Origin: Butyrivibrio sp.
GTDB lineage: Bacteria > Bacillota > Clostridia > Lachnospirales > Lachnospiraceae
DNA length: 50,474 nt
Direction: 5' to 3'
Assembly: GCF_017635265.1 (NCBI RefSeq)
Contig: NZ_JAGBLU010000150.1
Coordinates: 1 to 50,474 of the forward strand
Part shown: positions 1-50,474 of the stretch, one piece after another
Numbering within the stretch: position 1 is the first letter of the stretch
How the letters are laid out: every line of letters starts with the position of its first letter
Notes under the pieces: generated by a model
What the model saw: only the letters and a program-made list of their open reading frames with translations
Told to the model about the DNA's origin: nothing
Database searches by the model: none
Made by a program: the position numbers and the translations under genes

Positions 1-545
1 CCCATGTGACCAGGCATTCCCTTGCCCTTGAATACGCGGCTAGGATCTGAACTTGAACCATTAGAACCCTGATGACGGTGGAACTTAGAACCGTGTGCCA
101 TAGGTCCTCTGTGCTGACCGTTTTTCTTAATAGCACCCTGGAATCCTTTTCCCTTTGATACTGCTGTAGCATCAATCTTGTCGCCTTCAGCAAAGATATC
201 AGCCTTGATCTCAGCGCCAAGTGAATACTCAGCTGCGTTCTCAAGCTTGAACTCTCTTACATATCTCTTGCAAGAAACTCCAGCTTTCTTGAAGTGTCCC
301 TGCTCAGCCTTTGTTGCACCATGACGGTGGTAGATTGTCTTGTTTCCGTTCTTGTCTTTGTTAACAACTTTTTCTTTCTTGTCAACGAAGCCAACCTGAA
401 CAGCGCTGTAACCATCGTTCTCAACTGTCTTAACCTGAGTTACTACGCATGGACCTGCCTGAAGAACAGTTACAGGTACTAATGAACCGTCTTCTTTGAA
501 GATCTGAGTCATTCCAACTTTTGTAGCTAAAATAGCCTTCTTCAT
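1..545 (-). CDS. rplC: 50S ribosomal protein L3 (C-terminus cut by window edge)
   Basis: Ribosomal protein L3 binds 23S rRNA early in large-subunit assembly and sits near the peptidyl transferase centre. The first 181 codons are present, beginning [16 protein letters not shown], the standard bacterial L3 N-terminus; the typical [18 protein letters not shown] and GSKFHR segments follow. The frame runs off the left edge with roughly 30 codons missing, judged from usual L3 length. The start ATG at 545 has an AAGGAGG site (minus strand) about 8 nt upstream. It follows rpsJ in the usual S10-operon order, with an unusually long 141-nt spacer. Identification is by direct recognition and is very secure. 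Confidence 0.98.
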
Positions 546-686
546 GTTTGTTTACCTCCTTATTACGTCTACAGCGGATGCTTGTTTCGTTCGCAATGTC
601 GCTTCAATTGCACCTTAGTGTCAATTCTCCAGTTAATCACGGCATCATGCGTCTCGCATCATACTAGTAGAGGTGAATCGATTTTA
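546..686 (-). other. rpsJ-rplC spacer with small hairpins
   Basis: This 141-nt spacer holds no gene. On the minus strand it carries a short hairpin ATGCG-AGA-CGCAT and a second one pairing AATTG/CAATT plus CAC/GTG around TAAG, then the rplC ribosome binding site. Spacers between rpsJ and rplC are usually much shorter. A role in translation or processing is only a guess. Confidence 0.4.
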
Positions 687-998
687 TTATTTCATTTTGA
701 TGTTTATGTTTACACCTGCTGGCATCTCGAGTCTCTGAAGAGCCTCAACTGTCTTTGATGTAGGTGTGATGATATCGATAAGTCTCTTGTGTGTTCTCTG
801 CTCGAACTGCTCTCTAGAATCTTTGTACTTGTGAACCGCTCTAAGAATAGTAACAACTTCCTTCTTTGTAGGAAGAGGTACTGGTCCACTTACCTGAGAA
901 CCGTTCTTCTTGACTGTCTCGATAATCTTCTTGGCAGATGCATCAACAAGCTGATGATCATATGCCTTAAGTGTAATTCTCATTACCTGATTTGCCAT
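687..998 (-). CDS. rpsJ: 30S ribosomal protein S10
   Basis: S10 is a 30S head protein that also acts as NusE in transcription antitermination. The 103-residue product has normal length and the classical sequence features: [14 protein letters not shown] at the start, [11 protein letters not shown] in the middle loop and [18 protein letters not shown] near the end. It is the first gene of the S10 r-protein operon, transcribed leftward from the promoter at 1284-1312 through a leader of about 280 nt. A GGAGGCGAC-type site precedes the ATG at 998. Confidence 0.98.
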
Positions 999-1277
999 AA
1001 AAAAAGTCGCCTCCTTTTCGCACTTTTAATGAAGTACGACAAGCGGTGACTGTACACTCTCCCGTGTGTGTCCTAACCTTCAATACATAGTAAGGTTATG
1101 AATCTCTACACGTCGTTTCTGCCTTGGGTTAGTCGGCAGACATTGAATTAACTGTACAGTGACTTGTCGTCAGTTTGGTTGGCCAATGTTAAAGGCCTCT
1201 AGACATTCGCTCCACGGAAAACCTGCTTAACTGGATAAAGCAGCAACCTCACGCTTCATAGCTATCATGTCACAGCA
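999..1277 (-). promoter_or_regulatory. Long structured 5' leader of the S10 operon
   Basis: About 280 nt lie between the predicted transcription start and rpsJ. The leader can form a long stem between 1036-1056 and 1153-1170 (about 17 pairs with one mismatch and a small bulge). This encloses two hairpins: 1074-1080 with 1092-1098 (7 pairs, TAACCTT/AAGGTTA) and 1118-1123 with 1135-1140 (6 pairs, TCTGCC/GGCAGA). A further hairpin 1223-1228/1238-1243 lies nearer the promoter. S10-operon leaders are autoregulated by L4 in E. coli; the Firmicutes situation differs, so any r-protein ligand is unproven here. Confidence 0.6.
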
Positions 1278-1283
1278 TGTTTT

Positions 1284-1312
1284 ACTATAAAGCATTTTAT
1301 TTTATAATGCAA
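1284..1312 (-). promoter_or_regulatory. S10 operon promoter
   Basis: On the minus strand TTGCAT (1307-1312) and TATAGT (1284-1289) are separated by exactly 17 bp, a good sigma-A-type match (four of six at -35, five of six at -10). Initiation is expected near 1277. Confidence 0.7.
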
Positions 1313-1370
1313 CTACTTTTTTAAAATTAATCACTTTTATCATAAAATCAGCCTTTTTCGACTATTTTTC

Positions 1371-1398
1371 TTGATGTATTTTAATCTTTTTGTACTAT
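1371..1398 (+). promoter_or_regulatory. Possible upstream promoter for the methyltransferase gene
   Basis: TTGATG (1371-1376) and TACTAT (1393-1398) with a 16-bp spacer. If used, it would give a leader of about 240 nt containing all three hairpins of 1449-1566. A competing, closer candidate is at 1597-1625. Confidence 0.3.
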
Positions 1399-1442
1399 TG
1401 TGATGACGGAAAACTGATCGCTGTAGTACAATGATTACTATT

Positions 1443-1566
1443 CAGTCAGCAGCCAGCACTGTGCTGCTGGGCTGCGTAAAAAAGTGATTCATGTGGCAAT
1501 TTTGCCCATCGCGAAGCGATTTAATTGCAAAATTGCTTTGTTACTGGTCAGGAACTGAACAGTAAC
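1443..1566. other. Intergenic hairpin cluster
   Basis: No gene is seen between the S10 promoter and 1644. Three inverted repeats follow one another: GCAGCC+AGCAC pairing with GTGCT+GGCTGC (1449-1475); a nested pair GCAATTTTG (1496-1504)/CAAAATTGC (1528-1536) enclosing ATCGC-GAA-GCGAT (1508-1520); and GTTACTG/CAGTAAC (1540-1546/1560-1566). None is followed by a T tract on either strand, so they are not ordinary terminators. They could be a structured leader or a small repeat element. Confidence 0.5.
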
Positions 1567-1596
1567 ATACAATGTTTCGAGCATAGAGACTATAAC

Positions 1597-1625
1597 TTGT
1601 TTTCTGGCAACATTATTAATATATA
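1597..1625 (+). promoter_or_regulatory. Candidate promoter of the methyltransferase gene
   Basis: TTGTTT (1597-1602), 17-bp spacer, TATATA (1620-1625), about 18 bp before the start codon at 1644. A GAAAGG ribosome binding site lies in between, so the leader would be very short, which weakens this call. Confidence 0.35.
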
Positions 1626-1643
1626 GTAGAAAGGCATTATCAT

Positions 1644-2507
1644 ATGTGGATTGCAGATGGCTGGAAAGACTATGAAGTTCTGGACACCTCAAGCGGTGAA
1701 AAGCTTGAAAGATGGGGAGATTATCTCCTTATTCGTCCCGATCCTCAGGTTATTTGGAACACAGAAAAAAAACACTTTGGATGGAAAAAACCAAACGGAC
1801 ATTATCATAGAAGTAATAAAGGTGGAGGCGAATGGGAATTCCATAAGCTTCCGGAGGAATGGACTATAAACTATAAAGAACTTACTTTTAATCTCAAGCC
1901 TTTTAGTTTCAAACACACAGGTCTTTTCCCGGAGCAGGCAACAAACTGGGATTGGTTTTCTTCATTAATAAAGGAAGCAGACAGACCGGTTAAGGTACTT
2001 AATCTTTTTGCTTATACCGGTGGTGCTACTATCTCTGCCGCAAAAGCCGGCGCAAGCGTAACACACGTTGATGCAGCAAAGGGAATGGTTGCCTGGGCAA
2101 AAGAAAATGCTGCTTCTTCAGGCTTATCAGATGCACCTATCAGATACCTTGTTGATGACTGCGTTAAGTTTGTAGAAAGAGAAATAAGAAGAGGAAACAA
2201 GTACGACGGAATTATAATGGATCCTCCTTCATATGGAAGAGGCCCAAAGGGTGAAATCTGGAAAATTGAAGAATCTGTTTTCCCATTTATACAGCTTTCT
2301 TCAAAACTTCTTTCCGATAATCCTTTATTCTTCCTTATTAATTCATATACAACAGGTTTACAGCCCGCAGTACTTTCGTATATGCTCCATACAGTTCTTG
2401 ATCCCATTCATGACGGTACTATAGAAGCAAACGAGATCGGTCTTCCCGTAAAAGGCAATGGTCTCGTTCTTCCCTGCGGTGCCAGTGGCCGCTGGACTGC
2501 AAAATAA
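1644..2507 (+). CDS. Class I SAM-dependent methyltransferase, RlmI/RlmK-like
   Basis: The 287-residue protein resembles the catalytic part of 23S rRNA cytosine methyltransferases of the RlmI/RlmK family (Pfam Methyltrans_SAM type). Visible motifs are the SAM-binding motif I LNLFAYTGGATISAAKAGA near residues 117-135, the acidic VTHVDAAKGMVAWAKENA strand for the ribose hydroxyls, and the catalytic-type DPPSYGRGPKGE around residue 195. An N-terminal PUA domain typical of full-length RlmI is absent; instead there are about 110 residues rich in Trp and Lys (GWKKPNGHYHRS). The start has GAAAGG 9 nt upstream. It is a single-gene unit facing away from the S10 operon and ends in a hairpin at 2508-2527. 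The exact RNA target cannot be read from sequence. Confidence 0.88.
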   Translation: MWIADGWKDYEVLDTSSGEKLERWGDYLLIRPDPQVIWNTEKKHFGWKKPNGHYHRSNKGGGEWEFHKLPEEWTINYKELTFNLKPFSFKHTGLFPEQATNWDWFSSLIKEADRPVKVLNLFAYTGGATISAAKAGASVTHVDAAKGMVAWAKENAASSGLSDAPIRYLVDDCVKFVEREIRRGNKYDGIIMDPPSYGRGPKGEIWKIEESVFPFIQLSSKLLSDNPLFFLINSYTTGLQPAVLSYMLHTVLDPIHDGTIEANEIGLPVKGNGLVLPCGASGRWTAK

Positions 2508-2527
2508 AAAAGCTCTTACGAGCTTTT
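2508..2527. terminator. Bidirectional terminator hairpin between methyltransferase and NRPS operon
   Basis: AAAAGCTC-TTAC-GAGCTTTT is an 8-bp stem. On the minus strand it is followed by TTATTTT, making a good intrinsic terminator for leftward transcripts from the NRPS side; on the plus strand only four T follow. The same 19 bases (2509-2527) recur at 13722-13740, just upstream of the MATE gene. Confidence 0.7.
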
Positions 2528-2587
2528 ACCTATTATCGGACTATGATACTTATAGTTGTCGCATAGTCCGATAATAATGTTCATCAT
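2516..2587 (-). CDS. Possible 23-residue peptide in the NRPS 3' region
   Basis: On the minus strand a strong GGGAGGA site sits 7 nt before ATG at 2587. It opens a 23-codon frame beginning MMNIIIGLCDNYKYH and ending IIGKSS, with its TAA inside the loop of the terminator 2508-2527. Much of the frame coincides with a perfect 15-bp inverted repeat (2531-2545/2562-2576), and a 12-bp hairpin (2601-2612/2633-2644) stands directly before the ribosome binding site. It has no recognisable family. The RBS, spacing and terminator favour translation; the short length and the dominance of inverted repeats argue that it may instead be only structured RNA. Confidence 0.4.
   Translation of the reverse strand: MMNIIIGLCDNYKYHSPIIGKSS
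2531..2576. repeat. Perfect 15-bp inverted repeat
   Basis: TATTATCGGACTATG (2531-2545) and its exact complement (2562-2576) enclose 16 bases. In either transcript it forms a long uninterrupted stem, inside the possible 23-codon frame. Confidence 0.8.
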
Positions 2588-2600
2588 AGCTATTTCCTCC

Positions 2601-2687
2601 CAACAAGCAAAGCACACCTATAACATAAGCGCCTTTGCTTGTTGTATCTTACGACCTTGTAAGAGGTATCGCAGGCACCTTTGCCAA
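2601..2687 (-). other. Hairpin series between the NRPS stop and the small frame
   Basis: Reading leftward from the NRPS stop there is a GGCA-AAGG-TGCC hairpin (near 2674-2685), a CTTAC/GTAAG hairpin (near 2647-2662), then a 12-bp stem CAACAAGCAAAG/CTTTGCTTGTTG (2601-2612/2633-2644) ending immediately before the GGGAGGA ribosome binding site. This arrangement could gate access to the downstream site. I do not recognise a known riboswitch. Confidence 0.5.
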
Positions 2688-2691
2688 ACTT

Positions 2692-5600
2692 TCAGATTAT
2701 AATTATATCAAAAAATCCCAAAGTTTTAAGACCGTCTATCAGCCTGAAAAGGTATTCGCTTTCTGTTACTTTCCAGTGAAATGAAAGTCTGTACAATGCT
2801 TTGACCGTAAATTTGTTATCGGCAGGTACTTCCTCATACTCCTCACTGTTTTCCGTATCATAATTGATAAGCGGCGATACATAAGAGTTGAGCCTGTCAT
2901 CAAGCAGGGTATTTTTTAACTTTTCCTCAAAGGTTTCATCCTCAACAAAATCAATGTTCATACCGCATTGTCTCATGATACTTATGACTTCGCCCATCTC
3001 AACCGAGTTGGAATTATATACATGGAAAATATTAAAATCATCCCCTGTACCCGAAAGCTTTACAATTGCAGAGGCGGTTTCATCTATAGGTGAGAACTCC
3101 ACTCTTTCATCAAGTCCTGAATACGGAAAGCATCCCAGTACGCTATAAGCTCTTAATGTATTTACAAAATTATTGGTTTTGAAATTCATCTGAAACTCGC
3201 CGTCTTTGTCTCTTCCCATGAGGTTTCCGACACGCATGATCTTGGCCTTTAGTCCATCATTTTCTATCCTGTCGATTATATATTTTTCAGCAAGATACTT
3301 TGAGTAGACATACATATTGGATTCCACATCCTGTCCCATTTCCAGGATATTTTCCCTAAGCACTGCACCCAGGATAGAGCTCTTTAACATATCCCCACCT
3401 ACGGACACAGTGGATACATGTATAAGCCTCATCCCTTTTTCAATACACAGCTCAGACAGATTCTCGACTCCATGAAGGTTCACCGACATAAGTGACTCGA
3501 TGTTTGCAAAATGCTTTACACTTGCTGCACAATTGATAACTGTACTGAAACATTCGCAAAATGCTGCATTTAAGCTGTCCTTGTCTGTTATATCCCCCGT
3601 GAGGATTGTGATTCTGCCGGGATACGCTTCGAATACATCCGTGTCAAAATAGTAGTACATCAGGTTTTGGAGACGTTTGCTGCAATCGGAGCCGCTTTCA
3701 CGCATCAGGCAGTATATCTTTGCATCAGTGTTATCAAGCAGATCCTTTAATATGTGACTTCCCAAAAAGCCGGAAGAGCCCGTCAGCAGAACATCACCGA
3801 TATCTCCCGCCTGTATTTCCCTGACATACTCAGGTACATTATGAGAGAGCACCTTCTTTTCACCAAAAAGTACTCCGGCGCCGTCACTTTCTTCTGTTCT
3901 TCTTTCTTCGCTGCCCTCTATCGCCTTTTCTTTACCCGACTTCTTTTCCATGATCTTTTTTTCAAGCTGCAGAATCGTGGGCGCGTCAAACAGATCCTGA
4001 TATACTAAAGGAATATCTCTCATTTTGGCAGCCATCATAACCTTGGCGGCAGTAAGCGACGTACCTCCAAGGGCAAAAAAGCTTTCATCTGTTCCCACAT
4101 CATTAAGATTAAGTACTCTTTTGAAAATATCCGACAATATTTCCTGAAGCTCTGTTTCAGGCGCCCGAACCTGCTTATCCCGCCCTGTTTCTGCAATAAC
4201 GGGAAGAGCTTTTTTATCAATCTTTCCGTTGGCGGTCAGTGGCATCTCATCGAGCTGAAGGATGGCCTGAGGTACCATATACTCTGTCAGATATGATGCA
4301 AGATGTTTTTTCAGTTTCTCAATGTCAATCTTTTCATCTGCGGTAAAATATGCTGCCAGATAATCCGTACTTCCCTTCACTAATATCACTATACTGGTCT
4401 GCACCAAGGGATATCTGTTGATCACATTTTCAATCTCCCCAAGCTCCACTCTAAGTCCACGAAGTTTAACCTGATTATCTATCCTGCCGTGATATTCCGT
4501 CTCTCCGTTTTCGAGTATCCTCGCCAGATCACCACTCCTGTATGCCTTCATTCCCAAAAGTTTTATGAAGTTCCGCTTTGTCAGATCTTCTCTGCCGATA
4601 TAGCCTCCTCCGACACCTTCCCCCATGATAACAAGCTCACCCATGGCACCCGGCGGCTGCAAGCGACCGTCCTTATCTACAGTTGCCACATGAACATTAC
4701 CGTTAGGAGTTCCTATATTGATATGATCTTTGTCTTTTACTATCTGCATAGTGCAGCAGATAGTGGTCTCTGTAGGACCATATCCGTTTATCACACAGAT
4801 ATCCGGATTGATTTCTTTCAACCTGTCGAAAAGAGACGGTGTAAAGGCCTCTCCACCTACCACTATACTCTTTAAGTTCCTTAAAGCCTTCTGTGAGACG
4901 TCTATATCTAACAGATTTGAAACAAAGCTGGGAGTACATACCATGAGATCAACACCCGTGAGAATCATGAGCCTGCTCAGCTTCTCAGGATTTAATATAT
5001 CCTCCCTTGTGGCAAGGACTATTGTTATCCCATCGGCTAAGGGAAGGATTTCCTCATGGATTGACATATCAAAGGTCAGGGCAGCAATGGCAAGGCTTAC
5101 ACTTCCGCGCTTTGTATAATAGACAGGAAACTGATTTTTGGGATTTTCAGCCGCAAAATTGACAAGGTTGTGATTGAACAGCATTACCCCTTTGGGCTTT
5201 CCTGTGGAGCCGGAAGTATATATGACATATGCAAGGTTTTCTCCGGACACTTGTATGTCCGGATTTTCCCTCTTTTCCCCGGAAACCGCATCCTGGGCAC
5301 AGATTATCTTTATTCCTTCAGAGCTTAGCTTATCGAATAAGTTCTTTTTTTCTTCTATAACCTGCTGCGAGGTAAGGATGATATTTGCCCCCGAATCCTC
5401 AAGGATAAAGCGTATTCTCTCTTCAGGATACTCAGGATCAATAGGCAAAAAGGCGCCTCCGCTCTTTAATACTCCCTGTCGCATTACATAGGCATAGCTG
5501 TCTCTATTAGCCAATACGGCAACAATATCATCTGGTACAATGCCCTCCTTTATGAGCCTGTGAGCAACGGTATTCGCTTCCTCATTCAGTTCACGATAGG

Positions 5601-8600
5601 TCAGAGTCCTGTCAAAAGCAATTACTGCGTTTCTGTCAGGATATCTGTCGGCGCTGTCCTGCAAAAATCTGTACGCCGGTTTTTGAGGAACCTTATAATC
5701 AGTATCATGAAGATTTCTTATCCTCTGCTCATCTTCAACTGAAACAAGAGACAATTCCTGAACAATCTCTCTTTTAGTGAATTCTCCCGCTATATGATCA
5801 AGCAGCCCCACAAGACCTTCTATAGTGTATTGTGAGTACTCCCTTGGGTCATATTCCGCCTCATATATGATCTCATCGCCGCGCAGTCGTATCTCTATGC
5901 TGAGTGCAGCCTTTGCCTGTGAAAGATTAAGTTCCACGCTCTCAGTTTCAAAGCCGCAGATTTTATCCGGTTCATCCTCGCCCTGATAGACAAGCAAAAG
6001 ATCCGCTCTGATATCGTATGCGCTGCGTATTTCTGCAAAGCTGAAAATATCATTTGCCATGGCGCCAAGAAGATAGGACTGGCAGTTTTTAACAGCCTTG
6101 ACTACTGTATCCTCGTTTGAGGCATTAACCATAACCGGAATTGTTTTTACAAACATTCCTATGCAGTCCGATACCCTGCTGTCACTTCTTCCGTTATAGA
6201 TTGTCGAGAACACGCCTTGCTCTGAATTTGTATATGCCTTTAATGCTATTCCGTAGGCTGTGACGAAAAAGGCATTTTCGGTCAGATCATGCTCACGGCA
6301 AAACCTTCTGACAAGATCAGCACCGGTTTTTCCGCAGATCTTTTTACTGCAGATCCTTTCGCCTTCCGGATTTCCATCCCTTACAGGGGTTGTCTCACCG
6401 CCGCAGCCCTTAAATATGCTGTCATACCAGTTCTTTGCATTTTCATGTACATCCAAAGCCAGCTTTTCTTTCTCATCCATTGCTGACTCAAAACATGTAT
6501 AGCTCTCGGGTTCTATATCTTCACCTATGTATGCCCTGTTTATATCTCGTAAAAAGATGTCGTAGGACTCGCCGTCACTTATGATATGATGCATATCGAT
6601 AAATAGATATTTACCGCTTTTGGCATCATTAAGCTCTATCCGGAAGAGTTTCTCCCCACTGTTCAGGTCAAAGGGACGAACCGCCTTCTGCATACCCGGC
6701 TCCTGTTTCAAAACCGGGAACGAAATATATTCCGGTTTATTACGAACAGCCATCACTTCCCCATTTTCATCACTTCTGATGGTCATGTACATGTAGGGAT
6801 GTGCCATCACTGCCTTGGAAACCGCATCAGAAAGCCGCAGCATATCGACACTGCTATCAAGCCGGTACAAATAAGGAATGTTATATACAGTGGTTCCTTC
6901 GTATTTGGCACTGTCAATGTAGATGCCAAGCTGCGTCCGGGTAAGTGGATATTCCTCATGTAATACAAATGAAGAACTGTCTGCCTCTCTTTTTCTGAGA
7001 ATAAGTTTCTCAAGACTCTCTATATCCTTGTTCTCAAATATCTCCCGAATGCTGATATCGGCGCCAAATCTCTCAGACAGGCGTGAACAGAGCCTGATAC
7101 AGCTTATAGACGTAAGTCCGTATGCGAAAAGATCGGTCGTTATCCCTATAAGTTCGTTGCCAATTATCTCCTTGGCTATCAGAAGAATATCCGATTGGAG
7201 TGGAGTCTTCGGAAGCAAAATCTCTTCTTCACTGTTTTCTATCAGCGGTAATGCCTTTTTATCTATTTTCCCGTTAGATGTAAGGGGCATCATTTCCAGC
7301 TGCATAATGGCCTGGGGGACCATATAACCCGTAAGATAAGCCCCCAGATGGCTTTTCAGCTCTTTAATATCAACTTTTTCATCCGCGGTGAAATACGCAG
7401 CCAGGTAGTCCGTTTGTCCCCTGACCACGACCACGATGCTCGATCGTACTCCCGGATAGGTGTTTATTACGTTTTCTATCTCTCCAAGCTCTATGCGAAG
7501 TCCCCTTAACTTTACCTGATCATCAATCCTGCCATGATATTCAATTTCCCCATTCTCAAGGAGCCTGACAAGATCGCCGCTCCGGTAAGCTTTCATTCCC
7601 AGAAGTTTGATAAAGCTTTTTCTGGTCAGATCCTTACGTCCTACATATCCTATGCCGACGCCATCACCCATGATGACAAGCTCCCCCATAGCTCCCGGTG
7701 GTTGCAGATGGCCGTCTTTATCTACTGTAGCTACATGAACATTTGCATTTGGTATACCTATGGTAATGTCGTTTTCACTTTCTATTACCTTCATGGTGCA
7801 GCTGATTGTAGTTTCCGTAGGGCCGTACCCATTCATTATATGAATATCGGGATTTATGCTTTTGAGCTTCTTATAAAGCGAAGGAGGGAATTCCTCTGCC
7901 CCAAAGTCAATACTCTTTACCTCCCTGATGCAGGCGGAAAAATCGCTAATATCCAGAAGATTTGATATATAACTCGGGGTGCAGCTCATTACATCGACCC
8001 CTGTTTTTTTCATAAGCTCGCCAAGCCTTTGAGGGTTCATGATTTCATCTTCGGATGCAAGAACAGCTGTCATTGCATTTGCAAGAGGAATAAACTCTTC
8101 CATAATCGAGAAATCAAAGGTAAGTGCGGCGATAGACAAACTTACCTTGCCACTTTTGGTATATCCGAGTATTTCCCTGTTTTTATCGTTGTCATCAACA
8201 AAATTCACCAGATTTTTATTGGTGAGCATGACTCCCTTGGGCTTTCCGGTAGATCCTGAAGTGTAGATCACATAGGCCAGCGCCTCGTAAGGCACTTCAA
8301 TATTCAAATTCTCCGTATTCTCCTCTTTTATCGCCTCCTGCGCGCACAAAGTCATTATGTCGCTTTCAGAAAGCCTGTCAAAGAGCGATTTTCTCTTTTC
8401 AAGGATATCATTTGTCGTAAGGATCAGTTTTGTCTTTGAATCATCCAGTATGTATCTTATTCTTTCTTCCGGATAATCCGGATCTATAGGCAAAAACGCA
8501 GCTCCGCTTTTTAATACACCCTGTCTCATAACATATGCATAGCTGTCACGATGAGCAAATACCGCAACTGTGCTGTTTGGCATGACGCCTTCTTTCTTTA

Positions 8601-11600
8601 GTCTCCTGCCCACAGCATTAGCTTCTTCATTCAGCTCGCGATAGGTAAGGACGCGGTCTGTGGCGATAAGAGCCGTCTTATCGGGGTGTTTGTGGGCGCT
8701 GTCCTGCAAAAGCCGGTAAGCCGGCCTCTCCGGTACCTCAAATGCTGTATCATGAAGGTTTTTAATGTATTGCTCATCTTCTTTCGACACCAGGCTCACT
8801 TCCGCCAGTCTTTCTCTTTTAAGAAACTCTCCGGCAATATGATCAAAAAGCCTGACTAAACCGCTTACAGTGTATTCTGAATACTGTGCCGGGTCATAAG
8901 ATACATCAAATGATAATCTGCCGTCCTCTATCATAGTGTCCAGACTTAAGGCGGCCATTGCCTGTGAAAGCTTAAGCTCCCGGCTCTTTGCCATTACACC
9001 GCAAAAATCTATATTTGTCTCTGCATCCGACTGATATGCAAAGAGAATGTCTGCCCTTATATCATAGACATTTCGTATCTCCGCGAAACTATAGATATCA
9101 TTGGCCATGGCCGACAACAGATACGACTGGCAGTTTTCTAAAACAGACACGATGAAACTGTCTGCCCCGGGATTAAAATAAACAGGCAGAGTCTTAACCA
9201 GCATTGAAACAGTGTTTTTAAGTCTCGGATCGTTCCTGCCGTTGTAGATGGTGGAAAAGACTGCATGTTCCGCATTCGTATATTCCTTTAACGCAAATCC
9301 GAAAGCAGATGTTAAAAAAGCATTTACAGACAGAGAGTTTCTTTGACAGAATTCTTTGATATCATCCGCATTTGTGTCGCCAAGTCTCCTGTAAAAAGCT
9401 ATATGAGCATCGCCTTTCCCATCCTTTGGCGGAATGGTCTCACCTCCACACCCGTCAAAAATCCTGTCGTACCACGCTTTGGCTTTTTCAAACTTTGCAG
9501 TCCCCCTTACGTACTGCTCATCAAGAGATGCCTCGAAACCTGTGTAATCCTCCTTCTCAACCGTCCCTTCCAGATATACCCTGCTGATATCTCTCGTCAG
9601 GATGTCAAGAGAACCTCCGTCTGAGATAATATGATGGGTATCAAGAAACAGATATAAACCCTCATCTGTATCGTATATTTCAGCCCTGAAAAGTATGTCA
9701 TCTGAAAGCAGGTCGAAAGGACGGACCAGGTCCGCCTCATCGGGAAGTCTTTTACAATTTATCAGCTTTGCTTCAAAGCTGTGATCATCTCTCCTGACTG
9801 CACATACTTCCCCGGCTCTTTCTTCCGGTTTCATAAAGAGATAGGGGTGGGCAGCTACTGCCTTCCGGATGGCCCCGCAAAGTCTATGTTTGTCAACACT
9901 GCCTTGTATCTCTAACAGAACAGGTATGTTGTAAACAGTAGTGCCCGGATGTTTCTCAGATTCAATAAAGATACCCATTTGCGTCATGCTAAGCGGATAG
10001 CTTTCACGCATTGAAAGATCAGCTCCGGCACTACTTGGTTCTATCAGTTTTTCCAGTAGCTTTACATTTATACCGTCTGTAAGATCCGAAGTCTTAACTA
10101 CCGCATTGAACTGCTTTTGTATATCGTTACATAGTCGTATGGCACCAAGGGATGAGAGTCCCATTTCAAAAAGATTGGTTGTTACACCTATTTTCTCAGT
10201 CTTAAGGATCTCTCGTACCAGAGTAAGAAGTTCTTCCTGTGCAGGTGTCTCCGCAGGATCTATGACCTGTTCATCCGGCTCAGCCTCCGGCAGGGCATCC
10301 TTGTTTACCTTTCCGTTTGCGTTAAGAGGAATGGAATCGATCCATGTAAAGCTCTGGGGAACCATATAGGAAGTCAGATATTTTCTGATATGTTTTTTCA
10401 GCGATTGCTTGTCTGTCTCCGGATTTCCGGTGAAATATGCAGCAAGATGTTCAAAGGGCTTATCTTTTACTACAACCACTGCATTGTCGATCCCTTCATA
10501 GGAGGATATAACACTCTCTATCTCTCCAAGTTCAACTCTTAAGCCACGAAGCTTGACCTGATCATCCTTTCTGCCGTAAAATTCTATTTCTCCATCTTCT
10601 CTGACCAGCCCGAGATCCCCTGTTTTATACGCTCTTATCCCGAAGAGCTCTATGAAATTTTTGTTCTGTTCTATGTTTCCGATATATCCTCTGCCGACGC
10701 CATCGCCAAGGATGACCAGCTCACCCTTTTCCCCGGGAGACAGTACATTGCCATCCTCGTCCATGGTAATTACATGGACATTTGCGTTTGGCAGACCGAT
10801 ATTAATACTCTTCTCATCTTCAATCACCTGCATGGTACAGCTGATGGTGGCCTCTGTAGGCCCATATCCGTTCATAATGTATATATCCGGGTTGATGCTT
10901 CTTAATCTTTTGAAAAGAGCAGGAGGAAAGGCTTCCGCACCAAAGTCTACACTCTTAAGGGCTTTTATACAGGGTCTTACCTCATCTATATCAAGAAGAT
11001 TTAGCATATAACTTGGTGTACAGCTCATGATATCTGTCCCTGTCCCGGTCATCAGCTCGCACAGCTTCTTTGGATCCATGATCTGTTCTTTGGTTGCGAG
11101 AACCACTGTCATGCCGTTTGACAGCGGCACAAATTCCTCCATGATCGAAAAATCAAAAGTAAGGGCAGCTATGGCAAGGCTCACGCTTCCCTTCCCGGTA
11201 TAACCTCTGATTTCTCTGTTCTTTTCATTATCATCGACAAAGTTTACCAGATTTTTGTTCGTTATTATTACACCCTTTGGTTTTCCGGTGGATCCGGATG
11301 TATAGATCACATAAGCCGGTGCTTCACCTGACACCTCTACCCCGATATTGGCAGTGCTTTCGGTTTTGATTGCTTCCCGGGCATCAATTACCTTCATGCC
11401 TTCTGAGGTAAGTCTGTCAAAGAGATCTTTCCTTCTTTTGATTATGGCTTTTGTAGTAACGATCAGCTTTGATGAGGAGTCTTTTAATATGTACCGGATC
11501 CTCTCCTCAGGATAATCCGGGTCTATTGGAAGGAATGCTCCGCCACTCTTTAGAATCCCTTGACGCATTACATAGGCATAGCTGTCCCTGTCTGCAAATA

Positions 11601-11832
11601 CCGCAATGATTGTCTCAGGTTCGGCGCCCTCTCTCTGAAGCCTTCTGCCCACTGCATTTGCTTCTTCATTCAATTCTTTATAGGTAAGTGTGCGGTCAGT
11701 AGCAATAACAGCGTTTTTTTCAGCAAAATAAGATGCACACTCTTCAAGCAGTTTGTATGCAGGTCTCTTTCTCACTTCCACATCCGTGTCATGGATTTTT
11801 AATAATTCTGAAAAAGCCTTCTCTGTTATCAT
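2692..11832 (-). CDS. Trimodular NRPS with terminal reductase (A-T-C-A-T-C-A-T-R)
   Basis: This cytoplasmic 3046-residue nonribosomal peptide synthetase should join three amino acids and release the chain reductively as an aldehyde or alcohol. Domain order by residue: A1 ~10-520 (YTSGSTGKPKG ~177), T1 ~530-600 (GLSSL, Ser ~556), C1 ~615-1030 (HHIISDG ~732), A2 ~1045-1540 (~1190), T2 (GLTSI ~1569), C2 ~1620-2040 (HHIISDG ~1745), A3 ~2060-2545 (~2204), T3 (GGTSL ~2586), reductase ~2670-3040 with NAD(P) motif GSSGFLG and catalytic YSKYLAEK (~2841). Every key motif is intact and no thioesterase or epimerase is present. The first module lacks a condensation domain, so it is the loading module. The start ATG overlaps the MATE stop (ATGA), so exporter and synthetase are cotranscribed. 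No phosphopantetheinyl transferase gene is in the window. Substrates are not predictable with confidence. Confidence 0.93.
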   Translation of the reverse strand: MITEKAFSELLKIHDTDVEVRKRPAYKLLEECASYFAEKNAVIATDRTLTYKELNEEANAVGRRLQREGAEPETIIAVFADRDSYAYVMRQGILKSGGAFLPIDPDYPEERIRYILKDSSSKLIVTTKAIIKRRKDLFDRLTSEGMKVIDAREAIKTESTANIGVEVSGEAPAYVIYTSGSTGKPKGVIITNKNLVNFVDDNEKNREIRGYTGKGSVSLAIAALTFDFSIMEEFVPLSNGMTVVLATKEQIMDPKKLCELMTGTGTDIMSCTPSYMLNLLDIDEVRPCIKALKSVDFGAEAFPPALFKRLRSINPDIYIMNGYGPTEATISCTMQVIEDEKSINIGLPNANVHVITMDEDGNVLSPGEKGELVILGDGVGRGYIGNIEQNKNFIELFGIRAYKTGDLGLVREDGEIEFYGRKDDQVKLRGLRVELGEIESVISSYEGIDNAVVVVKDKPFEHLAAYFTGNPETDKQSLKKHIRKYLTSYMVPQSFTWIDSIPLNANGKVNKDALPEAEPDEQVIDPAETPAQEELLTLVREILKTEKIGVTTNLFEMGLSSLGAIRLCNDIQKQFNAVVKTSDLTDGINVKLLEKLIEPSSAGADLSMRESYPLSMTQMGIFIESEKHPGTTVYNIPVLLEIQGSVDKHRLCGAIRKAVAAHPYLFMKPEERAGEVCAVRRDDHSFEAKLINCKRLPDEADLVRPFDLLSDDILFRAEIYDTDEGLYLFLDTHHIISDGGSLDILTRDISRVYLEGTVEKEDYTGFEASLDEQYVRGTAKFEKAKAWYDRIFDGCGGETIPPKDGKGDAHIAFYRRLGDTNADDIKEFCQRNSLSVNAFLTSAFGFALKEYTNAEHAVFSTIYNGRNDPRLKNTVSMLVKTLPVYFNPGADSFIVSVLENCQSYLLSAMANDIYSFAEIRNVYDIRADILFAYQSDAETNIDFCGVMAKSRELKLSQAMAALSLDTMIEDGRLSFDVSYDPAQYSEYTVSGLVRLFDHIAGEFLKRERLAEVSLVSKEDEQYIKNLHDTAFEVPERPAYRLLQDSAHKHPDKTALIATDRVLTYRELNEEANAVGRRLKKEGVMPNSTVAVFAHRDSYAYVMRQGVLKSGAAFLPIDPDYPEERIRYILDDSKTKLILTTNDILEKRKSLFDRLSESDIMTLCAQEAIKEENTENLNIEVPYEALAYVIYTSGSTGKPKGVMLTNKNLVNFVDDNDKNREILGYTKSGKVSLSIAALTFDFSIMEEFIPLANAMTAVLASEDEIMNPQRLGELMKKTGVDVMSCTPSYISNLLDISDFSACIREVKSIDFGAEEFPPSLYKKLKSINPDIHIMNGYGPTETTISCTMKVIESENDITIGIPNANVHVATVDKDGHLQPPGAMGELVIMGDGVGIGYVGRKDLTRKSFIKLLGMKAYRSGDLVRLLENGEIEYHGRIDDQVKLRGLRIELGEIENVINTYPGVRSSIVVVVRGQTDYLAAYFTADEKVDIKELKSHLGAYLTGYMVPQAIMQLEMMPLTSNGKIDKKALPLIENSEEEILLPKTPLQSDILLIAKEIIGNELIGITTDLFAYGLTSISCIRLCSRLSERFGADISIREIFENKDIESLEKLILRKREADSSSFVLHEEYPLTRTQLGIYIDSAKYEGTTVYNIPYLYRLDSSVDMLRLSDAVSKAVMAHPYMYMTIRSDENGEVMAVRNKPEYISFPVLKQEPGMQKAVRPFDLNSGEKLFRIELNDAKSGKYLFIDMHHIISDGESYDIFLRDINRAYIGEDIEPESYTCFESAMDEKEKLALDVHENAKNWYDSIFKGCGGETTPVRDGNPEGERICSKKICGKTGADLVRRFCREHDLTENAFFVTAYGIALKAYTNSEQGVFSTIYNGRSDSRVSDCIGMFVKTIPVMVNASNEDTVVKAVKNCQSYLLGAMANDIFSFAEIRSAYDIRADLLLVYQGEDEPDKICGFETESVELNLSQAKAALSIEIRLRGDEIIYEAEYDPREYSQYTIEGLVGLLDHIAGEFTKREIVQELSLVSVEDEQRIRNLHDTDYKVPQKPAYRFLQDSADRYPDRNAVIAFDRTLTYRELNEEANTVAHRLIKEGIVPDDIVAVLANRDSYAYVMRQGVLKSGGAFLPIDPEYPEERIRFILEDSGANIILTSQQVIEEKKNLFDKLSSEGIKIICAQDAVSGEKRENPDIQVSGENLAYVIYTSGSTGKPKGVMLFNHNLVNFAAENPKNQFPVYYTKRGSVSLAIAALTFDMSIHEEILPLADGITIVLATREDILNPEKLSRLMILTGVDLMVCTPSFVSNLLDIDVSQKALRNLKSIVVGGEAFTPSLFDRLKEINPDICVINGYGPTETTICCTMQIVKDKDHINIGTPNGNVHVATVDKDGRLQPPGAMGELVIMGEGVGGGYIGREDLTKRNFIKLLGMKAYRSGDLARILENGETEYHGRIDNQVKLRGLRVELGEIENVINRYPLVQTSIVILVKGSTDYLAAYFTADEKIDIEKLKKHLASYLTEYMVPQAILQLDEMPLTANGKIDKKALPVIAETGRDKQVRAPETELQEILSDIFKRVLNLNDVGTDESFFALGGTSLTAAKVMMAAKMRDIPLVYQDLFDAPTILQLEKKIMEKKSGKEKAIEGSEERRTEESDGAGVLFGEKKVLSHNVPEYVREIQAGDIGDVLLTGSSGFLGSHILKDLLDNTDAKIYCLMRESGSDCSKRLQNLMYYYFDTDVFEAYPGRITILTGDITDKDSLNAAFCECFSTVINCAASVKHFANIESLMSVNLHGVENLSELCIEKGMRLIHVSTVSVGGDMLKSSILGAVLRENILEMGQDVESNMYVYSKYLAEKYIIDRIENDGLKAKIMRVGNLMGRDKDGEFQMNFKTNNFVNTLRAYSVLGCFPYSGLDERVEFSPIDETASAIVKLSGTGDDFNIFHVYNSNSVEMGEVISIMRQCGMNIDFVEDETFEEKLKNTLLDDRLNSYVSPLINYDTENSEEYEEVPADNKFTVKALYRLSFHWKVTESEYLFRLIDGLKTLGFFDIIII

Positions 11833-13520
11833 AGATTGTCTCCTTCGTCAAAGATTATCATCATTCTTTTCAATGAATTAAATTCCGAACAGATGCATTT
11901 ACAGTCACTGTCTTCAGTCTCTGCCTCACTTCCCGCATCTTCATCGGTCTTTGAATCATATCTGAGGATCACATTTTTATGACCATCTTCCGCATCCAAT
12001 ACCAGAAATACACAAAGTGGATTTTCTGTTATCTTCAACACCGCATCAAAGGGTTCCATCATTTTCCTGCCTACGATATCTACCTGTTCTTTTGTCAGCA
12101 CAGTGCTCGCCAAAGACCTCCAGTCAGAGAGACTTCCCTCTTTTTTGTGTATACCTGTCATAAGCAGTACGTTTTCGGAATCCGTCGCAATTAACCCCTT
12201 ACCGGATCCGCACGCAAGCAGGAATACAAGACATGCCGTAACTGATATGAGATTTGCATACCAGGGGGCATTTTCCGCTATAGTCTTCATGAGCAGGATC
12301 ATGGCTGCTATACTGGTCAGCGATTGTATAACATATGCAATGTTTGCCTGTTTTTCCTGTTCGACAGCAGTCAGATAATAGATAAAAACAAGGTTGATAA
12401 AATTGATTACAGCAGCTATGCAGGTTATCCTTATTGCGGCAGGAAGAGTTGCTGCCATAACAGTGTCATTTATAGAAAATATTGCCATAAAAATATGTGG
12501 AAACAGTATTATGAGCCCCGATAAGGGAATTACGATCACCAGTCCCATTTTCAGGAGTGTTTTCTTTACCATAAGCTGTCCGCAGCGGTTTTTTTCTCCA
12601 TAATATGCTGCTGTAAGAGGCATCACAGCCTCGCTGGCTCCGGTGAATGTGATCGCAAGTATCATGGTCAGATTCTCAATCACAGCTGAATTTCCAAGGC
12701 CACTGGTGCCTGCACTGTCACTTAAAACATAGTTCTGGACAAATATCTGCAGGACGACAAATAAATACATCATGGCCTGGGCTGTTCCGGGCTTGATTAT
12801 TTCCAATACCCCGGGGTCATTACTTTCTCTTTTAAAAGTAGGCCGGCAGACGCTCTCTTTTTTCCTAAAGTGAAACGTATAAATGATGCAGGCACAGAAA
12901 TTGCTGAAAACCGTCCCAAAAGCCGTTATCCATATTCCCTGCCCAAGCACAAATATACCTGTGACATCTATGATGATATTTACTGTAGCCGCCACAATGC
13001 TTCCGCAAAGGGCAAGTTTGGGATTATTGTCATCTGTAAGGATATAGGCTCCGGAGAAAGATAGTACAACAAAAACCGCTCCCATAAGATAAACAGTCAG
13101 ATATTCCTTGGCGTATCCGATGTTTTCCGGCGTACACCATATGAATTTAAGAATCGGATCAAGAAAAATAAGAGAAATGATACTGTAGATCACTGTCGTG
13201 ACTATCATCAGTTTAAGCGCAATAGTAAAGGCCCGTCCTGCCTTTTTTACCTCGCCCGATCCAAGACATTTTGATGCCATGATCCCACAGCCCACTCCAC
13301 CAAGAGAACCTATTATATTTGTTACCCAGATCATAGGTGAGACATTGCTGAAGGAAGACAGCGCTTCATTTCCCAACCCGTTGGATACGCACACAGCATC
13401 TACGACCGGTGCTATCTGTTCAAAAATAAGCGCAAATGTAGCGGGAATTATATACCTTAATGCACTTCTTTTTATTAGTGCAGTTTCATACTTGAAATTT
13501 ATATCCGGCTTTTGTCCCAT
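11829..13520 (-). CDS. MATE-family efflux transporter with extra C-terminal domain
   Basis: Predicted multidrug/metabolite antiporter of the inner membrane, with about 12 hydrophobic segments in residues 1-440 (for example FALIFEQIAPVVDAV and GSLGGVGCGIMASKCLGSGE, typical of NorM/DinF-like proteins). The likely role is export of the NRPS product, because its stop codon overlaps the NRPS start by 4 nt. I chose ATG 13520 (563 residues), which has AGAGGGAAG upstream; the frame is open to a TTG at 13598 with no good ribosome binding site. Residues ~445-563 form an additional soluble region, ending in an acidic linker (TDEDAGSEAETEDSD) and SLKRMMIIFDEGDNL, that normal MATE proteins lack and that I do not recognise. 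Confidence 0.88.
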   Translation of the reverse strand: MGQKPDINFKYETALIKRSALRYIIPATFALIFEQIAPVVDAVCVSNGLGNEALSSFSNVSPMIWVTNIIGSLGGVGCGIMASKCLGSGEVKKAGRAFTIALKLMIVTTVIYSIISLIFLDPILKFIWCTPENIGYAKEYLTVYLMGAVFVVLSFSGAYILTDDNNPKLALCGSIVAATVNIIIDVTGIFVLGQGIWITAFGTVFSNFCACIIYTFHFRKKESVCRPTFKRESNDPGVLEIIKPGTAQAMMYLFVVLQIFVQNYVLSDSAGTSGLGNSAVIENLTMILAITFTGASEAVMPLTAAYYGEKNRCGQLMVKKTLLKMGLVIVIPLSGLIILFPHIFMAIFSINDTVMAATLPAAIRITCIAAVINFINLVFIYYLTAVEQEKQANIAYVIQSLTSIAAMILLMKTIAENAPWYANLISVTACLVFLLACGSGKGLIATDSENVLLMTGIHKKEGSLSDWRSLASTVLTKEQVDIVGRKMMEPFDAVLKITENPLCVFLVLDAEDGHKNVILRYDSKTDEDAGSEAETEDSDCKCICSEFNSLKRMMIIFDEGDNL

Positions 13521-13621
13521 ATCTGCTTCCCTCTCTTTAACGTCACAGCTCCGTTTTCCCCCGGTGTTTTCCCAAAGCAACTTGAATCCGGGATTCAAAA
13601 ATTGCCCCGGAAAGAAAATTT

Positions 13622-13635
13622 AATATACCAATTTT
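13622..13635 (-). promoter_or_regulatory. Candidate extended -10 promoter of the MATE-NRPS operon
   Basis: On the minus strand TTGGTATATT contains TG-G-TATATT (TATATT at 13622-13627), an extended -10 element; the -35 region (TATAAC at 17 bp) is poor. This gives a leader of about 95 nt before the MATE ATG. Confidence 0.35.
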
Positions 13636-13661
13636 AGTGTATCAGTTATATCAAAATTTGT

Positions 13662-13696
13662 AAAAAAAAGCTTCGCACGGATTTTACGTGCGAAGC
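13662..13696 (-). terminator. Intrinsic terminator after the secreted repeat protein
   Basis: A perfect 10-bp stem (13670-13679/13687-13696, GCTTCGCACG and complement) with a 7-nt loop is followed on the minus strand by eight T (13662-13669). It ends leftward transcripts of the 13758-14819 gene and insulates the MATE-NRPS operon. Confidence 0.85.
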
Positions 13697-13721
13697 CTCA
13701 GACTGTAGACAAAGTGGGATG

Positions 13722-13743
13722 AAAGCTCTTACGAGCTTTTTTT
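13722..13743 (+). terminator. Terminator-like stem, second copy of the 2508-2527 element
   Basis: AAAGCTC-TTAC-GAGCTTT followed by a run of T on the plus strand (13737-13743). Nineteen bases (13722-13740) are identical, in the same orientation, to 2509-2527. On the minus strand it has no T tract and only precedes the stronger terminator at 13662-13696. Confidence 0.5.
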
Positions 13744-13757
13744 ATATAAATATCTCA

Positions 13758-14819
13758 TCAATAATTTGATGTAATAGATACAGCGTGATAGTACGCATCG
13801 CTTCCGCGCTGAGCAACTACTGTAACACTCTTATTAAGAAGAAGTACAGGACACTTGGAGAAGTTTGTATTTGAATCAAGTCTTATCTCCATTACTCCAT
13901 CATTTGTATCAAGGTGCAGTGTTGCCTCATCTGTATCATCATCAACTGTTCCGGTAATCGTTACCTGAGTAGAGGAATCAAGCGTAGCTGTCGAAGAAGC
14001 ACTTTCCGAATTATTAACAAGTTTGGATGTATGATTCCACGCGTCGCTTCCTCTATAGAAACTCACCGTGATTTTTTGATCCGGCAAAAGAACTCTGCAT
14101 GCACTTGCATCGGTTCCAAGATCCAAAACAAATTCCATTGTACCTGCTGATGTTGAAAGATAAAGAATCGATGATGTAGTTCCTTTTTCAACAGTTCCTG
14201 TAACAGTATTCTCTGAAGACGAAGAACTTGTACTTGTACTGCTGCTTGTGCTCGTAGTTGTTGTAGAAGATGAACCGGTCACATCAGAAATCGAAACAGC
14301 ATGCATATATGCATCGGACCCTCTCTCAACAACAACGCTGACCTCTTTGCCAATAATAAGCATCGTTACACCGCTAAGATCAGTATCATCATCCATTTTT
14401 ATCTGCATGGTTCCATTATCTACAACGAGATATAAAAGCTCCTCTGAAGTTCCCTTTGCAATACTTCCTGTAACTGTTGCCTTGGTAGAACTGTCTAAAG
14501 TTACTTTACCAACCTGACTCGTCCCCGAAATTGATGATACATGCCAGTACTCGTCACTACCTCTGTAGCATGAGCAGCTGATTGTCGTACCGGGAAGAAC
14601 GAGTTTAGTACCACTGATGGATGTATTGCTATCCACCTTCAGTTCCATCGTTCCACCGCTGGTTGAAAGATATATTATATCCGAAGTAGTTTTGTCTGAA
14701 ACCGTACCTGAAAATGTAGATTCGGTAGCCTCTGCAACCGTAGGTACAAAAAGTCCCATAGCAACTACAAGAACAAACGTAAGAATCACGTAAGCAGCAG
14801 TTGATAAACCTTTTTTCAT
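13758..14819 (-). CDS. Secreted protein with four ~65-residue repeats
   Basis: Not a family I can name. The 353-residue product begins with a signal peptide (MKKGLSTAAYVILTFVLVV then a cleavage-like AEA) and continues as four homologous units at about residues 35-105, 110-180, 206-275 and 285-353. Each follows the plan (V/I)(T/S)GTV...YLST..GTM(E/Q)..(L/M)D..T, a hydrophobic strand with LLP-K, and a signature RGSDAY-HA-SI. Pattern and length suggest small all-beta domains, possibly OB-like. A Ser/Thr-only linker of about 20 residues separates repeats 2 and 3. ATG 14819 has AAAGGGG 7 nt upstream; the GTG six codons earlier overlaps that site and is rejected. It has its own promoter (14862-14889) and lies directly downstream of the Bat-like cluster. 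Confidence 0.8.
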   Translation of the reverse strand: MKKGLSTAAYVILTFVLVVAMGLFVPTVAEATESTFSGTVSDKTTSDIIYLSTSGGTMELKVDSNTSISGTKLVLPGTTISCSCYRGSDEYWHVSSISGTSQVGKVTLDSSTKATVTGSIAKGTSEELLYLVVDNGTMQIKMDDDTDLSGVTMLIIGKEVSVVVERGSDAYMHAVSISDVTGSSSTTTTSTSSSTSTSSSSSENTVTGTVEKGTTSSILYLSTSAGTMEFVLDLGTDASACRVLLPDQKITVSFYRGSDAWNHTSKLVNNSESASSTATLDSSTQVTITGTVDDDTDEATLHLDTNDGVMEIRLDSNTNFSKCPVLLLNKSVTVVAQRGSDAYYHAVSITSNY

Positions 14820-14861
14820 AGTTTTCCCCTTTCGCACAATATATTCACTTTTTCAATGTAC

Positions 14862-14889
14862 ATTATACATCATCTTGTGCCTTATTCAA
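14862..14889 (-). promoter_or_regulatory. Promoter of the secreted repeat protein
   Basis: On the minus strand TTGAAT (14884-14889), 16-bp spacer and a perfect TATAAT (14862-14867). The palindrome AATGTACATT (14855-14864) overlaps the -10 box and could be a regulator site. Confidence 0.7.
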
Positions 14890-14924
14890 AGTATCTGTAT
14901 GTAGCCCATTTATTAACTGTTGCT

Positions 14925-15722
14925 TTACCATGGATGAGTCGGACCTTGAGAAGAGCCATCGCCTTCCTCATCACCGGCTTCACCGCCCATTCCCGAACCG
15001 TCAGAGCTTCCGGTTGTATTTTTCTGATACTCATCGAGCTGATCAATTTCTTCCTGTCTCTCCTGCATAGCATTTTTCTTGTTCTGCTCAAGAGCCTGCT
15101 GTTGCTGCTTTTGTTTATTGGAACCGGATGAAGATTGAGACTCATTTTTTTCCTCGTCTTCATCAGAATCATTCTGATCCTTGTTTTCTTCCCCATTATC
15201 AGGATTGTCCTTTTGGAGCTTTTCAATCATCTTATCAATATCGTCTTTTAACTGCTGAGCATCTTTATTGTGGCCATTTTCTCCATCTTCTTCGGCACAG
15301 CCATTTTGGGTAAGTTTTCCCCTTGCCTGATACAGAACAGAAAGCGCATCCTGAACCTTGCTATCCGAATCAAGATTATCAAAATCGATAGTATGTATAA
15401 GAGCAAGAGCAAGGTTTATCCTTATCATACAATCCTGCGGCTCACCCGGATTATACTTTAATGCATCCGTATAATAGCTTATTGCGCTTAAATAATCCTC
15501 ATTCATATACGCAGCATTTCCGACATTGTAGAGCGGAATATATCCTTCCGGAAAATTAAATAAAAAGAGTTTCTGCTCCATTGTCGTAAAATATGTTCCC
15601 TTATCATATGCAGCAACAAATTTTTTGTTAACAAATACTCTCATAAGAGCAGATATTGAAACTATAACAACTGCCACCGAAACTATAAAAAGAACTATAT
15701 ATCTTAGAGGTGTCTTTTTCAC
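14925..15722 (-). CDS. TPR membrane protein, BatC-like
   Basis: About 265 residues: one N-terminal membrane segment (YIVLFIVSVAVVIVSISAL), then a short TPR region (LYNVGNAAYMNEDYLSAISYYTDALKYNPGE is a typical TPR) and a long charged, Gln/Ser/Gly-rich tail from about residue 150. The position after two VWA genes and the architecture match BatC of the MoxR/Bat clusters, which are thought to assemble or remodel envelope proteins. A GTG start at 15722 gives a 9-nt gap from the GGGGAG site; a TTG two codons upstream is possible. It overlaps or abuts the end of the preceding VWA gene, so translation is probably coupled. Exact partners are unknown. Confidence 0.75.
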   Translation of the reverse strand: MKKTPLRYIVLFIVSVAVVIVSISALMRVFVNKKFVAAYDKGTYFTTMEQKLFLFNFPEGYIPLYNVGNAAYMNEDYLSAISYYTDALKYNPGEPQDCMIRINLALALIHTIDFDNLDSDSKVQDALSVLYQARGKLTQNGCAEEDGENGHNKDAQQLKDDIDKMIEKLQKDNPDNGEENKDQNDSDEDEEKNESQSSSGSNKQKQQQQALEQNKKNAMQERQEEIDQLDEYQKNTTGSSDGSGMGGEAGDEEGDGSSQGPTHPW

Positions 15723-15724
15723 GT

Positions 15725-16687
15725 TCAAAGTCTCCCCTTTCTAACGATAACCACAAGTTCCCAAACAAGAACCAGTGCAAGAATAATGGCAAAATAATAA
15801 TATATATCCTTAAATACTTCTGCACCCAATCCCTTTTCCACAATAGTCTTGCTACTCTGCTTTATCAGTTCTATTCCGCCCTTAATGGCTGAATTACCGT
15901 CGTTTACATTGTAGTAGGAAATGCCCAGATCCTCAGCCACCAGCTTAAGATTTTCTTCATCAATCCTGGAAACTGCGTCCTGATGAGTCTCATAGTCATA
16001 GATATATCCCCAGCTTCCGTCTTTCATTTTGCCGCCGCTTTCTGTACCATAGCCAAACACAGCACCATCATCAACATACTGGGCAAGATCTTCATAAGAA
16101 GCAAGTTCGCTGCCATTTGTAATCTCACCATCGCTGAAATAAAAAACTATGGTCTTTCTGTTTTCTTTTCTTGAAGAAGAAAGCAAAAGAGATTCTATAT
16201 CTTTATACGGAAGTGAAAGATCACTGCCTGTCGCAGTTTCGGAATCAGGTGAATACAACGTACTCAAAAGATTCTCTATATAATGAAAGTCCTGAGTAAA
16301 CGGAGATAAAACATTTGCTTTGTCGTCAAATGTCACAAGTGCAAAATTCGATCCCGCAAGCTCATTTATTATGTACTCAGCGTCATCTATAACTCCGTCC
16401 ATCCTCATATTCTGCCCGTTATAATCTTCTGCCCACATGCTAAGTGTTGTGTCCACAACAAAAAGAACATCCAGATTTTTGGTAGAAAACTCGTACTCCT
16501 CATCCACAATAACCGGTCTAAGTCCAATGCAGAGGGTTAAAACATAAATAAGGCCAATACGAACGGTTGCTAAAATCTTATCTTTTAATCTGATCGGATT
16601 CCTGTAAACTATCGTCAAGGTAATAAGCAGAGCAAGAAAAAAAACAAAAATCATTAAAGCCACAGGAAAAATAGGTCTTATACTCAT
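15725..16687 (-). CDS. VWA-domain membrane protein, BatB-like
   Basis: 320 residues with two N-terminal hydrophobic segments, a von Willebrand A domain at about residues 70-270 and a C-terminal membrane helix (IYYYFAIILALVLVWELVVIV). The MIDAS metal-site motif is DTTLSMW, a DxSxS variant in which the first Ser is Thr. The later acidic FSDGEITNGS also fits VWA. The start ATG overlaps the stop of the upstream VWA gene (ATGA). This is the second VWA gene of a MoxR-DUF58-VWA-VWA-TPR cluster; such pairs are believed to act at the membrane with the MoxR ATPase. Function is inferred from context. Confidence 0.82.
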   Translation of the reverse strand: MSIRPIFPVALMIFVFFLALLITLTIVYRNPIRLKDKILATVRIGLIYVLTLCIGLRPVIVDEEYEFSTKNLDVLFVVDTTLSMWAEDYNGQNMRMDGVIDDAEYIINELAGSNFALVTFDDKANVLSPFTQDFHYIENLLSTLYSPDSETATGSDLSLPYKDIESLLLSSSRKENRKTIVFYFSDGEITNGSELASYEDLAQYVDDGAVFGYGTESGGKMKDGSWGYIYDYETHQDAVSRIDEENLKLVAEDLGISYYNVNDGNSAIKGGIELIKQSSKTIVEKGLGAEVFKDIYYYFAIILALVLVWELVVIVRKGRL

Positions 16688-17781
16688 CTTTGCAACACCA
16701 ATCCCGCTGACAAACTAAATGCCAGACAAATAATCAAAGCTAAAAAAGGAATATACGGAAGGTCAACCGTCTGTCTTGACATCACAACTTTTACAAGCAT
16801 CGCTTCCTGTTTCTGAATATCCTGAACAATTTCCGATACTGATTGATCTACCGTGCGAACATAGAACTTTCCGCCTGTAGATTCAACGGCACTTTTGAAC
16901 TCATCAAGGCAACTGTCATAATCGTACTCTTCAGGATTGTAGAAAGCCTCTTGACGCGGGAAGATTCCAAATACGGTTACCTTATTCTGAGCACAGGCTT
17001 TTGCGGCATCCTCAAGATCCATAACCTGCGACGTTCTCGCATTTAACTCATTGTCTGTACACATGATGATAACTCTGGTTCTATCCGACTCCCCCAGATA
17101 AGGGAATGAATACAAAGCCGTGCCAAGTCCTTCACCAATAAGAGAAGAGCCCTTATTCCTGTTGTTGTACAGGGTTCCTGCATCATAATAGTCCAGCTTA
17201 AAAGAAATCTCTTTGTACTCCTCAAGAAGTTCGTCAGGAATATAGATATACTCGCCATACTTGTCCTGATATTCTTTCTGAAGGACAAAGTATTCGCTTA
17301 GTTCATCAAGCTTTTGAAGAACATATTCATAATCATCCGTTAAGGGAACATAAGTTACTGTAGACGTATTAAAGATGTTTATTCCGATTCTGTCTCCTTC
17401 AAGCCCCTTAACCACTTCTTTTAAATAATCTGTAATCTCGTAGTTAAGATCGTAAAGAGAATAAGAAACGTCCAAACAAAGAATAATATCTCTTTTTTTC
17501 ACTCCACTGTATATATCATCTTTTCTGTAAGGCCGCGCGACCAAAAATAAAGATGAAACAATACTCCCGATTATACCCGCTATCAGTAAACATCTAAGTA
17601 CAAGATATTTCTTTTCAAGACTCTTATACGCTTTTGTTTCTTTTAGTCTTCCGGTATTGGCCGCCTTGATTCCTTCAGAATATTTAACTCTTGTTTTCTT
17701 TTGTGAATAAAAAAGAATACAAACAACTGCTGCCAAAACAATTATTCCAATAACAACAACCTTTTCATACATCAGCTCCAT
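16684..17781 (-). CDS. VWA-domain membrane protein, BatA-like
   Basis: 365 residues. There are membrane segments at about 8-25 and 62-80, then a VWA domain with an intact MIDAS motif DVSYSLYD (DxSxS), ending in a C-terminal helix (LPYIPFLALIICLAFSLSAGLVL). The layout matches BatA of MoxR-linked operons. The ATG at 17781 has GGAG about 10 nt upstream and overlaps the preceding gene by about 10 nt; a second in-frame ATG three codons on is possible. Large inserts between the VWA strands (EYFVLQKEYQDKYGEYIYIP) are longer than in typical homologues. Confidence 0.82.
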   Translation of the reverse strand: MELMYEKVVVIGIIVLAAVVCILFYSQKKTRVKYSEGIKAANTGRLKETKAYKSLEKKYLVLRCLLIAGIIGSIVSSLFLVARPYRKDDIYSGVKKRDIILCLDVSYSLYDLNYEITDYLKEVVKGLEGDRIGINIFNTSTVTYVPLTDDYEYVLQKLDELSEYFVLQKEYQDKYGEYIYIPDELLEEYKEISFKLDYYDAGTLYNNRNKGSSLIGEGLGTALYSFPYLGESDRTRVIIMCTDNELNARTSQVMDLEDAAKACAQNKVTVFGIFPRQEAFYNPEEYDYDSCLDEFKSAVESTGGKFYVRTVDQSVSEIVQDIQKQEAMLVKVVMSRQTVDLPYIPFLALIICLAFSLSAGLVLQR

Positions 17782-18269
17782 GCTTTGATCACTCCCATCG
17801 CCTTATTGCACGAAAATTCAAGGTTCATACCATTGGCCCTTACATCTTCCCCAAACTCAGGCACATAATATTCCTCAATAAGAGCATCCAGATTAGCAAG
17901 CTTTAACGCCTTCAAATCTCTCAATGTACACTTGGTAACATCTATATTTGTCGCTTCAAACACAAATCCCCTGATTATGAGGCTAAGGCGCTGATATCCG
18001 TCTCTTTTTGAAATCCTGTTCTGTTTAAAATCAGCAATAAGCTGCTGAATCTGCAATGTATATTTTATCTTCGCACTATAAAGATCTATCTGCCTTGGCT
18101 TTTGATAAGCGTTTTTTAACTTTTCCCTATCTGCCACAGTAAACGTATTTTTTATCTTTATAACTGCTATAACAGTGGCTGCAATACCTGCCACAAGTAA
18201 AATACTAAAAACCACAAGCACCCAAATACCGTACTCAAAGGGTGGTTGTAATGTAACCGTAGTTTCCAT
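17772..18269 (-). CDS. Small single-helix membrane protein of the MoxR cluster
   Basis: About 165 residues. A single membrane helix near the N-terminus (YGIWVLVVFSILLVAGIAATVIAV) is followed by a basic, largely helical cytoplasmic region. Its position between DUF58 and the VWA genes is where DUF4381-type proteins lie in other MoxR clusters, which suggests an accessory role, but sequence similarity is not obvious to me. I chose the ATG at 18269 (METTVTLQPPFEYG), which has GAAAGG 7 nt upstream; an ATG eight codons earlier exists. It overlaps the DUF58 gene by about 35 nt. Confidence 0.65.
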   Translation of the reverse strand: METTVTLQPPFEYGIWVLVVFSILLVAGIAATVIAVIKIKNTFTVADREKLKNAYQKPRQIDLYSAKIKYTLQIQQLIADFKQNRISKRDGYQRLSLIIRGFVFEATNIDVTKCTLRDLKALKLANLDALIEEYYVPEFGEDVRANGMNLEFSCNKAMGVIKAWS

Positions 18270-19134
18270 GCCTATACCTTTCAAATAGGACAATAGCCTT
18301 GTCTATTATTTCACTTTCCTTTTTTATAGACACTGCCGAGACTTTTCCCTGTTTACAAGCCTCATGAATCTGATCACACATTTCTTTTCGTATTTCCCGA
18401 TCCAGCTTTTTTAGTCTGTTGTTATGTGAAAAGAAAAATCTCTCATAGCGGCCGCTGTCCAGATCAAAAATATTCTCGCCAACTAAAGAGGCATCCTCTA
18501 TGCCAAAAGCCAAAAGATCGTTGTCTTTGGTAATGGCTCTGTAAGTATCATTACTTATCCCTGCAAGTCCGTCCATATCGGTAATGACCACAATAATCAT
18601 CCTTTTGGGAACCATGCTCAAAACATCCATAAGCGTCTGACTTAAGCTTCTGTCAGTTTTCTCACAGATGTGCTTCTCATATTCATATAGAAGTCTCTCA
18701 AGATGATCCGGGCCGGACTTAAAAAGACTAATGCTTGTCTGACCTTCTTTGGGATAAGCAATAGCAAAGTCAGAGCCATTTCTGCCTGAAATATATGAAA
18801 GCGTCCCAAAAGTCATGAGCGCAACTTCTTTTTTGGAATCACCGCAGGGTGTATCTCCCTGCATTTTCAGTCCGCTGTCACACACAAACATAACGTTGTG
18901 TCTTCTGTCAGTCATATATCTGCGCACCAAAATAGTTCCCATTCTTGATGAAGATTTCCAATCTATGTCATGGACTTCATCTCCCGGAGTGTATTCCTTA
19001 AGATCCTCAAAATCCATACTTCTTCCTTTATGGATAGAATGAAAATCCCCCTCAAGAATATTGGAAGTTTTTTTGGTGGTATAAAAAGCTACTGCCCTTC
19101 GAATCCTTGATAAATATTCGTAATCTATGTTCAT
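18235..19134 (-). CDS. DUF58 domain protein
   Basis: 299 residues, no membrane segment. It carries the DUF58 signature: GRSMDFEDLKEYTPGDEVHDIDWKSS near residues 33-60, then RRYMTDRRHNVMFVCDSG and a VWA-like fold with an altered metal site. DUF58 proteins regularly accompany MoxR ATPases and VWA proteins. It starts 15 nt after the MoxR gene, with only a weak ribosome binding site (GAAAG), and runs into the next gene. Presumed cytoplasmic adaptor between MoxR and the membrane VWA proteins; biochemical role unproven. Confidence 0.9.
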   Translation of the reverse strand: MNIDYEYLSRIRRAVAFYTTKKTSNILEGDFHSIHKGRSMDFEDLKEYTPGDEVHDIDWKSSSRMGTILVRRYMTDRRHNVMFVCDSGLKMQGDTPCGDSKKEVALMTFGTLSYISGRNGSDFAIAYPKEGQTSISLFKSGPDHLERLLYEYEKHICEKTDRSLSQTLMDVLSMVPKRMIIVVITDMDGLAGISNDTYRAITKDNDLLAFGIEDASLVGENIFDLDSGRYERFFFSHNNRLKKLDREIRKEMCDQIHEACKQGKVSAVSIKKESEIIDKAIVLFERYRHGNYGYITTTL

Positions 19135-19149
19135 ATTGTCAGCTTTCTA

Positions 19150-20145
19150 TCATGGTGTCTTTACAGAATTAACAATTCCGTCAATAACTGTCTCAACAGA
19201 AACATTATCTGCAACAGCTGCATAGTTAAGACCAATTCTGTGTCTTAAAACCTGATGGCGCACAAGCTTGACATCTTCAGGTGTAACATATGTTCTTCCC
19301 TGCATAAGAGCTGCTGCCTTGGACATTTTAAGGAAAGCAATTGATGCACGGGGGCTTACACCGATACGAACATACTTTCCAAGTTCAAAGCCCGGTATCT
19401 GGCTTGCTCTTCTGCTTGCTACTACAATACTGGAAATATACCACTTAACCGCATCATCAACATAAACCTGATCTACAATATCCTGTACCTTATCAATGTC
19501 CTTAATTGTCAGTACCGGCGGATCAACTCTTGATATTGTTCCCGATTCGATTCTGCTAAGAATTTCAACTTCTTCGGCAGCTGTAGGATAAGTAATAACC
19601 TCTTTTATCAGGAATCTGTCAGTCTGTGCTTCGGAAAGAGGATATGTTCCCTCCTGCTCAATAGGATTCTGAGTAGCAATTACTATAAAAATATCTTCGG
19701 GCATGCGATATGCCTTGCCGCCGATTGTGACCTGCTTCTCCTGCATTGCCTCCAGCATTGCGGACTGAGTCTTGGCACTTGACCTGTTCACCTCGTCAAG
19801 AAGAACAAAGTTTGCAAATACAGGTCCCAGAATTGTCTCGAATTTCTGTGTGGACTGATTGTATATCTGAGTACCCACGATATCACCGGGTAAAAGATCC
19901 GGTGTGCACTGAATACGTGCAAATTTCCCATCAACAGCATCTGAAATTGCCTTGGCTGCAGTTGTTTTAGCAAGTCCCGGCACAGATTCCACAAGAATAT
20001 GTCCATCTGCTATGATAGAGGCAATAAGTGAAAACTTAAGCCCTCTTTGTCCAACAACCTTAGAATCAAAATAATCAGACAGCTTTCTGATTACGTCCTG
20101 TGAATAATCAAAGTCTTCCTTGTTTATATTGTTATGTTCGTACAT
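19150..20145 (-). CDS. MoxR-family AAA+ ATPase
   Basis: 331 residues, cytoplasmic. Walker A is a variant, ESVPGLAKTT (residues ~54-63), typical of MoxR proteins. Walker B is FVLLDEVNR, sensor 1 lies in IVIATQNPIEQEGTYPLSEAQ and an arginine-finger-type DRF follows. MoxR ATPases act as chaperones for their DUF58/VWA partners. The ATG at 20145 has AGGGG about 8 nt upstream; the frame is open farther upstream, into metF, but those codons are not plausible. It lies 55 nt after metF on the same strand, so it may be read from the purF promoter. Confidence 0.93.
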   Translation of the reverse strand: MYEHNNINKEDFDYSQDVIRKLSDYFDSKVVGQRGLKFSLIASIIADGHILVESVPGLAKTTAAKAISDAVDGKFARIQCTPDLLPGDIVGTQIYNQSTQKFETILGPVFANFVLLDEVNRSSAKTQSAMLEAMQEKQVTIGGKAYRMPEDIFIVIATQNPIEQEGTYPLSEAQTDRFLIKEVITYPTAAEEVEILSRIESGTISRVDPPVLTIKDIDKVQDIVDQVYVDDAVKWYISSIVVASRRASQIPGFELGKYVRIGVSPRASIAFLKMSKAAALMQGRTYVTPEDVKLVRHQVLRHRIGLNYAAVADNVSVETVIDGIVNSVKTP

Positions 20146-20200
20146 CCTTTTTCCCCTAATTGCATCGAAAGCAAAGCCAAAATATTTCAGCTTAAGCTTC

Positions 20201-21064
20201 TTATTTGATAATAGCCCCCAGATTGCGCATGATGCCTGCGGCAATGTCCGGTTTGTTCATGGAATAAACGTGAATATGGCTCACACCGTTTGAAATAAGA
20301 TCAATTATCTGATCGCAGGCATAAATGATACCTGCCTCCTTAAGCTTTTCAGGATCATCCTGAAATCTGTCAACCATAATTTTCATTTTCTGCGGAATAG
20401 TTGAACCGGAAAGCGCAACACTTCTGGCAACCTGTCTTTCATTGGTAATTGGCATGATTCCAGGAATCACAGGAACATCAATTCCCTTTTCCTTTATGCG
20501 ATACAGAAACTGATAAAGTGTCGAATTGTCAAAAAACATCTGAGTAGTCAAAAAGTCACAGCCTGCCTCTACTTTTTCCTTAAGATGCTGAATGTCCTCA
20601 GACTGTCTTGCACACTCAATATGTCCCTCGGGATAACACGCTCCTCCGATACAGATATCAGAATCGATAGACTTGATATCATATATCAGCTCTGTAGCAT
20701 GGTCATAATCAAAATGAGTTCTTCCCTCTTTGGGAATATCGCCTCTAAGTGCCATAATATTCTCAATACCCTTTTCCTTGTAGGTATTGATCATAGCCTT
20801 TACATGCTCCTTGTCGGAAGAAACGCATGTCAAATGAGCAAGCACCGGCACATTATATTTATCCTGAAGATCAGCAGCAATATTGGCTGTATTCTTGCTG
20901 GTTCCGCCACCGGCTCCGTATGTGACACTCATAAAGTCAGGACAAAGAGCTGCAATTTCAGCTGCAGCCTTTTCAACTGCCGGATAACCATTATCTGTCT
21001 TTGGTGGAAAAACTTCAAATGACAGAGTTACTTCTTTTTCCTTCAAAATATCTCTTATTTTCAT
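20201..21064 (-). CDS. metF: 5,10-methylenetetrahydrofolate reductase
   Basis: Reduces methylene-THF to methyl-THF using a flavin, supplying methionine synthesis. 287 residues, with the standard LSFEVFPPKTDNG (catalytic Glu), DFMSVTYGAGGGTSKNT and ALRGDIPKEG motifs, then the GGACYPEGH segment. Length agrees with bacterial MetF. ATG 21064 has AAAGGG 6 nt upstream; an upstream ATG at 21082 would overlap purB. It is 10 nt after purB, probably cotranscribed. The linkage of one-carbon and purine synthesis is logical because both use folate. Confidence 0.95.
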   Translation of the reverse strand: MKIRDILKEKEVTLSFEVFPPKTDNGYPAVEKAAAEIAALCPDFMSVTYGAGGGTSKNTANIAADLQDKYNVPVLAHLTCVSSDKEHVKAMINTYKEKGIENIMALRGDIPKEGRTHFDYDHATELIYDIKSIDSDICIGGACYPEGHIECARQSEDIQHLKEKVEAGCDFLTTQMFFDNSTLYQFLYRIKEKGIDVPVIPGIMPITNERQVARSVALSGSTIPQKMKIMVDRFQDDPEKLKEAGIIYACDQIIDLISNGVSHIHVYSMNKPDIAAGIMRNLGAIIK

Positions 21065-21074
21065 ACTTTTCCCT

Positions 21075-22508
21075 TTATACATTGATCTCTGCCGTAACTC
21101 CGAGATACTCCTTATTCTCCTCTATGATTGGATTTACAACTTCCTTCAGGAACTTTTCAACCTGATGAGCGCTGCATCCCACATACTTTTTAGGATCCAT
21201 TGAAGCCTGCAGCTGTTCAAGTGAAAGCTTAAATGCAGGGTCATTTGCAATAAGCTCTAAAAGATTATTGTCCTTACCCTCTACCTTAACTGTCTTTCCG
21301 GCTTCCATTGAAAGCTCACGGATCTTTTCATGGAGCTCCTGTCTGTCTCCGCCAAGCTTTACCGCATCCATCATGATATTCTCGGTAGCCATGAAAGGCA
21401 GCTCAGCCATAAGGTGCTTTTCAATAACCTTAGGATATACAACAAGTCCTGAAGCAACATTGAGGCACAGATCAAGAATGCCGTCTGTTGCAAGGAATCC
21501 CTCCGGAATAGAGAGTCTCTTATTGGCAGAATCATCAAGAGTTCTTTCAAACCACTGTGAAACTTCTGTAATAGCCGGGTTAAGAGTATCTATTATAACA
21601 TATCTTGCAAGAGAACATATTCTCTCACTTCTCATAGGATTTCTCTTGTATGCCATAGCAGATGAACCGATCTGACTCTTTTCAAAGGGCTCCTCTACCT
21701 CTTTAAGATGCTGAAGAAGCCTTATATCCTGCGCCATCTTGGTTGCAGATGAAGCAATTCCCGCAAGAACATTTATAACCTTCATATCTATCTTTCTGCT
21801 ATATGTCTGACCTGATACTGCCATGCAGCCCTTAAATCCAAGCTTTTCTGCGAGCATAGGATCAAGTCTGTCTACCTTGGAAAGATCTCCGTCAAAAAGC
21901 TCAAGGAAAGATGCCTGTGTTCCCGTTGTTCCCTTTGATCCCAAAAGCTTCATATTATCAATCACATAATCAAGATCCTCAAGATCAATTGTAAAATCCT
22001 GAAGCCACAAAGAAGCTCTTTTTCCGACAGTTGTTGGCTGAGCCGGCTGGAAATGAGTAAATCCGAGTGTTGGAAGATCTTTATACTTGTCAGCAAATTT
22101 TGACAACTCATAAATTACATTTACAAGTTTCTTACGCACAAGCTTAAGTGCGTCTGTCATTATGATGATGTCTGTATTATCACCGACATAGCAGCTGGTA
22201 GCACCAAGGTGAATGATTCCCTTTGCCTTGGGACACTGCACACCATAGGCATATACATGGCTCATTACATCATGACGAACCTCTTTTTCTCTTGCTCTTG
22301 CAACGTCATAATTTATGTCGTCCTTATGCTCTTTTAACTCATCTATCTGTTCCTGAGTAATGTTAAGGCCCAGTTCCTTTTCTATTTCTGCCAGTGCAAT
22401 CCACAGCTTTCTCCAGGTCTTAAACTTCATATCCTGTGAAAAGATGTATTGCATCTCCTTGCTGGCATAACGCTCTGATAATGGACTTGTGTATCTGTCT
22501 GTACTCAT
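21075..22508 (-). CDS. purB: Adenylosuccinate lyase
   Basis: Cleaves SAICAR and adenylosuccinate in purine synthesis. 477 residues. It has the fumarase/aspartase superfamily signature SSAMAYKRNPMRSERI (residues ~286-301) and the catalytic loop context GATSCYVGDNTD. It belongs to the longer PurB type rather than the ~430-residue Bacillus form. The start ATG overlaps the purF stop by 4 nt (ATGA), so translation is coupled. Confidence 0.96.
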   Translation of the reverse strand: MSTDRYTSPLSERYASKEMQYIFSQDMKFKTWRKLWIALAEIEKELGLNITQEQIDELKEHKDDINYDVARAREKEVRHDVMSHVYAYGVQCPKAKGIIHLGATSCYVGDNTDIIIMTDALKLVRKKLVNVIYELSKFADKYKDLPTLGFTHFQPAQPTTVGKRASLWLQDFTIDLEDLDYVIDNMKLLGSKGTTGTQASFLELFDGDLSKVDRLDPMLAEKLGFKGCMAVSGQTYSRKIDMKVINVLAGIASSATKMAQDIRLLQHLKEVEEPFEKSQIGSSAMAYKRNPMRSERICSLARYVIIDTLNPAITEVSQWFERTLDDSANKRLSIPEGFLATDGILDLCLNVASGLVVYPKVIEKHLMAELPFMATENIMMDAVKLGGDRQELHEKIRELSMEAGKTVKVEGKDNNLLELIANDPAFKLSLEQLQASMDPKKYVGCSAHQVEKFLKEVVNPIIEENKEYLGVTAEINV

Positions 22509-23950
22509 TTCTCGTAGTACCCCCTTATATCTTCTTTTGGTGGATCAACAGGATATTTTCCTGTAAAGCATCCCTTACATATTCCAAGCTTTCCGCCAAC
22601 CATTTCCTCTAATCTTTCAATATTCAGGTAGGCAAGTGAATCTGCTCCGATTATCTTGCAGATATCCTCAACATTTCTGTTATATGCAATGAGCTGGTCT
22701 CTGGCCGGTACATCTGTTCCAAAATAACACGGCCATAAAAACGGAGGAGAACTTACCCTCATATGCACCTCTTTTGCCCCGGCATCACGAAGCATCCTGA
22801 CAATACGGTCAGAGGTTGTTCCTCTTACGATAGAGTCATCTATCATAATGATCCTTTTGCCCTTGACTCCACTGGCAAGAGCATTTAACTTGACCTGAAC
22901 GCTGCTCTCTCTGTTTTTCTGTTTGGGCTTGATAAAGGTTCTTCCAATATATGAATTCTTAACAAATGCCTGTCCGTATGGAATTCCTGACTCCATAGCA
23001 TAGCCAAGGGCTGCAACATTTCCCGACTCAGGAACGCCAACAACCATATCTGCATCAACAGGTGAATCTATTGCCAAAAATCTTCCGGCAGCTATTCTGG
23101 CATCATAGACACTGACTCCGTCAATTGTACTGTCAGGTCTTGAGAAATAAATATATTCAAATATACATCTTGCATGTTTTTCTTTTTCGATGCACATTGA
23201 TTTATCTGATACAATGCCGTTTTCAGGAGAAATAGTAACTATCTCGCCGGGCTCCACATCTCTTATAAAGGTCGCACCGATGGTGTCCAAAGCACAGGTT
23301 TCAGAAGCCAAAATATAGCAGTTTTCTCTTCTTCCTATAACAAGAGGTTTAAATCCATACGGATCCCTTGCACCAATAAGCTTTCTCGGTGACATGATAA
23401 CAAGACTGTATGCGCCTTTTATCTTGATCATAGCCCTTCCCACTGCCTCTTCAACAGAGTTTGTCACAAGTCTCTCTCTGGCAATATGATATGCAATTAC
23501 TTCTGAATCAATAGTTGTTTGGAAAATCGCACCTGTGTAAGCGAGCTCTTGACGCAGCTCCGGTGCATTGACAAGGTTACCGTTATGGGCAAGTGCCAGG
23601 GTACCTTTTACATAATTAAGAACTAAAGGCTGAGCATTTTCTCTGGTGCTGCTTCCCGCTGTAGAATAGCGGACGTGACCAACGCCGATATCGCCTTTTA
23701 GTCCATCTAAAATATCCGGTGTAAATGCTTCATTGACAAGTCCCATATCTTTATAACTTGAAACCTTGCCTTTTGGACCGTTAGTCTGACTCACAGCAAT
23801 ACCACAGCTCTCCTGTCCTCTGTGCTGGAGCGAAACAAGTCCGTAATAGATAGATTCTGCTACATCGCCACCATCGAAGTCGTACATGCCAAAGACACCG
23901 CACTCCTCGCCCAGGTGCTTGTAATTCTCTAATCTGTTTTCTCCCACCAT
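22505..23950 (-). CDS. purF: Amidophosphoribosyltransferase
   Basis: First committed enzyme of purine synthesis: PRPP and glutamine to phosphoribosylamine. 481 residues. The ATG at 23950 (AGAGGAG about 6 nt upstream) gives a 16-residue propeptide before the catalytic ECGVFGMYD Cys, as in the Bacillus-type enzyme with a processed N-terminus. The glutaminase part has LQHRGQESCGIAV. The PRPP site is MIDDSIVRGTTS. Cysteines at CIFEYIYFSRPDS, PCYFGTD and CKGCFTG fit the 4Fe-4S cluster of the Bacillus-type enzyme. First gene of purF-purB-(metF). Confidence 0.97.
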   Translation of the reverse strand: MVGENRLENYKHLGEECGVFGMYDFDGGDVAESIYYGLVSLQHRGQESCGIAVSQTNGPKGKVSSYKDMGLVNEAFTPDILDGLKGDIGVGHVRYSTAGSSTRENAQPLVLNYVKGTLALAHNGNLVNAPELRQELAYTGAIFQTTIDSEVIAYHIARERLVTNSVEEAVGRAMIKIKGAYSLVIMSPRKLIGARDPYGFKPLVIGRRENCYILASETCALDTIGATFIRDVEPGEIVTISPENGIVSDKSMCIEKEKHARCIFEYIYFSRPDSTIDGVSVYDARIAAGRFLAIDSPVDADMVVGVPESGNVAALGYAMESGIPYGQAFVKNSYIGRTFIKPKQKNRESSVQVKLNALASGVKGKRIIMIDDSIVRGTTSDRIVRMLRDAGAKEVHMRVSSPPFLWPCYFGTDVPARDQLIAYNRNVEDICKIIGADSLAYLNIERLEEMVGGKLGICKGCFTGKYPVDPPKEDIRGYYEK

Positions 23951-23997
23951 TTGGTTCTCCTCTGAAACTAATGTGAAATTAATGCTCAAACACCAAA

Positions 23998-24026
23998 ATA
24001 ATACCATCTATCTTTTTTTATGACAA
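23998..24026 (-). promoter_or_regulatory. purF operon promoter
   Basis: On the minus strand TTGTCA (24021-24026), 17-bp spacer, TATTAT (23998-24003): a strong sigma-A match, about 40 nt before the purF ribosome binding site. Its -35 box lies directly behind the T tract of the preceding terminator. Confidence 0.8.
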
Positions 24027-24027
24027 T

Positions 24028-24061
24028 GTAAAAAACACCCAAATGTTTTAAACATTTGGGT
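24028..24061 (-). terminator. Intrinsic terminator of the Hsp70-like operon
   Basis: Arms ACCCAAATGTTT (24037-24048) and AAACATTTGGGT (24050-24061) pair perfectly and are followed on the minus strand by TTTTTT. The stem overlaps the stop codon of the 24048-25241 gene, so operon end and purF promoter are packed into 65 bp. Confidence 0.88.
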
Positions 24062-25241
24062 ATTTTTCTTCGTATCTTGAAACCATATCAAGTATTTCCT
24101 GCGCATATTGCGGATAGAGTTTGGCAGTATCTTCAATTTCCTTTTTGGCATTGCCTGCCACAACCATTCTATTGTACTCCATTCGCTTTCTGAGGGACTG
24201 TCTCTGGGTATTAAGGCTATGCCTTATTTCAACTTCCTCATTGTGACTTATGAGAGCTTCAACCTGATGAACCCATATATCAGGGTCTTTTACTCTGTAA
24301 TGCCTTAAAATATAGATAAGATCCTTTTTGTTTGCATCAAGAGTTTTCATTGAATCCTCATATTTCTTCCTTTCCTTGCGCTCCTTTATGTACTTGTCAT
24401 ACATATTATTAAGCTCCGTTGAATTCATTACTCTGTACTTCATGCACAGATAATCTATAAGATTAGTATTGTTCACATACCTGATCTTTACTGAATTCTG
24501 AAGCATTATAAGTCTTGAAATAGACTTTTTTACCAGCTTAAGCTCCACCACAGCACCTGTACTTTGCACATACAAAACAGTTGCAGCAATTGCAGCCAAA
24601 AGAATGCTTATCATAAAGCCCAGACTAACGTTAAGCTTAAGCCCAAACTGTAATACTAATAAAAAGACAATTATCAGGCAAAGAGCTACTCCAACAGCTA
24701 CAGTCAGTTTTTTGGATGTATCCATTGTTCTTTCAAGTTCCTCTTGTCTGAAAAGATAAGCCTGGTGCTCCGAATCAAGTCTCTTTAAATCATTTTTAAT
24801 CTTCTTTTGGTAGTTTTCTGCCTCAAGAAGCTTCTCTGCGCCAATTTTAGCTTCAGTCTGAAGCCTCTCCATATGTTCAAACTCTTCATCGCTCATTTTA
24901 CTCTTGCGATTGGTAAATTTATCCTGCTGCTGCTCAGCCTCTATTATCCTCTGGGCGCAATCAGTGACTTCAGCCCTTTGTTCGGGAGGAAGAGCATCTA
25001 TCTCTTCCATGTCTCTCAAATGACTGGTAACATCTGCATATTCAACTTCAAGAGCATCAAGCTGCCTCGAAGCCTCTTCCATCTGCTGCAAACAGCTTTC
25101 AATGTACTCTCTTCGCTGAACCGGATCATCCATATCCAGATCATTTCTGGTATAGACAATATCATTCCAGTCCTCAAGCTCATTTTGCATCACCCTATCG
25201 TCAGGTCTGTTTTTACCGAAAATAAGATCCAAAAGCCCCAT
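24048..25241 (-). CDS. Coiled-coil membrane protein of the Hsp70-like operon
   Basis: No family recognised. 397 residues in three parts: an acidic, strongly helical N-terminal coiled coil (~25-170, with LQQMEEASRQLDALEVEY), two adjacent membrane helices (~178-200 LTVAVGVALCLIIVFLLVL and ~205-226 LGFMISILLAAIAATVLYV) forming a hairpin, then a second helical region to the end. Both long arms therefore lie on the same, presumably cytoplasmic, side. Last gene of a four-gene operon; 29 nt after the TPR gene, with AGGGGGAA upstream. It could anchor the operon's soluble proteins to the membrane; this is inference. Confidence 0.72.
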   Translation of the reverse strand: MGLLDLIFGKNRPDDRVMQNELEDWNDIVYTRNDLDMDDPVQRREYIESCLQQMEEASRQLDALEVEYADVTSHLRDMEEIDALPPEQRAEVTDCAQRIIEAEQQQDKFTNRKSKMSDEEFEHMERLQTEAKIGAEKLLEAENYQKKIKNDLKRLDSEHQAYLFRQEELERTMDTSKKLTVAVGVALCLIIVFLLVLQFGLKLNVSLGFMISILLAAIAATVLYVQSTGAVVELKLVKKSISRLIMLQNSVKIRYVNNTNLIDYLCMKYRVMNSTELNNMYDKYIKERKERKKYEDSMKTLDANKKDLIYILRHYRVKDPDIWVHQVEALISHNEEVEIRHSLNTQRQSLRKRMEYNRMVVAGNAKKEIEDTAKLYPQYAQEILDMVSRYEEKYPNV

Positions 25242-25270
25242 ACTCTAATTCCCCCTAGATTAATTACGGA

Positions 25271-26113
25271 TTACCCCACTTTATCTTTTACGAGATCTCT
25301 GTACTCAGTTTTAAGCTGCTGCGTGATGTTTCCTACCACATCATAATACTCATTCATTTTGCCCTCTGCCTTATATACCGCCATGGTTCCCACTGACAGA
25401 TTGGTCTTACTGCTTCCAAAAAGTTCTTCAAGCTCATTGACTTTTCCTTCAAGGACCAGCGAAATCTCATACAGTTCTTCATTGTCAGCCACAAAAGAAA
25501 CATATTCCTTATCAGAAAGGCTCATTCTCATAGCCCCCAAATACTGTATTAAAGACTCCTTGTCTCCGCCATCCTTATATGCTTTAAGGAACATGTCCGC
25601 AGCCCTTTCAAACAAAAAGAGTCTTGCATACATAACCCCTTCGTTATGCTCTATCTTTGCCTTGGCCTTCTTGTCCAGCTCATCCGTATTTTTTAAAAGA
25701 AATTCATATTCCTTAAAGGCCAGGCTGTAGCGACCGTTCTTAAGAAGAAAGTCCGCCCTTGCCATCTTTTTGCGATAAACGTCCATTCCGGCGTTTGCTC
25801 TTAATATTTCCTCTGTCCTGTCTACCTCTTTTTTGCTGTTGTATCCGACATAATCAAGTATAGTTCCCGCAAGTGACGCTATAGAGCATTTCTTCATAGC
25901 CATGCTTCTAAGTTCATCTGACAACCTCTCCAAAGAACATTCGTGTTCGATCCAGTCAAAGAGATCATCACCAAAGCTGTCCTCATCCAAAAGAAATGCA
26001 TTATTTACAAGTATGTAGCAAAGCTCCTCTATGCAGTAGACATTCTTGCCGACTTTTTCAATATGAAAAGGAGTCTTCGCATATGTTCCTATACAAAGAA
26101 TTGGCTTACTCAT
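25271..26113 (-). CDS. TPR-like protein of the Hsp70-like operon
   Basis: 280 residues, soluble, no signal. The N-terminal ~90 residues (MSKPILCIGTYAKTPFHIEK, IEELCYILVNNAFLLDEDSF) form a conserved-looking domain I cannot name. The rest is TPR-like helical repeats (ADFLLKNGRYSLAFKEYEFLL, EHNEGVMYARLFLFERAADMFLKAY). It starts 12 nt after the Hsp70-like gene with GAGGA 8 nt before ATG, so the two are cotranscribed. Probably a scaffold or adaptor. Confidence 0.72.
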   Translation of the reverse strand: MSKPILCIGTYAKTPFHIEKVGKNVYCIEELCYILVNNAFLLDEDSFGDDLFDWIEHECSLERLSDELRSMAMKKCSIASLAGTILDYVGYNSKKEVDRTEEILRANAGMDVYRKKMARADFLLKNGRYSLAFKEYEFLLKNTDELDKKAKAKIEHNEGVMYARLFLFERAADMFLKAYKDGGDKESLIQYLGAMRMSLSDKEYVSFVADNEELYEISLVLEGKVNELEELFGSSKTNLSVGTMAVYKAEGKMNEYYDVVGNITQQLKTEYRDLVKDKVG

Positions 26114-26125
26114 AAAACATCCTCA

Positions 26126-27427
26126 TTACAATTCTATAATCTGCTCCCAGGTCTTACCGGAGGATGGGAACAGCTCACCAAAGCCCAGATCCTGAACCTT
26201 TACTGCCACCTCATTTACAGAATTCATATGCATCAAAACGCGAAGTCTCGTGGTGCCGTTTGGTCTTTTCTCAAGACCTTCCAGATAAAGCTGCACCACT
26301 TTAGGGCTCTTGCCTGTAAGAGGCGTAACTTCAACATTTAGTATTCCGCTTGGATCCATTATGATTTCTATGGAAACTTCCGCCTCATACCAGTTGGTAC
26401 CGGCATCAAGAAGTGCGCAGTATACTTCTGTTCCGCATTTCATCAGTTTCATTCCGAGATTACATTTTAGCTTATCTTCTCCCAGAAATACGTACTTTCC
26501 GGAATGTTCCGAGGGCTTTATCCTCTCTCTTGCGGCGATACTTGCTCCCTTACTAAAGAGATTGTTTCCCTGAAATACTCTTCTGGTCCTGCACAGAAAT
26601 TCCAGAGATCTCTTGGCCCATTTATCTCTAAATCCATCTCCCAAAAGAAATACAGTGGATATGATCTTATCACCGCAGACCTTTTGCATGATAGTCAAAA
26701 ACTCATCATCAAGTTTTTCACAGGTTTTATGGTACAAGGCTGCATTTTTTGGAAAACAGCTGTTTTCAAGCTTCAGATTATCAAAAGAGCTGTCATCAAT
26801 CGTTGCCACAATAGGCGTAGTATTGTGGTTTAACGTCATCTCATAAACATTCAGGTCATCCATATCATAGTCGCAGGCAAGTATCACATGATGCATCAGT
26901 TCAACCGGCTGATATAGCATATAGTTATAAAAACTTTCCTTATGACTCTGATAAAAAATATTCCGGGTTTTAAGCTCAAGGGCTGATGTTACGGCATTAA
27001 GTACCTGCACCATTCTGTGATCCAGACTTCTGGTGGTTATCATTATGGCATCCACATTATCAAGTGACAGTTCAAGTGACAGAAGCGACAAACTTCTTTT
27101 TACAAAAAGCGTCAAAAGAGCTATAGGATCATACTCGCAATCGCCCACCATTACCGGTTTGCCCGCCCTGGCAGAAGATAAAAGATCAGGCGCAGGAAGC
27201 GCATCACCATCATCTATGTGGCGTACAGCCTCCTTTCCATAAAACCACTGGTTAACGTCATTTCTTTTACACAGCACGGTAGGAATATTATAAAGTTCTG
27301 CTCCTGCAAGGACAGAGAGAGTCTCCGGCATATCAGCATCAGAAGCCAAATAGCTTATCTGTGAAACCTTATCTCCCAAATCATATCCCAGCACAAAGTG
27401 CTTTTCATCCAAACTGCCAAAAAGCAT
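26126..27427 (-). CDS. Degenerate Hsp70/actin-fold protein (DUF5716-like)
   Basis: 433 residues. The order of motifs follows Hsp70: GYDLGDKVSQISYL at ~14 (phosphate-1 loop, cf. GIDLGTT), NIPTVLCKRNDVNQWFYGKEAV at ~47, VDAIMITTRSLDHRMVQVL at ~124, ILACDYDMDDLNVYEM at ~182 where the second phosphate loop DLGGGT is expected, and TVFLLGDGFRDKW at ~255 with SKGASIAARERI at ~290 (cf. LVGGSSRIP and GAA). The second loop lost its glycines, so ATP hydrolysis is doubtful. Residues ~310-433 look like a beta-rich C-terminal domain. I believe this is the family called DUF5716, from memory. It starts 6 nt after the 1196-residue protein gene. Confidence 0.75.
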   Translation of the reverse strand: MLFGSLDEKHFVLGYDLGDKVSQISYLASDADMPETLSVLAGAELYNIPTVLCKRNDVNQWFYGKEAVRHIDDGDALPAPDLLSSARAGKPVMVGDCEYDPIALLTLFVKRSLSLLSLELSLDNVDAIMITTRSLDHRMVQVLNAVTSALELKTRNIFYQSHKESFYNYMLYQPVELMHHVILACDYDMDDLNVYEMTLNHNTTPIVATIDDSSFDNLKLENSCFPKNAALYHKTCEKLDDEFLTIMQKVCGDKIISTVFLLGDGFRDKWAKRSLEFLCRTRRVFQGNNLFSKGASIAARERIKPSEHSGKYVFLGEDKLKCNLGMKLMKCGTEVYCALLDAGTNWYEAEVSIEIIMDPSGILNVEVTPLTGKSPKVVQLYLEGLEKRPNGTTRLRVLMHMNSVNEVAVKVQDLGFGELFPSSGKTWEQIIEL

Positions 27428-27433
27428 ATCCTG

Positions 27434-30400
27434 TCATCCTTCTTCGCCATCATCTAAAAGGGCTGTAAACAGCCTGTCACAAACAAATCTCTTTTTACTG
27501 AACTCCAAAAGAAGCTTATCTACAGTGTCATAGTCCTGCAACGTTTCGCCAATCATAATATCATTGATATAGCTGAATCTGCTTCCTGTCTGACTCTTAA
27601 TTATATCGCTCTTTTGGATAGTTCCGCTCTCGGTAAGAGTCCCCTCTTTTCCTTCATTATCCTCTGTTATGTAGTACTGAAGCTGCTCTCCAAAGAAAAG
27701 TACAAAGGAAGCCACATATATTCCGTCGTACATCTCGCGCATTTCAACACTTTTGTAATCATTGTCGCTATCAGCCGAGAGTCTGTAGTGTACAAAGCAG
27801 TGACTCCCCCTCTTTGTCCTGTACTCAAGCATAGTCTTGTCCGTAAACTGAACCATTTCAGGTAAAAGATCTTCAAACTCAATAAAGAACGGGAAGTAAA
27901 TATTCTCATTTATGAGTTCCTTCAGGAAAGAAACCGCCACATCAGTATTGTATTCCTCTCCGGTTTTCTTTTCAGTTCCATAGTAACGAAGGTAACCGAG
28001 TTTACACACATCCAAAAGAGGAACTCCGTTCAGCGCAAGGCTTTCAATCCTCTCATATATGAATCCATCCGTTATTTTTCCACGGACGAAGCTGTCATAG
28101 GAACTCTGAGACAAAAACGCAACTTCCACATCCGTATTGGCGCCGCTCTTAACGTAAGACCTGAAGATTTCAATTTTTTCTCCCACGTATGAACCGCTGT
28201 AGAGCATTTGTATCAGCATTCTCTCAGCAAGAGGATATGTGTCAAGTCCAAAGGACTCTGCTGCCCTGAACACATCGCGCATCTCTTTTATGGTTCCGTT
28301 AAAGTTGGCAACCAAATATTTTAAAAGCTGCTCGTCATATTTAGCCTTCGAAAATGCGTAGTAGGCAATTTCAACTTCCTGGCGTTCATTTTCATAGATA
28401 TCCCTGTCAAGCATCCTTCCGCACATCCTAAGAATCACCTTTGGATCAAGTGAATGTGTTCCGTATGCCTTAACCCATTCAAGAGCCTTATCATAAAGCC
28501 CTGCCATTACCATAAGTTCTAAAAGCTCATTTCTCTCAAGACTGCTTATATCAAGGGGATCAACATTCACAAGATATTCGGTAAGCTGCCTTGTAAAATC
28601 ATTGTCATAATAGAACTTAATAAGATTATTCCTGATCTCGTTACGAACATTTTTCCTTACAAGATCCGATTCCGCAAGATCCCTGTACCTGCTGACATTG
28701 TCCATATCAATGGTATATGCATTCTTGCCAAGATCGCACAGGAAAAGATCAAGATTCTCTTTTCCCTTTTGTATGTAGGGAAGTGCAAAGCCTGTTAGCT
28801 TTCCGGGAAGCATCATCCTTATGTTGGTATAGGCAATAGATGTTGCATATCTGTTATCATCCCTGTCCGTCAAAAGAATTGTGTATTCATTTCCGTACAG
28901 CGGAACATAAGCCCTTCCATCTATCACCTGATAGCGCATCTCTTTTTCACACTTGTCATATACCACACAGACACTGTTAACTCTTTTATCCAAAGTTCTG
29001 ATTTCTGCAGTATTGATCACATACAAAACTTTAGGTGCGTTGGAAGCATCCACCATCTTTTTAGTGAGAAGATTCTTGTAAAGATATCCGAGATCCTTAT
29101 TTATTCTGCCTCTGTCAAGCTGGGCCATTAAAAATTTTTCTATCTGCGGCACATATGACTCGTACAGCTCGGGACAATCGTCCTTCCTCTCATGTATGTA
29201 TCTGTAAAGAATAGCACTTTTGTCATACTCAAGGTCACTTTGGTAAGAAAAATACATAAGGACCATCTTGCTGATCTCACAGGGCAAAAGTCCCTCTTCG
29301 GTAGTGTAGATGGACATCATGTAATATTCATAGAGCCTTGTAATGCGAAGCTGCCTGTCAACTCCCAGACGATACCACTCAAAAGCTCCCTTGGTTGTTT
29401 TGCCTCCCTTTATCAAAAGAGATACAATAGCCTCCAAAATAAGATCATTTTCTTTTACCTCATAACACGCCGTCAGTATTTTGTACAGTTTCTCACTATA
29501 CCCTCTTACACGTGCGGATAAATACACAATCTGATCAATAAGGTTAAGACTTATGATCTGTTTTTTGGCACCATATTCAAGGACATAGAGCTCATAGTCC
29601 TCAAGTCTTGTAAGCATGGATGGTGTCTCGTTTAAAAGTCCCATAGCTTCCAGATATAAAATCGGACTTCGACATCCAAGTGCAAACTGCTCTTCAAGGC
29701 TCATCCACTTTCTGGGACTTGAAGAGGAATACTCCTCGGCTACATACTGCAATAGCCACGCAATTCGCCAGTTATCGGGATTTCTTCTGAATATTCCCTC
29801 AAGCCTCTCGGCCACATCATTTAAAAAGCTCTCTTCCTTGCTGCATAGAGTAGACAAATATAAATAATAGCTGTATAGGGTATCTCCCGGTGCATCAAGC
29901 GCCTCTGCTTCTGCCCTGTCAAGGATCCACTTGCCTTCATTGACTCTTCCGGCTGTTATATAGTAGTGAGCCGTATATAACCTGAATTCCAAGTCCTTGT
30001 CATCTATGGCATTCATCTTGGCAATAATCTTACCTGTCTCAGAAACCCACACCCTTGCAGTAATCTTCTTACATCTGTAGTTTTCATATGCCCTTACAAG
30101 ATCAACTAGTAGCTGTTTTTTCTCCTGATAATCCGCCGTTGGGTGTTTACCTGTAAGCTCAACGGCAACGGTTACGGGAAGTTCTTTTTTTATGAACGCA
30201 TTGGAAAAAACAATCTTACCGAAATTATTGCCCTCATGGAGTGCCTCTGTCCTTAACCTTATTTTTATATGGCATGAGCTTCCGCTAAAACTCTCCTCAG
30301 TTAAGCTGGTCTTATCAAGATATATAAAATCCCCCAAAACCTCGGCATGAAGAGCTGTGTAGCCCCATCCGTTTCTGGTTATCATTATGCCGTTTTCATG

Positions 30401-31024
30401 GCTGGTTCCGGTAAAATCTATGCGTATCTCTTCCTGATCAAGAAGATATTCAACAGGTTTTTTCTTGTTGATACTGATAAGAAACTCTTCGACATTCTGC
30501 TCGTTCATATACTGGGCAGAAAGCCCTCTGTAAAGGCTTTCGTACTGACTGTCATTTCCCTGAAAAATACTGATAAACTCACTTGAATAAAAAAGACTCA
30601 CAGCTTCTTTCCAGTCAGTTTTAGCTAAATTTGCAAAATGGAAAAGATTTTTGATATCGCCAAGACTTGATGAAATATGATCATGTCTGACGGTAATAAC
30701 AAAGGGCAATGTGTACTCACCCTGATTAGATATAATTCTAAATTCCCCCTGAAGTACATCTCCTTTTGACAGGCCTCTTGCATTATATCTGTAGGAAACC
30801 TCATAGGGAGATCCTGAAAATTCAGGAGTAATGACTTCCATACGCAGGTCTGTAGCCGAAACCCTGCCAACAGATGGGCTGTTTTCCGATCCGAATATAG
30901 TAAAAGAGCCTTCGACTTCTTCATCCGGTCCCAAAGCTATCTCAACTCTGGGCACAGAAAAATCCAGGCTCTTATCCTCATATTCAAATTGCCCCTTAAG
31001 GAGCCTATCAATTATCTCTCTCAC
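27434..31024 (-). CDS. Giant multi-repeat protein of the Hsp70-like operon (DUF5717-like)
   Basis: 1196 residues, no signal peptide or membrane helix. The N-terminal ~300 residues are beta-rich, apparently two sandwich-like domains (VEIALGPDEEVEGSFTIFGS and ITRNGWGYTALHAEVLGD). Then comes a ~750-residue helical array with many TPR-like stretches, and a C-terminal beta module near residues 1080-1160 (RGSHCFVHYRLSADSDND, FFGEQLQYYITEDNEG). The start is GTG at 31024 with GGGGTGA upstream. First gene of the four-gene operon. I believe it belongs to DUF5717, recalled and not checked. Looks like a large scaffold; no catalytic motif seen. Confidence 0.75.
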   Translation of the reverse strand: MREIIDRLLKGQFEYEDKSLDFSVPRVEIALGPDEEVEGSFTIFGSENSPSVGRVSATDLRMEVITPEFSGSPYEVSYRYNARGLSKGDVLQGEFRIISNQGEYTLPFVITVRHDHISSSLGDIKNLFHFANLAKTDWKEAVSLFYSSEFISIFQGNDSQYESLYRGLSAQYMNEQNVEEFLISINKKKPVEYLLDQEEIRIDFTGTSHENGIMITRNGWGYTALHAEVLGDFIYLDKTSLTEESFSGSSCHIKIRLRTEALHEGNNFGKIVFSNAFIKKELPVTVAVELTGKHPTADYQEKKQLLVDLVRAYENYRCKKITARVWVSETGKIIAKMNAIDDKDLEFRLYTAHYYITAGRVNEGKWILDRAEAEALDAPGDTLYSYYLYLSTLCSKEESFLNDVAERLEGIFRRNPDNWRIAWLLQYVAEEYSSSSPRKWMSLEEQFALGCRSPILYLEAMGLLNETPSMLTRLEDYELYVLEYGAKKQIISLNLIDQIVYLSARVRGYSEKLYKILTACYEVKENDLILEAIVSLLIKGGKTTKGAFEWYRLGVDRQLRITRLYEYYMMSIYTTEEGLLPCEISKMVLMYFSYQSDLEYDKSAILYRYIHERKDDCPELYESYVPQIEKFLMAQLDRGRINKDLGYLYKNLLTKKMVDASNAPKVLYVINTAEIRTLDKRVNSVCVVYDKCEKEMRYQVIDGRAYVPLYGNEYTILLTDRDDNRYATSIAYTNIRMMLPGKLTGFALPYIQKGKENLDLFLCDLGKNAYTIDMDNVSRYRDLAESDLVRKNVRNEIRNNLIKFYYDNDFTRQLTEYLVNVDPLDISSLERNELLELMVMAGLYDKALEWVKAYGTHSLDPKVILRMCGRMLDRDIYENERQEVEIAYYAFSKAKYDEQLLKYLVANFNGTIKEMRDVFRAAESFGLDTYPLAERMLIQMLYSGSYVGEKIEIFRSYVKSGANTDVEVAFLSQSSYDSFVRGKITDGFIYERIESLALNGVPLLDVCKLGYLRYYGTEKKTGEEYNTDVAVSFLKELINENIYFPFFIEFEDLLPEMVQFTDKTMLEYRTKRGSHCFVHYRLSADSDNDYKSVEMREMYDGIYVASFVLFFGEQLQYYITEDNEGKEGTLTESGTIQKSDIIKSQTGSRFSYINDIMIGETLQDYDTVDKLLLEFSKKRFVCDRLFTALLDDGEEG

Positions 31025-31055
31025 CAGCTCACCCCAAAAAACATTCTTGATAATT

Positions 31056-31066
31056 AGTATATCACA
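31056..31066 (-). promoter_or_regulatory. Promoter of the Hsp70-like operon
   Basis: On the minus strand TG-A-TATACT, an extended -10 element (TATACT at 31056-31061), about 25 nt before the GTG start after initiation. The -35 region is poor. Confidence 0.5.
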
Positions 31067-31109
31067 CTGAGGATGTTTTTAGTACTGTCGCTGTAAGAGG
31101 ATTACACAA

Positions 31110-32321
31110 TCACTCTGTTCTGAGGGCTTCTATCGGATCAAGCTTTGCAGCACGCCTGGCCGGATATATTCCAAAGAAAAGTCCGATACCTGTAGAAATT
31201 GCCACTACAAGTGCCACAAGCATAGGATTTACCGTGAAAGAGAAGTCAATTATACGGCAGATCAAATACGACAAGGAAATCCCCAGTATTATTCCTATAA
31301 TTCCTCCTGTAAAGGTAAGAATTGCAGCTTCAGCAAGGAACTGAGTCAGAATCGAAGAAGTACGGGCACCGAGAGACTTTCTTATACCTATCTCTCTGGT
31401 TCTCTCCGTTACTGAAACCGTCATTATATTCATTACGCCAATTCCGCCGACAAGAAGTGAAATTGCAGCTATAATTGCCACAACCGAAGTAATAATCGTA
31501 AGTATAGTATCCGTAGTCTGATCAAATCCATAACCTGATGATATCTTTACTGCTCCCTCACCTCTAAGCCCCATAACATTCTCAACCACAGACCGTGCCT
31601 TTGACAGAACAGCATTCTTATTCTCACTCTCAAGATAAATTGTAAAACTACTCATATTGTCTATATTCAGACTAAATGCTCCGGCAGCCGCAGTATAAGG
31701 TACATCTCCCATATATGCCGGCTCTTCCATATAGCTGGCATAGGCCTCATCCATTGAAGTATCTTCCCTTATACCAATTACCTGAAAATCCGCTGTAAGA
31801 TCATAAGCCGTGATAGTAACAGTCTCTCCGACTGCATTTTCATATCCAAAGAGTTTTTTGGCAGCAATCTGGCTAAGTACACAAACTTTTTTTCCATCTT
31901 CCACATCTGAGGCACTAAAATAACGGCCGTGAACCATCTTCACTCCGGAGCCATGTTCCATTGCCTGACTTCCACCGCTTATGTCCATATCATACTTTTC
32001 GCCTCTGACCTGTGTTTCGCCCCACACGCTGATGCTTGGAGAAACTCCGTAAATATTATCAATTGCTGCTTCTATTTCTTCCAGATCATCTTTGGTAAAA
32101 AGCTTATCCGTTTTGGTATTGTCAAGTGAAACACTTATTGTAGTGGCGCCAATGGAATCCATCTCGCTGTTTACTGTTGCCTTCATTCCATCACCGATAA
32201 TAAGAACAGTAAGCACCGCTGCTATTCCTATGATAATTCCAAGCATGGTAAGAAAAGATCTTCCCTTATTGTTCTTTATGCTTGAAAACGCACTTTTTAT
32301 ATATTCTCCAAAAGTTCCCAT
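31110..32321 (-). CDS. MacB/FtsX-type ABC transporter permease 2
   Basis: 403 residues with the MacB permease plan: one N-terminal helix (SFLTMLGIIIGIAAVLTVLIIGDGM), a ~220-residue extracellular MacB-PCD-like domain and three C-terminal helices with the conserved VGGIGVMNIMTVSVTERTREIGIRKSLGA loop, ending in GIYPARRAAKLDPIEALRTE. ATG 32321 has AAGGA 8 nt upstream; the frame is open nine codons farther but that would overlap the partner gene. A paralogue of the adjoining permease, so the exporter is a heterodimer. Export substrate unknown (peptide antibiotic, lipid or cell-wall related). Confidence 0.93.
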   Translation of the reverse strand: MGTFGEYIKSAFSSIKNNKGRSFLTMLGIIIGIAAVLTVLIIGDGMKATVNSEMDSIGATTISVSLDNTKTDKLFTKDDLEEIEAAIDNIYGVSPSISVWGETQVRGEKYDMDISGGSQAMEHGSGVKMVHGRYFSASDVEDGKKVCVLSQIAAKKLFGYENAVGETVTITAYDLTADFQVIGIREDTSMDEAYASYMEEPAYMGDVPYTAAAGAFSLNIDNMSSFTIYLESENKNAVLSKARSVVENVMGLRGEGAVKISSGYGFDQTTDTILTIITSVVAIIAAISLLVGGIGVMNIMTVSVTERTREIGIRKSLGARTSSILTQFLAEAAILTFTGGIIGIILGISLSYLICRIIDFSFTVNPMLVALVVAISTGIGLFFGIYPARRAAKLDPIEALRTE

Positions 32322-32331
32322 TCTATCTTCC

Positions 32332-33540
32332 TTATAACCTGAGCGCATCTATAGGTTTCATCTTTGCAGCTTTTCTTGCGGGATAAAGTCCGAAGAACAA
32401 ACCCACAAGAACTGAGAAAAATGCTGCTCCCAAAACCGATGAAGGCGTTATGATAACACTAAATCCTATAGCCGAACAAATAATATTTGCAAGCACTATT
32501 CCCAAAATTATCCCTACAATTCCTCCAAGAAAAGTCAGGATAGATGCTTCGAACAAAAACTGCGACATTATGGCCCCTGTCTTGGCACCGATAGATTTCC
32601 TTATACCGATTTCCCTTGTTCTCTCCGTTACGGAAACCAGCATGATATTCATTACTCCAATTCCGCCTACAACGAGGGATATAACTGAAACCAGCAAAAG
32701 AAATGATGAGGCATAGCCAAGAATCTGATCCAGCTGCTGTGAAAAATCAGCCATACTGTAACCTGTTATGGCATTGGTTCCTCTAAGACCATGAATATTC
32801 ATAAGAATATTTTTAGCTTCTGTAACTCTGTCGTTTAATATTCCCTGATCAGCAAAAAGAACCAGATTATAAAGCTTTTCAGCTTCGTAGTCAAAGTCTG
32901 CACAAAATGCGGTATATGGAGTTTCGATTGTGGCAAAATAATCCTGTCCCTCCATAAGAAAAGTGTACATTTCATTCATGTGATCACGAAGCCCTACAAC
33001 AGTATATGTTGCAGTTTTTCCCCACATGGTCAGCTCTATTTCATTTCCAATACACTCTTCCGTTCCAAAAAGCTTTACCGCATCATCTATGAGCATTACA
33101 CATACTCTTTGCCCGCTTTCAACCTGCTGCCTTGTAAAATACGAACCCTTCACAATTCCATTTCCAAGAGCATACTCCAAAGCTTGTGTTCCGGCACTTA
33201 CGCTGGCTTCAAAAGTACCTCTTTTTGCCTTTACTTTTCCATAGCCGCTAAAATTAGGAGATATGCCCTTAATGTCTGTAAGCTGCTCCTCGATGATTCT
33301 CATATCTTCGCTTGTAAAAAAATCCGAAGTTTTTTTGGTATTGATACTGATTATTCCGTAGTTACCGGCTATTCCGTTTAACTGACTTTGCACAAACTCA
33401 GTCATGCCGTTGCCAAGAGCAACAACGGCAATTACCGCCGCAATACCTATAACAATTCCAAGCATAGTCATAAGCGTGCGGTAGCCATTACCGATTATCT
33501 GCTTGATTGCACTTTTAAAATACTCTCCAAATTGTCCCAT
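32332..33540 (-). CDS. MacB/FtsX-type ABC transporter permease 1
   Basis: 402 residues with the same plan as its neighbour: helix TLMTMLGIVIGIAAVIAVVALG, extracellular domain, then LVVGGIGVMNIMLVSVTERTREIGIRKSIGAKTG and a C-terminal FGLYPARKAAKMKPIDALRL. The two permeases diverge mainly in the extracellular part. Works with the ATPase (35283-35984) and adaptor (33585-35225). Confidence 0.93.
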   Translation of the reverse strand: MGQFGEYFKSAIKQIIGNGYRTLMTMLGIVIGIAAVIAVVALGNGMTEFVQSQLNGIAGNYGIISINTKKTSDFFTSEDMRIIEEQLTDIKGISPNFSGYGKVKAKRGTFEASVSAGTQALEYALGNGIVKGSYFTRQQVESGQRVCVMLIDDAVKLFGTEECIGNEIELTMWGKTATYTVVGLRDHMNEMYTFLMEGQDYFATIETPYTAFCADFDYEAEKLYNLVLFADQGILNDRVTEAKNILMNIHGLRGTNAITGYSMADFSQQLDQILGYASSFLLLVSVISLVVGGIGVMNIMLVSVTERTREIGIRKSIGAKTGAIMSQFLFEASILTFLGGIVGIILGIVLANIICSAIGFSVIITPSSVLGAAFFSVLVGLFFGLYPARKAAKMKPIDALRL

Positions 33541-33584
33541 GTTTTAACCACATATTACTATGATATATTTTAATTTATCATTAC

Positions 33585-35225
33585 TTACATATTGTTAACT
33601 GCTACCGGCATACCTTCTGTCAGAAGTGTCGCATCGGATGTGATAACTTCATCACCCTCTGCAAGTCCTTCAACAATCTGTGCATCAGTACTTGTAGATA
33701 TTCCCACAGTTACATTTTTTCTGGTCACCAGACCGTTTTCCACAACATAAACATAGTCGCCGTCAGCATCTGTCTGTACGTATTCATATGGAAGTACTAT
33801 TGTGTTATCTGCCTTTTCAGCATGAATCTTGTTGGTAGCTTCAACTCCAAGAATGATATCACTGTCAGGATTTGTAACCTGAATGATAGTCTCTACCACT
33901 GCGACACCGTTTGAGTTCTTTGTAGCATTACCGGATATTTTGGTAACTTCTCCGCTATATGCCTTGCCGTTTATTGTAATATCAACGTTTTGTCCAAGGG
34001 CAATCTTTGGAAGGTCACTTTTGGATACTGACAAAGCAACCTGAACATCATCAAGATTAGCCATTGTTACCATCTTGGTTCCGGCAGTAACTGTTGCTCC
34101 CTCTACAACCGCAACTTCAGTTACAACGCCGTTAAACTCAGCTTTTACACCTTCTTTTGCATTTTCAATCTTTTCAATAGTATCTTCCTGAGTAATCTGG
34201 GTTGATTCGTACTGAGCTTTGGATGAAACTGCTGTTCCGCCGTTAATCTGAGCTGCCTTTGCAGAAGAAAGATGGCTCTGTTCTTCTTTTAGCGCTGTTA
34301 TCTGATCATTCCAGGACTGTATCTCTGCATCTGATTTGAGAGCATATGTCACATCATTTATAGTCTGCTGAATTGCAAGGGAGGCCTGTTTGTTTTCTTC
34401 TGTAGGCTCAGTATAGTTTCCATCATCATCTTTTGTATTATTTTCATTTCTGTAGATATAACTGTCACTGCCGTTGTCAAACAGTCCTTCGCTGCTATCG
34501 GCTATGCCATTCTGATTGATATCAAGTGCAACATTTTGCAGATCTTTAAGAGTCTGGTTTATTCTGTTGGTTTTCTCGGTAATCTTTGTATTAAGAGCAT
34601 CTATTTCCGCTGTAATGGCATCAAGCCTGTCATTTATCTGCTGTGCTGTCATTCCTTCAGCGTACTTTCTGTCAGCTGCCCCTACTTCTGAATACAGCGA
34701 ACTGTAACTTCCCTTTGCCTGAGTTATAGCAAGCTCAGCTGTTTTCTGTGCACGGTCAAGAGCCTCTGCATCATAAGAGTAAAGTACATCCCCTGCAGAA
34801 ACCTTATCTCCGACTTTAATATCGAGAGTTTCAACAGGTGCGGCTACTTCTGAAAAGAAAGTCTTGGTTTCAGCACTCTGAACTGTTCCTGAAATAGAAA
34901 GAACATTTTCGATACTTCCAAGTGCCACAGGAGTTGTCTGAACCATTGTCACCTGATTTTTTCCGGCAATAATCGACCTTCCGACAGCACCCAGAACCAA
35001 AAGAGCTACTATGCCGCCAACAACATATCTCTTCTTTAGTTTAAATTTCTTTTTACCTGTAACCTCGTCCGGTAAGGTTGCCTCCTCATAATCATCATAA
35101 ACTTCGGTTTCGGAACCTGTTGTTTCCTTAATTTCTGTATTTACGGTTGTTTCTTTGTTTTCCGTTTCTTTGGTATTTAAATCCTTGTTTTCTTCAAGTT
35201 TTTTATCTTTCATGTTATCTGACAT
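33585..35225 (-). CDS. HlyD/MacA-type adaptor (membrane fusion protein)
   Basis: 546 residues. A basic, acidic-rich cytoplasmic N-terminus (~1-65) precedes one membrane helix (KKRYVVGGIVALLVLGAVG). Then come biotinyl-lipoyl halves (GSIENVLSISGTVQSAETKTFF; VEGATVTAGTKMVTMANLDD), a long coiled-coil hairpin (~150-330) and beta-barrel segments. Such adaptors partner MacB-like ABC systems in Gram-positives. The hairpin contains an unusual insert near residues 230-260, NQNGIADSSEGLFDNGSDSY, a Ca-binding-like Asp/Asn-rich loop. ATG 35225 has GGAGGAG upstream. Confidence 0.88.
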   Translation of the reverse strand: MSDNMKDKKLEENKDLNTKETENKETTVNTEIKETTGSETEVYDDYEEATLPDEVTGKKKFKLKKRYVVGGIVALLVLGAVGRSIIAGKNQVTMVQTTPVALGSIENVLSISGTVQSAETKTFFSEVAAPVETLDIKVGDKVSAGDVLYSYDAEALDRAQKTAELAITQAKGSYSSLYSEVGAADRKYAEGMTAQQINDRLDAITAEIDALNTKITEKTNRINQTLKDLQNVALDINQNGIADSSEGLFDNGSDSYIYRNENNTKDDDGNYTEPTEENKQASLAIQQTINDVTYALKSDAEIQSWNDQITALKEEQSHLSSAKAAQINGGTAVSSKAQYESTQITQEDTIEKIENAKEGVKAEFNGVVTEVAVVEGATVTAGTKMVTMANLDDVQVALSVSKSDLPKIALGQNVDITINGKAYSGEVTKISGNATKNSNGVAVVETIIQVTNPDSDIILGVEATNKIHAEKADNTIVLPYEYVQTDADGDYVYVVENGLVTRKNVTVGISTSTDAQIVEGLAEGDEVITSDATLLTEGMPVAVNNM

Positions 35226-35282
35226 TTTTCTCCTCCATATCTGTAGCTGCCCTGTCATATAGCCGCGCTATGCGTTGGCATA

Positions 35283-35984
35283 TTAGTCTTCACTGTAGTC
35301 CTTATTTATCACATCACTCTTTATCTGCCCATCTGAGATTGTAATAATTCTCTTGGCCTGAGCTGCAATTCCGGGATCGTGAGTGATTATGATAACGGTT
35401 CTTCCTTCTTTATAAAGTCTTTTGATTATACTGATGATTTCTTTTGTAGATCCTGTATCCAGATTACCTGTGGGTTCATCAGCCAAAAGAATAGGCGGTG
35501 CCTGAGCAATAGCCCTTGCTATGGCAACTCTCTGCTGCTGACCGCCGGACATCTCCGATGGCTTGTGGGTTTTTCTTTTCTCCAGACCTACGCTGTTAAG
35601 CGCAGCATTAGAGAGCCTTTCTCTTTCTTTTTTACCAACTCCGCGATAAATAAGCGGCAATTCAACATTTTCAAGGGCCGTAAGAGACGGTATAAGGTTA
35701 AACCCCTGAAATATGAAACCAATCTCTCTGTTTCTGACATCTGACTGCTCATCATCTGTCATATGTGAAACGTCCTGACCATGGAGATAGTACTTTCCAC
35801 TTGTTGGCGTATCCAAACACCCAAGCATATTCATAAGGGTAGATTTTCCGGAACCGGACTGACCAATTATAGCGACAAACTCTCCCTCACCAATGGTAAG
35901 ATTCACATGGTTAAGTGCTCTTACCTCATTTTCACCGGGATTGTAAATCTTGCTTACATCCTTGATTTCAACTAATTTTTTCAT
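35283..35984 (-). CDS. MacB/LolD-type ABC transporter ATP-binding protein
   Basis: 233 residues. Walker A is GQSGSGKST (~residues 39-47), the signature SGGQQQRVAIARAI, Walker B ILLADEPTGNLD and the H-loop ITHD are all intact. The subfamily markers (NLIPSLTALENVELPLIY, DEPTGNLDT) match LolD/MacB export ATPases. ATG 35984 with GAGGAA; a TTG five codons upstream is less likely. First gene of an ATPase-adaptor-permease-permease operon. Confidence 0.95.
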   Translation of the reverse strand: MKKLVEIKDVSKIYNPGENEVRALNHVNLTIGEGEFVAIIGQSGSGKSTLMNMLGCLDTPTSGKYYLHGQDVSHMTDDEQSDVRNREIGFIFQGFNLIPSLTALENVELPLIYRGVGKKERERLSNAALNSVGLEKRKTHKPSEMSGGQQQRVAIARAIAQAPPILLADEPTGNLDTGSTKEIISIIKRLYKEGRTVIIITHDPGIAAQAKRIITISDGQIKSDVINKDYSED

Positions 35985-36003
35985 ATACTTCCTCAACACA
36001 AAT

Positions 36004-36058
36004 GGCTTATTGAAAGCCTTCCTTAACGCAAGTTTCCTTGCAACAGCTAATTTTAGCT
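36004..36058 (-). other. Three small hairpins in the leader of the ABC export operon
   Basis: GGCTT/AAGCC (36004-36018), GCAAG-TTTC-CTTGC (36028-36041) and AGCTAA/TTAGCT (36045-36058) stand just before the ATPase ribosome binding site on the minus strand. No T tract follows. A poor promoter candidate (TTGATT, 17 bp, CATGAT) lies between them and the pectate lyase stop. Confidence 0.4.
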
Positions 36059-36119
36059 ATTTTGACCGCATCTTTTCTTATCATGCCCCACTTGGACTAT
36101 AAAATCAAGCTTTAGCGAT

Positions 36120-38762
36120 TTAAATTAAAAAAAATTTAACAAAAATTACCGCTAAAAGAGCTATTATGATTCCAGCAATAAGTAAAATCTCATCGCCACT
36201 TGCCTCTTCATTTTGCTCATTATCTTTATTTACTTCACTATCATCAGCATTTTCGTAAGAAGCTTCATTCTTTTTTTCATCTACCGAGCTTTCTTTTGCC
36301 GAATCAGTTGACGAACCGGCCTTTTCAATTTCCATAGTTCCGATATTACTTAATTTCAAAAAATCTCCAAGATCAACTGATCCATCATCAGTTCTAAGGC
36401 TCATGGCAACAGAGAGCGGATTATTTTCATCAGCAAGAGGCATATCCAAAGATTCAAACCAATCATCACTTACAGCAATATTCTGACTGTTGCAGGACTT
36501 TTCATCATTCCAAAAGAAATTCTTTGTGTTATATACATCTTCCTCATTCTGGAAACCATACAGTTCCACTTTGTCGCCCACACCGGTATCTTTTGTCCTA
36601 TAGGAAATCAGACCGTCCACATAATATGATGTATCTAAAGTACCATTAGTATAAAGTGCCACATTATACGATCCGTTATTAAATGCTATGCAGTCATATA
36701 TCTGAATGTCCGGACCTGAATTGGAATCAATTCCTTTGCCCTTGTTCCCCCATGCTGCCGAATTTATCAGCTTGTGCTGACCCGGCATACTTGAGCCTCC
36801 CATTTTAAATCCGTTGCCGTTTCCCTGCCCGGCACCATCAAGTCCGTAGCCGTTGGAAAAAGATACGCAGTTTTGAATGGTCACTTTACCAATACTTCCG
36901 GTTTCAATCCTGGCAAAAAGATCCCATCCGTCATCTGCGTTGTTGTATGAGATACAGCCGTCAAAAACATTTCTCTCTCCCACTGTGAGCTTGGCTGCAA
37001 AACCATCTGCATCCTCAAACCCTGAATCAGCATTTCCGCAGGAAATACAATGCAAGATCAGATTGTCACTGGGCCACATTTCATATTCGTCACTTGCATG
37101 GAATCTACTTACTTGCAGACCTGTATTACCGTTTTTATAGGTGTATACGTCTTCAAAAGTATTAAAACTGCCGGAAATCTGTATGCCTTTACATCCGTCT
37201 CCTGAGCCTGTGCAGTCAATTCCTTTTACGTACCAATAATCACCGCCGAAAACAAAGCCTGCGCACTTTCCGTTAAAGTCAAATACTGCTCGGCCACTAT
37301 TTGTAATCATACTGATAGGCCGGGTTTTAGTTCCGTTTATTCCTCTGTATACTGTAACTGTCTCATCAAGGCTGTACAGCCCTTCTTCCAGCACTATCGT
37401 TTGCCCTGGTTTTACATATTTTACAGCAGTATAAATATCTACAGGATGATCGTTGTTCCCATCTCCATTAGGATCTCCACCGGGTGATACGTAGATTTTT
37501 TCACCGTCATTTATGGTTTCATACTTAACTGCGTAGTTAAATTCATCCGTTTCATAAGAAGAAAGTCTTTTATACTCGTCATTATCAGGAGTAAAGTTCT
37601 CATCCGGTGTAAAGACAACCTTAAAAGAATTAACCCCCTTTTTAAGCGTAGTTGAAGTGGCTATCACTTCTCCGGCACGAACAGTCTGTTCTCTGAAAAG
37701 TTCCTCTCCATATGAATTGGTAACAGTAAGCTTTCCGTCAGCATTTCCTAAAAATTCCAGCAGATAATCATCACTGTTTGCATAAGATGCAGACACTACT
37801 TTGTAGGAAGGATCAACATATGTTATCGGTCTTTCTTCTGCCGGTGCATCATCTAAAGGATCTGTAATAGCAAGCGCTATATCTTTATATGTTGCCTTAA
37901 CTGTTCTGGAAGCAAAAAAGCCGACATAGACATTTTCCCCATCAATCTGTTCAAGAGCTTTCGGCTCATAGAATTTCTTCATGGCGATAACATTGTCTTT
38001 TTCATCAAGATAGCTTACAAAATAACCTGTATTATTCTTCTGAATACGTAATCTAACCTCAGTTAACGGACTGTTTACAGTAGTATCCAAGCCGCTCTGC
38101 TCGTTGCCCCATATGTTATAAACACCGGTTCCAAAAGCTGCACAGGATGTCTCAAGCGGATAGATATTGGAAGAAAACTGCTGGTTAACCGCTACAGTGT
38201 CATTGGCTTCAAAAAGGGAAAGATTTTCCATGGTAACGCCGCTTTTTTCCAGCACACCAAGACCGTTTTTCATGGTTATCTTTACATGGGACTCATCATT
38301 AACAACTTCACCCTTTTGAGGATCGTAATAATATTCAATCTTGCCTCCCAATGCCATATAGGAGTTATTCCAAAAAGCTTCGTTATCACCATGCTCCCCT
38401 ACCCTGTCGGAAGCCATAAGTCCAAAGCCCTCCTGTCCATTTGTAAAAGTCCAGGAGTCAACTACTGCAGTTGCGGTAAGTGTAAAGTTCTTGTCTGAAG
38501 GAATTGTCACATAGTAAAAAGACAAACCGTCAGTACTTTCGGAAACTATTTTACCCTTCTTGTTAAGGCTCCATAAGGTGACTGATCCGTCATCGTTTTT
38601 CATGTATCCCGAATCATCAATTCTATCTGAAGTTCCCGTGCCAAAGGACGCAAATTCCCATCTGACGCGCGCAGCCTCAGCCTTTACTGTAAAAACCAAA
38701 AAAGAACCAACACCAATAAACACAAACGATAATATAATTGTCAGAGATAATCTTTTATTCAT
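36120..38762 (-). CDS. Membrane-anchored pectate lyase, PL9-type right-handed beta-helix
   Basis: 880 residues. A signal peptide (~1-31, RLSLTIILSFVFIGVGSFLVF) is followed by a ~300-residue beta-sandwich region with CBM-like features, a linker, then the beta-helix from ~residue 445. PL9 markers are FEDADGFAAKL, NADDGWDLFARIETG (~608) and GNGFKMGG (~650, with the lysine taken as the catalytic base in this family). The tail is an acidic Ser/Asn-rich spacer (~800-855) and a C-terminal membrane helix (~857-880), so the enzyme is probably tethered to the cell. ATG 38762 has AAGGA 8 nt upstream. Cleaves pectate by beta-elimination. Confidence 0.9.
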   Translation of the reverse strand: MNKRLSLTIILSFVFIGVGSFLVFTVKAEAARVRWEFASFGTGTSDRIDDSGYMKNDDGSVTLWSLNKKGKIVSESTDGLSFYYVTIPSDKNFTLTATAVVDSWTFTNGQEGFGLMASDRVGEHGDNEAFWNNSYMALGGKIEYYYDPQKGEVVNDESHVKITMKNGLGVLEKSGVTMENLSLFEANDTVAVNQQFSSNIYPLETSCAAFGTGVYNIWGNEQSGLDTTVNSPLTEVRLRIQKNNTGYFVSYLDEKDNVIAMKKFYEPKALEQIDGENVYVGFFASRTVKATYKDIALAITDPLDDAPAEERPITYVDPSYKVVSASYANSDDYLLEFLGNADGKLTVTNSYGEELFREQTVRAGEVIATSTTLKKGVNSFKVVFTPDENFTPDNDEYKRLSSYETDEFNYAVKYETINDGEKIYVSPGGDPNGDGNNDHPVDIYTAVKYVKPGQTIVLEEGLYSLDETVTVYRGINGTKTRPISMITNSGRAVFDFNGKCAGFVFGGDYWYVKGIDCTGSGDGCKGIQISGSFNTFEDVYTYKNGNTGLQVSRFHASDEYEMWPSDNLILHCISCGNADSGFEDADGFAAKLTVGERNVFDGCISYNNADDGWDLFARIETGSIGKVTIQNCVSFSNGYGLDGAGQGNGNGFKMGGSSMPGQHKLINSAAWGNKGKGIDSNSGPDIQIYDCIAFNNGSYNVALYTNGTLDTSYYVDGLISYRTKDTGVGDKVELYGFQNEEDVYNTKNFFWNDEKSCNSQNIAVSDDWFESLDMPLADENNPLSVAMSLRTDDGSVDLGDFLKLSNIGTMEIEKAGSSTDSAKESSVDEKKNEASYENADDSEVNKDNEQNEEASGDEILLIAGIIIALLAVIFVKFFLI

Positions 38763-38828
38763 GCAATAATCCTTATTTTCAAACTCCTCATATTTAAAGC
38801 GCCCAAACGCCACAATACTTCATTATCT

Positions 38829-38837
38829 ATTATATCA
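38829..38837 (-). promoter_or_regulatory. Candidate promoter of the pectate lyase gene
   Basis: On the minus strand TG-A-TATAAT (TATAAT at 38829-38834) is a perfect extended -10 element; no good -35 at 17 bp. Start expected about 60 nt before ATG 38762. Confidence 0.55.
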
Positions 38838-38928
38838 ACTCTTTCCTGTTGTTATCATTTTTATAATATTAAAATTATCGGAATAAAATATCAGCCTCCA
38901 AAAGCATCAGCTTTGCTTAATTTAATTG

Positions 38929-38957
38929 TTGACAATCCGGATTTTATATGAGATTAT
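38929..38957 (+). promoter_or_regulatory. Promoter of the siderophore uptake operon
   Basis: A perfect TTGACA (38929-38934), 17-bp spacer, GATTAT (38952-38957). Initiation falls near 38964, inside the operator-like repeats at 38959-38984. Confidence 0.8.
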
Positions 38958-38958
38958 C

Positions 38959-38984
38959 GTTAGCAAACGCTAACTTTTGTTAGC
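38959..38984 (+). promoter_or_regulatory. Triple half-site operator overlapping transcription start
   Basis: GTTAGC (38959-38964), its complement GCTAAC (38969-38974) and GTTAGC again (38979-38984) recur every 10 bp, one helical turn. The site covers the expected transcription start, ideal for repression. The half-site resembles the DtxR/IdeR core (GTTAGGCTAAC-like), so an iron-dependent repressor is a reasonable guess for an iron-uptake operon; the regulator gene is not in the window. Confidence 0.6.
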
Positions 38985-39021
38985 ATTACCTATCTACTTA
39001 CAAACATCAGAGGAGTTAATT

Positions 39022-40128
39022 ATGAAAAACAAATTTATTTCAGCATTATTTGCAGGTATTCTTAGTCTTAGCGCTGTGGCATGCGGATCAGCATCTAAAA
39101 CACCCACTGCAGATACTACTGCAGCAGCCGATACTGAAGCAAAAGAGGAAGCTTCAGTTTCAGATTCAGCATCAACAGCTGAATTATCTCTCGATACAGC
39201 AGACAGTTCATCTGACACCACTTTCCCAATTACAATCACACACGGACTTGGTGAAACAGTTATTGAAGAGAAGCCTGAAAACGTTGTCGCAATCGCATGG
39301 GGAAATCCTGACGTTCCTCTTGCTCTCGGAATAGTTCCTGTTGGAATTTCAGAAGCAAACTTCGGCCCGAGAGATGAAAACGGTCTTCTTGCATGGACAG
39401 CTAAGGCTTTCGAAGATCTCGGCGCTACGCCTAACGTATTTGATGATACAGATGGATTGGACTATGAAGCTATTTCAGACTGCCAGCCTGATGTAATCCT
39501 GGCTGCTTATTCAGGACTTAGTCAGGAAGAATATGACAGATTAAGCGAGATTGCTCCTGTTGTTGCATATCCTACCATTGCATGGACTACCACCTGGCAG
39601 GAAGAGACCATAAATGATGCTACTGCCCTTGGTCTTGAGGAAGAAGGAAAGGCACTTGTTGCCGATGTAGAACAGCTCATTGCCGACAAACTCTCTAACT
39701 ATCCTAACCTTAGCGGCAAAAGAGTTGCATTCTTCTGGCTTTCTGAAGATGATCTCGGAACCTTCTATATTTATACAAACAATGATCCAAGAGCAGCATT
39801 CCTTGGTGACCTTGGATTTGTAACTCCCGATAGCGTAACTTCGCTTATAGATGATCCTACTGCTTTTTCAATTACTGTTAGTGCTGAAAACGCAGATGTT
39901 CTAAGCGATATAGACATCATCATAACTTATGGAACAGAGTCCCTTGTTACAGCAATGCAAAACGATGGCAGATTTTCAAACATTCCTGCCGTAAACAACG
40001 GAGCATTTGTACTTCTTGATTCAAACGATGCTCTTGCAGCAGCAAGTACTCCGACAGTTCTTTCGATTCCTTATGCAATTGATGATTATCTGGAAGTGTT
40101 AAATGAAGCAGCAAACAAAATACAATAA
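39022..40128 (+). CDS. Ferric-siderophore ABC transporter substrate-binding lipoprotein
   Basis: 368 residues. Lipoprotein signal with Cys21 (LSLSAVACGS), an Ala/Thr/Ser-rich linker to ~residue 60, then a FepB/FecB-like type III binding protein (TITHGLGETVIEEKPENVVAIAWGNPDVPLALGIVPVGIS; DCQPDVILAAYSGLSQEEYDRLSEIAPVVAY). It captures ferric siderophore outside the membrane for the two FecCD-type permeases that follow. ATG 39022 has AGAGGAG 8 nt upstream; the frame is open 15 codons farther but without an RBS. It overlaps the next gene by 26 nt. Confidence 0.92.
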   Translation: MKNKFISALFAGILSLSAVACGSASKTPTADTTAAADTEAKEEASVSDSASTAELSLDTADSSSDTTFPITITHGLGETVIEEKPENVVAIAWGNPDVPLALGIVPVGISEANFGPRDENGLLAWTAKAFEDLGATPNVFDDTDGLDYEAISDCQPDVILAAYSGLSQEEYDRLSEIAPVVAYPTIAWTTTWQEETINDATALGLEEEGKALVADVEQLIADKLSNYPNLSGKRVAFFWLSEDDLGTFYIYTNNDPRAAFLGDLGFVTPDSVTSLIDDPTAFSITVSAENADVLSDIDIIITYGTESLVTAMQNDGRFSNIPAVNNGAFVLLDSNDALAAASTPTVLSIPYAIDDYLEVLNEAANKIQ

Positions 40129-41119
40129 CAGTAAGTTAATAATAGGAATAATAACGCTGATCATTTTTGTGATAGCGGGCACTATCCTTTCAATAGTATA
40201 TGGCAGTAAGTTTGTAGCACCCGGCGATATTGTCAGCTTTTTTACCGGAAAGGAAACAGATGCATTCATCTCGGCTGTTATAGCAGCCAGAATTCCAAGG
40301 ACAGTCTTCGGCCTCATCGCCGGAGGCTGCCTTGGTGTGTCAGGAGCAATGATGCAGTCAATCACCAGAAATCCCATAGCGGATCCAAGCATCCTTGGTG
40401 TGAACACCGGTGCTTCTCTCATGGTGGTGATCGGTATCGCTTATCTTAATATTTCTTCAGGCATTGGACTGATTGGTCTTTCCTTTATCGGAGCTATGGC
40501 CACTGCATTTTTTGTCTATGGGATTGCCAGTGTCGGCTATGGCGGTGCAACCTCTTTAAAGCTTGCCCTTGCAGGAACTGCGGTATCCACAGCCCTTGGC
40601 GCCATAGTAAATACCATAATGCTCCCGGACTCACAGGTTATGAAAGAGTTTCGTTTCTGGCAGGTTGGAAGTATAAGCGGAGGCAGTTGGGAAGATGTAA
40701 AGCTTCTTTTCCCTTTTTTCATAGCCGGACTGATTCTTTCTCTCTTATGCGCCTCCCCCTTAAATGCCCTGTCACTTGGGGATGAGATGGCTATATCTCT
40801 CGGTGTAAAAGTGGGACAGATAAGGATAATATCTGCTTTTGCCGGTGTACTTCTGTGCGCATCAGTAACTGCTCTGGCAGGACCAATAGGATTTGTGGGA
40901 CTTATGCTCCCCCATGTCATAAGACAGCTGTTTGACAATGACATGCGGATTATAGTTCCGCTCTCTGCCCTTGGCGGTGCAGCTCTTTTGACTATTTCCG
41001 ATGTACTGGGAAGAATTTTAGGGCGTCCCGGAGAACTGGAGGTTGGCATCATTACAGCCATTATGGGAGCGCCGGTATTTATATCAATTGTATGGATGAC
41101 AAAGGCCAAAAATATATGA
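40103..41119 (+). CDS. Ferric-siderophore ABC permease (FecCD family), subunit 1
   Basis: 338 residues, about ten membrane helices. FecCD hallmarks: RIPRTVFGLIAGGCLGVSGAMMQSITRNPIADPSILGVNTGAS, the GSISGGSWEDVKLL loop and the ATPase-coupling region GPIGFVGLMLPHVIRQLF. Start lies inside the 3' end of the binding-protein gene, implying coupled translation. Pairs with the following paralogue. Confidence 0.94.
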   Translation: MKQQTKYNNSKLIIGIITLIIFVIAGTILSIVYGSKFVAPGDIVSFFTGKETDAFISAVIAARIPRTVFGLIAGGCLGVSGAMMQSITRNPIADPSILGVNTGASLMVVIGIAYLNISSGIGLIGLSFIGAMATAFFVYGIASVGYGGATSLKLALAGTAVSTALGAIVNTIMLPDSQVMKEFRFWQVGSISGGSWEDVKLLFPFFIAGLILSLLCASPLNALSLGDEMAISLGVKVGQIRIISAFAGVLLCASVTALAGPIGFVGLMLPHVIRQLFDNDMRIIVPLSALGGAALLTISDVLGRILGRPGELEVGIITAIMGAPVFISIVWMTKAKNI

Positions 41120-42150
41120 CAACCAATCTGGAAACAAATTTAAAAAATATATACTCAAGACAGAGCAAAAGAAATATCGCCTGCGTAGTGTTCTTTGTTG
41201 TTATCATTGCCATCCTCGGCATTTTTATGATGACAATAGGAAATACCAATTATTCCTTAAGGGAAGTTATAAGAGTTTTGCTCAGTGATGAAACCAAAGG
41301 AGCAGCATACACCATAAAAAGTCTAAGGCTTCCAAAGCTCATTGTCGGAGGTCTTGCAGGTTTTTCTTTTGGGCTTGCAGGGTACACATTTCAAAATCTT
41401 TTAAGAAACCCTTTGGCATCTCCCGATATAATCGGCGTCACTGCAGGTTCCTCTGCTGCTGCAGTTTTCTGCATTTTGATACTTGGTATCAGCGGTGCAG
41501 TTGCATCGGTATTCTCGGTAGTTGCAGGTCTTTTGGTGACAGGACTTATTCTCCTTCTCTCAGGGAAAGGAAAAGCCTTCAGCAGCAGAATGATCCTTAT
41601 CGGAATAGGATTTCAGGCGGTTTTAAACGCCCTTATTTCATGGATGCTGTTGGTTGGTTCGGAATATGATGTAGGAACTGCCTTAAGGTGGCTGCGTGGA
41701 AGCCTAAATCCGGTACAAATGTCCGACGTTCCCGCCATTTTAATCATGACATTATTTTCCGGCGGAGCACTTTTATTTTGTAACAAAGAGCTGAGAATAA
41801 TGCAGCTTGGAGATGAGTATGCCACAACACTCGGAGCATCCATAAATCTCATAAGAATCTGCTGCCTTATTTGTGCTTTGCTGCTTTCATCAGTTGCAAC
41901 CGCAGCAACAGGTCCCATAGCTTCAGTAGCTTTTTTATCAGGCCCCATTGCAACAAGGTTAACCAAAAACGGATCGATTGCAATGTTAACCTCAGGTCTT
42001 GTGGGAACAATAATTGTTTACGCATCTGAGCTTATAGGAAAAAATCTGTTCGAAACCAGTTATCCTGTTGGAGTCATAACAGGACTTTTGGGAGCACCTT
42101 ATTTACTACTGCTGTTACTTAATATCAACAAAAAAGGAGAAAAGATCTGA
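41116..42150 (+). CDS. Ferric-siderophore ABC permease (FecCD family), subunit 2
   Basis: 344 residues with ~10 helices. Signatures: SLRLPKLIVGGLAGFSFGLAGYTFQNLLRNPLASPDIIGVTAGSS and ATGPIASVAFLSGPIATRL (coupling loop, here Ser-Gly in place of the usual Leu-Pro). I chose ATG 41116, which overlaps the previous stop (ATGA) with AAAGG 10 nt upstream; an ATG eight codons upstream (41092) also exists. Heterodimer with subunit 1. Confidence 0.92.
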   Translation: MTTNLETNLKNIYSRQSKRNIACVVFFVVIIAILGIFMMTIGNTNYSLREVIRVLLSDETKGAAYTIKSLRLPKLIVGGLAGFSFGLAGYTFQNLLRNPLASPDIIGVTAGSSAAAVFCILILGISGAVASVFSVVAGLLVTGLILLLSGKGKAFSSRMILIGIGFQAVLNALISWMLLVGSEYDVGTALRWLRGSLNPVQMSDVPAILIMTLFSGGALLFCNKELRIMQLGDEYATTLGASINLIRICCLICALLLSSVATAATGPIASVAFLSGPIATRLTKNGSIAMLTSGLVGTIIVYASELIGKNLFETSYPVGVITGLLGAPYLLLLLLNINKKGEKI

Positions 42151-42953
42151 TGAGTAAGATCGCACAGAGTCACACTTTTACTGCAAACGGAATAAACGCA
42201 GGCTATGATAACAGACTGATCATAGAAGACATGAACTTAAGTATCCCTGCCGGAAAATTCAGCGTCCTTATCGGTCCAAACGGATGCGGAAAGTCAACGC
42301 TTCTTAAGAGTTTCGCAAGACTCCTGGCGCCTTCAAAAGGAAATATCCTTCTTGACGGAAAGCCAATATGCGAGCTTCCTACCAGGCAGCTTGCCAAAAA
42401 GGTGGGACTCCTTCCTCAGTCTCCTATAGTTCCTGCAGGAATAACAGTTGCAGACCTGGTAGCAAGAGGAAGATTTCCCTATCAGAATCTTTTTGGACAG
42501 CTTTCAAAAACTGACTATGAAGCTATTTCCTACGCAATGTGTGCAATGGGTATCACAGATCTTGCAGATAAGCAGGTTGATTCACTATCCGGCGGACAAA
42601 GGCAGCGTGTATGGATAGCACTTGCCCTTGCTCAGGACACAGATATACTGCTCCTTGACGAGCCAACAACATACCTTGATATTGCATATCAGGTAGAGAT
42701 TCTCGACTGTCTCGCAAGGCTAAACAGGGAAAAGAAAGTAACAATCGTTGCTATTCTTCACGATATTAATCTCTCTATCAGATATGCCGATCACATATTT
42801 GCCATGAATAAAGGTAAACTTGTGGCAAACGGAAGTCCAAAAGATATCATCACTTCCGACCTCATGCATGAAATATACGGCATGGAAAGTTCAATTATCC
42901 TTGACCCGGAAACCGGAGATCCATATGTGATTCCCAGAAGTAAGGTAAGCTAA
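42150..42953 (+). CDS. Ferric-siderophore ABC transporter ATP-binding protein (FecE-like)
   Basis: 267 residues. Walker A GPNGCGKST (~residues 42-50), signature LSGGQRQRVWIALALAQ, Walker B ILLLDEPTTYLDI, H-loop ILHDI; the PTTYLDIAYQ motif is typical of iron-siderophore ATPases. Its ATG shares a base with the permease stop (TGATG). Completes a binding protein-permease-permease-ATPase operon. No clear terminator follows until the palindromic element. Confidence 0.95.
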   Translation: MSKIAQSHTFTANGINAGYDNRLIIEDMNLSIPAGKFSVLIGPNGCGKSTLLKSFARLLAPSKGNILLDGKPICELPTRQLAKKVGLLPQSPIVPAGITVADLVARGRFPYQNLFGQLSKTDYEAISYAMCAMGITDLADKQVDSLSGGQRQRVWIALALAQDTDILLLDEPTTYLDIAYQVEILDCLARLNREKKVTIVAILHDINLSIRYADHIFAMNKGKLVANGSPKDIITSDLMHEIYGMESSIILDPETGDPYVIPRSKVS

Positions 42954-43005
42954 TTACGTCTGTTCAAACCGCTTTGGTGCACCGGCTTTGTGTACTCATT
43001 AACTC

Positions 43006-43648
43006 AAACCTCCCACTTGCAGAACCGGGCAGGCTGCCATATATTCTTTTTTCTTGCCGTTTCGAGTTTTGGTGTTCATGGTATTAAATTTTCTATAGTT
43101 TAATCCTATGTCGCAAAACTCATATTCAAGGATTTCGCTCTCTCCGGCACAGTGCAGTTTTGGCTTTGCTGATTTCGCGAAAATGTCATTTTTCTTGTGC
43201 TCATAAGCAGCTTTGTCTGCGCATGCGGAAACGTTGTCTGAGCAGGACAAAAATAAAGATAAATTGGTCTTGCCCACTTCGTGGGCATTTTGGCAGAAGT
43301 AAAGAGGCTTTTTACCAAACTCATATGAGCTTGGAAGAAAGCCTCTTTTTCTGCCATAGGTGCAGTGCACCTAGACCTATTTATCTGTATTTTTGCCCTG
43401 CGAGTTTTAGTTGAAGCATGCGTAATAAAGAAAAGCTGCATGAGCACATAGAAAAGTTTCATTTTCGTGTCAGAAGCAAAACGAAACTGCACTGCGCCGG
43501 AGAGAGCAAAATCCTTGAATACTCAAACATGTTGCGACAAAACAGGATTAAACTATAGAAAATTTAAAACTCATGGACACCTCAAAACTCTCTTAGACAA
43601 GAAAAAAGAATATATGGCAGCCTGCCCGGTTCTGCAAGCGGGAAGTTT
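43006..43648. repeat. 640-bp imperfect palindrome (two inverted element copies)
   Basis: The left arm (43006-43324) aligns along its whole length with the reverse complement of the right arm (43325-43648), centred on CATATG at 43322-43327. Shared blocks include GAACCGGGCAGGCTGCCATA at the outer ends, TAAATTTTCTATAGTTTAAT, ATTCAAGGATTT-GCTCTCTCCGGC, ACAAAAATA-AGATAAAT and the inner AAGAGGCTTT. Where the left arm has TGCCCAC-TTC-GTGGGCA the right arm has a different but equally self-complementary AGGTGCA-C-TGCACCT, so the fold is kept while sequence changed. Frames up to 130 codons cross it in several directions; none has an RBS or family resemblance. No gene in 42954-43654. Confidence 0.85.
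43301..43345. terminator. Central stem of the palindrome, possible bidirectional terminator
   Basis: AAAGAGGCTT... pairs with ...AAGCCTCTTTTT around CATATG, with the inner arms CCAA/TTGG and CTCATATGAG. It could end plus-strand transcripts from the siderophore operon and minus-strand transcripts from the peptide gene, though the T tracts (4-5) are modest. Confidence 0.45.
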
Positions 43649-43654
43649 AAGTTA

Positions 43655-43843
43655 TTATTTAGATGCAACGCGTTTTCCACACTTTTTGCATTTGAGAACA
43701 ACTTTTTTCAACACCTTTACATTGGTTTTTTCAAATTCATGGTCTCCACCCTTGGGACAAGCATTACGATTCTTTGAACCACCAATTACATCCTCAAGGT
43801 ACTCATCTGTAATCTGCATTTTTTTATTAATATTTTCAGCCAT
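43655..43843 (-). CDS. 62-residue GG-leader peptide with Cys/His core
   Basis: No named family. From ATG 43843 (GGAGG 8 nt upstream): a leader-like part with ITDEYLEDVIGG, a double-glycine processing motif at residues 21-22 with the usual hydrophobic/acidic spacing, then a 40-residue basic core SKNRNACPKGGDHEFEK... ending KCKKCGKRVASK. Core residues Cys29, His35, Cys52 and Cys55 form a C-x5-H-x16-C-x2-C pattern resembling a small zinc ribbon. It looks either like a secreted precursor peptide (bacteriocin or signal, RiPP-like) or a small metal-binding protein with a chance GG. No C39 peptidase or modifying enzyme gene is nearby. The adjoining gene encodes a small membrane protein. Confidence 0.7.
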   Translation of the reverse strand: MAENINKKMQITDEYLEDVIGGSKNRNACPKGGDHEFEKTNVKVLKKVVLKCKKCGKRVASK

Positions 43844-43934
43844 TGTCTTAACCTCCATATAAGAAAACGTTAATGCTTAGCTTCTGAACTGTATCAGAAA
43901 AACTAACCATTTAATTGTTTTTGTTTTATGTACA

Positions 43935-43964
43935 TTTATACGAAGTAAATAGCGTTTGTGGCAA
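43935..43964 (-). promoter_or_regulatory. Promoter of the GG-leader peptide gene
   Basis: On the minus strand TTGCCA (43959-43964), 18-bp spacer, TATAAA (43935-43940), about 85 nt before the ribosome binding site. It lies just beyond the stop of the upstream membrane-protein gene. Confidence 0.55.
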
Positions 43965-43969
43965 AAATT

Positions 43970-44437
43970 TTAATTATATTTTTTCATAAGCTGTTTTAAA
44001 AACAGCGGCTGGAATATAAATATAAGAACATAGCCCACAATAAAGCAGATAACAAGTGAATGAAGAAACATCGGGATGAACGAAAGCTGCGCCATTCCGC
44101 CACTTTGCTTCATAGCCATTGTATATGCAAGCAGCACCATAACGAAAGTTATAAGCGGTGTATAGATAAGATTTGAAATAAGGCTGCTTAAAAGACGCTC
44201 TTTTATAGTTCCCTGCGCAAAGCCTGCCCTGCGGCATACATCACCGGTTATTTTTCCCACAGGAACCAAAAATCCGATAAAAATACTGATGATCGCACTT
44301 ACAATGAAACTAAATAAAAATCCTACAGGCGTAAAATGACCTGAAGAAATCGTCCCTGTAAGAGCAAGACAAAAGCTCATAAGAATTCCCATTCTGATTC
44401 CCATTTGTCTGCCGATTTTTTTCATCTGTTCATTCAT
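43970..44437 (-). CDS. Small membrane protein, possibly duplicated DUF2798-like
   Basis: 155 residues with four hydrophobic segments in two similar pairs: MGIRMGILMSFCLALTGTIS with FLFSFIVSAIISIFIGFLVP, and LISNLIYTPLITFVMVLLAYTMA with FLHSLVICFIVGYVLIFIFQPL. The internal pseudo-repeat suggests a duplicated two-helix unit; DUF2798 is my best guess, not certain. It has AGGAGG 11 nt upstream, and its ATG overlaps the stop of an 18-codon frame. Role unknown; next to the GG-leader peptide it could be an immunity or accessory protein, which is inference. Confidence 0.7.
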   Translation of the reverse strand: MNEQMKKIGRQMGIRMGILMSFCLALTGTISSGHFTPVGFLFSFIVSAIISIFIGFLVPVGKITGDVCRRAGFAQGTIKERLLSSLISNLIYTPLITFVMVLLAYTMAMKQSGGMAQLSFIPMFLHSLVICFIVGYVLIFIFQPLFLKQLMKKYN

Positions 44438-44490
44438 CTTTTCCGAAACCTCCTCTTCATATTCTCATGATCTTCCATCCAATACGTCAT
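44434..44490 (-). CDS. 18-residue upstream peptide, coupled to the membrane protein
   Basis: ATG 44490 with AAAGGA 8 nt upstream opens MTYWMEDHENMKRRFRKR. The stop TGA overlaps the ATG of the membrane-protein gene (ATGA), and that gene's AGGAGG lies within the frame. The geometry suggests translational coupling or an attenuating leader peptide. The peptide's basic C-terminus may be only a by-product of the AGGAGG site (Arg-Arg). Confidence 0.45.
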   Translation of the reverse strand: MTYWMEDHENMKRRFRKR

Positions 44491-44512
44491 TTGCAATGTC
44501 CTTTCATGTTTA

Positions 44513-44518
44513 ATTATA
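44513..44518 (-). promoter_or_regulatory. Possible -10 box for the small membrane-protein operon
   Basis: Perfect TATAAT on the minus strand, 23 nt before the upstream peptide ATG; no convincing -35. A 10-bp inverted repeat AATGGAATTA/TAATTCCATT lies about 80-90 nt apart upstream of it (near 44529 and 44625). Confidence 0.35.
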
Positions 44519-44631
44519 ATCTCATTTTAATGGAATTACGATATATAATAAATGTCTATCTGATTGAAAACAGTTACTAATACTATTTTACTTATTGTTT
44601 TGTTATTAATAATAAAATGTATAATTCCATT

Positions 44632-45432
44632 TTAAGAACTTTTCTCAAGCACATAATCCGAATAGCTCATGCCTGTATATTTTTTAAAGCACCTCCCAAA
44701 ATAATTGGGATCAGGAATCCCGACTTCAGAAGCAGTCTGATACATTTTGTAGCCAAGTTCTGCATATCGAAGGGCTTTTTTCATCCGAAGATCCGTAAGA
44801 TATTTTGCAAAGTTTTTGCCTGTGTCTGCTTTGAATTTTCGTGACAAATAGCTTACGCTAAACCCAAAATTCTGGGCAATAAAGGTAAGATTAAGCTTGG
44901 GGTCCGTGAAATTTTCCATTACATACTTTTCTATAAGCTCCGTAGAATTAACTTCTCCGGAAAGTTCTTCCAAACCGGATAGTTTATCGAAATCATCTCC
45001 TTCAGCATCCCTTTCCGAATTATTCCTTCGCATCAGATTTTGCTCTGCCCCATCAAGCTTTTCTTTTGCTCTCTCTAAAACCTTTGTAACTTCCGCTCTT
45101 ATCATAGGCTTTAGCATATAGTCAAAAACAGGAAGAGATACGCATTTCCTCGCATATTCAAACTGATCTATCGCCGTCATTATAATAATGATAAGGTTTG
45201 GATATCTTGAGGTGGCGATTTCCGTAAACTCTATTCCATCCATAAAAGGCATGGATATGTCCACAAAAGCAATGTCCGGTCTTATCTCATCAATTACATT
45301 TATAGCTTCAATTCCGCTTGCCGCCTCGCCGACAACCTCCATTCCAAGGCTCTCGTAATCAATTGCGGCCTTCATAAGTTTTCTAGCTGATTCTTCATCG
45401 TCAATTACCATAACCCTGTATATTCTTCCCAT
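44632..45432 (-). CDS. Response regulator, CheY-like receiver with AraC DNA-binding domain
   Basis: 266 residues. The receiver (~1-120) has VMVIDDEESA, phosphoacceptor Asp in DIAFVDISMPFMDG, and a Thr/Lys pair (IIMTAID, YMLKPM). A linker follows, then an AraC-type double helix-turn-helix (~165-262: LNLTFIAQNFGFSVSYLSRKFKADTGKNFAKYLTDLRM and ASEVGIPDPNYFGRCFKKYTGMSYSDY). Transcription activator of the YesN type, usually for carbohydrate-uptake genes. ATG 45432 with GGGAGAG upstream; earlier in-frame codons lack support. Cotranscribed with the kinase (61-nt gap). Confidence 0.94.
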   Translation of the reverse strand: MGRIYRVMVIDDEESARKLMKAAIDYESLGMEVVGEAASGIEAINVIDEIRPDIAFVDISMPFMDGIEFTEIATSRYPNLIIIIMTAIDQFEYARKCVSLPVFDYMLKPMIRAEVTKVLERAKEKLDGAEQNLMRRNNSERDAEGDDFDKLSGLEELSGEVNSTELIEKYVMENFTDPKLNLTFIAQNFGFSVSYLSRKFKADTGKNFAKYLTDLRMKKALRYAELGYKMYQTASEVGIPDPNYFGRCFKKYTGMSYSDYVLEKSS

Positions 45433-45493
45433 AATAGTCTCTCCCAAAACATCTATATTTAAAATACCTGTACCGGTCAGCTCCTTAAATAGT

Positions 45494-47245
45494 TCAAAAA
45501 ACACCGGGAATTACAAACTCAATTTCAGTATATTCCCCAATCTCACTTTCAATCCTGACAACATCCTCTTTTCCGGTGTAATATCTTATTCGCTCTATAG
45601 TCCCCCAAAGCCCAAAGCTCTCAGTATCAAGATCATTCTTGTCCTTCCTCTCAAGGGACAGTATCTGATCTATTTTATCCTGACTCATTCCTATTCCGGT
45701 ATCACGAACGATCAAATGCAGATTACCATCTTCAAGTCTGCTGCTTATCTTTATTTTACCTCTTTCACCCTTTAATCGTATACCGTGATATATACTGTTT
45801 TCCACAAGCGGCTGCAAAATAAGCTTTGGAACCACAAATTCCTGTGTATTCTCAGCTATGTCATACTCATCTTCCAAAATATCGCCGTATCTTAGTTTTT
45901 GAAGAGAAAGATAATCCTTAACTATCCACACTTCTCTTGAAAGTGGTATTGCTCTGTCGCCTTTGCTCAAAAAATTTCTGTAAAAGCTTCCAAGGGTTTC
46001 AAGGGCATCATGAACATTTCCGGCCCCGGCATCCAAAGCCATGAAGCCTATTGTCTCAATGGAATTATAAAGAAAATGAGGTTTTATCTGCTCCTGCAGC
46101 ACTCTCATTTCTGCCCTCTGAAGCGTCTTTTCTTTTTCCATGAGCTTGTCAATAAGGTCATTAACATGATCGATCATTCCGTTGTAGTCTCCCTGCAGCA
46201 TGTCAAGCTCGCTATACGGAACATCTACATTTATCTTCTTAAGTTCTCCAAGCTCTCTGTTTTTCTCCATGGAGCCTGACAATTCAAAGATAGGATCTGT
46301 TATGTTCTGTCTGATAAAAGAAACCACAAAAACCGCGAGAATAATAAAAACTATCATCAAAAAAAGCAGTACGTACAGCATTCTGAAAGGAATACCTTCT
46401 GTTCCGTAGGGTGACACCCTGAGAATTACTATGGGGAGGTCACCGACAAGGCACCCTGACAGCAGCTCCTTTTCACCACCAATAAAAACATCCTCATGCT
46501 TTATGGTGGGGCTTATGAATTGCGTATCAAAAAAATCCACATATTTTTTGTTCCCCGCAAGAAAAGTCCCGTCACTTCCCATGATACATATATTGTCATA
46601 GCTTAGTCGTGCAAGCATTCTCTCAAACACCAGCGATGATATATTCATCATGAGAATTCCGGTTCTTTTTTGAGAATCTATATCGTAAATTGCTCTTCCG
46701 ATGGTAACTACAGGTCTTCCGTCCTGCTTGGAAGCTATTTTGTTACTGTTAAGAGAAACAACCGCCCTTCCAAGCCCCTCATAGATGTCACATTTCCACT
46801 CATTACTGTTCATAAGACCATAATCATATTTATATGTAAAACGGTTTGTTGCCAGCATTATCATGTCTTCTCTGAATATCATCACGCTGTCAACTCCCTC
46901 GGTTACATTCAGAATATCCATAACGCCATATCTGGCATCGTTTATCATACTGATATCCACCGACAGCATTCTGGCCCTTAGGAATGTAAGTACTCTGTCA
47001 TCTATCATTATCAGCCTGGAAAGAGATGTATACTTTTGTATATCGGAACTTATGTTGCTTGAAAGCGTCTTAAGAACATTTTCAGAATCTCTGATGGCGT
47101 AATCTCTTTGTTCCTGCTTCGTAATAATGTAAGTAGAAAGAGCAAAAACAACAGTCGCCACGAGAACTATTCCCAGAATAAGCCTTTTCAGGCTAAAAGA
47201 AAGCGTATTTTGCTTATTATTTTTATTGATCAGCCAATATTTCAT
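45494..47245 (-). CDS. YesM-type sensor histidine kinase
   Basis: 583 residues. Membrane helices at ~22-44 (LKRLILGIVLVATVVFALSTYII) and ~290-315 (VLLFLMIVFIILAVFVV) enclose a large extracellular sensor region; a HAMP-like segment and the His_kinase domain follow, with the phosphoacceptor in LQEQIKPHFLYNSIETI. The ATPase has the N box QPLVENSIYHGI, DTGIGMS and GLWGTIERI. Partner of the AraC-type regulator downstream. The usual target of such pairs is a sugar ABC operon; the MalG-type gene at 49477 belongs to one, on the far side of ktrAB. The ligand cannot be read from sequence. Confidence 0.94.
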   Translation of the reverse strand: MKYWLINKNNKQNTLSFSLKRLILGIVLVATVVFALSTYIITKQEQRDYAIRDSENVLKTLSSNISSDIQKYTSLSRLIMIDDRVLTFLRARMLSVDISMINDARYGVMDILNVTEGVDSVMIFREDMIMLATNRFTYKYDYGLMNSNEWKCDIYEGLGRAVVSLNSNKIASKQDGRPVVTIGRAIYDIDSQKRTGILMMNISSLVFERMLARLSYDNICIMGSDGTFLAGNKKYVDFFDTQFISPTIKHEDVFIGGEKELLSGCLVGDLPIVILRVSPYGTEGIPFRMLYVLLFLMIVFIILAVFVVSFIRQNITDPIFELSGSMEKNRELGELKKINVDVPYSELDMLQGDYNGMIDHVNDLIDKLMEKEKTLQRAEMRVLQEQIKPHFLYNSIETIGFMALDAGAGNVHDALETLGSFYRNFLSKGDRAIPLSREVWIVKDYLSLQKLRYGDILEDEYDIAENTQEFVVPKLILQPLVENSIYHGIRLKGERGKIKISSRLEDGNLHLIVRDTGIGMSQDKIDQILSLERKDKNDLDTESFGLWGTIERIRYYTGKEDVVRIESEIGEYTEIEFVIPGVF

Positions 47246-47296
47246 TTCCCCGATATCCCCGAATACCCACTTAAATCTTGTATGATACTCTCACGT

Positions 47297-47317
47297 AATC
47301 CGCAGTATATGCGGATT
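47297..47317. other. Hairpin in the kinase-ktrB divergent region
   Basis: AATCCGCA/TGCGGATT, 8 perfect pairs with a GTATA loop, 52 nt upstream of the kinase start on the minus strand; GATTTC-T-GAAATC overlaps it at 47313-47326. Could be a leader structure or a regulator site; no T tract. Confidence 0.4.
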
Positions 47318-47372
47318 TCTGAAATCTACATATTGCTTTAATTATAACCGATTTTTTATAAATTGCGCCTGC

Positions 47373-47401
47373 TTGTTAAGTAAATGACATGGAAGTATAA
47401 T
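47373..47401 (+). promoter_or_regulatory. ktrB-ktrA promoter
   Basis: TTGTTA (47373-47378), 17-bp spacer, perfect TATAAT (47396-47401), about 20 nt before AGGAGG. The leader is too short for a c-di-AMP (ydaO) riboswitch. Confidence 0.8.
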
Positions 47402-47436
47402 TCTGTTTAATAACCTTTTTTCAGGAGGATAATTTT

Positions 47437-48804
47437 TTGAAAAAATGGAGTTTTTCTTCAGAACATCTTATACCACTTAGTTTTTTGGGAGCCATATTAA
47501 TTGGAACTGTTCTTTTGCTCCTTCCTGTATCATCCGCCCGTGGATGTTCAACTGACTTTATGACAGCTCTTTTTACTGCAACCACATCTGTATGCGTTAC
47601 AGGCCTTATTGTGGTCGATACCTACAGCCACTGGAGTATCTTCGGTCAGGCTGTCATCATGATCCTTGCGCAGATCGGTGGTCTTGGAATCATTACAGTC
47701 GCCGCATTGTTCATGCTCTTTACCAGAAAAAAGTTTTCAATGGGCCAAAGAATAATGCTAAAGGATGCCCTTAACTTAAATGAGCGATCAGGCATCTTAA
47801 AAATGCTGGTTCGTATCATACGTGGAACTCTCATTGTTGAGTTAGTCGGAGCCATCCTCTATTCCATCAGTTTTATCCCTCTTCTGGGATATAAAAAGGG
47901 AATCTGGGCATCTGTTTTCAATTCTGTATCAGCCTTTTGTAATGCCGGAATGGATGTTGTGGGTCCAAGCAGCATGGCTGTTTTTAATTCAAACGTATTG
48001 GTACTTTCCACTACCATGGTGCTCATAATCCTTGGTGGTCTTGGCTATGTGGTCTGGTTTGACCTTACCTCCGCAGTAGTAAATGGTATAAAAAAGAAAT
48101 ATACTCCGCTGCTTATCTGGAAAAGACTATCCGAACATACCAAGCTTGTTCTTTCACTTACGTTTATCCTCTTGTTACTCGGCACCCTGTCTTTCTTTTT
48201 CTTTGAATATAACAATGCCAAAACAATCGGAAATATGCCGTTTTCTCAAAAACTGCTTAACAGTCTGTTTGAATCAGTAACCCTTAGAACTGCCGGATTT
48301 TCAAGCTTTTCACAAAAATCAATGACTGATATATCCTGCATCATGGCTTATTTACTCATGTTTATCGGTGGTTCACCTGTAGGAACCGCCGGTGGAATCA
48401 AAACTGTCACTTTTTTCCTGGCAGCTTTGAATATTTTTAGCTACATTAACAATGATGATAAAAATCTTGTGTTTAACCGCAAAGTTTCTTATGAGCTTAT
48501 GCGCAAAGCTTCCGTAATCCTGACTGTCAGCGCATTTACGGCTGTCTTATTTACTCTTTTACTAATGGCAACAAACCCATCAGTTTCAATTACCGATGCC
48601 TTGTTTGAGATAATTAGCGCATCCGCCACAGTCGGGCTTTCCCGGGACATAACATCCACCCTGAACACGGCAGGGCGGATTATCGTAATTATATCAATGT
48701 ACCTCGGAAGGATTGGACCTATTTCCATGGCAATCTTTTTTGCCAAAAGAAAACCCAAAAACAATTCAGCTCAATATATCGAAGGCAATTTTTATGTAGG
48801 ATAA
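47437..48804 (+). CDS. ktrB: Potassium uptake channel subunit, KtrB/TrkH family
   Basis: 455 residues in four pseudo-repeats, each with a pore loop carrying the selectivity residues: TTSVCVTGL, AFCNAGMDV, LRTAGFSS and SATVGLSRD. Forms the dimeric K+ (or Na+-coupled) channel in the membrane, gated by the RCK protein encoded next. The start is TTG at 47437, 8 nt after a perfect AGGAGG (47423-47428); the next ATG is farther inside the first helix. Length and partner gene fit KtrAB rather than TrkH of proteobacteria. Confidence 0.93.
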   Translation: MKKWSFSSEHLIPLSFLGAILIGTVLLLLPVSSARGCSTDFMTALFTATTSVCVTGLIVVDTYSHWSIFGQAVIMILAQIGGLGIITVAALFMLFTRKKFSMGQRIMLKDALNLNERSGILKMLVRIIRGTLIVELVGAILYSISFIPLLGYKKGIWASVFNSVSAFCNAGMDVVGPSSMAVFNSNVLVLSTTMVLIILGGLGYVVWFDLTSAVVNGIKKKYTPLLIWKRLSEHTKLVLSLTFILLLLGTLSFFFFEYNNAKTIGNMPFSQKLLNSLFESVTLRTAGFSSFSQKSMTDISCIMAYLLMFIGGSPVGTAGGIKTVTFFLAALNIFSYINNDDKNLVFNRKVSYELMRKASVILTVSAFTAVLFTLLLMATNPSVSITDALFEIISASATVGLSRDITSTLNTAGRIIVIISMYLGRIGPISMAIFFAKRKPKNNSAQYIEGNFYVG

Positions 48805-48816
48805 AGGAGAATCAAA

Positions 48817-49467
48817 ATGAAAAAATCAGTTGCAGTTTTAGGACTTGGAAGATACGGAATCAGCCTTGCAAAAAGTCTTTTTGAAATGGGTGCAGACGTG
48901 CTTGTTGCTGATCAAAATGAAGATCTTGTAAAGGAAATGGCAGATTTCTGCACCGTTGGCATATGTGCCGACCTTGAAAACGAAGAAGAAATAAAGGCAC
49001 TTGATATAAAAAACATGGACATTGTTGTCTGTGCCATGGGCAGGAATCTGTCTGCAAGCATCATGTCTGTTGCAGTTGCAAAAGAGCTGGGCGTTCCTTT
49101 GGTTGTAGCAAAAAGTTCCTCAGAAAGGATGTCTTCAATACTCAAAAAAGTCGGAGCAGACAAGATCATCATTCCTGAGGACTTTGGTGGTTTGCAATCT
49201 GCACGAATCCTGATCTCAGACTCATTTATTGACTACTTCCAGCTCGATGAAAACCTCTCAATGGTGGAAATCAAACCAAAAGAAAGCTGGATAGGCAAAA
49301 ATCTTATGGAGCTTGATCTTCGTAAAAAATACAAGCTCAATGTTGTAGCTGTTAAAAACAACCGGACAAAGTGGGGCTTTGTCGACCCTACCCGAAATCT
49401 TACTTCCGATACCACACTCCTTGTAGTCATCGAGACCAATGAACTTGGTAAACTGAGCAAAACCTGA
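48817..49467 (+). CDS. ktrA: RCK gating protein of the potassium channel, KtrA/TrkA family
   Basis: 216 residues, cytoplasmic. RCK_N with the nucleotide-binding GLGRYGISLAKSLFEMGADVLVADQNEDLV (~residues 9-38), then a TrkA_C domain (~135-216: LSMVEIKPKESWIGKNLMELDLRKKYKLNVVAV), which in some KtrA proteins binds c-di-AMP. AAAGGAG precedes ATG by 8 nt. Operates as an octameric ring on KtrB. Confidence 0.95.
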   Translation: MKKSVAVLGLGRYGISLAKSLFEMGADVLVADQNEDLVKEMADFCTVGICADLENEEEIKALDIKNMDIVVCAMGRNLSASIMSVAVAKELGVPLVVAKSSSERMSSILKKVGADKIIIPEDFGGLQSARILISDSFIDYFQLDENLSMVEIKPKESWIGKNLMELDLRKKYKLNVVAVKNNRTKWGFVDPTRNLTSDTTLLVVIETNELGKLSKT

Positions 49468-49476
49468 TTCGTCTCT

Positions 49477-50325
49477 TTACCCCTTAACGGCGCCAGCTAT
49501 AAAGCTGGCCTGTATCTTGCCGCTAAGGAATATATAGAATATAAGGGTTGGAAACGTTGCTATAACAAGTGCTGCGCCAATCGGTCCCCAATCTGTTGTA
49601 TGCTGACCTGAAAGTGCTTTTATACCAACAGGAAGTGTTCTGTGTGCCGAATCGGAAATAAATACATTGGCAAACATGAACTCGTTCCAGCACTGAAGAT
49701 ATGAGTAAACTCCTACAGTTGAAACCGCAGGCTTCATAAGAGGAAGTATTATCTTAAAAAATGTTCCGAAAAGCCCGCATCCGTCTATTCTGGCCGCTTC
49801 ATCAAGTGCTGTCGGTATTTCTGCCATAAAGCCCGAACAGATAAGGATTGCCATTGACAGCGCAAAGGCCGAATAGGGAACGATAAGCGTCGAATACTTA
49901 TTGAGCCAGTGCAGCTTTGACAAAACAACGTAAACAGGCACGATTGATGCCTGAATCGGGATTGTCAGTCCCAGCATAAAAAATGCATTTGCAAGTCCGC
50001 TGAATTTCCATTTTATTCTGGTAATTGCATAACATGCCATCATGGCTGCCATCATGGAAATTGCTATAGCAAGTGTTGTAACCAGTAAACTGTTAAAAAA
50101 ATACAATCCCATATTTCCCGTATTCATGGCCGACGAGTAATTGGACCACAGCCACTGCTTAGGAAGACCAATTACATTTTTTCCAAAAATTTCTTCGTTG
50201 GATTTTAATGAAAACGTGAACATGAAGTAAATAGGAAAAAGGTTTACAATAGCCCAAAAGACTAAAAAAATATTTGTAATAACCTTTAAATAAGGTCTTT
50301 CTTCCTTAAGTGTGTAACTTTCCAT
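49477..50325 (-). CDS. Carbohydrate ABC transporter permease, MalG type
   Basis: 282 residues with six membrane helices and the EAA loop DEAARIDGCGLFGTFFKIILPLMKP for ATPase docking. It has the sugar-permease features WSNYSSAM, QCWNEFMFANVFI and a C-terminal QASFIAGAVKG. ATG 50325 is preferred over a TTG two codons earlier because AGGAT lies 9 nt upstream. Last gene of a minus-strand operon whose MalF-type and substrate-binding partners should lie right of the window; convergent to ktrA with a 9-nt gap. Substrate unknown. Confidence 0.94.
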   Translation of the reverse strand: MESYTLKEERPYLKVITNIFLVFWAIVNLFPIYFMFTFSLKSNEEIFGKNVIGLPKQWLWSNYSSAMNTGNMGLYFFNSLLVTTLAIAISMMAAMMACYAITRIKWKFSGLANAFFMLGLTIPIQASIVPVYVVLSKLHWLNKYSTLIVPYSAFALSMAILICSGFMAEIPTALDEAARIDGCGLFGTFFKIILPLMKPAVSTVGVYSYLQCWNEFMFANVFISDSAHRTLPVGIKALSGQHTTDWGPIGAALVIATFPTLIFYIFLSGKIQASFIAGAVKG

Positions 50326-50351
50326 ATTCAATCATCCTAGTATAGTAATGA

Positions 50352-50371
50352 TGTAGTCATTAAGGACTACA
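50352..50371. other. Perfect 7-bp hairpin upstream of malG-type gene
   Basis: TGTAGTC-ATTAAG-GACTACA, 27 nt before the ATG. No T tract, so not an intrinsic terminator; possibly a processing or stabilising stem between operon genes. Bases 50372-50474 hold no complete gene. Confidence 0.45.
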
Positions 50372-50474
50372 GTTAATAGTTTCTATTTCCAAATCTAAGT
50401 AATGATTGAAGGGAGGATTCCCCTCTCATCAGATATCATCAAGGAGCTTTACTAACAGTTATACATGTCTGTAG

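What the first reader, a model, noticed from the sequence alone, without database searches (positions are those of the whole stretch)
43006..43648. Giant imperfect palindrome with structure-conserving divergence
Two ~320-bp arms are inverted copies of each other. Within them a local hairpin is kept though its sequence differs completely between arms (TGCCCAC/GTGGGCA versus AGGTGCA/TGCACCT), which points to selection for a fold rather than for a protein. It could be two copies of a structured RNA or MITE-like element placed head to head. The peptide fragment KKKEYMAACPVLQ readable from both arms is probably incidental.
Basis: seen in the sequence. Interest (0 to 1): 0.72.

Follow-up and report, generated by a model that had tools for sequence, protein, structure and literature searches.

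The report
Giant palindromic jumping element in Butyrivibrio
The giant palindrome is one copy of a family of gene-less mobile DNA elements, found almost only in the bacterium Butyrivibrio, whose two halves keep mirroring each other as they mutate, apparently because DNA copying transfers changes from one half to the other rather than because an RNA fold is selected.

Summary
Window 43000-43654 is a single 655-bp imperfect palindrome (arms 77% alike, E 4e-128) with three hairpins at its apex, not two elements placed head to head.

It belongs to a family with hits in 28 of 79 Butyrivibrio genomes (up to 17 each), usually 500-800 bp palindromes; one other Lachnospiraceae genus has smaller relatives. 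Some copies have intact ends: terminal repeat GTTACYATTCACAG, 8-bp target duplications, and two sites lacking the element in a sister species. Some IS66-family transposons of the genus carry the same ends, one with an exact 8-bp duplication. Best reading: a MITE-like element moved by IS66-type transposases. The window copy has no recognisable ends, so its own mobility is inferred.

The "structure-conserving divergence" is real but looks like DNA, not RNA, maintenance. In 22 close pairs, 154 base pairs changed on both sides to another Watson-Crick pair (one direction), while G-U (96) and A-C (86) states are equally frequent (both directions). Paired changes have the mutation spectrum of single ones and cluster, and the apex is inverted relative to the stem in 17 of 271 close pairs (101 direct, 153 undecided). 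That is the mark of template switching between arms. The inner core is strongly conserved; its function is unknown.

The parts
43000..43654 (+). whole palindromic element, oriented by the conserved right-arm motif
   Evidence: self-complementary over 655 bp, 77%; 87% identical copy in the same genome at G000:C110; right boundary coincides with the point where similarity to G067 and G009 resumes, query 1506 = window 43655
43000..43071 (+). outer stem, left arm (fast-evolving, pairs with 43583-43654)
   Evidence: the outer arm sequence differs between copies but matches inside each copy
43583..43654 (+). outer stem, right arm
43123..43160 (+). middle stem, left arm (pairs with 43484-43521)
   Evidence: 95% complementary
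43182..43253 (+). conserved core, left arm
   Evidence: alignment of 23 copies; low change rate in arm bins 5-8
43271..43287 (+). left side hairpin of the apex, TGCCCAC-TTC-GTGGGCA
43301..43348 (+). apical hairpin
   Evidence: (I4)
43357..43373 (+). right side hairpin of the apex, TAGGTGC-AGT-GCACCTA
43392..43467 (+). conserved core, right arm (match to model R1; this copy was among the 17 sequences that built R1)
   Evidence: R1 match E 1.5e-20; alignment A1
43484..43521 (+). middle stem, right arm
42150..42953 (+). flanking gene: iron-siderophore-type ABC transporter ATPase, ends 46 bp before the element
   Evidence: best NCBIfam match FecE/PRK11231 E 3e-92, below that model's own cut-off
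43655..43858 (-). flanking convergent small ORF (67 aa, double-glycine leader-like); its stop codon abuts the element
   Evidence: a similar ORF at the syntenic place in G067

Best explanation
This is a non-autonomous DNA transposon of the MITE kind, unusually long and palindromic over its whole body. Its terminal repeats (GTTACYATTCACAG in intact copies) are recognised by an IS66-family DDE transposase that acts in trans. It inserts with an 8-bp target duplication, mostly just behind gene ends and often between convergent genes. Once inserted, the two arms keep exchanging sequence during replication by template switching or recombination between inverted repeats. A mutation in one arm is copied to the other or erased, the apex is sometimes inverted, and deletions cut copies down to remnants of about 30-50 bp. 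So the arms stay complementary while their sequence drifts. Shown here: the copies, terminal repeats, duplications, two element-free sites, IS66 elements with the same ends, the paired changes without G-U preference, and the apex inversions. Inferred: that IS66 transposase moves the palindromes in trans, that template switching rather than RecA-type recombination does the copying, that the short remnants come from this family, and that the worn window copy arrived the same way.
For: Family: a motif pattern matched 40 stretches among 84,980 species, 39 labelled Butyrivibrio; 31 of the 40 hold a palindrome over 500 bp, 8 are cut within 120 bp of the match by the end of the stretch, 1 (L079) has none. 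Model R1 hits 28 of 79 genus genomes, up to 17 copies. Palindromes of at least 227 bp in 18 of the 20 genus loci given to (of 30 loci), and over 300 bp in 30 of 31 genus loci. Mobility: L027 is absent from the orthologous site in G065, whose target AACTTTCC is duplicated around the element with one base changed; L022 is absent from G003. TIR within 3 mismatches in 24 of 130 flanks versus about 1 in shuffles; 15 of 65 elements have it on both sides within 4 mismatches, and 6 of these 15 have a target duplication: exact 8 bp in L085, L078, L132, L135; 8 bp shifted by one base in L099; 7 of 8 in L027. IS66: L262 is a 3204-bp contig bounded by GTTACTATTCACAG at both ends with an IS66 transposase; L267 is an IS66 element with TIRs GTTACTATTCACAC/ATTACTATTCACAG and duplication CAAAAAAT (a second right-hand TIR at 4121 gives no duplication); L265 and L203/L205 carry the same ends; L203 passes the NCBIfam IS66 cut-off. 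Arm copying: 22 disjoint close pairs read in both directions gave 305 double WC (each change seen about twice; 154 in one direction), 96 GU, 86 AC, 196 other; double ts:tv 79:75 versus single 80:88; adjacent doubles 23 versus 9.3 +/- 2.7 in 200 permutations; apex inverted in 17 of 271 pairs, direct in 101, undecided in 153, while flanks are direct in 267 and undecided in 4. Remnants at L207, L208, L212.
Against: No IS66 gene over threshold in G003, G006 or G065, whose palindromes have the clearest ends, nor in G009, G039 or G067; the mover must be lost there or be another enzyme. Of 20 further IS66-bearing loci read, only 3 carry this TIR within one mismatch at the IS66 element; others end in related or different sequences, and the two read from the window's own genome (L275, L276) have none. 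Only 15 of 65 elements keep both TIRs within 4 mismatches, and the window copy has none (6 mismatches each side) and no clear duplication. The empty site of L022 is clean but its duplication is ambiguous (TTTT). The core is far more conserved than a passive MITE body would need. Part of the double-change signal and its clustering lies in the outer arm, where alignment is least sure. The 14-bp TIR is the only sequence I saw shared between IS66 and the palindromes. Mismatched pairs (378, both directions) outnumber paired changes.
Confidence: 0.72

Rival explanations
1. A large structured non-coding RNA: the long hairpin and three-hairpin apex are selected as RNA, and compensatory changes reflect that.
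For: Strongly conserved, strand-asymmetric core; 56 of 59 delimited tips have three hairpins with many different stems; the same core and apex in another genus, G322. In ten copies of the G003/G065/G067/G009/L034 kind GU pairs exceed AC, which taken alone would fit a sense-strand RNA.
Against: Over all, GU and AC are about equal: 224 vs 184 in the 23 elements, with AC in excess in several other subfamilies, and 96 vs 86 (p 0.50) in the paired comparison; GU only 10 of 650 pairs in the side hairpins; double changes not enriched in transitions; apex inverted in 17 of 271 pairs; no Rfam match above gathering; no promoter-like site in a crude scan. No transcript data were available.
Confidence: 0.14
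2. A domesticated bidirectional transcription terminator or insulator between convergent genes, kept for that effect.
For: 27 of 64 copies lie between convergent genes versus 2 of 38 other gene pairs in the same loci (p 3e-5) and 4 of 35 in the window (p 0.0015); median distance to adjacent 3' gene ends 26 bp, 58 of 85 within 50 bp (simple ORF caller).
Against: The position is equally expected if insertions into genes and promoters are purged; at the two sites compared the element is absent from the sister species; the tool's terminator scan found none in the window element, though its loop limit may exclude the apical hairpin; some neighbouring genes seem to have their own terminator.
Confidence: 0.1
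3. Two separate copies of a smaller MITE or RNA gene inserted head to head.
For: Arms are inverted copies of each other.
Against: Nearly every copy examined is the palindrome, with a shared apex and one pair of outer ends. Single arms standing alone were not searched for specifically; those met were cut by contig ends or were internal-deletion remnants.
Confidence: 0.02

Closest known systems
MITEs derived from IS66-family insertion sequences
   Same: IS66-type terminal repeats, 8-bp target duplication, no transposase gene, many intergenic copies; complete IS66 elements with the same ends in the genus. That IS66 elements make 8-bp duplications is recalled, and seen here for L267.
   Different: The whole body is a quasi-palindrome of 500-800 bp with a conserved core and three-hairpin apex; MITEs are usually shorter with inverted repeats only at their ends (recalled).
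REP/REPIN elements moved by RAYT (TnpA-REP) transposases
   Same: Palindromic, intergenic, multi-copy hairpin elements (recalled; PMC3116915 seen only in a search listing).
   Different: Some 700 bp rather than short; 8-bp target duplications and DDE-type terminal repeats.
Quasi-palindrome template switching (PMC8794818 and PMC8604942; outline and abstract of each read, with the opening of the introduction of the first)
   Same: Arm homogenisation, paired substitutions and spacer inversion between inverted repeats.
   Different: Those studies concern stems of RNA genes and short inverted repeats in yeast coding DNA; here a mobile family hundreds of bases long shows all three marks.

Membership tests
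IS66-derived MITE | terminal inverted repeats like those of an IS66 element | tested here: met
   GTTACYATTCACAG-like ends on both sides in 15 of 65 copies within 4 mismatches; same ends on IS66 elements L262, L265, L267 and one end of L203/L205. Not met for the window copy itself.
IS66-derived MITE | 8-bp target-site duplication | tested here: met
   6 of the 15 two-TIR copies (5 with all 8 bases, one of them shifted by a base; 1 with 7 of 8) plus remnant L212; IS66 L267 exact. Not found for the window copy.
IS66-derived MITE | no transposase gene inside | tested here: met
   Only overlapping ORFs of 84-131 aa on both strands, too short for a transposase; they were not searched against Pfam.
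IS66-derived MITE | IS66 transposase present in the same genome | tested here: inconclusive
   Present in G007, G064 and G000 (those read in G000 lack this TIR); absent over threshold in G003, G006, G065, G009, G039, G067.
IS66-derived MITE | mobilised in trans by an IS66 transposase | not testable with these tools
   needs an experiment
structured RNA family | covariation with G-U intermediates favoured on one strand | tested here: not met
   GU 96, AC 86, p 0.50; 224 vs 184, with opposite leanings in different subfamilies
structured RNA family | match to an Rfam family | tested here: not met
   no match over gathering score for the window copy or L010, L097, L119
structured RNA family | discrete transcript | not testable with these tools
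   no RNA-seq available
REPIN/RAYT | transposition without target duplication (recalled) | tested here: not met
   8-bp duplications seen
REPIN/RAYT | linked Y1 (TnpA-REP) transposase with matching ends | tested here: inconclusive
   Five Y1 matches in G000; only L035 was read and showed no matching ends by eye; other genomes not searched

The most novel reading that the evidence does not exclude
The strand-asymmetric core and three-hairpin apex are a working part: the element depends on its DNA hairpin (cruciform or single-stranded form) for its own spread or survival, so a mobile element has turned template switching into a way of repairing its own fold while its outer stem drifts freely.
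Probability: 0.28. Interest if true: 0.82.

Novelty: new variant of a known kind. Interest (0 to 1): 0.6.

Why it matters
Compensatory base changes are usually taken as proof of a selected RNA. This family, with dozens of copies and element-free sites in a sister species, is a natural test case where covariation seems to come from DNA copying between arms, and where the two causes can be told apart by G-U counts, mutation spectrum and apex inversions.

Tried and rejected
RNA-family reading: Rfam at E up to 1 and 0.5 gave only weak hits below gathering (microRNA, snoRNA, one thermometer), taken as chance. RAYT/REPIN link: PF01797 found five matches in the window's genome; only L035 was read and no matching ends were seen, so this was dropped. 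Composite transposon in G322: inverted pairs of motif hits about 1.5-3 kb apart looked like arms flanking cargo genes, but the eight pieces read at four loci are each a whole small element; BLASTN alone showed no full-length palindrome at the nine G322 loci, so their palindromic nature rests on folding. GGGACGG-type repeats at the ends of L010, L014, L016 and L032 were first taken as termini; copies of this repeat also lie elsewhere in the L052/L085 stretch, and L085 is inserted inside one. Weak hits (one or two each) in seven other Lachnospiraceae genomes had no palindrome over 60 bp (L112-L118), and the viral contig L080 and the unnamed MAG L079 had none around the match. A clean empty site for the window copy was sought: G067 is syntenic and lacks this element but holds a different giant palindrome; G009 and G008 have the two flanks on different contigs. 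Papers: searches listed no paper that, from its title and abstract, describes this family; bioRxiv and most subscription journals are outside that library.

Rows dropped: L015 and L023 (cut by contig ends) were left out of the 23-element alignment; 66 palindromes were carried into the comparison set (65), 59 had a delimited tip and 56 of those passed the tip-length filter. Pairs were chosen greedily as 22 disjoint pairs out of 167 close ones, excluding those over 98.5% identical, and were read in both directions, so its double changes count about twice. No tree was built, so the number of independent apex inversions (about five clusters by eye) is an estimate. Confidence was lowered from 0.74 to 0.72 when the paired-change count was recounted in one direction.

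Full report
What is in the window. Positions 43000-43654 form one imperfect palindrome. Its arms pair in long blocks, it aligns with its own reverse complement over 655 bp at 77% (E 4e-128), and it folds to -384.5 kcal/mol against -162.9 +/- 6.5 for 20 shuffles. The apex carries three hairpins: 43271-43287, 43301-43348 and 43357-43373. It lies between an iron-type ABC transporter ATPase gene (42150-42953) and a convergent 67-aa ORF whose stop codon abuts it.

A family. The window's genome has three copies. A pattern from the right-arm core matched 40 stretches in 84,980 species, 39 labelled Butyrivibrio. Of the 40, 31 hold a palindrome over 500 bp, 8 are cut by the end of the stretch close to the match, and L079, the unlabelled one, has none. 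The tool warns that records of the window's own or a very near genome may be left out there. A sequence-only model, R1, hits 28 of 79 genus genomes, with 17 copies in G064, 14 in G003 and G007 and 13 in G006 (stricter filters, so a lower bound). In a wider sample of the family it hits 10 of 299 genomes, two of them of this genus (G000, G003); of the other eight only G322, another genus, has many (15), and eight pieces at four of its loci are smaller versions with the same core and apex. Of the 20 genus loci from the model search given to, 18 hold a palindrome of at least 227 bp; L108 shows 147 bp and L098 only 66 bp near a contig end. Of 31 further genus loci, 30 hold one over 300 bp and L136 only 61 bp.

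It moves. L022 in G065 is missing from G003 at a terminator's T-run, where the duplication is ambiguous. Searching 65 copies for the terminal sequence GTTACCATTCACAG gave 24 of 130 flanks with at most 3 mismatches, against about 1 in shuffled flanks. Fifteen copies have it on both sides within 4 mismatches, and six of these have a target duplication: exact 8 bp in L085, L078, L132 and L135, 8 bp with a one-base shift in L099, 7 of 8 bases in L027. The other nine have none that I could see. An independent scan for exact 8-bp repeats at mirrored positions found 6 of 66 against 0.4 on average (at most 4) with shuffled partners, but one of the six, L094, is an internal palindromic word and L100 is doubtful. 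Probable remnants of 29-47 bp, consisting of little more than the two terminal repeats, lie at L207 (by its flanks the G065 place corresponding to L078 in G003), L208 and L212.

Who moves it. Seven exact copies of the terminal sequence in G007 mark palindromes (2), IS66 ends (2, one by subterminal sequence only) and three ends that share another subterminal sequence, one of them (C25) beside an IS66 fragment and an acetyltransferase-like ORF. L262 is a whole 3204-bp IS66 element bounded by GTTACTATTCACAG on both sides. L267 is another, with extra ORFs and the exact duplication CAAAAAAT, if its right end is the TIR at 4669; a second TIR at 4121 gives no duplication. L265 holds two more side by side. 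These are 3 of the 20 IS66 loci read; other IS66 subfamilies in the genus end in related sequences such as GTTACAGTTCAGAC or in different ones, and the two read from the window's genome lack the TIR. Against this link, no IS66 gene passes threshold in G003, G006 or G065, where the freshest palindromes lie. I read this as loss of the mover there; it remains the weakest link.

Why the arms match. I compared 22 disjoint pairs of close copies at base pairs inside Watson-Crick helices, in both directions: unchanged 5964, both sides changed to another Watson-Crick pair 305 (each change seen about twice; 154 in one direction), G-U 96, A-C 86, other mismatches 196. RNA selection should favour G-U over A-C on the sense strand; over all it does not (p 0.50). 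In the first 23 elements the totals were 224 G-U and 184 A-C, with G-U in excess in the copies of the G003/G065/G067/G009 kind and A-C in excess in several others, so the leaning is not consistent. Paired changes have the same transition/transversion mix as single ones (79:75 vs 80:88; p 0.58), whereas stepwise RNA compensation should favour transitions. They also cluster: adjacent paired changes 23 against 9.3 +/- 2.7, although uncertain alignment of the outer arm could add to this. In 271 close pairs the apex matches better inverted in 17, better direct in 101, and is undecided in 153, while the flanks are direct in 267 and undecided in 4. The best case is L150/L151 with tip identity 0.91 inverted against 0.73 direct and flanks 0.94 direct. 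Homogenised arms plus inverted spacers are the marks described for template switching between inverted repeats (PMC8604942 and PMC8794818, abstracts and outlines read).

What is left over. Most change lies in the outer third of the arm: bins 0-2 have 96 double and 117 broken of 1046 pairs, bins 5-8 have 16 and 39 of 1291. The inner core and its strand asymmetry are kept in the copies aligned. Either the core is under selection or something limits change there; I cannot say which. Side hairpins mostly have three-base loops (86 of 112). Copies favour gene ends: 27 of 64 lie between convergent genes against 2 of 38 other gene pairs in the same loci (p 3e-5) and 4 of 35 in the window (p 0.0015), with a simple ORF caller. 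This fits either purging of harmful insertions or a terminator-like benefit.

The window copy. It has no recognisable terminal repeat (6 mismatches on each side). At the syntenic place in G067 it is absent, and a different giant palindrome sits there instead. Its membership rests on the shared core and apex and on the 87% identical copy at G000:C110.

Noticed in passing
L235 1091-2570 (G067:C21); also G000:C64, C93, C100, C151, C28: A second family of giant palindromic elements: in L235 paired blocks 89% and 85% alike span about 1.2-1.5 kb, with only an 18-bp match to the 66 elements of this family. BLASTN matches in 17 of 79 genus genomes, some weak. In G067 it occupies the intergenic site that holds the window element.
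   Followed up: partly
L262, L267, L201, L202, L204: IS66-family elements or their ends in Butyrivibrio accompanied by extra genes: an ABC transporter ATPase by Pfam in L201, an acetyltransferase-like ORF and other small ORFs by eye.
   Followed up: partly
G322 loci L119-L127: About 15 model hits to smaller homologues in another Lachnospiraceae genus, some in inverted pairs around a methyltransferase-like or a thioredoxin/glutaredoxin-like gene (gene names by eye).
   Followed up: partly
L010, L014, L032 ends; L085 401-484 and 1803-1845: A short hairpin repeat with GGGACGG and TGAGCC...GGCTCA, at both ends of some palindromes and also elsewhere in the L085 stretch.
   Followed up: no
window 43655-43858 (-): Small 67-aa protein with a double-glycine leader-like motif (DEYLEDVIGG) and a CxxC motif, no NCBIfam match; a similar ORF in G067. 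Possibly a secreted peptide.
   Followed up: no
G003 contig ends: Assemblies seem to break at these palindromes: 9 of 14 model matches in G003 lie within about 300 bp of a contig end (lengths).
   Followed up: partly
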